This document shows, one piece after another, positions 1 to 35,658 of a stretch of DNA of 35,658 nucleotides. Every line of letters starts with the position of its first letter. Positions within the stretch are counted from its first letter, which is position 1. Both the position numbers and the translations under genes were made by a program. Source of the stretch: Candidatus Latescibacterota bacterium (GTDB lineage Bacteria; Latescibacterota; Latescibacteria; Latescibacterales; Latescibacteraceae); NCBI GenBank assembly GCA_016927495.1, contig JAFGMP010000014.1:1-35658 (forward strand). Reading direction: 5' to 3'. The notes beneath the pieces are model-generated. The model was not told where the DNA came from, did not search any database, and worked only from the letters and a program-made list of their open reading frames with translations.

Positions 1-512
1 CCATATCCCAGCGCGACAGAAAGTTGATGGATAATATGCTCATCCTCATAATGCGACACAACGGTGAGTAAATCGGTAAAACCATCACCATTTACATCGC
101 CGGTGACCGGAGAGTAAAGCCCCGAATAATCCAGTGCGATTTCTTCGTCGAAATTGCCCGAACCGTCACTCAGAAACAACGCATTCTCAATTACTAAGTC
201 ACTGATACAGTCATTGTTGAAATCATCGACATGGATAAACCGCGATTCGCTCCCGATGGTACTATGCATTGCTTCGGTTAAAGAACCGTCTCCATTACCC
301 AAAAGTATGGTGATATTCCCACCGTTTCCCAACAGCACAATGTCGGCGAAATCATCGTGATTAAAATTGCCTTTTTCGATGTCGATAATGTCATGGCCGA
401 TGGCAAAATCACTGCGGATAAACAACGGGGGTGTTTGGGGAAAGGAGGACTTTGCATAGGGAATACTTGCAGAAATTATAATGCAAAGCACTGTAAATTT
501 TGAAATTATCAT
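1..512 (-). CDS. Secreted FG-GAP/VCBS repeat protein, 3' end outside window
   Basis: Reading the minus strand from the ATG at 512 gives an open frame of 170 codons that runs off the left edge. The N-terminus is a signal peptide (hydrophobic stretch about residues 7-15, likely cleavage after IPYA near residue 20). It is followed by repeats of the Asp-rich calcium-loop type: FNHDDFADIVLL, FNNDCISDLVI and VNGDGFTDLL. These are hallmarks of FG-GAP/VCBS beta-propeller blades, usually extracellular. The start lies 63 bases after the stop of the BlaI-type regulator on the same strand, so the two may be co-transcribed. No clear Shine-Dalgarno precedes this ATG; a TTG lies 13 codons further upstream in frame, so the start is uncertain. 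Substrate or partner cannot be inferred. Confidence 0.85.
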   Translation of the reverse strand, partial: MIISKFTVLCIIISASIPYAKSSFPQTPPLFIRSDFAIGHDIIDIEKGNFNHDDFADIVLLGNGGNITILLGNGDGSLTEAMHSTIGSESRFIHVDDFNNDCISDLVIENALFLSDGSGNFDEEIALDYSGLYSPVTGDVNGDGFTDLLTVVSHYEDEHIIHQLSVALGY

Positions 513-575
513 ATGCCGTTTTTGTATCGTTGATTTTGTATCAAAACAACACAATGTGACTCATCATATGATCGT

Positions 576-959
576 TCATTTAATTTTTTTACGTTTATCC
601 AAAACTTTGATTACTTGCCGCAATTTTATAATATCATCACCGCTTATTTTTCCATGGCTCAGAAAATATTCAACAAGAAGTGTAATATTATCGCCAAGAT
701 AAGTGTTGACAAACTCCTTAAGAGCAGTTTGTATCGTTGTTTCTTTCGGTTCTGTCACATCGTAACTGTATCTGTTCGTTTCTGTCATCCTTCGCTTCAA
801 CATTCCATAACGAACCATTTTATCAAGTGTATCTCCAAATGTAAAATAGTTACGATGCCCTTTTTTTACCAACTCATTGTACACATCACGGGCAACGGAT
901 TCGCCTTTTACCCAGAAAATTCTTAACAGTTCCCATTCACTGACTTTATTCCTGTCCAT
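576..959 (-). CDS. BlaI/MecI/CopY-family transcriptional repressor
   Basis: The 127-residue protein has the length and layout of the penicillinase-repressor family. An N-terminal winged helix begins SEWELLRIFWVKGESVARDVY, the recognition-helix region is FTFGDTLDKMVRYGMLKRR, and a C-terminal dimerisation helix follows (ALKEFVNTYLGDNITLLVEYFL...KISGDDIIKLRQVI). An AAGGAAG ribosome site sits just before the ATG. In known systems the repressor is removed by a BlaR1/MecR1 membrane protease after a cell-wall or other signal. No such sensor gene is present on either side in this window. The next gene downstream on the same strand is a secreted VCBS protein, a possible target or operon mate. The fold assignment is firm; the inducer and targets are unknown. 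Confidence 0.88.
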   Translation of the reverse strand: MDRNKVSEWELLRIFWVKGESVARDVYNELVKKGHRNYFTFGDTLDKMVRYGMLKRRMTETNRYSYDVTEPKETTIQTALKEFVNTYLGDNITLLVEYFLSHGKISGDDIIKLRQVIKVLDKRKKIK

Positions 960-1267
960 ATTCTTCCTTTTGATTATTGTGACGTATAAATGATTTGTCT
1001 GGACGCATTATCTGTATCAGTTATATACATAATGGTAAATGCATAAATCAGATGCAAGAGAAACTATGGGATTTGGAAAAGGTCAGGTGATCGATAATTT
1101 ATAAATTCTTGATTATTTACCATAAAAATCATGAAGAACTTGAAGGAAAAGATAAGTATTTCTTTAATAACTTCAGTACCTTCATGGTGAAATTTTTTAT
1201 AAATATTACAAGCAAAAGCTCACGATAATATTAGGAAACACTTTTTACAATACCATATTATTGATTC
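960..1267. other. Intergenic gap upstream of the BlaI-type gene
   Basis: This 308-base AT-rich stretch lies between the stop of the amidohydrolase and the start of the repressor, both on the minus strand. It should hold the repressor promoter. A region near 1010-1035 is rich in TAT/ATA half-sites (TATATACATA) and could be an autoregulatory operator, but I see no convincing dyad matching the BlaI consensus. I see no open frame and no clear hairpin terminator. Confidence 0.4.
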
Positions 1268-2071
1268 TCACCCAAAATCAACATACCTTCTCGCATTCCA
1301 GCTCACTATCTTCATCCTGTCCTCGTTCGATATGTCGGCAAGAAATATCCGTCCCATCTGCGGTTTCGGATCGATAAACGGATTGTCGGTACCGAACAGC
1401 ACACGGTCGGCGCCGACAGTATCCACCAGAAACTCAATCTGACGGGCCGGACACATGGACATGGTAATATCGAACATAACGTTGGGTAAATCAGCGGCGA
1501 GTTCGATCCCATGCGTGGTACCGTACGGCCCGCCGGAGTGCCCCATAATCCAGCTGATATCGGGATAGTCCTTTGCCATACGGGTCAACTGGTCCTGGCT
1601 GCCGTAGGGATCCTGATCGAGCCATGTATGTACCAGCAGCATGAGTTTACGGTCCGCCACCCACTTGCAGATACCTTGCATACGGTAATCATCCATTTTG
1701 CACTTGGCAAGAATCGGATGGGTCTTGACGATGACCATGTCAGGTTCCTCGGTGAAACAGCGTTCCAATTCATCCAGCGAAAGCTCGGGGTAATTGCCGT
1801 TGACAATGCATGCACCGTACATACGGCCACGATGTGATCTGATGGCGTCTATGGTCATATTGTTTCCCAGCACCATATCACCGCACAGTCCGGGTGTAGC
1901 GGACAGCACAGTTTTGTCGATACCGAGCTGATCCATCATTATTATCATGCCGTCGGCATCCATGCTGGGAATATGCATATTGAAATACGGCCCAAGGTGC
2001 GCGTGCATATCGATGATTTCCACATCGTCTATGGGAAGGCCCTCATGAATACGGTCAAAATAATCGGTCAT
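1268..2071 (-). CDS. Amidohydrolase-family metal-dependent TIM-barrel hydrolase, intact active site
   Basis: The 267-residue protein matches the amidohydrolase-2 (COG2159-like) group, which includes decarboxylases and lactone hydrolases. The metal ligands are all visible: DMHAH (His23, His25), VKTHP (His118), VHTW (His148), MGHSGG (His178) and LFGTDNPF (Asp229). There is no signal peptide, so it is probably cytoplasmic. Its ATG overlaps the stop of the upstream paralogue by four bases (ATGA), implying translational coupling. It is the last gene of an operon with that degenerate paralogue and a multiheme lipoprotein. The substrate cannot be told from sequence; hydrolysis or non-oxidative decarboxylation of a small carboxylated or lactone compound is typical of the family. 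Confidence 0.88.
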   Translation of the reverse strand: MTDYFDRIHEGLPIDDVEIIDMHAHLGPYFNMHIPSMDADGMIIMMDQLGIDKTVLSATPGLCGDMVLGNNMTIDAIRSHRGRMYGACIVNGNYPELSLDELERCFTEEPDMVIVKTHPILAKCKMDDYRMQGICKWVADRKLMLLVHTWLDQDPYGSQDQLTRMAKDYPDISWIMGHSGGPYGTTHGIELAADLPNVMFDITMSMCPARQIEFLVDTVGADRVLFGTDNPFIDPKPQMGRIFLADISNEDRMKIVSWNARRYVDFG

Positions 2072-2826
2072 GACAGCGCCTCCTTTAACAGTGTCCTAAG
2101 CGTACCTCCGGCGATTACTTCCTTGTCCTCACGGGAAATGGCAGCATAGGAAATAAGTGAAATCGCCGAAGTGCCGGTGTACTGGGGCATGCTGGTGCCG
2201 AACAGAATGTGATGGGCTCCGTAACGGTTGACAACTTCTTCGACAGTTTCCGCTCCGAAGTACCGCGATGTTTCAACATGCAGGTTATCGTACCGTTCGA
2301 ACAGCGGGTAGCTGAACCTGTTGTGACGGTAACTGACACTGGTGGCTATAACTGGCAGTCCCGGGTATTTGTCCAGAATGGTCTGCAGAGTCTCCCACCA
2401 GACAATTTCAATGTCGAGCATAAGTGGAACACGCGCTTCAGCAAGCGAACACAACAGTTCTCCTACATTCCAGTCAGCCATCGAAAAGCTGTGGAAATTG
2501 TTGGTCGGGTACATTCTGACCGCCCGTACGTTCTTTTCCTCCATAATCTTCAGCAGCTTACCCGGAGGCGGCATTTCACCCGTGTGATGTGGCAATACTA
2601 CCCAGCATGGATAAAGCCCCTCCTGCCCTGCAAGCGCTTCCTCCAGAAGCTTATTACCTAAATGAGGACCAGCGTCACGGGCGACCGTATGGTAGACAAG
2701 CGCTTCCTCTATACCGGCAGTCTCCATTTCCCGCCGCAGTCCGTCCACATTGGGAATATCCATAATGAGGGGATACGGTACTCTTCCGACAGAACAATTG
2801 CAGTCAAAAAATTTAAGTTTTGCCAT
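2068..2826 (-). CDS. Amidohydrolase-like paralogue with lost metal ligands (probable pseudoenzyme)
   Basis: The 252-residue protein aligns by eye with the amidohydrolase encoded directly downstream, but every metal-binding position is changed. The N-terminal D-x-H-x-H becomes DCNCS (Asn10, Ser12). The strand that normally carries the third His reads PLMLDIEI. The GHSGG position reads VIATSVSY, and the GTD motif reads LFGTSMPQ (Ser212). The TIM-barrel framework, including the HHILFGTSMP strand and a C-terminal helix, remains. The reading frame is clean, so it is maintained as a protein rather than a decaying pseudogene. A GAAAGG ribosome site precedes the ATG. It lies 12 bases after the cytochrome gene and overlaps the intact amidohydrolase by four bases. 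A structural or regulatory partner role is inferred; a different, metal-free chemistry is also possible. Confidence 0.8.
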   Translation of the reverse strand: MAKLKFFDCNCSVGRVPYPLIMDIPNVDGLRREMETAGIEEALVYHTVARDAGPHLGNKLLEEALAGQEGLYPCWVVLPHHTGEMPPPGKLLKIMEEKNVRAVRMYPTNNFHSFSMADWNVGELLCSLAEARVPLMLDIEIVWWETLQTILDKYPGLPVIATSVSYRHNRFSYPLFERYDNLHVETSRYFGAETVEEVVNRYGAHHILFGTSMPQYTGTSAISLISYAAISREDKEVIAGGTLRTLLKEALS

Positions 2827-2838
2827 ACAACATACCTT

Positions 2839-3300
2839 TCATTCGCCGGACAGAGTTTTGTGACAAACAATACATTCCCTGATATCGTTCATACCTTTAT
2901 CGGCATGGAATTTTATCGTTTCCTGCTCTTTATGGTGACAGCCCCAGCATTGATAGGAGAAATCGAAAGCGCTCAAATTTCTGTGGCAGAACGTGCACCG
3001 TGTGGTATGATTATCGTCGAGCGGCCATTTTTCATGAGGATATTTTGACGCCATCCATATTGATGTAACATGGCATTTGGCACAATCGACGCCTAACTGA
3101 TCATGAAACGCATTATCGGGAATATCCCGTTTATGACATACATAACATCTGACACCTGCGGGTATAGGCGGGTGACCGGTTGATTCAATTGTTTTTGCTG
3201 ATGTCGTACCGTTTGTACCCGGTTTCGGCCCTCCCGAAGCACAGCCAAGAGCAACGATCACAATAAATACGGTCACGAGAATAATCGATCGATGAACCAT
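2839..3300 (-). CDS. Five-heme c-type cytochrome lipoprotein
   Basis: From the ATG at 3300 the protein has 153 residues. I chose this start over an in-frame ATG at 3342 because it has an AAGGGA ribosome site and puts a hydrophobic signal directly at the N-terminus. The signal ends in a lipobox (VALGC, Cys20), so it is probably anchored to a membrane by lipid. Five CxxCH heme-binding motifs follow: CYVCH (52-56), CAKCH (73-77), CTFCH (102-106), CWGCH (118-122) and CIVCH (143-147). Extra His residues (FHDQL, PHEKW, DDNH, KFHADKG) could be distal ligands, as in the class III/c7 multiheme families. It is the first gene of an operon with two amidohydrolase paralogues. Role in electron transfer is sure; partner and reaction are not. 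Confidence 0.87.
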   Translation of the reverse strand: MVHRSIILVTVFIVIVALGCASGGPKPGTNGTTSAKTIESTGHPPIPAGVRCYVCHKRDIPDNAFHDQLGVDCAKCHVTSIWMASKYPHEKWPLDDNHTTRCTFCHRNLSAFDFSYQCWGCHHKEQETIKFHADKGMNDIRECIVCHKTLSGE

Positions 3301-3532
3301 ATAATTCCCTTCGTCAACGTTTTCATGTACCTTAACTGTCATGTAGTGATCAGGAATATAAAAACCATTTTTGCTAATAACAATAAAAAGTTGTGGACGT
3401 ACCCGATATACCCATATATAATTAGTAATGAAAACGCATATGGCTTACAATTTTGAATTATCGGTTTAAACAAATTTTTCATAAAAATTATCAGGACACT
3501 ACAATACATTGTATGTCACTTTAATCCCTTGA

Positions 3533-3605
3533 CTGTCACTCTGAGTGAAACGAAGAGTCTCAAAAAATACAAAAACGATATTCTTCACTTCGTTCAGAAT
3601 GACAG
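3533..3605. repeat. Imperfect palindromic intergenic repeat (MITE-like or hairpin element)
   Basis: Left arm 3533-3561 starts CTGTCACTCTGAGTGAAACG. Right arm 3577-3605, read in reverse complement, starts CTGTCATTCTGAACGAAGTG. The 29-base arms differ at only a few positions and flank a 15-base AT-rich spacer. Elements of the form TGTCATTCTGAGCGAAGCGAAGAATC are familiar as dispersed repeats in many environmental bacterial genomes. Here it lies in the 359-base gap (3301-3659) between the divergent cytochrome and esterase genes. I see nothing else definite in that gap. Confidence 0.75.
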
Positions 3606-3659
3606 AATATTAAATAAGGATTTCCCATCATTTTATCATGTTTTTTCAAGGAGTGTATG

Positions 3660-4457
3660 ATGAAACGTACGACGTCTCTTTTTCCTGTCATTTTACTGAT
3701 TGTTGTGTTTTTTACAGTCATTTTTTATTCAGACTGTACCGGAAACAAGCAAAAAGACTTCCATCTTTATCTGCTTATCGGCCAATCAAATATGGCCGGC
3801 CGCGGTCTTGTCGGTGATTTGGATAAACAACCGCACCCACGTGTATTTACCTTAACCAAAGAAAATACATGGATCGAGGCTGTCGATCCTATACATTTCG
3901 ATAAGGATATTGCGGGAGTCGGACCGGGACTCACCTTTGGGAAAACCATGGCTGATAAAAATCCGAATATCCGTATCGGTCTCATACCATGTGCTTGCGG
4001 TGGATCGGCCATAAGTCACTGGAAAACAGGAGTATTATTCGAACAGACAAAAAGTTATCCCTATGACGATGCGCTCAAACGGGCAAAAATAGCCTTGAAG
4101 GACGGCGTCCTGAAAGGCATACTCTGGCATCAGGGCGAGGGTGACAGCAATGAGGAGTCGGCCGGGTTATATGAGCAGCGTCTGGCAGAATTTATTACAA
4201 TCCTAAGGAATGACCTCGGATCGCAGGATGTGCCATTTATTGCCGGAGAACTGGGGCAGTTTTTCCTCAAAGACAGACCGGAAGCAAACATTGTCAATGA
4301 AGCTCTGAAACGACTGCCTGAACGTGTCAACAACACCGCCTTTGTCAGTTCACAGGGGCTGACACCGAAAGATGACGGTGTCCACTTTGATACGGAATCG
4401 GCGAGAGAACTTGGAAGAAGGTATGCGGAAGCGATGATGCGATTGGAAAAAAATTAA
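3660..4457 (+). CDS. Secreted SGNH-type esterase (sialate O-acetylesterase/CE6-like domain)
   Basis: The 265-residue protein has the SASA-type esterase pattern: LIGQSNMAGRG holds the nucleophile (Ser43), CACGGSAISHW the oxyanion-region Gly, LWHQGEGDS the conserved block III, and DDGVHFD the catalytic His (His242) with an Asp nearby. The N-terminus is a strong hydrophobic signal ending YSDC. That Cys could be lipidated, but Asp at -1 is poor for a lipobox, so cleavage by signal peptidase I or an anchor is also possible. There are two adjacent ATGs; the second (3660) has better spacing from AAGGAG at 3648-3653. The family removes O-acetyl groups from sialic acid or plant-type polysaccharides. 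The gene stands alone, with converging genes downstream. Confidence 0.87.
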   Translation: MKRTTSLFPVILLIVVFFTVIFYSDCTGNKQKDFHLYLLIGQSNMAGRGLVGDLDKQPHPRVFTLTKENTWIEAVDPIHFDKDIAGVGPGLTFGKTMADKNPNIRIGLIPCACGGSAISHWKTGVLFEQTKSYPYDDALKRAKIALKDGVLKGILWHQGEGDSNEESAGLYEQRLAEFITILRNDLGSQDVPFIAGELGQFFLKDRPEANIVNEALKRLPERVNNTAFVSSQGLTPKDDGVHFDTESARELGRRYAEAMMRLEKN

Positions 4458-4597
4458 ATGGATCAATATGCTGATTAAATACAGGGACACAGCATGTTTT
4501 GCACCTGCTAATTCCACATCATAAATCATACATGCAGCTTATTCAGTAGCGAATCCCTTTTTTTCAAAACACAATTGTCTTGCAGAACACATCTCTT

Positions 4598-7003
4598 TTA
4601 CCTGTTCAGCATAACCGTATCATTGATGATCTTGCCAGCTTTGATTGTGTAAGGGACATGAAACACGTATGGAATATCGGCGCCCCGGGTTACAAAATAC
4701 AGACCGTCGGTACTTTTTCCATCGATTACCGGCACTACACTGCTAACCCGAAGCCCCGGAAGGATCACGAGAATGACACGGAATAAAGATGTTCCGTCCG
4801 GGCCGAGGACAGAGCATCTTGCGGAATAACCCGGTGTGTTGACGTAGGAAAATCCAAAAATATCGACACCTATGCCATAGGTAAAGCTGCGGCCGTCGGT
4901 ATCTTTCTCTGAAGCCGTATCTCCCGGTTCATTAACCCATATCAACTCACCGTCAAAATTCAATAACAGCACCGTATCGGCATCGGGATGTGCTACATAC
5001 AACCCATTATCAGAAGCAGTCACCGTCGGTGGAAGATCACTATCACGGAAATAGTCCCCCAATGGCATTTCTTTGTCGAACTCACCGGTATCTTTGTTTA
5101 TTGAAATTAAAGCTGGCGTTTTACCTCCGCCCGCCCCGATTCCGAAAAATATGTTCCCGTAGTGAACAACCGGATGTCCGATGTTACGGCCGCGATATTC
5201 GGTAAAACGCACATAGCCTCTGTCGCCGAACGATATATCGGGACGAATTACACCGCCGCTTAAAAATGCACACACAATTCCTTTGCGCGTCGTCAAAAAT
5301 ATTCTTTCCTCAGTGTCGAATGCAAATCCGATTAAGGGAAGGCCATCGAGAATATCCCCGAAAGAGTAAAGTAAATCGTGCCTTGGTGTATCGACCGATC
5401 CCGCGAGATGATAATAGATCAATGAATCGTCTGTATGCGTTCTACCGATCAATCCTGCAGCAGATTTCTCAATTTCAAAGATACCTCCCGGCGATGGCGG
5501 TCCGGTCGCTACCCAGGTTGGTGGCGCTGTTTTATTATAAACACATATATAGTACGACAGAGAATCGGTTTGAACTCTTTTTCCCTCAAGATCAGCTCCG
5601 TTCCACGAAAACTCGTTAATGCCCATCTTGAAATCACGCAGCGGTGAACAGTGAATACACACGGGAATCTCTGTATCATGTTCACTATAAATTATGAGCC
5701 GTCCGCATGTGTCGGGATCTTTTACTTCGATAGGTACTCTTAATGATTTGTTATCGAACGAATACGGAATTATTGCCGGAACACGCGCCGAAATCGGAAT
5801 TCTTTCATCTGTCCGCTGCTTGGGAATTTTCCGTAAAATCATGCCGCTGTTTTCAGTTATCGGTGTATCACCGATTTTCAAAGCAAGATTGTAAACCGGA
5901 ACCGGAGATAAATCAGGATTTCTACCTCTGAAATTGATATGAAATGTTTTAGTATCACCGGGAGCCAGAGAAAACTGCATCGCAATAGGATCGACAATCC
6001 ATGAAGTATTTTTAAATGTCGTAAAATTAAGACTCCCCGATATTGTTTCATACAGAGGATTATTGAGAACTAAATCAACTGACTCGGAAATGTCCCATGA
6101 CATATTTGTGTCAAGGACAGGCGGTGTTATAGTATCGACAATGTCCTGAACAACGGTTCTTTTGTTCCGGTCGATATCAATGCCGTTTTTAACCGAGCCA
6201 TCATCGGATAATACCCTGAATGAACTGCCTTCCCCATCGATTGTCACCAGTAAAAAATGAGGGAAAAGACCGATTCCTTTTTGATGAACCGGACCGGTAC
6301 ATCCTGTCGACACTGCCCTTATGCCGTCTATTGTACCCCAATCAAACAAACCGTCGTCAGAACATGTAATGATAAGATCAACATCACCCGTTTTGAAAAC
6401 CGGTAGAAACCGGTTGCTCCAAAGACCGGGAGCTTTATCCCAGACAGGGCTGTTCATGAAAACAACTACGGTTTCGCCTTCCAATCTGTCTTCAAGTGTA
6501 TCCCAGAGCCACCCATACTGTTCCTCCCCTAAAACAGGCGTTTCACCAAAACCTGAGCGATATGATTGATCTGTCGTACTGAGGACAATGAAATAGATAC
6601 CCTGCCGTTCGTATGAGTACCATTGAGGACCGAAATGACTGCCATATGCCACCTCGCTTGCATAATCGAAAATATCCTGATTTCCGGCAACCGGATACAC
6701 TGGTATCGATACTGTTTCCATATCGGTGTTAACCATATTCAACAGGCCGTCGACACCTGAGGAAGGAACATCCTGAGGGAGTCGGTTCCCCAGATCGACT
6801 GCAAAATCCACATCAAATTTTTTCAATTCTTCAGCCAGATCGCGAAAGATTTTCCCATCATCGGTGACCAGCCCGGAATTCCCAAAAGCTGCAAATGATA
6901 TAGACACAGGTTGAATATTAACAGGTGTATATTTTTCATCATTTACGCATGAAAAAAGAAATACGGACAACATTAAAAAATAATATAACTTCAACCTGAA
7001 CAT
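4598..7003 (-). CDS. Large lipoprotein: eroded calcineurin-like domain, FlgD-like Ig domain, C-terminal propeller-like region
   Basis: The 801-residue protein begins with a signal and a good lipobox (VFLFSC, Cys19). Residues about 33-235 follow a calcineurin-like phosphoesterase layout, but metal ligands are replaced: FGNSG (41-44) for D-x-H, VDLGN (69-73) for GD, AGNQD (106-110) for GNHD/E, MNSP (183-186) for the His strand, and TCSDDGLFD for GHxH. A FlgD-type Ig-like domain follows at about 430-490 (INEFSWNGADLEGKRV, YYICVYN). The rest (about 500-790) has repeated beta strands like a beta-propeller (VHYGNIFFGIGAGG, VTASDNGLYVAHPDAD). An AGGGGAT ribosome site precedes the ATG, and its start overlaps the upstream DUF1848 gene by 13 bases. 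Binding or structural role at the cell surface is inferred; catalytic phosphoesterase activity looks unlikely. Confidence 0.75.
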   Translation of the reverse strand: MFRLKLYYFLMLSVFLFSCVNDEKYTPVNIQPVSISFAAFGNSGLVTDDGKIFRDLAEELKKFDVDFAVDLGNRLPQDVPSSGVDGLLNMVNTDMETVSIPVYPVAGNQDIFDYASEVAYGSHFGPQWYSYERQGIYFIVLSTTDQSYRSGFGETPVLGEEQYGWLWDTLEDRLEGETVVVFMNSPVWDKAPGLWSNRFLPVFKTGDVDLIITCSDDGLFDWGTIDGIRAVSTGCTGPVHQKGIGLFPHFLLVTIDGEGSSFRVLSDDGSVKNGIDIDRNKRTVVQDIVDTITPPVLDTNMSWDISESVDLVLNNPLYETISGSLNFTTFKNTSWIVDPIAMQFSLAPGDTKTFHINFRGRNPDLSPVPVYNLALKIGDTPITENSGMILRKIPKQRTDERIPISARVPAIIPYSFDNKSLRVPIEVKDPDTCGRLIIYSEHDTEIPVCIHCSPLRDFKMGINEFSWNGADLEGKRVQTDSLSYYICVYNKTAPPTWVATGPPSPGGIFEIEKSAAGLIGRTHTDDSLIYYHLAGSVDTPRHDLLYSFGDILDGLPLIGFAFDTEERIFLTTRKGIVCAFLSGGVIRPDISFGDRGYVRFTEYRGRNIGHPVVHYGNIFFGIGAGGGKTPALISINKDTGEFDKEMPLGDYFRDSDLPPTVTASDNGLYVAHPDADTVLLLNFDGELIWVNEPGDTASEKDTDGRSFTYGIGVDIFGFSYVNTPGYSARCSVLGPDGTSLFRVILVILPGLRVSSVVPVIDGKSTDGLYFVTRGADIPYVFHVPYTIKAGKIINDTVMLNR

Positions 7004-7839
7004 CTATCATCCCCTTCAGTTACAGCAATTTGTGGATTAGCATAACAATACAAACAACCGTGAGGGCAGGGCATATCACGGTATGAGCCGATATCGCGGC
7101 TTACGGTACAGTTGCAATGTAATCGCTGTCCTTTATCTTTCGCCAATGGAGCAGATTCACCTGTAAGACCTGAAAGTAATCCGCCGTCGATACATGCCGC
7201 AGGTTTAATTCCGTCAATCTTGCCGATATCTTCAGAACAACTTTCAAGAGAGAGCCCAATATCCGCTGCTGCTTGAGCAAGTTCCGATGCATACTGTATT
7301 TTGGTTTGTCGAGGCGGATCAATAAGGTTTAACCTGAACTTGCTGTTTCTTGCTTTAACTTTTCCGTACATATCCATAAATGAAAATATCGACCGCCTGA
7401 CTCCGAATCGCGCAATTTCTTTACCAATGCTAATATATGAATTTATCGTTGAAACAGGCCCGTTATGATCAAAAACTATCGGGTCAAAACGCCATGCGAC
7501 GCGTTCGGGATCGTAAAAATCCGTCAGTTTCCCTACCTGAATCAGACGTTTCGTCAACGATGGTAAAGATGGTTCAAGATAAGGCAAATCATTTATGGTA
7601 AAAAGAAAATAGAGATTATAATCATCAAAAAAATTATTTTTACAGAGAAAATGTTCGAAATTCTTTGACCACAGAACAATAGTATGAACATTTTCCGGTT
7701 TCAAATCAACTACCGTTTTCCTTCCGGAATAGGGATTGGTCACTTCGGCAAATCCCTGATGTATACATGATATCAAATGATCTAAATAATGTGCAGGTAT
7801 ATCTGTACGCCGTGAAGCGGATATAATCTGTTTCATCAC
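6991..7839 (-). CDS. DUF1848-family protein with C-terminal Fe-S-type cysteines
   Basis: The 282-residue protein starts IISASRRTDIPAHYLDHL and contains VTNPYSGRKTVVDLKPENVH and VLWSKNFEHFL, the recognisable pattern of the DUF1848 family, whose function is not established. The C-terminus holds a cysteine group, HCNC (242-244) and CPHGCLYC (258, 262, 265), suited to an iron-sulfur cluster. The phrase CLYCYANP resembles radical-SAM/spore-photolyase-like cluster loops. It lies 20 bases after the membrane thiol-redox gene and overlaps the next lipoprotein by 13 bases, so it is inside an operon. There are two adjacent ATGs at the start; the first is used here. No signal peptide: cytoplasmic. Confidence 0.85.
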   Translation of the reverse strand: MMKQIISASRRTDIPAHYLDHLISCIHQGFAEVTNPYSGRKTVVDLKPENVHTIVLWSKNFEHFLCKNNFFDDYNLYFLFTINDLPYLEPSLPSLTKRLIQVGKLTDFYDPERVAWRFDPIVFDHNGPVSTINSYISIGKEIARFGVRRSIFSFMDMYGKVKARNSKFRLNLIDPPRQTKIQYASELAQAAADIGLSLESCSEDIGKIDGIKPAACIDGGLLSGLTGESAPLAKDKGQRLHCNCTVSRDIGSYRDMPCPHGCLYCYANPQIAVTEGDDRCSG

Positions 7840-7859
7840 TGTTGTTAATCAATAAAAAA

Positions 7860-9437
7860 TTAATAAATCGACCAAATAAGAAGTCCAGCTACGGTAAAAA
7901 ATATGCCGGCAAGTCCGAGTTTTACCATTCCAACCTTTGTTTCCATAATTTTTGCCACCGAGTTTGATGATACTCCCGTATAGACAATCCCAAAAACGAC
8001 GAGAAGCGGAATGATAAAAAATAGATTATACAAGAGAAGATAGAAACCTGCCGTCACACGAGATCCTGCATTGCCAAGCATAAAAATTATTGTCGGTAAA
8101 TAAACCTGACCGGTACAGGCTAACTCAAGAATAGACACCATAAAACCGGCTACTATAGCACCTGCGACAATACCTTGCATCCTGACATTTTCACGAATTG
8201 TCGTATGAATTCGCTTTTTCAGAAAAGTCGGAAGCTGAAGAGCCATTTCAGAGGTATTTCCCGCGCGGGCTTTAAAATAATCTGCGATACTCAGAAATCC
8301 GAAGATTATACAAAGAATTGCAGTACCACCGAATATAAATTTAGCTAAAACATCTATATTTGCCATACTTTTTATTATGTTAAAAAAACCGAGGCCTACA
8401 AGAAAATAAGTTAAAAACACCGAAAAGGAGAACGCGAAACCAACCACAAGAATTTCTCTACCTTTCCGACCCACCATACCGAGATAAGAAACAAAGAATA
8501 ATAATGTCGCAAATGCGCATGGATTCACACCGTCTCCAAGCCCGGCAAGAGCAACGACGATTAATCCGAACGACTGAAATTTTGCATGTATCATGTTTTC
8601 TGCTTGTTTCAACTCCGTATCGCTGAAATATTCCCAGCTGGGTTCAGCTCCATTTACCGAGTACATTACAACAAGCCCTGATAATTTTTCACGTGAGATA
8701 TCTTTAGCCAATATAAAACTATTTCCGGTAAAAAATACGGGGGTACTCATAAGCTCTTTTTCAGGTACACCGGTTTTTAATCCAAGAGCTGCGGCAATTA
8801 ACTTGTTTTTTTTGATTTCAATATCAAATTTATGCACTGAAACATTGGTGTATGTTTGTTCCAACCACGAAATAATTTCCAGTGCCCTGCCACATTTTTT
8901 GCATCCCTGTTCGAAAAAATATGCCAGATGCACTTTATTGTCCGATTGCATCTGAACAGGTTCGAATTCTTCGGGCATCCGTGCTTTCACCTCCCTGTCG
9001 TTTGCCCACATCGAATCCGGATTGGCAAGATATGCCTTAACCAGCGATTCGAGTTGAAGCACAACAGGGATCTCCCCCTCCACCATCGTTCCCATAAAAT
9101 AAATTGCAGGATACCCTTTATCTGCCTCGATGATGTTTACCCGCGATTCCAATGCGAATAGTGAATCAATATTTGCCAGTTCTTCCACATCGAGTTCGAT
9201 AAAGTTGATATAATGTGAATATTTTTCAAGAAAACCGGGTAAAAATTCACGTTTGACATTCTGACATTCATCGCAACCTTCGGAATAGAAATAGAGCATA
9301 TCCGGTTTGGTATTTTCTACACCGGCCACAACCGGTGAAATAAATAAGGTAATTACTAAAAGAAACATTAATAGTCGTAATGGTAATTTGTTCGTTACAA
9401 ATCTGATGTCTAACGACATACATTTTTTATCATGCAT
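7860..9437 (-). CDS. Membrane thiol-disulfide protein: two N-terminal thioredoxin-like domains plus DsbD/CcdA-like membrane domain
   Basis: From the ATG at 9437 (AAGG eight bases upstream) the protein has 525 residues; an ATG at 9461 in frame has no visible ribosome site. A signal or anchor helix (LLMFLLVITLFISPVVAG) is followed by a thioredoxin-like domain with SEGCDEC (Cys55, Cys58) and a cis-Pro region GYPAIYF. A second such domain has EQGCKKC (Cys179, Cys182) and STPVFF. From about residue 285 there are six or so membrane helices with the DsbD/CcdA cysteines in GDGVNPCAF (Cys307) and LELACTGQVY (Cys441). It should carry electrons across the inner membrane to periplasmic thiols, possibly for cytochrome c maturation. 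The order, with both soluble domains before the membrane domain, differs from classic DsbD. Confidence 0.85.
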   Translation of the reverse strand: MHDKKCMSLDIRFVTNKLPLRLLMFLLVITLFISPVVAGVENTKPDMLYFYSEGCDECQNVKREFLPGFLEKYSHYINFIELDVEELANIDSLFALESRVNIIEADKGYPAIYFMGTMVEGEIPVVLQLESLVKAYLANPDSMWANDREVKARMPEEFEPVQMQSDNKVHLAYFFEQGCKKCGRALEIISWLEQTYTNVSVHKFDIEIKKNKLIAAALGLKTGVPEKELMSTPVFFTGNSFILAKDISREKLSGLVVMYSVNGAEPSWEYFSDTELKQAENMIHAKFQSFGLIVVALAGLGDGVNPCAFATLLFFVSYLGMVGRKGREILVVGFAFSFSVFLTYFLVGLGFFNIIKSMANIDVLAKFIFGGTAILCIIFGFLSIADYFKARAGNTSEMALQLPTFLKKRIHTTIRENVRMQGIVAGAIVAGFMVSILELACTGQVYLPTIIFMLGNAGSRVTAGFYLLLYNLFFIIPLLVVFGIVYTGVSSNSVAKIMETKVGMVKLGLAGIFFTVAGLLIWSIY

Positions 9438-9491
9438 ATTCAAAACCTTGTTTATGACCATTCAGATAATATGTCAAATAGTTATACAATT

Positions 9492-10565
9492 TTATAATTC
9501 GACTAATGTTTTCGAAATATTGGTCAGATTTTCACACCGGTTATCTTTCACCACAATCATATCTTCGATTCTGACTCCCCCCCACCCTGATATATAAATA
9601 CCCGGTTCTACCGTAACAACAACGTTATTTTGTAAAAAACCCTCGGATTTTTTTGATAACACAGGATTTTCATGAACCTCAAGACCCACACCATGGCCAA
9701 GCGAATGAACAAATTTATCTCCATACCCCTCACTAATTATCGATTTACGGGCGATATTATCAACATCGGCACACTTTACACCGCTGTGTATTCCTTCAAT
9801 AGCTGCTAACTGGGCATTAAGTACAGCATTATAAACCTTTTTTTGTTCCCTGCTCGCCTTACCAAACACAACCGTTCTCGTCATATCGGACGCATAACCG
9901 TTGACAACAGTTCCCATATCGAACAGAACCAGGTCACCGGGTGAAATTTTTCTTCGTCCGCCGACTGCATGAGGTTTGGATGTATTAGGTCCCGAGGCAA
10001 CTATTGTATTGAATGCCGACCTCTCACCGCCTGACCTTCTGAAAAGGTAATCAATTTCAATCGCAAGATCACATTCCTCAACACCATCTTTGACCATTGA
10101 CAATACACGGGTATACACTTTTTCGGATATTGCCTGGGCATGTTTGATATATTCAATTTCATGAGATGATTTGATCTCACGAAATCCTTCTATGATATTA
10201 TTTTGAGGAAGCAGTTCGAATTCCGAGAGGGTGTTTTTTAGTTTTGTATACGATGTAAATGTAGTTTTATCTGATTCGAAACCAATTCTTTTCCCCAACG
10301 CTGACGCATCAAGTTCGGAAAAACTTTTATATATATCATCCTGTAATTCTATAACCTCGAACACTTCATCAACAACATTGCGCGCTTCTTCTACGTATAG
10401 TGAATTGGTATAAAAGAGCGCTTGTTTCTGACTGATAATAACATAACCGAAATCTCCGCTGAATCCCGTGAGATAACGAATATTTGGAGTATGAGATATG
10501 ATGAGAGAATCAATGTCAGACTCACCCATTTTATTTCGTATTTTTTGAAGTATAGTATGACTCAT
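9492..10565 (-). CDS. M24-family aminopeptidase P / Xaa-Pro peptidase
   Basis: The 357-residue protein has the creatinase-like N-domain (residues 1-125, including NIRYLTGFSG and FYTNSLYVEEA) and a pita-bread catalytic domain. The five metal ligands are present: Asp216 in LFDMGTVV, Asp227 in ASDMTRT, His291 in GHGVGLEVHE, Glu320 in TVEPGIY, and Glu334 in RIEDM. It should cleave N-terminal residues before proline, or Xaa-Pro dipeptides, in the cytoplasm. The ATG overlaps the stop of the acidic TPR gene by four bases, so translation is likely coupled. The length is typical of bacterial PepQ/YpdF-type enzymes. Exact specificity is not decidable here. Confidence 0.92.
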   Translation of the reverse strand: MSHTILQKIRNKMGESDIDSLIISHTPNIRYLTGFSGDFGYVIISQKQALFYTNSLYVEEARNVVDEVFEVIELQDDIYKSFSELDASALGKRIGFESDKTTFTSYTKLKNTLSEFELLPQNNIIEGFREIKSSHEIEYIKHAQAISEKVYTRVLSMVKDGVEECDLAIEIDYLFRRSGGERSAFNTIVASGPNTSKPHAVGGRRKISPGDLVLFDMGTVVNGYASDMTRTVVFGKASREQKKVYNAVLNAQLAAIEGIHSGVKCADVDNIARKSIISEGYGDKFVHSLGHGVGLEVHENPVLSKKSEGFLQNNVVVTVEPGIYISGWGGVRIEDMIVVKDNRCENLTNISKTLVEL

Positions 10566-13500
10566 GAATCTTCAGATGCTTGATCAGACATTGATTCCAA
10601 TTCTTGCAGTCTATTAATCAGTTTATAATTATCGGGATTTTTTCTATATAGAGTTTTATATATATCAATTGCACGACTCACAAATCCTTGCGAAACATAA
10701 ATTTCTGCCATTGTTGCAGTAGCACCTTCTACAGCAGAACTTTCATCAGATGATACCAAGCCAGATGATTTATCAATATTATCATTAATACTTTCGCTGA
10801 TATCGGCGTCAGATTCCTCGAATTCCGGATATTCATTCAAAGTATGAACATATTCTTCATAAAGGTCGTCCAGCGTCTCGCTGCCGACATCAATTGCCAT
10901 TTTACTATCGGATTGAATGAATGCCTCATGCGAGCCGCTTACATAATTATCGATTCCATAGTTATCGGGCTTTTCCGATACCGGTGACTCAGATATATGT
11001 TCATTTTCTTCGGTGACAAAATCAATGTGATCACCGGGAATTTCCTTAATTTCTTCAGCATACCGATCATTTTTACTTTTTGATATTTCAATAAATGCCT
11101 CATCATAGATATCGGCATCATTGAAGTCAGAAGTCAACTCACCGTCTTCGATTAATTCAGTCGGTCTCTCGATACTATTTCTTTCTTTTGACTTTTCTCT
11201 GGCTGCATGCACATCCATAAAGACATCATCTACATCAATTGTTTTATCACCGATGCCAGATTCATAACCTTCAAGTATATCGGAATAATCAATCCCTTTG
11301 TCCGTATCATCCAGAAGGTCGGGAGAGTCTTCTTCACTGCCGTTTTCTGTTTCGCTCAGCATCTCGACCTCTTCATCGCTCAATTTCCCAAAGTCGCCCT
11401 CGATTCCGGTAATATTAACACCATGATCTTCATCCGGTATATCCAGACCATCCTCAATATCGTCAAGAGGTGAATCCTCAGTTTTTTCAAATTCATCAAG
11501 GTCGATCGCGTCAATTTCGGTTTCATCAATCAGTTCTTCCTGTGGTTCACCAATGGCAAGAAGTTCGGCTCGTTCCTTATTACTTAAAACCGGTTCGGAA
11601 TCCCGGTCGATTGTCGATTCGGTTTTGAAAGTCGCAGGGTTATATTCTCCTGTTTCTTCAATTTCAAGCACAACCTCATCATTTTCTGCCATGCCGGCCG
11701 AATCCAGCGCAGCGATTTCTTTTTCGACTACAGACTCTTCGAATTCAGGTACATCCTCGGGTATTACCTCTTCCCATTCTTCAATATCAGATTCAACAGC
11801 AATATCTTCTTTAAAAGTTTCGATTTTGTCCGATTCATCTTTAAAATAACTCATGAGATTTTGGATATTTTCATGAAACTCAACAAACGGAAACTCGTTG
11901 ACTGCCGACCTGTCAATGGTATCTTTAACTTCTGTCGCAGAATTTTCCATCGCCGATACTGTTTCCATTTCAATCGTGTGATCCGAAATTTCATTCATTT
12001 CCACAACAGCATCGATGTCTACAGGTTCGATTGAATCATTATATTTCATTGTATCTTCAGGCTCTGTAATACCTTCAGCAACAATATTTACCGCTTCGGA
12101 AGAGGTTTCTACCTCTTCTTCAGACACCTCATTTGTAAAATCCCCTAAGTCACCTACGGATTCGATTGTTTCTTCTTCTTTTATAGTAACTTCTGTTTCT
12201 GCAATACCTGTAGCCCCAACTGCTCCCGGTTCGGAAACGATATCTGATCCTTGATCGAAGATTTCAACGCCCTGTTCTTCAAATTGATTGCCATCCATAT
12301 CTGCAGTGGGTTCGACCCGCTCATAATTCCCGGTATCCGTTGCCTCAAATTCGACCGTTTCTTCTCCCGGAGATTCGATATCCGCATCACCGGAAACATT
12401 TGTGATTTCTTCATCAATTTCTTCATCGGAGAATGATTCGAGAATCGATTGATAATCTTCAGCTTCCGTTCTTTTTTCTTCTTCCTCCAAAGCTTTAAAA
12501 ACTCCGGAAGTGATTTCATTAATCTCAGTGCTATCCTCTTTGTCCGTTTTATCGACTGACCCGAAAGAATCGGCAACATCAGCCTCGGCTGCCATTTCGG
12601 AATCGACTTCAACCGTATTATCTGCCACTATTTTTTCCTCAGTGGAAGAGATATCTGATGATAATGATGATTCGATATCAGCTTCAAAGGATTGTTCATC
12701 CTGATCGATATCGATAGATTCCTGCGGTATCATAATTTGAGAATCTATTTCACTGATTACATCTTCATGACCTTCATAAACAAACGTATCGCCGCTTTCC
12801 GCAAAATCTTCTCCGCTTGTTGTTTCTGACTGTACTTTTTCTTCGGCAATAACCTCTTCTGCCATTGATTCATCATCATAATCGACAAACGATTTCAGCA
12901 GCGCATCAAAATCATCACCATCATTATCATCTCCGACGACTTCTTCATTCTTTATTGTTTTATAAACTCCTGAAATAAAAGTATCACCAGGTTTTACATC
13001 TCCGTTTTGTACTGCGGGTATTTCCCCGGATTGCGAATCTTCAAATTCAGCATCGATTGAAGGAATTCCCGATGTTATCTCAATTTCAAAATCATCTGCA
13101 AAAACAGGTTCATCCGATACTTCCTTAATAATTTCCGTAACAGCAGTTCCGTCAAGTGCTTTATTCTCATCGAAAAATAAAATGTTACGGTCCTCTCCGG
13201 ATTCATATACTTCATTTATTGCTTCGGTTGTTTCGTCTGCAAGTCTCAGATCTGCCGGCTTATCTTTCATGGATAAAGCCTGTTCAAGCGCATTACGTAT
13301 TTCGACATTGTCCGGTTCGAACTTAGCAGTTGTGGTTAAATATCTTTGTGCTTCTTTTTGATTATTTATCCGAAGAAAAAATTTACCGTAATTGAATAAA
13401 TCTCTTGGTATTTGAGGATCGATGTTCAGCGCGGTTTTCCATTCGGCTGCGGCTCCCTCAAGGGACTTTTGTTCATACAGTATTTCCGCAAGCACAGAAT

Positions 13501-13651
13501 GTCCAAAAGCATAAGACGGATTTGTTCTGATACCCTTTTTAAGAATCTTTATTGCCGTATTAATATCACCCTTTTTAGCCAACTGTTCAGCATAACGGGC
13601 AAATATAACAGAACCCGGATTGTCTTTCAAAATTTCTTCCGGCTTTTTCAC
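10562..13651 (-). CDS. Very acidic TPR protein (about 1030 residues)
   Basis: The start codon is GTG at 13651. Residues 1-125 form about three TPR units (NPGSVIFARYAEQLAKKGDI, YAFGHSVLAEILYEQKSLEG, RDLFNYGKFFLRINNQKEA). Residues about 140-960 are dominated by Asp, Glu and Ser and are probably disordered. They include a short repeated block: SGVYKTIKNEE...DDFDALLKSF (227-255) and SGVFKALEEEE...EDYQSILESF (382-407). The C-terminus has one more TPR-like unit (MAEIYVSQGFVSRAIDIYKTLYR) that reads like a conserved docking tail. There is no signal peptide or membrane helix. A scaffold or assembly role is inferred. It is the first gene of an operon with the M24 peptidase. Confidence 0.82.
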   Translation of the reverse strand: MKKPEEILKDNPGSVIFARYAEQLAKKGDINTAIKILKKGIRTNPSYAFGHSVLAEILYEQKSLEGAAAEWKTALNIDPQIPRDLFNYGKFFLRINNQKEAQRYLTTTAKFEPDNVEIRNALEQALSMKDKPADLRLADETTEAINEVYESGEDRNILFFDENKALDGTAVTEIIKEVSDEPVFADDFEIEITSGIPSIDAEFEDSQSGEIPAVQNGDVKPGDTFISGVYKTIKNEEVVGDDNDGDDFDALLKSFVDYDDESMAEEVIAEEKVQSETTSGEDFAESGDTFVYEGHEDVISEIDSQIMIPQESIDIDQDEQSFEADIESSLSSDISSTEEKIVADNTVEVDSEMAAEADVADSFGSVDKTDKEDSTEINEITSGVFKALEEEEKRTEAEDYQSILESFSDEEIDEEITNVSGDADIESPGEETVEFEATDTGNYERVEPTADMDGNQFEEQGVEIFDQGSDIVSEPGAVGATGIAETEVTIKEEETIESVGDLGDFTNEVSEEEVETSSEAVNIVAEGITEPEDTMKYNDSIEPVDIDAVVEMNEISDHTIEMETVSAMENSATEVKDTIDRSAVNEFPFVEFHENIQNLMSYFKDESDKIETFKEDIAVESDIEEWEEVIPEDVPEFEESVVEKEIAALDSAGMAENDEVVLEIEETGEYNPATFKTESTIDRDSEPVLSNKERAELLAIGEPQEELIDETEIDAIDLDEFEKTEDSPLDDIEDGLDIPDEDHGVNITGIEGDFGKLSDEEVEMLSETENGSEEDSPDLLDDTDKGIDYSDILEGYESGIGDKTIDVDDVFMDVHAAREKSKERNSIERPTELIEDGELTSDFNDADIYDEAFIEISKSKNDRYAEEIKEIPGDHIDFVTEENEHISESPVSEKPDNYGIDNYVSGSHEAFIQSDSKMAIDVGSETLDDLYEEYVHTLNEYPEFEESDADISESINDNIDKSSGLVSSDESSAVEGATATMAEIYVSQGFVSRAIDIYKTLYRKNPDNYKLINRLQELESMSDQASEDS

Positions 13652-13659
13652 TCGAATCG

Positions 13660-13666
13660 CCCCCCC
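13660..13666 (-). promoter_or_regulatory. G7 run in the ribosome-binding position of the TPR gene
   Basis: On the minus strand seven consecutive G residues end eight bases before the GTG start, exactly where a Shine-Dalgarno should be. No better ribosome site is visible. A homopolymer here can change length by slippage, which would alter spacing and translation; that is a possibility only. Confidence 0.4.
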
Positions 13667-14132
13667 GGCAGTATATTGCTTGATCTCTTTATATTTCAGA
13701 ATATCTTCGACAACGTACAGGACGTTATATCACATAATAAATATATATAAGGCTATGAAGTCAATCATAATTATCCGCTAAAATGTATTCACACCGTAAT
13801 AGTTTTTCAATAAAAAAATCGAAATTTATTAAACATAAAATAATTTTTGTTTAGATTATCGTTTTGATGTTATTATCTTTAAAAAAAGAAATTCCCGGCA
13901 TTTCGTCGCCTGATTATAATAATTATGTTATATATAAACAAGAATGTATGGATAACCTATGACTATGATATACCTCCCAGTTAATCATTATATCCACCTT
14001 TTTCCGACTTTTTGATTGGTACAAATCGTTTAATCGGATACGGAAATTATTAATTGAATTTTACATCCAAACAACTGCCAGGTAATCTTTAATAACACTT
14101 TTTCAATTGGAAATTTTTTAGGAGCATAGATA
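13667..14132. other. Divergent intergenic region between TPR and dehydrogenase operons
   Basis: This AT-rich gap separates two divergent operons and must carry both promoters. I see several TATAAT-like boxes (for example near 13914-13935), but none with a convincing -35 partner. AGGAG at about 14120 is the ribosome site for the E1-alpha gene. I see no open frame, tRNA or strong hairpin. Confidence 0.5.
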
Positions 14133-15092
14133 ATGTATTCAAAAGAATTTTTAACAAATTTGTATAGGCAACTTTTTACTATTCGTATTTTTGAATCCCG
14201 ATGTATACAGCTTTATCGAAAAGGATTGATCCGCGGTTATTTTCATCCCTATCTCGGTGAAGAGGCCATTGCAGTTGGAGTATGTGCCGCACTTAAAAAA
14301 AATGACTATATAACAAGCACACACCGTGGTCACGGCCATTGTATTGCACGAGGTGCAGATATCAACCGAATGGTCGCCGAGCTTCTTGGGAAAAAAACCG
14401 GTTATTGTCGGGGGCTCGGGGGCTCCATGCACATTGCAGATCATTCCGGTGGAAATATAGGGGCCAACGGAATTGTGGGGGGAGGTATACCTCTCGGAAC
14501 AGGAGCGGCTCTTGGCATCTCGATACGTAACGAAGACAGGGTATCGGTTGTTTTTACCTCAGATGGGGCGACAAATAACGGTGTATTTGGGGAATCGCTC
14601 AATCTTGCGGCAATCTGGAACCTTCCATTGCTCATAGTAGTGGAAAACAATCAGTATGCAGTCTCGACCCCGATCGATAAATCGACCCGTGAACCCGACA
14701 TATATAAGCGGTGTATAGGCTATTGCGTCGACAGCTCTGTTGTGGACGGTAACGATGTACTCGAAGTTTATGAGCAGGCACAAAAAGCTGTTGAAAAATG
14801 CCGCAGCGGTAAAGGGCCGATCCTGATCGAGGCAAAAACATACCGTCACGGAGGGCATCATGTTAACGATCCGGGACATTATATGCCGAAAGAACAACTG
14901 GAGTATTATAAATCCAAAGATCCGGTCGTTAAGGGACGATCCCTTTTATTGGAATCAGGCGCTGTAAGTGAGAAAGAAATTGTCAGTATCGAAGAAACTG
15001 TAAAACGTGAATTTGAAGAGGCTGTTGATTTTGCTCAGGAAAGCCCTGAAATGACAGTAGATGAATTCAGGGCAATAGGGGAGGTCTATTAA
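14133..15092 (+). CDS. 2-oxoacid/acetoin dehydrogenase E1 component, alpha subunit
   Basis: The 319-residue protein is a thiamine-diphosphate-dependent E1-alpha of normal length. It shows YFHPYLGEEAIAVG near the N-terminus, the R-G-H-G-H entry loop (STHRGHGHCIARG), LGGSMHIAD, and the TPP/Mg motif SDGATNNGVFGESLN ... NNQYAVSTP (143-180). The usual GDG is SDG here. The later loop reads YRHGGHHVNDPGHY; GHHxxDP is typical of acetoin-dehydrogenase-like E1-alpha, while pyruvate enzymes often have GHS. With the beta subunit it decarboxylates a 2-oxoacid or cleaves acetoin and transfers the acyl group to E2 lipoamide. AGGAG lies eight bases upstream. The stop overlaps the beta-subunit start by one base. 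Confidence 0.93.
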   Translation: MYSKEFLTNLYRQLFTIRIFESRCIQLYRKGLIRGYFHPYLGEEAIAVGVCAALKKNDYITSTHRGHGHCIARGADINRMVAELLGKKTGYCRGLGGSMHIADHSGGNIGANGIVGGGIPLGTGAALGISIRNEDRVSVVFTSDGATNNGVFGESLNLAAIWNLPLLIVVENNQYAVSTPIDKSTREPDIYKRCIGYCVDSSVVDGNDVLEVYEQAQKAVEKCRSGKGPILIEAKTYRHGGHHVNDPGHYMPKEQLEYYKSKDPVVKGRSLLLESGAVSEKEIVSIEETVKREFEEAVDFAQESPEMTVDEFRAIGEVY

Positions 15093-16096
15093 TGAATCAG
15101 GCAGTAACCGGAAAAAATCAACAGAAGAGAAATATAATGTACCGCGAGGCTCTCAATGAGGCTTTACGGGAGGAAATGCGCCGTGATCCATCTGTTTTTG
15201 TTATGGGTGTTGGCATCGCCGAACGCGGAGGGTCATACAAAGTAACCGCAGGTTTGCTTGAAGAATTCGGCGGAAAAAGAGTCATCGATACACCGATTGC
15301 AGAGGCAAGTTTCACCGGTTTGGGTGTGGGTGCCGCTATTACGGGTATGCGGCCGGTTGTGGAAATCCTTTTTATTGATTTCACTTTACTCACCCTGGAT
15401 CAAGTCATAAATCAGGCCGCAAAGTATAAGTTCATGACTGGGGATACCCGTTCGGTTCCCCTGGTACTCAGAACACAGGGAGGTGTCGGCAACGGCCTTG
15501 CCGCCCAGCATTCCCAAAGCCTTGAAGCACTATTCTATCATATACCCGGTCTGAAACTTGTTATGCCCTCGACTCCGTATGATGCCAAAGGGCTTCTCAA
15601 AAGCGCCATACGCTGCGATGATCCTGTAATTTTCATTGAGCATAAACTCCTCTATATGAACGAGGGTGAAGTTCCTGAGGATGACTATTGTATCGAGTTA
15701 GGGAAAGGGGATATCAAACGAAGCGGTAAAGACGTTACGCTTATCGCCTGGTCGAACATGGTTCCACGGTCACTCTCGGCAGCCCAAAAACTTGCTGAGG
15801 ACGGTATCGATGTCGAGGTAATCGATCCGCGTACGCTGGTACCTCTCGATAAAGAGTTGATACTTGAATCGGTACGGAAAACCGAACATGTCGTTATCGT
15901 TCAGGAAGCGGTCAGAAGAGGAGGTATCGCCTCCGATATCGCATCAATAATTCAGGCGGAGGCATTCGATTATCTCGATGCTCCCATCGAAATTATTGCC
16001 GGTATGAATACTCCCATACCTTTCAATCTGATACTGGAAAGCGCCTGTATCCCACAGGAAACCGATATCGTTGAATCGGTAAAAAAATGTATGTGA
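15092..16096 (+). CDS. 2-oxoacid/acetoin dehydrogenase E1 component, beta subunit
   Basis: The 334-residue protein matches E1-beta in length and pattern: REALNEALREEMRRDPSVFV, DTPIAEASFTGLGVGAAITG, MRPVVEILFIDF, QGGVGNGLAAQHSQSLEALF, PGLKLVMPSTPYDAKGLL, and DPVIFIEHKLLY. The C-terminal half has VEVIDPRTLVPLDKE and the conserved VIVQEAVRRGG. It forms the heterotetramer with the alpha subunit encoded directly before it. The ATG shares one base with the alpha stop (TAATG). About 15 extra residues precede the usual first block (MYREALNEAL); an internal Met at residue 16 (position 15137) could also be used. Substrate is not settled between pyruvate, acetoin and branched-chain oxoacids. Confidence 0.93.
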   Translation: MNQAVTGKNQQKRNIMYREALNEALREEMRRDPSVFVMGVGIAERGGSYKVTAGLLEEFGGKRVIDTPIAEASFTGLGVGAAITGMRPVVEILFIDFTLLTLDQVINQAAKYKFMTGDTRSVPLVLRTQGGVGNGLAAQHSQSLEALFYHIPGLKLVMPSTPYDAKGLLKSAIRCDDPVIFIEHKLLYMNEGEVPEDDYCIELGKGDIKRSGKDVTLIAWSNMVPRSLSAAQKLAEDGIDVEVIDPRTLVPLDKELILESVRKTEHVVIVQEAVRRGGIASDIASIIQAEAFDYLDAPIEIIAGMNTPIPFNLILESACIPQETDIVESVKKCM

Positions 16097-16158
16097 TTTA
16101 ACGAAAATAAAATATTACATATATCATGTGAAACACAGCCATAAAAAGAGAGATATAT

Positions 16159-17379
16159 ATGTCTGAACCGATTATAATGCCGCAGGTTGGGCAGGACATC
16201 GAAAAAGCGGTTATTCTTGAGTGGCGAGTTTGTGAAAACGACCACGTCTCAAAAGGTGACATCCTCTTTGTAGTCGAGTCCGACAAAGCCATATTTGAAA
16301 TCGAAGCCGAAACTTCGGGTGTTATCCTTAAGATTCTCTTCGAGGAAGGTGAGGAAGCAAAAGTATTTGAGCCGGTTGCATATATCGGGGAACCCGGCGA
16401 GTCAATTGAAAAAATGGAAGCATCAGGCGATAGTTCTAAGACAGAACAAAGCATTGTTCACCGACAAACGGTAACGACCGATTTACCACTCGAACTTTCG
16501 AAAACGCATGCATCCCCATCAGCCCGTAGAATTGCCCGTGAATATGACGTCGACCTCTCAGGTATTTCCGGTACAGGACCGAATGGCCGTATCTGTAAAC
16601 GGGATGTTCTGAATATGATAGATCATAGGGACATTCCTTCACCAAGCGAACTGCAAAATACTTCCGCGATGAAAACACATTCGGTACCGGTTACGATTAA
16701 AGAGATATCTAAAGACATCGAGATTCAGTTTTCAAAAATGCGCAAAGCGACTGCGGAACGTTTAACCCTGAGCAAACAGACAATACCACATTTTTACCAC
16801 GCAATCGATGTGGATATGACCGCTACACTCGATCACCGTAAAGAATACAATAAAAGTGCTAATTCAAGAATCTCCGTTAACGACATACTGGTGATGGCTG
16901 TAGCGACCACTCTTAATCGGTTTCCGCTTCTGAATGCACATGTTTTCGATAATAAAATCAGTATTAAAAAAGCGGTAAACATTGGTATTGCGGTGTCAAA
17001 CGATGAAGGCCTTCTGGTTCCGGTAATTCCCGATGTCGCAGCGCTGGGGATCCGGGAAATCAGCCTATTGTCTCACGAGATCATTCAAAATGCCCGACAG
17101 GGAATACTAAAAACCAAATCTCCCGCAAGTTTCACCATAAGCAATATGAGTATGTATCAGATCAATTACTTCATTCCTATAATTAATCCACCGGAATGCG
17201 CCATACTCGGTGTCGGAGGATTGCAAAAACGGGTTATTCCCATCGGTAAAACACAAACCGCTGTTCGCGATATTATAACTCTGACGCTTGCATGCGACCA
17301 CCGTGCCGTCGACGGTGACTATGCAGCACGGTTTCTCAAATCACTGAAAAGAAATATTGAGCATTTTGCATTAAAATGA
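16159..17379 (+). CDS. Dihydrolipoamide acyltransferase (E2) of the same complex
   Basis: The 406-residue protein has one lipoyl domain (residues 1-80, with Lys43 in VESDKAIFEIE as the lipoylated residue). A peripheral-subunit-binding domain follows at 117-152 (SPSARRIAREYDVDLSGISG...GRICKRDVL). The catalytic domain ends with DHRAVDGDYAARFL, where His381 and Asp385 act in acyl transfer. It transfers the acyl group from lipoamide to CoA and forms the core of the complex. It lies 62 bases after the E1-beta gene, preceded by a GAGAGA ribosome site. No E3 (dihydrolipoamide dehydrogenase) gene follows, so a shared E3 elsewhere is likely. Confidence 0.93.
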   Translation: MSEPIIMPQVGQDIEKAVILEWRVCENDHVSKGDILFVVESDKAIFEIEAETSGVILKILFEEGEEAKVFEPVAYIGEPGESIEKMEASGDSSKTEQSIVHRQTVTTDLPLELSKTHASPSARRIAREYDVDLSGISGTGPNGRICKRDVLNMIDHRDIPSPSELQNTSAMKTHSVPVTIKEISKDIEIQFSKMRKATAERLTLSKQTIPHFYHAIDVDMTATLDHRKEYNKSANSRISVNDILVMAVATTLNRFPLLNAHVFDNKISIKKAVNIGIAVSNDEGLLVPVIPDVAALGIREISLLSHEIIQNARQGILKTKSPASFTISNMSMYQINYFIPIINPPECAILGVGGLQKRVIPIGKTQTAVRDIITLTLACDHRAVDGDYAARFLKSLKRNIEHFALK

Positions 17380-17470
17380 CATTTAAGATGCATTTTTTTA
17401 AACAAGATTTTTCTCAAATTTAGATGGTTGTATACTTTGTATGAAATGAATTATCATTTAATGGTAAATT

Positions 17471-18304
17471 ATGAAAAAAACGGTTATAGCTTTCGGTGAA
17501 ATTCTATGGGATATATTACCCGACGACACGATACTTGGCGGCGCTCCTTTCAACTTCATCAATCGGGTTAACAGTCTTGGTGAAAGAGGACTTATTGTCA
17601 GCCGTATCGGCCGTGACGAACAGGGACAAAAAGCATACGAAGCTGTCGATTCGCTCGGACTGGAAACCGGATATATTCAATGGGATGAAAAATATCCGAC
17701 CGGAACTGTACAGGTGAGCTTTGAAGAAAACAACAATCCCGATTATGCCATTATTCCCGGTGTGGCGTATGATTACATCGGGATGACGGATTCCCTGACA
17801 GAAATTGCATCAAAAGCTGATTGTATATGCTTCGGGACACTTATCCAGAGATCGGAAAAATCACGCAATACTCTCGAAAAACTCCTCGAAATATCCTCAC
17901 AGAGTATAAAAGTTCTCGACATAAATCTCAGAAAAAAATGTTACAGCAAAGAAACGATTATATTTTCTCTTGACAAAGCGGATGTTCTTAAGTTGAATGA
18001 AGATGAAGCTGTTATACTATCTCATATGCTTGAACTGCACGAGACGGAAATTCCCCGTCTTTGCAACATAATGACAGAAACATGGTCTCTTCGATACTGC
18101 ATCGTTACGTTTGCCGAAAAAGGCGCTTATTTATGTACGGACAGCGGTCAGGCAGTATATGAACCGGGATTTAAAGTACAATATGTCGATTCTGTCGGAT
18201 CAGGTGATGCTTTTACTGCGGGATTTGTTCATGCAATACTCAATGGAGAGACTCCACAGGAAGCCTGCAGACTCGGTAATATTTTGGGAGCACTCGTTGC
18301 ATAA
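17471..18304 (+). CDS. PfkB-family sugar kinase (fructokinase-like), truncated by an in-frame TAA
   Basis: The 277 residues show GEILWDILPDD...LGGAPFNFINRVNSLG near the N-terminus, SRIGRDEQG, the ribokinase-family central sheet, LKLNEDE, and the ATP/catalytic block DSVGSGDAFTAGFVHAIL with the catalytic Asp. It should phosphorylate a sugar such as fructose with ATP in the cytoplasm. The frame stops after NILGALVA, whereas PfkB proteins normally continue with a basic/Gly-rich strand and final helix. The same frame resumes immediately after the stop as KKGGTAAICSDEIDRM. The catalytic residues are intact, but loss of the last strand and helix may destabilise the nucleotide site. A TATACT -10-like box is at 17431-17436. 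Confidence 0.85.
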   Translation: MKKTVIAFGEILWDILPDDTILGGAPFNFINRVNSLGERGLIVSRIGRDEQGQKAYEAVDSLGLETGYIQWDEKYPTGTVQVSFEENNNPDYAIIPGVAYDYIGMTDSLTEIASKADCICFGTLIQRSEKSRNTLEKLLEISSQSIKVLDINLRKKCYSKETIIFSLDKADVLKLNEDEAVILSHMLELHETEIPRLCNIMTETWSLRYCIVTFAEKGAYLCTDSGQAVYEPGFKVQYVDSVGSGDAFTAGFVHAILNGETPQEACRLGNILGALVA

Positions 18305-18415
18305 AAAAAAGGTGGTACTGCTGCTATTTGTTCGGATGAAATTGACCGGATGAAAAATTCGAATACTGCTCGCACCATATACCCTGAATTTGAAAAATAT
18401 ATAACCGGCGATTGA
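18302..18415 (+). pseudogene. Read-through tail of the PfkB kinase after the nonsense codon
   Basis: After TAA at 18302-18304 the same frame stays open for 36 codons to a TGA at 18413-18415. The tail begins KKGGTAAICSDEIDRM and ends YPEFEKYITGD. This is what a normal PfkB C-terminus looks like after GALVA. A full-length product would have about 314 residues, a usual fructokinase size. A single-base change (for example TCA to TAA) would explain it. TAA ends other genes here, so the code is standard. Confidence 0.75.
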
Positions 18416-18483
18416 AACATAAAAACTCATTTTTATAATGATAAATCGAAAAAGTCTGTCTTTAATATCATCAGGAGGACTCA

Positions 18484-19830
18484 ATGGAAAATACAAAAAC
18501 AAAACACGGCAGACGGTCATTTCTTGGTGCAATCGGTGCAACCGCTGTTGCGGCAACATCAGCGCCGCTGCTGAAGACCAAAAGCACTCAGGCAAAAACC
18601 ACCGGAGGAAAGCTCAAAGTGGCTCTTGTCGGTACAGGTATTCGCGGCAGCACCATGTGGGGAAAGACAGTTAAGGATGATTACGGCGATGTGGTCGAAT
18701 TTGTCGGCCTGTGCGATATCAATACCAAACGTATGGCATTTTCCAAACAGTATATCGGGGTATCATGCCCGACATTTACCGATTTTGATCAAATGATACG
18801 TGAAACCAAACCGGATTCTGTAATCGTAACCACAGTAGACTGTTTTCATGCCAAATATGCCTGTCGGGCGATGGAACTCGGATGTGATGTTATATGTGAA
18901 AAACCTCTGGCTACTGACGAAAAATTGTGCCAGGATATTATCGACACCGAAAAACGTACCGGGAAAAAAGTGACCGTAACATTCAACGCCCGTTACGCCG
19001 CTCCTGCGAAAAGAGTTAAGGAAATCCTAATGACCGGTGAAATCGGCCAGATTACATCGGTAGATTTTAACTGGTATCTCAATACCGACCACGGCGCCTC
19101 ATATTTCCGTAGATGGCATGCTTTCAAGCAGTTCAGCGGCTCACTCCTTGTCCACAAAGCCACCCATCATTTCGATATGATGAACTGGTGGCTCGAAGCC
19201 GAACCGGTAGAGGTGAATGCCTACGGTAAACTCAGGCATTACGGATTTAACAGCGAATTCCGCGGAGAACGCTGCATGTCCTGCCCCCATAAAAAATCCT
19301 GTAAATACTTCTGGGATATTACGCAAAACGACTTTCTCATGAATCTGTATGTTAAGGCTGAGTCAGAGGATGGATATATCCGCGACGCCTGCCTTTTCAG
19401 AAAGAAAATCAATATTTGGGATACCATGGCATTGCAGGTGAGATACCACAACGATGTAATGATGAGTTATTCACTGAATGCCTGCATGCCATATGAAGGT
19501 TACAAAGCATCATTTAACGGTACGAAAGGCCGTCTCGACTGCCGGACATACGCCAGTCAGCCATGGCAAGTCGACAGTGAAGCCGAAATCCGTATCACCG
19601 GGCATTTCGGAAAGTCCAGAACCATGTCCGTGCAGACTGAAACATCCGGGGGGCACGGCGGTGCCGACCCGCAACTTCAGGACAGAATTTTCAGAGGGCC
19701 ATTTCCCGATCCGCTCGGTTTTGCAGCAGGAACAAGGGATGGGGCGCTTTCTATCCTGATCGGTATTGCCGCACGGAGAAGCATTGAACAGCAACGACCC
19801 ATTATGATTGAAGAGTTGGTTAAAATTTGA
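18484..19830 (+). CDS. Tat-exported Gfo/Idh/MocA-family oxidoreductase
   Basis: The 448-residue protein opens with a twin-arginine signal (HGRRSFLGAIGA, Arg10-Arg11, then a hydrophobic Ala-rich stretch). A Rossmann NAD(P) fold follows with VALVGTGIRGSTMWG (about 47-60), FVGLCDIN, and the family lysine in CEKPLAT (Lys140). The C-terminal domain has LLVHKATHHFDMMNWW. A cysteine group (Cys264, Cys267, Cys273 in RCMSCPHKKSC) is an extra metal-binding candidate. Tat export fits a protein that folds with its cofactor, as in glucose-fructose oxidoreductase. An AGGAGGA ribosome site is present. It begins a run of secreted-protein genes on the same strand. Sugar or glycoside substrate is inferred. Confidence 0.92.
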   Translation: MENTKTKHGRRSFLGAIGATAVAATSAPLLKTKSTQAKTTGGKLKVALVGTGIRGSTMWGKTVKDDYGDVVEFVGLCDINTKRMAFSKQYIGVSCPTFTDFDQMIRETKPDSVIVTTVDCFHAKYACRAMELGCDVICEKPLATDEKLCQDIIDTEKRTGKKVTVTFNARYAAPAKRVKEILMTGEIGQITSVDFNWYLNTDHGASYFRRWHAFKQFSGSLLVHKATHHFDMMNWWLEAEPVEVNAYGKLRHYGFNSEFRGERCMSCPHKKSCKYFWDITQNDFLMNLYVKAESEDGYIRDACLFRKKINIWDTMALQVRYHNDVMMSYSLNACMPYEGYKASFNGTKGRLDCRTYASQPWQVDSEAEIRITGHFGKSRTMSVQTETSGGHGGADPQLQDRIFRGPFPDPLGFAAGTRDGALSILIGIAARRSIEQQRPIMIEELVKI

Positions 19831-19904
19831 TGGTTTTCATTGCTCGAAAAAGTATAATCGAAAATGTTTGCTGTCGGCTGCTTTTTTTGTGAAAGGATAT
19901 GAAT

Positions 19905-21125
19905 ATGGATAAGAAATCTTTTCCGGCTTTTTTCAGTTTACTGATATTTTCAATCGTCCTTATTATTGTATCTGAAAATGCCTCCGGAGAAAACTGGAAA
20001 CATCTGTCAAGCGTCAATGGTGACATCGATGTACCTAATCCCGGAAAACAGCAAACGGCTACGGCAGTTCTGGATGTCGACAAGGACGGTGTAAACGATT
20101 TTTTCATTACCGAACGCTCCGAAGCGCCATCCGTTGTCTGGTATCGCAGAACCTCCGACGGTTGGAAGCGATATGTCATAGATGACACCAAACAACGTAT
20201 CGAAGCCGGTTCTGCATCATACGATATCGATGGTGATGGCGATACCGATATTGTCTTTGGCGGCGACGGCGGCAGTAACTGTGTGTGGTGGTGGGAAAAT
20301 CCATATCCAAATTATGATCCGAATGTACCCTGGAAACGCTATGAAATAAAGAACTCAGGAAAGAATAAACACCACGACCAGATGTTCGGCGACTTCGATG
20401 GTGACGGGCAAATTGAACTTGTATTCTGGAATCAGGGTGAAAAAAAACTGTATATAGCGGATATACCGAAAAACCCGAAATCGGCAGCAACATGGGATTA
20501 TAAAGAAATTTATGCTTGGAGCGGGGACAGTCAAATGGAACAGCGCGGAACATATCCGGGCTGGAAAGGCACGAACGAACACGAAGGTCTCGCTAAAATC
20601 GATATCGATGGTGACGGGAAACTCGACATTATCGGCGGCGGACACTGGTTCAAGCATATCGAAGGTGATCGCTTTTTGCCGAATGTAATCGATACCGGAT
20701 ATGTCTTCACTCGTACTGCAGCCGGTCAACTGGTCGAAGGCGGACGGCCGGAGGTAGTGCTTGTGGTAGGTGACGGCATTGCACCGCTGATAATGTATGA
20801 GTGGAAAGATGGAACATGGATGGGTAAGGTAATTTGGGAAGGAGTCAATAACGGACATTCCATCGATATTATCGATTTTGACGGTGACGGTCACCTCGAT
20901 ATTTTCAATGCCGAAATGAATCTTGGTGATAATCCCGACGCAAAAACAAGGATATTCCTTGGTGACGGCACAGGAAATTTCAGGCTTTATGTACCGGTTA
21001 CAGGATTCGGACTGCATGAATCACAAATTACCGATCTCGACGGCGATGGTGATTATGACATTCTCGGTAAACCGTATAAATGGGAAGCACCGAGACTTGA
21101 CATCTGGATCAATGAAGGGAAATAA
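19905..21125 (+). CDS. Secreted FG-GAP/VCBS repeat protein (about 406 residues)
   Basis: A signal peptide (FFSLLIFSIVLIIVSENASG) leads into a beta-propeller-type protein with six clear Asp-rich calcium loops: DVDKDGVNDF, DIDGDGDTDIVFGG, DFDGDGQIELVF, DIDGDGKLDIIGGG, DFDGDGHLDIF and DLDGDGDYDILG. Trp-rich motifs (VWWWENPYP, GGGHWFKH) lie between loops. I chose the second Met (19905) because AAAGGA is seven bases before it; the first ATG (19899) is only one base from that site. It lies 74 bases after the Gfo/Idh/MocA gene and 31 before a larger VCBS gene. Such proteins often bind ligands or surfaces; a role tied to polysaccharide or glycoside breakdown is inferred from neighbours. Confidence 0.9.
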   Translation: MDKKSFPAFFSLLIFSIVLIIVSENASGENWKHLSSVNGDIDVPNPGKQQTATAVLDVDKDGVNDFFITERSEAPSVVWYRRTSDGWKRYVIDDTKQRIEAGSASYDIDGDGDTDIVFGGDGGSNCVWWWENPYPNYDPNVPWKRYEIKNSGKNKHHDQMFGDFDGDGQIELVFWNQGEKKLYIADIPKNPKSAATWDYKEIYAWSGDSQMEQRGTYPGWKGTNEHEGLAKIDIDGDGKLDIIGGGHWFKHIEGDRFLPNVIDTGYVFTRTAAGQLVEGGRPEVVLVVGDGIAPLIMYEWKDGTWMGKVIWEGVNNGHSIDIIDFDGDGHLDIFNAEMNLGDNPDAKTRIFLGDGTGNFRLYVPVTGFGLHESQITDLDGDGDYDILGKPYKWEAPRLDIWINEGK

Positions 21126-21156
21126 CCATCACAATCTAACCGTATAGGATTGTAGA

Positions 21157-23433
21157 ATGAAGTCAATATCGATAATAAAGATCGAATTCGGAATCATTTT
21201 GTTTTTTGTTTTAATTTTTTCACCATCATTTGCTCAAAACATACCATTCAATTATAAAATCATCGACAGCAGCCCACCGAAAAATCCATGGACAAAAATA
21301 GTCGGAGATATTAATTGTGACGGTTTCCCCGATATAATTGTCGGTGGTCAAAAAGGCCCGCTGGTGTGGTATAAATATCCATCATGGTCGAAATCGATCA
21401 TAACCGAAGGCGGTTATAATACGGTCGATGGTGAAATCGGTGACATCGACAAAGATGGTGATCCCGATATCATCATGGGTGGCCTTTACTGGTATGAAAA
21501 TCCCCTTCCCGACGGTAATCCCGAAGGAAATGTGTGGAATATGCATAAAATAGCGGATCATCCCACTCATGATATAGAGGTGGGCGATCTTGACAAAGAC
21601 GGTGATCTTGACATTGTAACCCGTGACCAGTCCGAATTCGGACACAATGCAGGAAATAAAATTCATGTATGGTTACAAAAAGATATACAAACATGGAGTG
21701 AACTGGTTATTGAATGTCCGCATGGTGAAGGTATTACGCTTGCCGATATTGACGCTGATAATTATCCCGATATAATCACCGGCGGAATATGGTATAAAAA
21801 TCCCGGCAGCGAAATAAACGGTGCATGGACAGACAATACATTTGCATCATGGCATTCCAGCGCTACTGTCAAGAGTGCCGACATTAATGGTGACGGGCGA
21901 AAAGATATAGTTCTCACTCCCTCCGAACTGAAAGACAGCTACTACAAAATGTCATGGTTCGAAAATCCTGTAAATCCGCTGAATGATACTTGGATTGAAC
22001 ATGTTATCGAAAACAATGTCGAATGTGTAGTACATGCACTTGAAACAATCGACATTAACGCTGACGGCTTGTGTGATATCATCACTGCGGAAATGCATCA
22101 GGGCGCTGATCCGGATGAAGTAAGTATATATATCAATAAAAAGCAAGGCTCGTCATGGCAAAAGCTGGTAATTTCCCAAAAAGGTTCCCACTATATTCGA
22201 GTTGCTGATATCGGTAGTGATGGGGATATTGACATTATCGGTGCAAATCACGGTGGTGAATATCAGCCGGTTGAATTGTGGGAAAACACTATAAATAACA
22301 CAGGAGGTGTTCTGAATTTATGGACATATATCAATGTTGACAGAACGCGTCAAAAATGGGGAGACTGGAATGAACCCGCATGGTTAAAATACTTCGGACT
22401 TGATATGGCCGATGTCACCGGAGACGGCTATAAGGATGTCGTATCGGGTCGGTATTTCTACCGCAATCCGGGCGGAGATATGACTGCACAATGGGTAAGA
22501 ACGGATTTAGGATTCAATGTGGACGGCATGCTGTTTGTCGATGTGGATGGTGACCGGTACGGCGATGTTATTGCCGAGGCGCTCCCCGATGTGTATTGGA
22601 TCGAGGCTGATGATATTAACGGAAAATCATGGAAAGCAAATAAAATCAGTTCAATCCCCAAAACAGGACACGTGAACGGTCAGGGCTATAAACTTGCACA
22701 GATAAAAAAAGGCGGCAAACCGGAAATTCTGCTCTCGAGCGGAGATGGCATTTACTGTATCGGTATACCCGCAAATCCTACACAAGGAACATGGCCGACA
22801 ATCCGTATCGCTGCTGACGCAACCGAGGAAGGTATCGGTGTCGGTGACATCGACGGTGACGGCGATATCGATGTAGCTGCCGGGAGCGGCGAAAAAAAAG
22901 GCGATGGCATGACCGTATCATGGTGGGAAAATCCGGGTGACGGCAGCGCCGACTGGAAAATATATATAGTTGGCGAAACGATTCGGTTTGCCGACCGTTT
23001 TGAAATCGCCGATCTAAACGGTGACGGCTTGGCTGATGTCATTGTTACCGAAGAAAGATGGCCGGAACCGGAAGATGCCCATGTATTCTGGTTCGAGCAG
23101 CAATATAACGTAAATAAACGCACATGGGTACGCCATACCATAAGCACTCAGAATACCAGTAATAACCTTGACATCGCCGACATGGATGGAGATGGAGATA
23201 TCGATATCATTACCGCTGAACACCGCGGAAGCAAAAAATTACAGATTTGGGAAAACAATGATCGTGGGAATACATGGACAGAACACGTTTTATCGGTGGG
23301 GAAAGAAAATCACCTCGGTGCCCGTGTATCAGATATAAACAATGACGGTGATCTCGATATTATCGGTATTGCATGGGATGATTATCAATTTTTACATCTC
23401 TGGCGCAACGATACAATAACCAGGCGCAAATAA
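21157..23433 (+). CDS. Large secreted FG-GAP/VCBS repeat protein (758 residues)
   Basis: A signal peptide (IEFGIILFFVLIFSPSFAQ) is followed by about thirteen Asp-rich loops along the whole chain, for example DINCDGFPDIIVGG, DIDKDGDPDIIMGG, DLDKDGDLDIV, DINGDGRKDIV, DVTGDGYKDVVSG, DIDGDGDIDVAAGSG, DMDGDGDIDIITAE and DINNDGDLDIIG. Repeated WYENP/WWENP phrases mark successive blades. The number of loops suggests two propellers in tandem, with a linker near residue 385-410 (GGVLNLWTYINVD). AGGA precedes the ATG. It follows the smaller VCBS gene by 31 bases and precedes another secreted protein by 18 bases, so the three probably form one operon. Calcium binding is expected; enzyme activity is not indicated. 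Confidence 0.9.
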   Translation: MKSISIIKIEFGIILFFVLIFSPSFAQNIPFNYKIIDSSPPKNPWTKIVGDINCDGFPDIIVGGQKGPLVWYKYPSWSKSIITEGGYNTVDGEIGDIDKDGDPDIIMGGLYWYENPLPDGNPEGNVWNMHKIADHPTHDIEVGDLDKDGDLDIVTRDQSEFGHNAGNKIHVWLQKDIQTWSELVIECPHGEGITLADIDADNYPDIITGGIWYKNPGSEINGAWTDNTFASWHSSATVKSADINGDGRKDIVLTPSELKDSYYKMSWFENPVNPLNDTWIEHVIENNVECVVHALETIDINADGLCDIITAEMHQGADPDEVSIYINKKQGSSWQKLVISQKGSHYIRVADIGSDGDIDIIGANHGGEYQPVELWENTINNTGGVLNLWTYINVDRTRQKWGDWNEPAWLKYFGLDMADVTGDGYKDVVSGRYFYRNPGGDMTAQWVRTDLGFNVDGMLFVDVDGDRYGDVIAEALPDVYWIEADDINGKSWKANKISSIPKTGHVNGQGYKLAQIKKGGKPEILLSSGDGIYCIGIPANPTQGTWPTIRIAADATEEGIGVGDIDGDGDIDVAAGSGEKKGDGMTVSWWENPGDGSADWKIYIVGETIRFADRFEIADLNGDGLADVIVTEERWPEPEDAHVFWFEQQYNVNKRTWVRHTISTQNTSNNLDIADMDGDGDIDIITAEHRGSKKLQIWENNDRGNTWTEHVLSVGKENHLGARVSDINNDGDLDIIGIAWDDYQFLHLWRNDTITRRK

Positions 23434-23451
23434 AAATCGGGGAACAGTATT

Positions 23452-24780
23452 ATGTCTTTGGGTTATAACACAATTTATGAGACGTATCGGAAACGACAAG
23501 TTTGTGCTCAAAAAACAATAGATTTATTCCTGTTGTTTTCATTAATATTACTCTGTCCATCAGGTGATGGTTTTTGTCAGGAAAATGTATTCTTCAGGGA
23601 ATACTGGGCTGAGTTTGACGAAAATGTCAGCAATCACGGCGGTGGACGGTGGCGTGTTAATGATGAGGATTTGAACCTTCACGAAGAATATGGGAAACGC
23701 CCTGAAGCACGGGCTAATGGTCTTGTTCTTGTAAATGTGCCGGAAGATTTATTTTTATTGGATGGCGCGGAAATCTACTTGGAATTGTGGGGCGGACATC
23801 CACTAACAGCGAACAAGCGATTTTTTGTTAATGGCAAACAGTTATATGCTGTTCCGGGATATGGTACCGAAGAAAACAACTGTACCTATTCCTATCCTGC
23901 CATTCCTGTCGAAGTCAAACATCTGGTAAACGGCATTAATGCTTTTCAATTTGCCTGTGACCGTGGCAGCGGTTTTTGGGGTCATTTCATTATGGATAAC
24001 TTAGCGGTGAAATGCTATCTTAAAGCCGATCATCCGGTTCTGGCTGAAAGCGGTCTGAAAGATTTCTTTGCAGAAGTAGTCGTACCTGATGATGGTGTTT
24101 TGAATGACCGGATACAGGTTTCGTTATCGTATCCCAAAACGTTCGAAAGCGACATCGGATCAGTGGATTATTACGGGCGATATTTAGGATTTGATGATAA
24201 CGGAAACGGATTGGAGGATGACTGGCACGGTTTCACGTTCGACCGTGAAGCGGTTAATCACATTGGTACAAGCACTAAACCTCCGTTCGCGGTAGACTGG
24301 GATACTTCAATGATCCCCGATCAGGACAAACCAATGGCGGTTAAAGCGCTGATTCATTTTAAAAATGGGGTTCAATACCGGTCACCGGTTACTGACGGAC
24401 TTACGTTTCCCAAAAACCGTAAAAGCGTTCGGCTTTATTCCTGCAGCAGTTTACCAAAACCATTCTGGTCACGGGCATCGCAGAAAAAAACGGCGATTAT
24501 TCGCTTGCCTCAAAACCTTTCCGGACTGGAAAAAGCTCGATTATATGTAAAAATCTGGGATGGTGGTGAAGGAACCGTGAAAGAACCGTTTACCATTAAC
24601 GGACACCCCTATAACGTCGTGTCCGGCAAACATATTCATGATGTTGTATTCACTATAATTGACATTTCACCGGAACATCTTAAACCCGGAGATAATGAAT
24701 TGTCAGTATTATCAGACACGGAACACCACGGTATCGAGGTGTTGCTCCCCGGCCCCTGCATGGTGATTCGATATAAATAA
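23452..24780 (+). CDS. Secreted protein with a duplicated beta-sandwich-like module, function unknown
   Basis: The 442-residue protein has a long N-terminal region and then a signal-like helix (LFLLFSLILLCPSGDGFCQ). I do not recognise a family. Two stretches resemble each other: VPEDLFLLDGAEIYLELWGG...FFVNGKQLYAV (about 96-134) and LPQNLSGLEKARLYVKIWDGG...FTINGHPYNVV (about 352-390). Each ends in a pattern like KHLVNGINAFQF or EHLKPGDNELSVL. This looks like two jelly-roll or carbohydrate-binding-type beta-sandwiches around a central domain with DDNGNGLEDDWHGF. GGGGAA precedes the ATG. It is the last gene of the secreted cluster. Carbohydrate binding is a guess from fold style and neighbours. 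Confidence 0.75.
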   Translation: MSLGYNTIYETYRKRQVCAQKTIDLFLLFSLILLCPSGDGFCQENVFFREYWAEFDENVSNHGGGRWRVNDEDLNLHEEYGKRPEARANGLVLVNVPEDLFLLDGAEIYLELWGGHPLTANKRFFVNGKQLYAVPGYGTEENNCTYSYPAIPVEVKHLVNGINAFQFACDRGSGFWGHFIMDNLAVKCYLKADHPVLAESGLKDFFAEVVVPDDGVLNDRIQVSLSYPKTFESDIGSVDYYGRYLGFDDNGNGLEDDWHGFTFDREAVNHIGTSTKPPFAVDWDTSMIPDQDKPMAVKALIHFKNGVQYRSPVTDGLTFPKNRKSVRLYSCSSLPKPFWSRASQKKTAIIRLPQNLSGLEKARLYVKIWDGGEGTVKEPFTINGHPYNVVSGKHIHDVVFTIIDISPEHLKPGDNELSVLSDTEHHGIEVLLPGPCMVIRYK

Positions 24781-25164
24781 AATTCCGAATTGACGAATTG
24801 CACGGTTATTACTACGATGATTCGGGAGGCTCGATACCTAACCTTTCATAAGCAGATTCAATGTTTTGGAAACATTTTGTTGTTACGGAGAATCCTCCAA
24901 GCTGAAGATATGCCTCAATCATTCTTCCGATCTCAAAATCGACATCGCAGGAAAAAACGAATGCAGTTGAACCATCCTTTCTGCGAGCAGCATACTTTTT
25001 TGTAAAATCACCTATTTCACGGATTTTTATCGGCAATAATCATACGTTATAATAAAGGTATCGGTAATAACAGATAATAATTTTTTAAAAACATTAATAT
25101 TATATTTTGACTTGGTAAACAAGGATATCTGCGGACAGGTCAAGAATGCAAATATCACAATATA
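24781..25164. other. Gap between converging genes
   Basis: This 384-base stretch lies between the converging ends of the plus-strand secreted cluster and the minus-strand beta-helix gene. It holds only a doubtful 74-codon frame on the minus strand (24812-25036). I see no strong terminator hairpin with a T-run. The part from 25040 to 25164 is very AT-rich. Confidence 0.5.
24812..25036 (-). CDS. Doubtful small protein or gene remnant
   Basis: The 74-residue frame starts only at a TTG, because TGA lies two codons upstream, and has no ribosome site. Its composition looks protein-like (FVFSCDVDFEIGRMIEAYLQ, CFQNIESAYERLGIEPPESS) and suggests an alpha/beta fold end. It may be the 3' remnant of a larger gene. 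I do not recognise a family. Confidence 0.3.
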   Translation of the reverse strand: MPIKIREIGDFTKKYAARRKDGSTAFVFSCDVDFEIGRMIEAYLQLGGFSVTTKCFQNIESAYERLGIEPPESS

Positions 25165-27534
25165 TTATCGGATCATAATCATACGTTTTGTCAAAACTGC
25201 ATTCCCGGAAGTCAACCGGTACAGGTACACACCACTTGAAACATAATGGCTGTAATCGTCTTTGCCGTCCCATATGACCGAATGTACTCCCCCGCTTATA
25301 AAAGAATCGATCAGTGTCCGTACTTTCTGGCCTGTAATACTATATATGTCAAAAATCACCGGTTTATCCTCAGGCAACGAGAAAGTAATCGTAGTCTCAG
25401 GATTGAACGGATTCGGGAAATTTTGGTTCAGAGTAATCTCCTGTGGTAATACATTATTTCTGCGGGTATCCACACCTGATACCGATACATCTCTGACACC
25501 GTATGCGCCCATATCTGATATAGTTCCGTCACCATCCTGCAACCCGGGATTACCGGCATCGATACAGGGAGAACCTGAGACAAGACGGTAATCACCGTTA
25601 TCAGAGTCAACAAACAGGGGATCACAGGAAATATTAAAAAATATATCGGATGGGTAACCTGTACTGTTCACGGTAGTATGATTGCCGAATATTTTAGGGC
25701 AATCAATAAAATTACTTACGTTATTATAGGTTATATCCGGGCTCTGATTCGCCGTGTCAAATCTATTCATCCTGATACCGTACTCACAGTTATAAAAAAT
25801 GTTATTCTCTACAACAGGAGCACAGTTACGTATATAGAGTCCGCAAATACAATCCACTACAGTATTGTTCGATACTTTCAACGATTCCGCCGTCCGTACA
25901 AAAATCCCGCTTTCGATACCTGAGCCCTCGGGGTGACCGATGACAATATTGTTGGTAATAACTGCATTTGACTCAACATGGATTGCCCCGTTATTTTCAG
26001 AAAAAAAACACATATGAACGGTAATCGGTTGTATCAGGTTTTCATTGTTCGATGTATTAAGAATCCCCTCATCAGAATAGCGGATTTCACAATTTTCGAA
26101 TATTCCTGTCCCATCTCTGAAATCAATGCCACGCCAGTCACCAGGTTGGGAAGGTGAAACACCTGAGGTAAAAACTATCGGCAGTTCAGGTTTTCCGGTA
26201 GCTTCGATAGAACCATTAATAAAAAATGAATAGTAACCGTTAAAATAAATCGTTACTCCTGGTTCAATCGTAAGCGTTACACCTGACAACACATTGAATC
26301 TATCTTCTACATATAGCGGGCTTATATCCGGTCCCCATGAAGTGTCTGAATCCAAATAACCGCCGATGGCGCCCAGTGCTTCTATGGAATTTTCCATACC
26401 GCGGTAAACGGCAACAATTCTGCCCTCGCCGCATCGTATTCCGGTAGCAAAACCGAATGTATCGATTGTTCCGATATCTCCCTCCAGTCTCCACTCCGGC
26501 AGGATTCGTACCATGCCACCTTCCGGTGTAGTTCCTGTGCAAAATAATCGTATCGTACTACCCGGGGACAGGATAATCGATTCCTGCTCGATCCGAATTG
26601 ATGCAATCGTCGGAAAATCCATAATCTCATTGGGTAATCCCTGCGATACATCCCCAATCCTAAAATCAACGGATGACACTGTATCATATCCGTCGAAAAT
26701 ATAAGCAAAACCGTCAGGATAACGATTCATTGATATTTCCGTTTGCATTTCTTTCGACCAGCCCACCTGATCCACCAGAGCATAGTCGGCGTTCTGAAGA
26801 TAAACGGTTTCCGATGATTGTGTCATATCGAACTGCAGCGGAAATTGCGGTTCTGTCAACACATAAAATCCCTTACCCGATATGCTTGTTCCAGGAGGAA
26901 CGGTATACCGGCAGTCGGAGATGATCGACCATCCCGAAATATCGACACTGGTTTCACTTATATTAAAGAGTTCAACAAATGCTTTTTTATCAGAAGGATC
27001 AGTATAAATCTCATTGATAAAAACAGGACTTTTCCCATAAGAATAACCGATTATATCGTTTTCTGCATTAGGAGTCGGCGTAGGGTCGATATTCCAGGAT
27101 AAAAGATCAGGATAGTAATACGGTTTACAGGTAGCAGCGCTTTCTCCGGCCGGAGGAGCCGGAATCACACCCAAAATCCCATATTTCAGTGAATCACCCG
27201 AATCGAAAAAGAAAAAACCTCCTTCTTCAGGCAAGTCAAATCCTGATGTATTCGAACTGTCGAGAATAAAGTAAAATCTTTTATCAATAGCCGGTTCACT
27301 GTTAATTAATATGGATATTCCCTCACCGTTCACATTCAAATTATGGTATTTTAGTTCACCCGGATATATATAAACTTCGATCCAGTCGGGATTTGTGGAA
27401 AACTCACTTATAATGATGGGTTCGGGAAGAGGATTGGCGAAAAGGGACTGTGTACAAGCAAGAAAGCCACAAATAGCAGTGATATATGTAATTTTAAGGA
27501 ACATATATTTTATTCCAAATATCCGGACTACCAT
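25165..27534 (-). CDS. Secreted lamin-tail / beta-helix protein with FlgD-like (type IX-like) C-terminal tail
   Basis: The 789-residue protein has a signal (YITAICGFLACTQSLFA); an in-frame ATG at 27504 is an alternative start. Residues about 165-240 form a lamin-tail domain (VFINEIYTDPSDKKAFVELF, ISGWSIISDCRYTVPPGTSI). A Big_2-like Ig domain follows at about 310-385. Residues 400-650 are a right-handed parallel beta-helix of the NosD/pectate-lyase type (GVTLTIEPGVTIYFNG, VSNNTVVDCICGLYIRNCAP, VENNIFYNCEYGIRMNRFD). The last 85 residues read NQNFPNPFNPETTITFSLPE ... GVYLYRLTSG, the FlgD-like/type IX sorting tail common in FCB-group secreted proteins. It overlaps the upstream gene by seven bases. 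Surface adhesion or polysaccharide binding is likely; catalysis is not shown. Confidence 0.87.
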   Translation of the reverse strand: MVVRIFGIKYMFLKITYITAICGFLACTQSLFANPLPEPIIISEFSTNPDWIEVYIYPGELKYHNLNVNGEGISILINSEPAIDKRFYFILDSSNTSGFDLPEEGGFFFFDSGDSLKYGILGVIPAPPAGESAATCKPYYYPDLLSWNIDPTPTPNAENDIIGYSYGKSPVFINEIYTDPSDKKAFVELFNISETSVDISGWSIISDCRYTVPPGTSISGKGFYVLTEPQFPLQFDMTQSSETVYLQNADYALVDQVGWSKEMQTEISMNRYPDGFAYIFDGYDTVSSVDFRIGDVSQGLPNEIMDFPTIASIRIEQESIILSPGSTIRLFCTGTTPEGGMVRILPEWRLEGDIGTIDTFGFATGIRCGEGRIVAVYRGMENSIEALGAIGGYLDSDTSWGPDISPLYVEDRFNVLSGVTLTIEPGVTIYFNGYYSFFINGSIEATGKPELPIVFTSGVSPSQPGDWRGIDFRDGTGIFENCEIRYSDEGILNTSNNENLIQPITVHMCFFSENNGAIHVESNAVITNNIVIGHPEGSGIESGIFVRTAESLKVSNNTVVDCICGLYIRNCAPVVENNIFYNCEYGIRMNRFDTANQSPDITYNNVSNFIDCPKIFGNHTTVNSTGYPSDIFFNISCDPLFVDSDNGDYRLVSGSPCIDAGNPGLQDGDGTISDMGAYGVRDVSVSGVDTRRNNVLPQEITLNQNFPNPFNPETTITFSLPEDKPVIFDIYSITGQKVRTLIDSFISGGVHSVIWDGKDDYSHYVSSGVYLYRLTSGNAVLTKRMIMIR

Positions 27535-28193
27535 GTTATGTAAAGGTCTTTATCCGGCATAAAATCAGTTCGTTCAATTATGTGCAATATACAATCATGT
27601 TCACTTTTTGTCAAGTCCGGTTTGTAATTAAATTTTAAGTTTTTAAAGTTTTGTGGCGTTGAAATGCTGAATACAGCATATTTGAGCGGTTCTTTCCAGG
27701 TTTGTGTGGTTGTCAGAATGTATCGTGCTGTCGATCCGTGTAATTTCTGGGAGTAACTGACTACGAATTCTGTCAGTCCCGTGACCGGAACGGCAAAGAA
27801 CACCACTCCGTGTTTTTCATTTTTTTCAAATGATATTGATGAAGAATCATCGGAAAGATAAACACTTATGCTGTCAGGAAATTCCATTTCCTCATTCACA
27901 GGAAACGGGTACGAGAGCGGTATGATTCTTTTTCCCGAATCATGGTTATGGAAAAAATAGTGGCCAGTGACCGATACTCTGTCATTCTGAATATTTATAT
28001 AAATTTTCTCGCTTTCAAAGAATATTCCCGAATCATATTCAGTGATATTTTCACCTTCGACATTATTATGTTGAATTGCCGATAAATCTGATTTTGCAGA
28101 AATCTGTCGAAAAAAATTGCTGTGAATACTCAGGATAACAACAACTGTCAATAAATATATAATTGCGAGCAGTAAAATAAAATATTTATTCAT
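27528..28193 (-). CDS. Membrane-anchored or secreted protein of unknown function
   Basis: The 221-residue protein has one N-terminal membrane helix or signal (FILLLAIIYLLTVVVILSIHS) and then a beta-rich external part. Phrases such as KIYINIQNDRVSVTGHYFFHN, IPLSYPFPVNEEMEFPDSIS and FVVSYSQKLHGSTARYILTT resemble domains that describe surface-exposed beta-sandwiches, but I cannot name a family. It is seven bases into overlap with the beta-helix gene, so both are probably made together. The upstream PilZ gene lies 110 bases away on the same strand. The ATG has no clear ribosome site. Confidence 0.75.
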   Translation of the reverse strand: MNKYFILLLAIIYLLTVVVILSIHSNFFRQISAKSDLSAIQHNNVEGENITEYDSGIFFESEKIYINIQNDRVSVTGHYFFHNHDSGKRIIPLSYPFPVNEEMEFPDSISVYLSDDSSSISFEKNEKHGVVFFAVPVTGLTEFVVSYSQKLHGSTARYILTTTQTWKEPLKYAVFSISTPQNFKNLKFNYKPDLTKSEHDCILHIIERTDFMPDKDLYITW

Positions 28194-28303
28194 ATACTAT
28201 GGAAGAATTGAAAATGGGTTACAAAATTTTCTGCGAAGCATCTGATACAAAATGGCTATTGAATTTGTTTAAACAGTATAACCGTAATTATATAATATTT
28301 ATT

Positions 28304-28729
28304 TCATTCACGGGGAAAATCTTTTGCGTATTTACTGATCCATTCTGCAGCGGCTTCTTTATTGGAAAGTTCTCTACCCTCGTTTTTCAGCACTTCATTT
28401 TTGTACTGTTCAATGAAGTAAATCTGTTCGATCATGCGGATATGGTATTCTGTATTAATATTGCTAAACTGGACGCCAATTTGATATTTGTCCTTGTTTT
28501 TAAAACACCAGACTACAATTCCCTCGGTTTCAAATACGGGTTCATGAATTGGGAATCGCATTTTTATCCTGGTTCCGGGATCTATTTGATTTTCCGCATG
28601 AAAGCTGAGACCGCCTTTTCCTATATCATTCAACCTTTGATCTTTATTTACCGTTACATCCTCGATATCATATTCTATCGGCATATCGGTGGGATGACGA
28701 ATATATTGGCGCATAGAGTTTTTCCCCAT
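28304..28729 (-). CDS. PilZ-domain protein (c-di-GMP binding candidate)
   Basis: The 141-residue protein has the PilZ pattern: RQYIRHP supplies RxxxR (Arg7, Arg11), and NDIGKGGLSFHAE matches the D/N-x-S-x-x-G block, with Gly instead of Ser. IDPGTRIKMRFPI and GIVVWCFKNKDKYQIGVQF complete the beta-barrel. A C-terminal helical tail of about 40 residues follows. It probably binds cyclic di-GMP and modulates a partner for motility, secretion or polysaccharide output; the Ser to Gly change might weaken binding. A second Met at residue 6, preceded by GGGGA, could be the true start. It heads a minus-strand run with the two membrane/secreted genes. Confidence 0.87.
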   Translation of the reverse strand: MGKNSMRQYIRHPTDMPIEYDIEDVTVNKDQRLNDIGKGGLSFHAENQIDPGTRIKMRFPIHEPVFETEGIVVWCFKNKDKYQIGVQFSNINTEYHIRMIEQIYFIEQYKNEVLKNEGRELSNKEAAAEWISKYAKDFPRE

Positions 28730-28982
28730 TTTGATTTATTGTCGATTTCATGTAATAAATGACCATTAATATGATAACTGAAATTTATACCCGTTGTCAA
28801 TAAAACATGTTAAAACGGAATGGTATAATTAATTTTTATATTTTTGTACAACAATATATATTCTCTATAACATTTTTTTTTGAATAATTTGGGTTACCTG
28901 ATGTTTCTTAAAAATAATTCATGTAAATTATAAGGCACAATCTAATTGGTATTTACTAAACATAATACACTAAGGCATCTGA

Positions 28983-31322
28983 TTGAAAAAAACCTTTAAA
29001 ATTGCAGTACGTAATCTGGTTGAATTTATCCTGCGCTCAGGCGATCTCGACATGGCTTTTTTCGGCGGTTCACGGCCTGTGGATGCGATACGGATTCATC
29101 AGAAGATACAGAAGTCGAGGCCAAAGGAATATACCAGCGAGGTAACCGTTTCTCACACCGTCGAAACCGACAAATACATCCTTGAAATCGGGGGACGAAT
29201 CGATGGTATATATATATACCAGGATCGGACAATCATCGATGAGATCAAAACGACATCGAAAGACCTCGATTTATTAACAGAAAATGACAATCCGTTCCAT
29301 TGGGGTCAGGCTCAGAGTTATGCGTATATCTATGCAACGGAACAAGGCCTCGACAAAATCGATGTGCAGCTTACCTATTATAATATCGACACAAAAGAAA
29401 CTTCTGAAATAAGGCGCACATTCAGCTTTACCGAACTTGAGTTTTTCTTTCAGTCGCTTGTTTTTAAATACCTCGAATGGGCTGATTTGACCGCCGAATG
29501 GCAGTGTAAACGCGATGAATCGATAAAAAAACTCGTTTTCCCCTATCCGGTATACCGTGATGGCCAGCGAGCTATGGCGGTACATGTTTACCGGGCAATC
29601 AAAAACGGTACTCAGCTTATTGTTCAGGCGCCAAGCGGAATCGGTAAGACCATGGCAGTACTCTTCCCTTCGATAAAAGCGATCGGTGAGGGTTTAACCA
29701 GAAAATTGTTTTACCTTACAGCACGGACGACCGGAAGAACGGTAGCAGAAAAAGCGATAACTGATTTACTGAATTACGGACTCAAACTAAAAGTTCTGAC
29801 CCTTACCGCCAAGGATAAAATCTGTTTTAATCCAGGAAGTGCATGTACCGGCGAGGAGTGCGAGTATGCGCGGGGGCACTACGATCGTGTGAACGAAGCA
29901 ATTCGTGATGCGTTCGAAATAAATATGTTTAATCGTAATACCATTGTAGATTTAGCCGGAAAACACCATGTCTGTCCTTTTGAGTTCTCGCTCGATTTGT
30001 CACTCTGGGTTGACTGCATCATTTGCGATTACAACTATGCCTTCGACCCGAGAGTGTATCTGAGAAGGTTTTTTCTCGAAACGACGGAGGAGTATACGTT
30101 TCTGGTGGATGAGTCACACAATCTTGTCGACAGGTCGAGGGAAATGTTTTCGGCAGAACTTTATAAAACCCCTTTTATGGATTTGAGAAAGGCTTTGCGC
30201 CATGATCTGCCCGGTATCTGTAACATTCTGGGCAGAATTAACACCCGTTTGGGCAAAGAGCGAAAGGTATGCGAGAAAAAACAGAATCCGCGAGTTGAAA
30301 AAGGATATCCGTCCGACCTGTATCCCCTGCTGAGAAAATTTTTGACCGCATCGGAACGCTGGCTGTCAAAAAATATCAAAACACCATATCGTGATACATG
30401 GCTCGACATGTATTTTGCCGTCAACGGATTTATGCGTGTTGCCGAACAGTATAATGAAAGCTATGCAACAATTTACGAGAAGTTCGAAAAAGATCTGAGA
30501 ATAAAACTGTTTTGCATCGACCCATCCGTTCAACTGAAAGAGGCGCTCGAACGCTGCAGATCTGCAGTCTTTTTCTCCGCAACAATGACTCCTGCCGATT
30601 ATTTCAGGAACATTTTAGGTATGGAAAATTCTGCCGCAAATCTTGTATTACCCTCACCCTATCCGAAGGAAAATCTCTGCGTCCTTATTAATGATACCAT
30701 ATCCACATTATATAAAAACCGCCGAAACAGTCAGTGTGATGTTGTTTCAGCACTTCATGCGTTAATCACTCATAATAAGGGTAATTACCTTATATTTTTT
30801 CCGTCATACGAGTATATGGTTTCAGTTTACGAAGCATTTAATGAACACTATCCTGAAATCCGAACTATAATACAATCACCCGGGATGACAGAAAACGAAC
30901 GAGATGGGTTTCTCAATATGTTTTCGCAGGATAACAGTGATACTATGGCCGGATTTGCCGTTATGGGTGGTATTTTCGGTGAAGGCATAGATTTTGTTGG
31001 CGACCGTCTGTCCGGCGCTGTCATAGTGGGTGTCGGATTACCCGGTATATCCCCTGAAAGAGAACTTATCAGAGATTATTTCAACGAACGTAACAGTTCT
31101 GGTTTCGAGTATGCTTATATGTATCCGGGCATTAACAAGGTTTTTCAGGCAGCAGGCAGAGTTATCCGCTCCGAAAACGACCGCGGCGTTGTTTTGCTCA
31201 TCGGCGAACGGTTTTCCGCACGGCGTTATACATCCCTGTTCCCCAGTGAATGGAATCCGGTTATCGTCAGCAACGGAGATGAAATCCAGCATGTGCTGAA
31301 TGTTTTTCGTTCACAGGTTTAA
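28983..31322 (+). CDS. PD-(D/E)XK nuclease fused to XPD/DinG-like Fe-S helicase
   Basis: The 779-residue protein starts at TTG (a stop codon lies directly upstream in frame; AAGG is seven bases before it). Residues 1-165 are a Cas4/RecB-like nuclease: GGRIDGI (Asp74), IIDEIKTT (Glu87, Lys89) and WGQAQSYAY (Gln109, Tyr113). Residues 195-770 are a superfamily-2 helicase of the XPD type. They have Walker A APSGIGKT (216-223), four Fe-S cysteines (281, 288, 293, 331), the DEAH-box variant VDESHN (375-380), FFSATMTPADYF, and motif VI AAGRVIRSENDRG. It should unwind 5'-to-3' on damaged or branched DNA and cut. No cas gene or repeat array is nearby. A repair role fits with uvrC 1.8 kb away. Similar fusions occur in Firmicutes and other phyla. 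Confidence 0.92.
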   Translation: MKKTFKIAVRNLVEFILRSGDLDMAFFGGSRPVDAIRIHQKIQKSRPKEYTSEVTVSHTVETDKYILEIGGRIDGIYIYQDRTIIDEIKTTSKDLDLLTENDNPFHWGQAQSYAYIYATEQGLDKIDVQLTYYNIDTKETSEIRRTFSFTELEFFFQSLVFKYLEWADLTAEWQCKRDESIKKLVFPYPVYRDGQRAMAVHVYRAIKNGTQLIVQAPSGIGKTMAVLFPSIKAIGEGLTRKLFYLTARTTGRTVAEKAITDLLNYGLKLKVLTLTAKDKICFNPGSACTGEECEYARGHYDRVNEAIRDAFEINMFNRNTIVDLAGKHHVCPFEFSLDLSLWVDCIICDYNYAFDPRVYLRRFFLETTEEYTFLVDESHNLVDRSREMFSAELYKTPFMDLRKALRHDLPGICNILGRINTRLGKERKVCEKKQNPRVEKGYPSDLYPLLRKFLTASERWLSKNIKTPYRDTWLDMYFAVNGFMRVAEQYNESYATIYEKFEKDLRIKLFCIDPSVQLKEALERCRSAVFFSATMTPADYFRNILGMENSAANLVLPSPYPKENLCVLINDTISTLYKNRRNSQCDVVSALHALITHNKGNYLIFFPSYEYMVSVYEAFNEHYPEIRTIIQSPGMTENERDGFLNMFSQDNSDTMAGFAVMGGIFGEGIDFVGDRLSGAVIVGVGLPGISPERELIRDYFNERNSSGFEYAYMYPGINKVFQAAGRVIRSENDRGVVLLIGERFSARRYTSLFPSEWNPVIVSNGDEIQHVLNVFRSQV

Positions 31323-31442
31323 ATTAGTTTATTCGTTGCATATTATGTGTGCTGAAATTAAATTGAATATCTGAAAAATACATGAGGATTATGTAGTCTG
31401 ATTACATTATTACACGATAAATAATAAACGGGGGATTTTTTA

Positions 31443-32477
31443 ATGAAAAAAGGAATAACACGGCGTTCGGCGCTTACAGCCGGTGCGGCAGCAGGAATGT
31501 TTATGGGATCGTCTGTCAGGCAATCGCATGCGCAGCATTTACAGAAAGTCTGGGGACAGGAGTTTATCACTCCATGGAGCCCGTCAGAAAATATGAAACG
31601 CAACTTGACACCGGGAAAAACTCCAATCCGTCTTTCATGTTCGGCGTATTGTCTGCATTTCAGTAAAGGCATGGACATAGCGAAAAGAGTAAAAGAAATA
31701 CGGGCAGCAGGATATACTGCGGCGGAAGCGAATGATCAGTGGAAACTTGCCACCGATTCGGAAATTCGTGAACTCAAAGCAATTCTGAAGGAGCACGACC
31801 TCCTGTTTTACACAATTCACCGGTGTATCAACAACATTCATCCCGATCTCACAGAACGTCAAAAGATAAACAAACAGGTTGCCGAAAACGTCGAAACAGC
31901 GGAAAGGTTAAACCTTTCGTTTATAGTGACCCACACGGGAAGCTGCAATCCCGATGGCCCGACACTCCCCCACCGTGACAACTGGAGCAAGGAAACATGG
32001 GACATTTCGGTAAAAGCCCTTAAGCAGATCATCAAAGACACATCGGGAAGCAAAGTCAATCTCGCTGTCGAAGCGCTGAATCCTTGCAATATCAACAATC
32101 CCTGGGCGCATGTTAAACTCAAAGAAGATGTCGGCGATTCGAGAATAACGGTGACGCTCGATCCGCAGAATATGATGAACACAGCCACCTATTACCGTTC
32201 GACCGAACTGGTCAATACCTGTTTCGATCTGCTGGGTGAAGACATCAGTTACGCTCATTGCAAAGATGTACTGTGGAAACCCGAAATGCTGCCGGCATTC
32301 GAATGGGTCGTTGTCGGCACCGGAACCATGGATTATGAAACTTATCTGACCCGTCTGAGTCAGCTAAAACAGACACGTCCGTTGTTTCTCGAGTTTCTTC
32401 CGGCGGAAAAATATCCGCAGGCAAAAAAATATGTCGAAGAGACTGCGGCAAAAGTGGGAGTTCAGATATATTCATAA
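31443..32477 (+). CDS. Tat-exported sugar phosphate isomerase/epimerase-like TIM-barrel protein
   Basis: The 344-residue protein begins with a twin-arginine signal (GITRRSALTAGAAAGMFMG, Arg7-Arg8). The mature part is a xylose-isomerase-like/AP-endonuclease-2 TIM barrel: IRLSCSAYCLHFSKG, AGYTAAEANDQWKLAT, YTIHRCINNIHPDLTER, LSFIVTHTGSCNPDGP, VNLAVEALNPCNINNP, VTLDPQNMMN and ISYAHCKDVLW. The Glu, Asp and His residues in these strands are placed as metal ligands. A GGGGGA ribosome site precedes the ATG. It should rearrange or epimerise a sugar or cyclitol in the periplasm. The family is often found with Gfo/Idh/MocA proteins; one is 12 kb away here. Confidence 0.9.
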   Translation: MKKGITRRSALTAGAAAGMFMGSSVRQSHAQHLQKVWGQEFITPWSPSENMKRNLTPGKTPIRLSCSAYCLHFSKGMDIAKRVKEIRAAGYTAAEANDQWKLATDSEIRELKAILKEHDLLFYTIHRCINNIHPDLTERQKINKQVAENVETAERLNLSFIVTHTGSCNPDGPTLPHRDNWSKETWDISVKALKQIIKDTSGSKVNLAVEALNPCNINNPWAHVKLKEDVGDSRITVTLDPQNMMNTATYYRSTELVNTCFDLLGEDISYAHCKDVLWKPEMLPAFEWVVVGTGTMDYETYLTRLSQLKQTRPLFLEFLPAEKYPQAKKYVEETAAKVGVQIYS

Positions 32478-32526
32478 AAATGTTTGTCACGGTTAAATCC
32501 AAAATTATTATTTCATAAAACTGTAG

Positions 32527-32546
32527 GGGCACAGATTTCTGTGCCC
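32527..32546. repeat. Perfect hairpin, 9-base stem
   Basis: GGGCACAGATTTCTGTGCCC forms a perfect 9-base stem around TT (or 8 bases around four). It lies between the isomerase and phosphoesterase genes. There is no T-run on the plus side directly after it, so it is a weak terminator candidate. GGGGCACxxx/GTGCCCC hairpins occur as dispersed repeats in many genomes. Confidence 0.65.
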
Positions 32547-32605
32547 ATTTACTCTGGGAATTACAAAAAATCGAAACAAATAAATTCTGTACAAGGAGTA
32601 GCTCA

Positions 32606-33103
32606 TTGCAAAAGGGTAATATCGTCGGTATCATCAGCGACAGCCATGATGACCGTGAAATGATCCATAAAGCAGTTGCCACCTTTAACGATGCCGGATG
32701 TTCTCTTGTGATTCATGCAGGTGATTTTGTTGCACCGTTCACCATTCGTGAATTTGAAAAGCTTAACTCGAAGTTTATCGGTGTATTCGGTAACAACGAT
32801 GGCGAAATAAAGGGATTGACAGCCCAATTTTCCAAAATCGGGTCACTTCATAAACCGCCGTATGAGTTCGGGTATAACGGTAAACGATTTTTGGTCATGC
32901 ATGAACCGGACTATCTCGATAAAAATAAGGACCGTGACGACCTCGATGTGATAATATACGGGCATCTCCACGAGATCGATATCCGTCCCGGCAAACCCAT
33001 GATCATCAATCCCGGAGAAAGCTGTTCATGGCTTACCGGGAGACCAACCGTTGTACTGCTGGATTTACTTTCGATGGGTACCGAACTGATTGACCTTAGA
33101 TAA
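32606..33103 (+). CDS. YfcE/MJ0936-type metallophosphoesterase
   Basis: The 165-residue protein has the small calcineurin-like phosphodiesterase pattern with all ligands: IISDSHDD (Asp12, His14), IHAGDF (Asp40), FGNNDGE (Asn64 region), LVMHEPD, and YGHLHEIDI with the GHxH pair. It ends INPGESC, as the family does. The start is TTG with AAGGAG seven bases upstream. These enzymes split phosphodiesters such as small model substrates or nucleotides with Mn or Ni in the cytoplasm. It lies nine bases before uvrC, so the two are likely co-transcribed. Its intact site contrasts with the eroded calcineurin domain at 4598-7003. Confidence 0.92.
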   Translation: MQKGNIVGIISDSHDDREMIHKAVATFNDAGCSLVIHAGDFVAPFTIREFEKLNSKFIGVFGNNDGEIKGLTAQFSKIGSLHKPPYEFGYNGKRFLVMHEPDYLDKNKDRDDLDVIIYGHLHEIDIRPGKPMIINPGESCSWLTGRPTVVLLDLLSMGTELIDLR

Positions 33104-33112
33104 CGTCAAATT

Positions 33113-34939
33113 ATGAAATCATCGCAAAAATATCTTAGAGAGAAAACTGAATTACTGCCGTCAAATCCCGGTGTGTATCTCTGGCTGGATGACCAAAAAA
33201 ATATTCTGTATGTGGGGAAAGCAAAAAACCTTCGCAGCCGTGTGATGTCATATTTGCGCGAGGACGGCGACGGCAGGATGCAGATTCCACACCTTATGAA
33301 TCAGGTAGCCGACCTCGATTATATTGTAACGGATTCCGATATCGAAGCGCTGGTAACCGAAGCGAACCTTATTCGTGCTAAAAAACCGAAATATAATGTC
33401 CGCCTGAAAGATGACAAGCGTTATCCTTACATAAAAATTACGAAAGAAGCAATTCCCCAAATATATCTGACACGTAAAATTGCTGATGACGGTTCACGCT
33501 ATCTTGGCCCATACACCGATGTCAAGGCAGTTCGCAAGACTCTCGAACTTGTGCATTCCACGTTTCCGCTTCGTACCTGCAGGCATAAGCTTCCCTCGGA
33601 TGTAATAACCCGCCCGTGTCTGAATTACCAGATGAAACGGTGCAGCGCTCCATGTACGGAATACATCAGTGCGGATGATTATAATAGTATCGTTAATGAT
33701 GCAATCAACTTTATTTTAGGCAAAAACGATGCACTCATTCGTGATATCGAAAAACGAATGTTTGAGGCATCGGAAAGACTTGAATTCGAACATGCCGCAA
33801 CACTACGGGACCTTCTGAAGTCTGTCCGGCGTGTTACTGAACGAAAACGCGCTTTTTCAACCGACCGAAACACCGATGACTGGGATGTCATCAATTACCA
33901 TATACTCGATAATGAAGCATGTGTCCTGATCATGGAAATCCGTGAAGGCAGGATACTCGGTAAAAAAGATTATCTCATGAGCGGCCTGAAATACACATCG
34001 CCGTCGGAGATGTTATCAGTATTCCTGACCCAATATTACTTGCATGCAGGGTTCATTCCACCGGAGATACACTTGCCCGAAACACCCTTGGATAATGAGA
34101 ATATCGAGCTGTTGTTCTCTGACAGATCAAAGAGAAAAGTCACACTGGTTTACCCGAGTCGCGGAGAAAAAGCGCGTCTTTTGAAAATGACGGCCATGAA
34201 CGCCAAAATAACAATTAAAGAGCGTGTCGAGAAACGGGATAGAATGAAAGATGCCGTACCCGGTGTACTCCTTGCGTTAAAACGAGACCTCAGGCTGAAA
34301 AAACCACCGCGAACTATCGCCTGTATCGACATTTCCCATCTGCAAGGCACGGATACCGTGGCATCACTGGTATTTTTCAGAAACGCAAAACCGGAAAAGA
34401 AAGAATACCGTCACTTTAAAATTGCCACGGTACAGGGTATCGATGATTTTAAAAGCATGCAGGAAGTCGTTAACCGCTATTTCGCGCGCCGTATCGATGA
34501 AAAAAAAGAATTGCCGGATCTTTTACTCGTCGACGGTGGTAAAGGGCAGCTTTCAAGCGCCCAGAAAACTCTGAAAAAACTCAATCTTGAAAAGCAGGCT
34601 GTGGCAGGTCTTGCCAAAAGGCTTGAGGAGGTCTTTTTGCCCGGAGCATCGGAAGCACAGAATATACCCAAAACTTCATCGGCGCTTCACCTGCTTCAGC
34701 GAATCCGTGATGAAGCCCACCGGTTTGCCGTCACATATCAGCGTTCGTTACGGCAAAAAAAGACGATATCTTCCTCTCTCAACAACATTCCGGGTATCGG
34801 CCCCAGAAAAGCTGAAGCACTTCTCAAACATTTCGGCTCGGTTGCCTCGATAAGGGAAGCCGAACAAACACAGATTGCCGAAGTCGAAGGTATCGGACTG
34901 AAACATGCTCAGGCCATATTAGAGTATCTGAGGAAATGA
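33113..34939 (+). CDS. uvrC: Excinuclease ABC subunit C
   Basis: The 608-residue length and domain order are those of UvrC. An N-terminal GIY-YIG nuclease (PGVYLWLDDQKNILYVGKAKNL, residues 19-40, with Tyr22, Tyr33 and Arg41) makes the 3' cut. A Cys region (LRTCRHKL, RPCLNYQMKRCSAPC) follows. The UVR motif is ASERLEFEHAATLRDLLKSV. The RNase H-like domain (IACIDISHLQGTD, LLLVDGGKGQLSSA) makes the 5' cut. Two helix-hairpin-helix motifs end the protein (IPGIGPRKAEALLKHFG, VEGIGLKHAQAIL). It acts with UvrA and UvrB in nucleotide excision repair. The gene follows the phosphoesterase by nine bases without a strong ribosome site of its own. Confidence 0.97.
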   Translation: MKSSQKYLREKTELLPSNPGVYLWLDDQKNILYVGKAKNLRSRVMSYLREDGDGRMQIPHLMNQVADLDYIVTDSDIEALVTEANLIRAKKPKYNVRLKDDKRYPYIKITKEAIPQIYLTRKIADDGSRYLGPYTDVKAVRKTLELVHSTFPLRTCRHKLPSDVITRPCLNYQMKRCSAPCTEYISADDYNSIVNDAINFILGKNDALIRDIEKRMFEASERLEFEHAATLRDLLKSVRRVTERKRAFSTDRNTDDWDVINYHILDNEACVLIMEIREGRILGKKDYLMSGLKYTSPSEMLSVFLTQYYLHAGFIPPEIHLPETPLDNENIELLFSDRSKRKVTLVYPSRGEKARLLKMTAMNAKITIKERVEKRDRMKDAVPGVLLALKRDLRLKKPPRTIACIDISHLQGTDTVASLVFFRNAKPEKKEYRHFKIATVQGIDDFKSMQEVVNRYFARRIDEKKELPDLLLVDGGKGQLSSAQKTLKKLNLEKQAVAGLAKRLEEVFLPGASEAQNIPKTSSALHLLQRIRDEAHRFAVTYQRSLRQKKTISSSLNNIPGIGPRKAEALLKHFGSVASIREAEQTQIAEVEGIGLKHAQAILEYLRK

Positions 34940-35124
34940 AGTTCATTACCTGCTAAAAAAAATTCTCTCGCAAAGAACCAGGGAACAGATATAAAAAAAT
35001 TCTCCTGCTGTCCTATTGAACTGCTATATATGTCGTGAAAATAAGAAGAATTAAAAAAGGAGTAAAAAAAATATAAGTATTTTTATTTGAGGGAAACATG
35101 GCAAAATACTTTTGTAATCTCATC

Positions 35125-35403
35125 CTATTTATGAAGCTTTTCCTCAATTTTTTCAGACAGAAATATTTTCATCAGGGACTGGTAAGGAACATCATTTTTA
35201 TTTGCGAGAAATTTCAGTTCTTCAATAAGTGTCTCAGGAAGTCTTATAGAGATTGTCTTTAACGTTGGTTTTAATTTTGGTAACGTAATAGTTTTTGATT
35301 GTGACCAGTCAATATATTCAGTAGAATCATGGGTGGCCCAAAATTTCCTTTCTTCTTCCTCGGTATTAAATTCAGGAATACTTTTTTTATGTATATTTTT
35401 CAT
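35125..35403 (-). CDS. brnA: BrnA-like ribbon-helix-helix antitoxin
   Basis: The 92-residue protein has an N-terminal part ending FWATHDSTEYIDWSQ, typical of the region that contacts the toxin. A C-terminal ribbon-helix-helix DNA-binding domain follows (TLKTISIRLPETLIEELKFL at about 47-66, then NDVPYQSLMKIFLSEKIEEKL). It should neutralise the BrnT-like toxin encoded upstream and repress their shared promoter. Its start overlaps the toxin's end by 17 bases, so translation is coupled. Toxin-first order matches known brnTA pairs. Confidence 0.87.
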   Translation of the reverse strand: MKNIHKKSIPEFNTEEEERKFWATHDSTEYIDWSQSKTITLPKLKPTLKTISIRLPETLIEELKFLANKNDVPYQSLMKIFLSEKIEEKLHK

Positions 35404-35658
35404 ATTCAGCTCTCTCTTTTTTACTCATATCTCTGGATGAAATAACTCGAATTTTTGATTTTTTGATAGTAAACGCAATAAATAACTTTCTGTCACGATT
35501 CGTCCGACCTAATGCATAATATCTGATTTCGGCTTGAGAATGTGTTATATCCGGTGCAATTAAAAGGGGGTTATTAAAAAATAATTGTTCGCTTTCAACC
35601 GGAGCAACATTATGTTTTTCCCAGTTTTTATTTATATTGTGTTTATCCCATTCAAACC
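35387..35658 (-). CDS. brnT: BrnT-like RNase toxin, 5' end outside window
   Basis: The minus strand is open from the right edge to TAA at 35387-35389, giving 89 residues. The visible part starts FEWDKHNINKNWEKHNVAP, continues EIRYYALGRTNRDRKLFIAF, and ends KIRVISSRDMSKKERAEYEK. These are the conserved BrnT blocks; the first few residues and the start codon are missing. BrnT is an RNase that halts translation under stress. The frame overlaps the antitoxin start. Because the gene is nearly complete, only the N-terminal few residues are uncertain. Confidence 0.87.
   Translation of the reverse strand, partial: FEWDKHNINKNWEKHNVAPVESEQLFFNNPLLIAPDITHSQAEIRYYALGRTNRDRKLFIAFTIKKSKIRVISSRDMSKKERAEYEKYT

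Follow-up and report, generated by a model that had tools for sequence, protein, structure and literature searches.

A PfkB-family sugar kinase frame in the window (the whole stretch of 35,658 nucleotides analysed here) is cut by an in-frame TAA placed 37 codons ahead of the normal end of the kinase, and the explanation that we favor, with a probability of about 60%, is that an acquired accessory kinase was hit by a recent nonsense substitution, either fixed or polymorphic in the population. Most likely the cause is nothing new in mechanism, but a commonplace mutation that damages the gene, or else an error in the sequence. In the proposed course of events, an accessory PfkB sugar kinase would have been acquired horizontally and a nonsense substitution would then have created the TAA, so that translation, assuming the base to be real, would halt at residue 277, directly behind the last core helix. 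A recent date for this event would follow from the tail, which is still gene-like and free of further lesions, and the report that in-frame stops in bacteria are common but short-lived (Belinky et al., PMC7918605) fits such a timing.

The kinase frame and its in-frame stop

The window is a complete contig (C173) of a draft genome with 91% completeness, whose 521 contigs add up to 6.09 Mb. The shortened kinase frame lies on the forward strand (17471..18304), as established by translation, Pfam, and alignment, and its translation of 277 aa closes in GALVA, after which a TAA (18302..18304) takes the place of residue 278, one residue past the last core helix in the sequence and the models. The same frame then continues for 36 codons (18305-18412), which translate as KKGGTAAICSDEIDRMKNSNTARTIYPEFEKYITGD, and closes with a TGA at 18413-18415. 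Translation thus confirms what the preliminary description had read at this position, namely a stop directly after GALVA followed by 36 codons in the same frame, and it was also right that the frame is unbroken and the catalytic Asp kept: the kinase reads DSVGSGD, a form of the D-[TS]-x-G-x-G-D motif in which the GSGD holds the catalytic D246. The N-terminal GG (G23 and G24), G243, G245, and D246 are invariant in a 47-row alignment, and the anion-hole motif is retained in the 277-aa form. The PF00294 score is 109.2 bits without the tail and 115.2 bits with it (curated cut-off of 25.8), and many sugar-kinase families matched the kinase in an NCBIfam search, every one of them far under its cut-off. 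The C-terminal loop and helices of the family are encoded in frame but lie 3' of the TAA, and so fall outside the translated product.

A homopolymer of eight As (A8, 18303..18310, forward strand) overlaps the stop and takes in its last two bases. A bypass by frameshift or homopolymer slippage, already dismissed in the preliminary description, can be rejected, since the T of the stop precedes the run and the gain or loss of an A leaves TAA as long as at least two As remain. The suggestion made there that a single base change produced the stop is plausible without being proven: the codons of Ser, Gln, Glu, and Lys may differ from TAA by one substitution, whereas Thr, the commonest residue at this column (59/107 homologue rows), is two substitutions away.

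Because the stop adjoins an A-run, an assembly error is the main rival to a real mutation. The organism would then have an intact gene, and the TAA would have entered the draft metagenome-assembled genome as a mistake of consensus calling or assembly, an account that we consider possible, though well short of probable. Several features speak for it, since the genome is a draft in 521 pieces, the A bases of the stop run on into A8, the tail is free of decay, and false internal stops introduced by assembly are well documented (PMC11017572); in Illumina data, moreover, the first base after a homopolymer is often called as the base of the run (PMC8002175), although the platform used here may differ. 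Against it stands the scarcity of such lesions in the genome as far as sampled. In about 0.65 Mb of sequence sampled, comprising 464 ORFs of at least 120 codons, one other ORF is followed in frame by a free, gene-like stretch that is no weaker than the present one and may be a gene of its own. The window kinase is the only one of the 12 PfkB matches of the genome with an internal stop, and no internal stops were present in PF01408 or PF00005 among the matches listed.

A genome-wide abundance of stops was therefore not seen in the part sampled. Two further sets of candidates were discarded: a TAG in a MocA match on contig C233 sits upstream of the start of that gene, and 25 pairs of same-frame neighbors, never more than 10 codons apart, have the look of normal adjoining genes. 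On another contig of the same genome (C170, 2217-3998), an enolase-superfamily (MR_MLE_C) ORF ends in TAA and is followed by 118 in-frame gene-like codons, in which no Pfam match was found; this may be an interrupted gene or a separate small gene.

The sequence after the stop is the kinase C-terminus

The 36 codons had been described as the normal PfkB C-terminus, and both the alignment of homologues and a gene-like codon usage agree with that reading. A total of 108 homologues were aligned, 28 from genomes of the phylum and 80 from the genome collection, with one record present twice; the stop column was counted over 107 rows (106 distinct genes), one fragment without a residue there being left out. 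The residues found in this column are T (59), S (25), Q (11), G (8), E (2), K (1), and A (1), and a stop codon occurs in none of the 107 rows (106 distinct intact homologues). The homologues extend at least 11 residues past the column, with the sole exception of one that is cut by the end of its contig, and the columns of G281 and P284 are nearly invariant among them. Their tails carry an x-G-G/A motif that the window tail retains as KKGGT, a tail start identical to that of the Aquiflexum and Cognataquiflexum genes. With a codon-usage model trained on the 464 ORFs of the window's own genome, the tail scores 0.147 per codon, close in kind to the kinase (0.171) and distinct from the upstream intergenic sequence (-0.108), while its other two frames score -0.009 and -0.198. 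An open stretch of 36 codons is expected by chance at the local composition in about 5% of cases, so that length alone is weak evidence; the family match and the frame-specific codon usage, however, are convincing, and the tail is the true C-terminus of the kinase. Relatives were also compared for the same stop with unrelated sequence behind it; none has the stop and the continuation is homologous, which leaves the original observation standing.

An open and coding-like tail is also what could be cited in favor of leaky or programmed read-through of the TAA, which would give full-length kinase at a low level, and in-frame stops with purifying selection downstream have been reported as widespread in bacteria (PMC7918605). 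We nevertheless regard this as very improbable. The stop is conserved in no homologue, and TAA is also the codon with which ORFs of this genome most often end in the normal way (218/464). No anticodon reading UAA was found among 40 tRNAs, the last of which, a tRNA-Ser with anticodon CGA, was read by eye, and an alternative code or suppressor tRNA was accordingly rejected. The same applies to a recoding RNA element, for the sequence after the stop has no Rfam match and its predicted structure is not stable, folding no better than shuffled sequences (z of 0.38). Read-through, listed in the preliminary description alongside recent inactivation, a strain polymorphism, and an assembly error, is thus left without a suppressor tRNA, a conserved stop, or a downstream RNA element.

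What the truncation would remove

AlphaFold models of the read-through and 277-residue forms (mean pLDDT of 95.9 and 96.6, respectively) coincide through the last core helix (262-276/277). With the tail present, a further loop and the helices 288-296 and 305-312 follow, and the model stays confident into the tail; the loop at 231-240 falls from a pLDDT of 95 with the tail to 85 without it. The truncated form is also modelled with high confidence, which is no test of stability. In adenosine kinase, which belongs to this superfamily, the counterparts of these two loops enclose K+, and the backbone carbonyls that hold the ion include three from the C-terminal loop, those of Ile346, Arg349, and Gly351 (PMC6086891). 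By motif spacing, these residues would correspond to V276, K279, and G281 of the window kinase, which would place two of the three putative cation-ligating positions behind the stop. For the PsuK of Escherichia coli, residues Met285-Asn308 at the C-terminus, together with another loop, have likewise been found to correspond to the monovalent-ion region (PMC9247573). The 277-aa product is therefore predicted, from models and homology, to keep the core fold and the catalytic Asp and to lose part of the nucleotide/K+ loop together with the C-terminal helices. The loss of these cation-loop positions and helices makes a loss of activity likely, and the enzyme is probably inactive or badly impaired.

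Because the stop coincides with the close of the last core helix, an alternative is that the protein of 277 aa still functions, as a working kinase or as an altered one. The stop takes up the residue that follows helix 262-277, the truncated model is as confident as stated above, and both D246 and the anion-hole motif are retained. Against this, no homologue ends near the stop, those that are not cut have 11 or more residues beyond it, in which the columns of G281 and P284 hardly vary, and the tail is still coding-like, when an old functional truncation would have allowed it to decay. We consider such a variant unlikely, and equally so the broader proposal that the stop is real and tolerated, either as a domain-edge truncation with altered nucleotide/cation dependence or with full-length protein made by low-level read-through.

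Probable origin and dispensability of the kinase

The reading of a recent nonsense mutation in an acquired gene also draws on the distribution of the kinase. It is single-copy in its genome, and no close copy was detected in the same-genus and same-family genomes examined, which have distant PfkB paralogues only; identity above 40% was found in none of 64 genomes of the phylum. An alignment-based scan of the genome collection gave a best match of 44%, an earlier contig scan having given none, and a plasmid search for relatives was negative. In the tree, the window kinase stands apart from the other Latescibacterota kinases, and its sister is a gene from a Bacteroidota assembly (44% identity, support of 100/99). 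Its branch (0.73) is not longer than that of this sister (0.87), which argues against a long decay. Of 41 well conserved columns the kinase deviates at 5, against 0-6 in the homologues, which puts it near the top of their range and is at most a weak hint of lost function or relaxed selection.

Directly upstream of the kinase, the window encodes a complete 2-oxoacid dehydrogenase set recognized by Pfam/NCBIfam, made up of E1 alpha (14133..15092), E1 beta (15092..16096), and E2 (16159..17379), and a Gfo/Idh/MocA oxidoreductase (18484..19830; Pfam) follows downstream, all on the forward strand. The corresponding locus of the same-genus genome (contig C181, 8708-11197, minus strand) keeps E1 alpha and E1 beta, followed by a gap of about 0.5 kb and the MocA gene (78% identical), all within a single contig; both E2 and the kinase are absent from it, and a search of that genome gave no full-length E2 match. 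In the same-family genome, E2 is followed by a different PfkB gene, recognized by eye from its translation. No relic of the window kinase was detected in either genome. Since the gene is absent from these relatives and has a Bacteroidota sister, it looks like a horizontally acquired and dispensable accessory gene, although the same pattern may also have arisen if the relatives lost the gene or if one of the two contigs was mis-binned.

Some other features of these loci deserve mention. A sigma-70-like promoter match (11/12, consensus match only) overlaps the end of the tail in front of the MocA gene (18412..18439, forward strand), and suggests that this gene may have a transcript of its own, separate from that of the kinase. 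The Gfo/Idh/MocA family is greatly expanded: the PF01408 search gave 73 matches for the window's genome and 68 for that of the same genus. In the same-family genome, an apparent broken HAD-phosphatase fragment, identified by eye, precedes the PfkB-type kinase (contig C326, 1-1300, minus strand).

Comparison with known systems

Single nonsense codons are common in accessory metabolic genes, whether as real, short-lived mutations or as assembly artefacts. Gene callers will report a kinase of 277 aa here, for which annotations should carry a warning of probable truncation. Should the stop prove real and the enzyme be active, PfkB kinases would be shown to work without their C-terminal cation loop.

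The best solved relative is the fructokinase of Bacteroides thetaiotaomicron (PDB 2qhp; sequence E of 8e-52, fold E of 1.4e-30, 34% identity), a likeness of sequence and fold; its C-terminus is intact, whereas that of the window kinase is cut. The interruption itself resembles two documented patterns. In the single-stop pseudogenes and transient in-frame stop polymorphisms of bacteria (Belinky et al. 2021, PMC7918605), one in-frame stop likewise cuts a gene that is otherwise intact, and carbohydrate metabolism, to which a sugar kinase belongs, is among the categories with many cases; unlike in those cases, no orthologue with the same stop was found for the window kinase. The spurious stops of assemblies (Cooley and Wright 2024, PMC11017572) share with it a draft assembly, a frame intact on both sides, and a stop adjoining a homopolymer, but the sampled part of the window's genome, unlike that pattern, carries no excess of stops.
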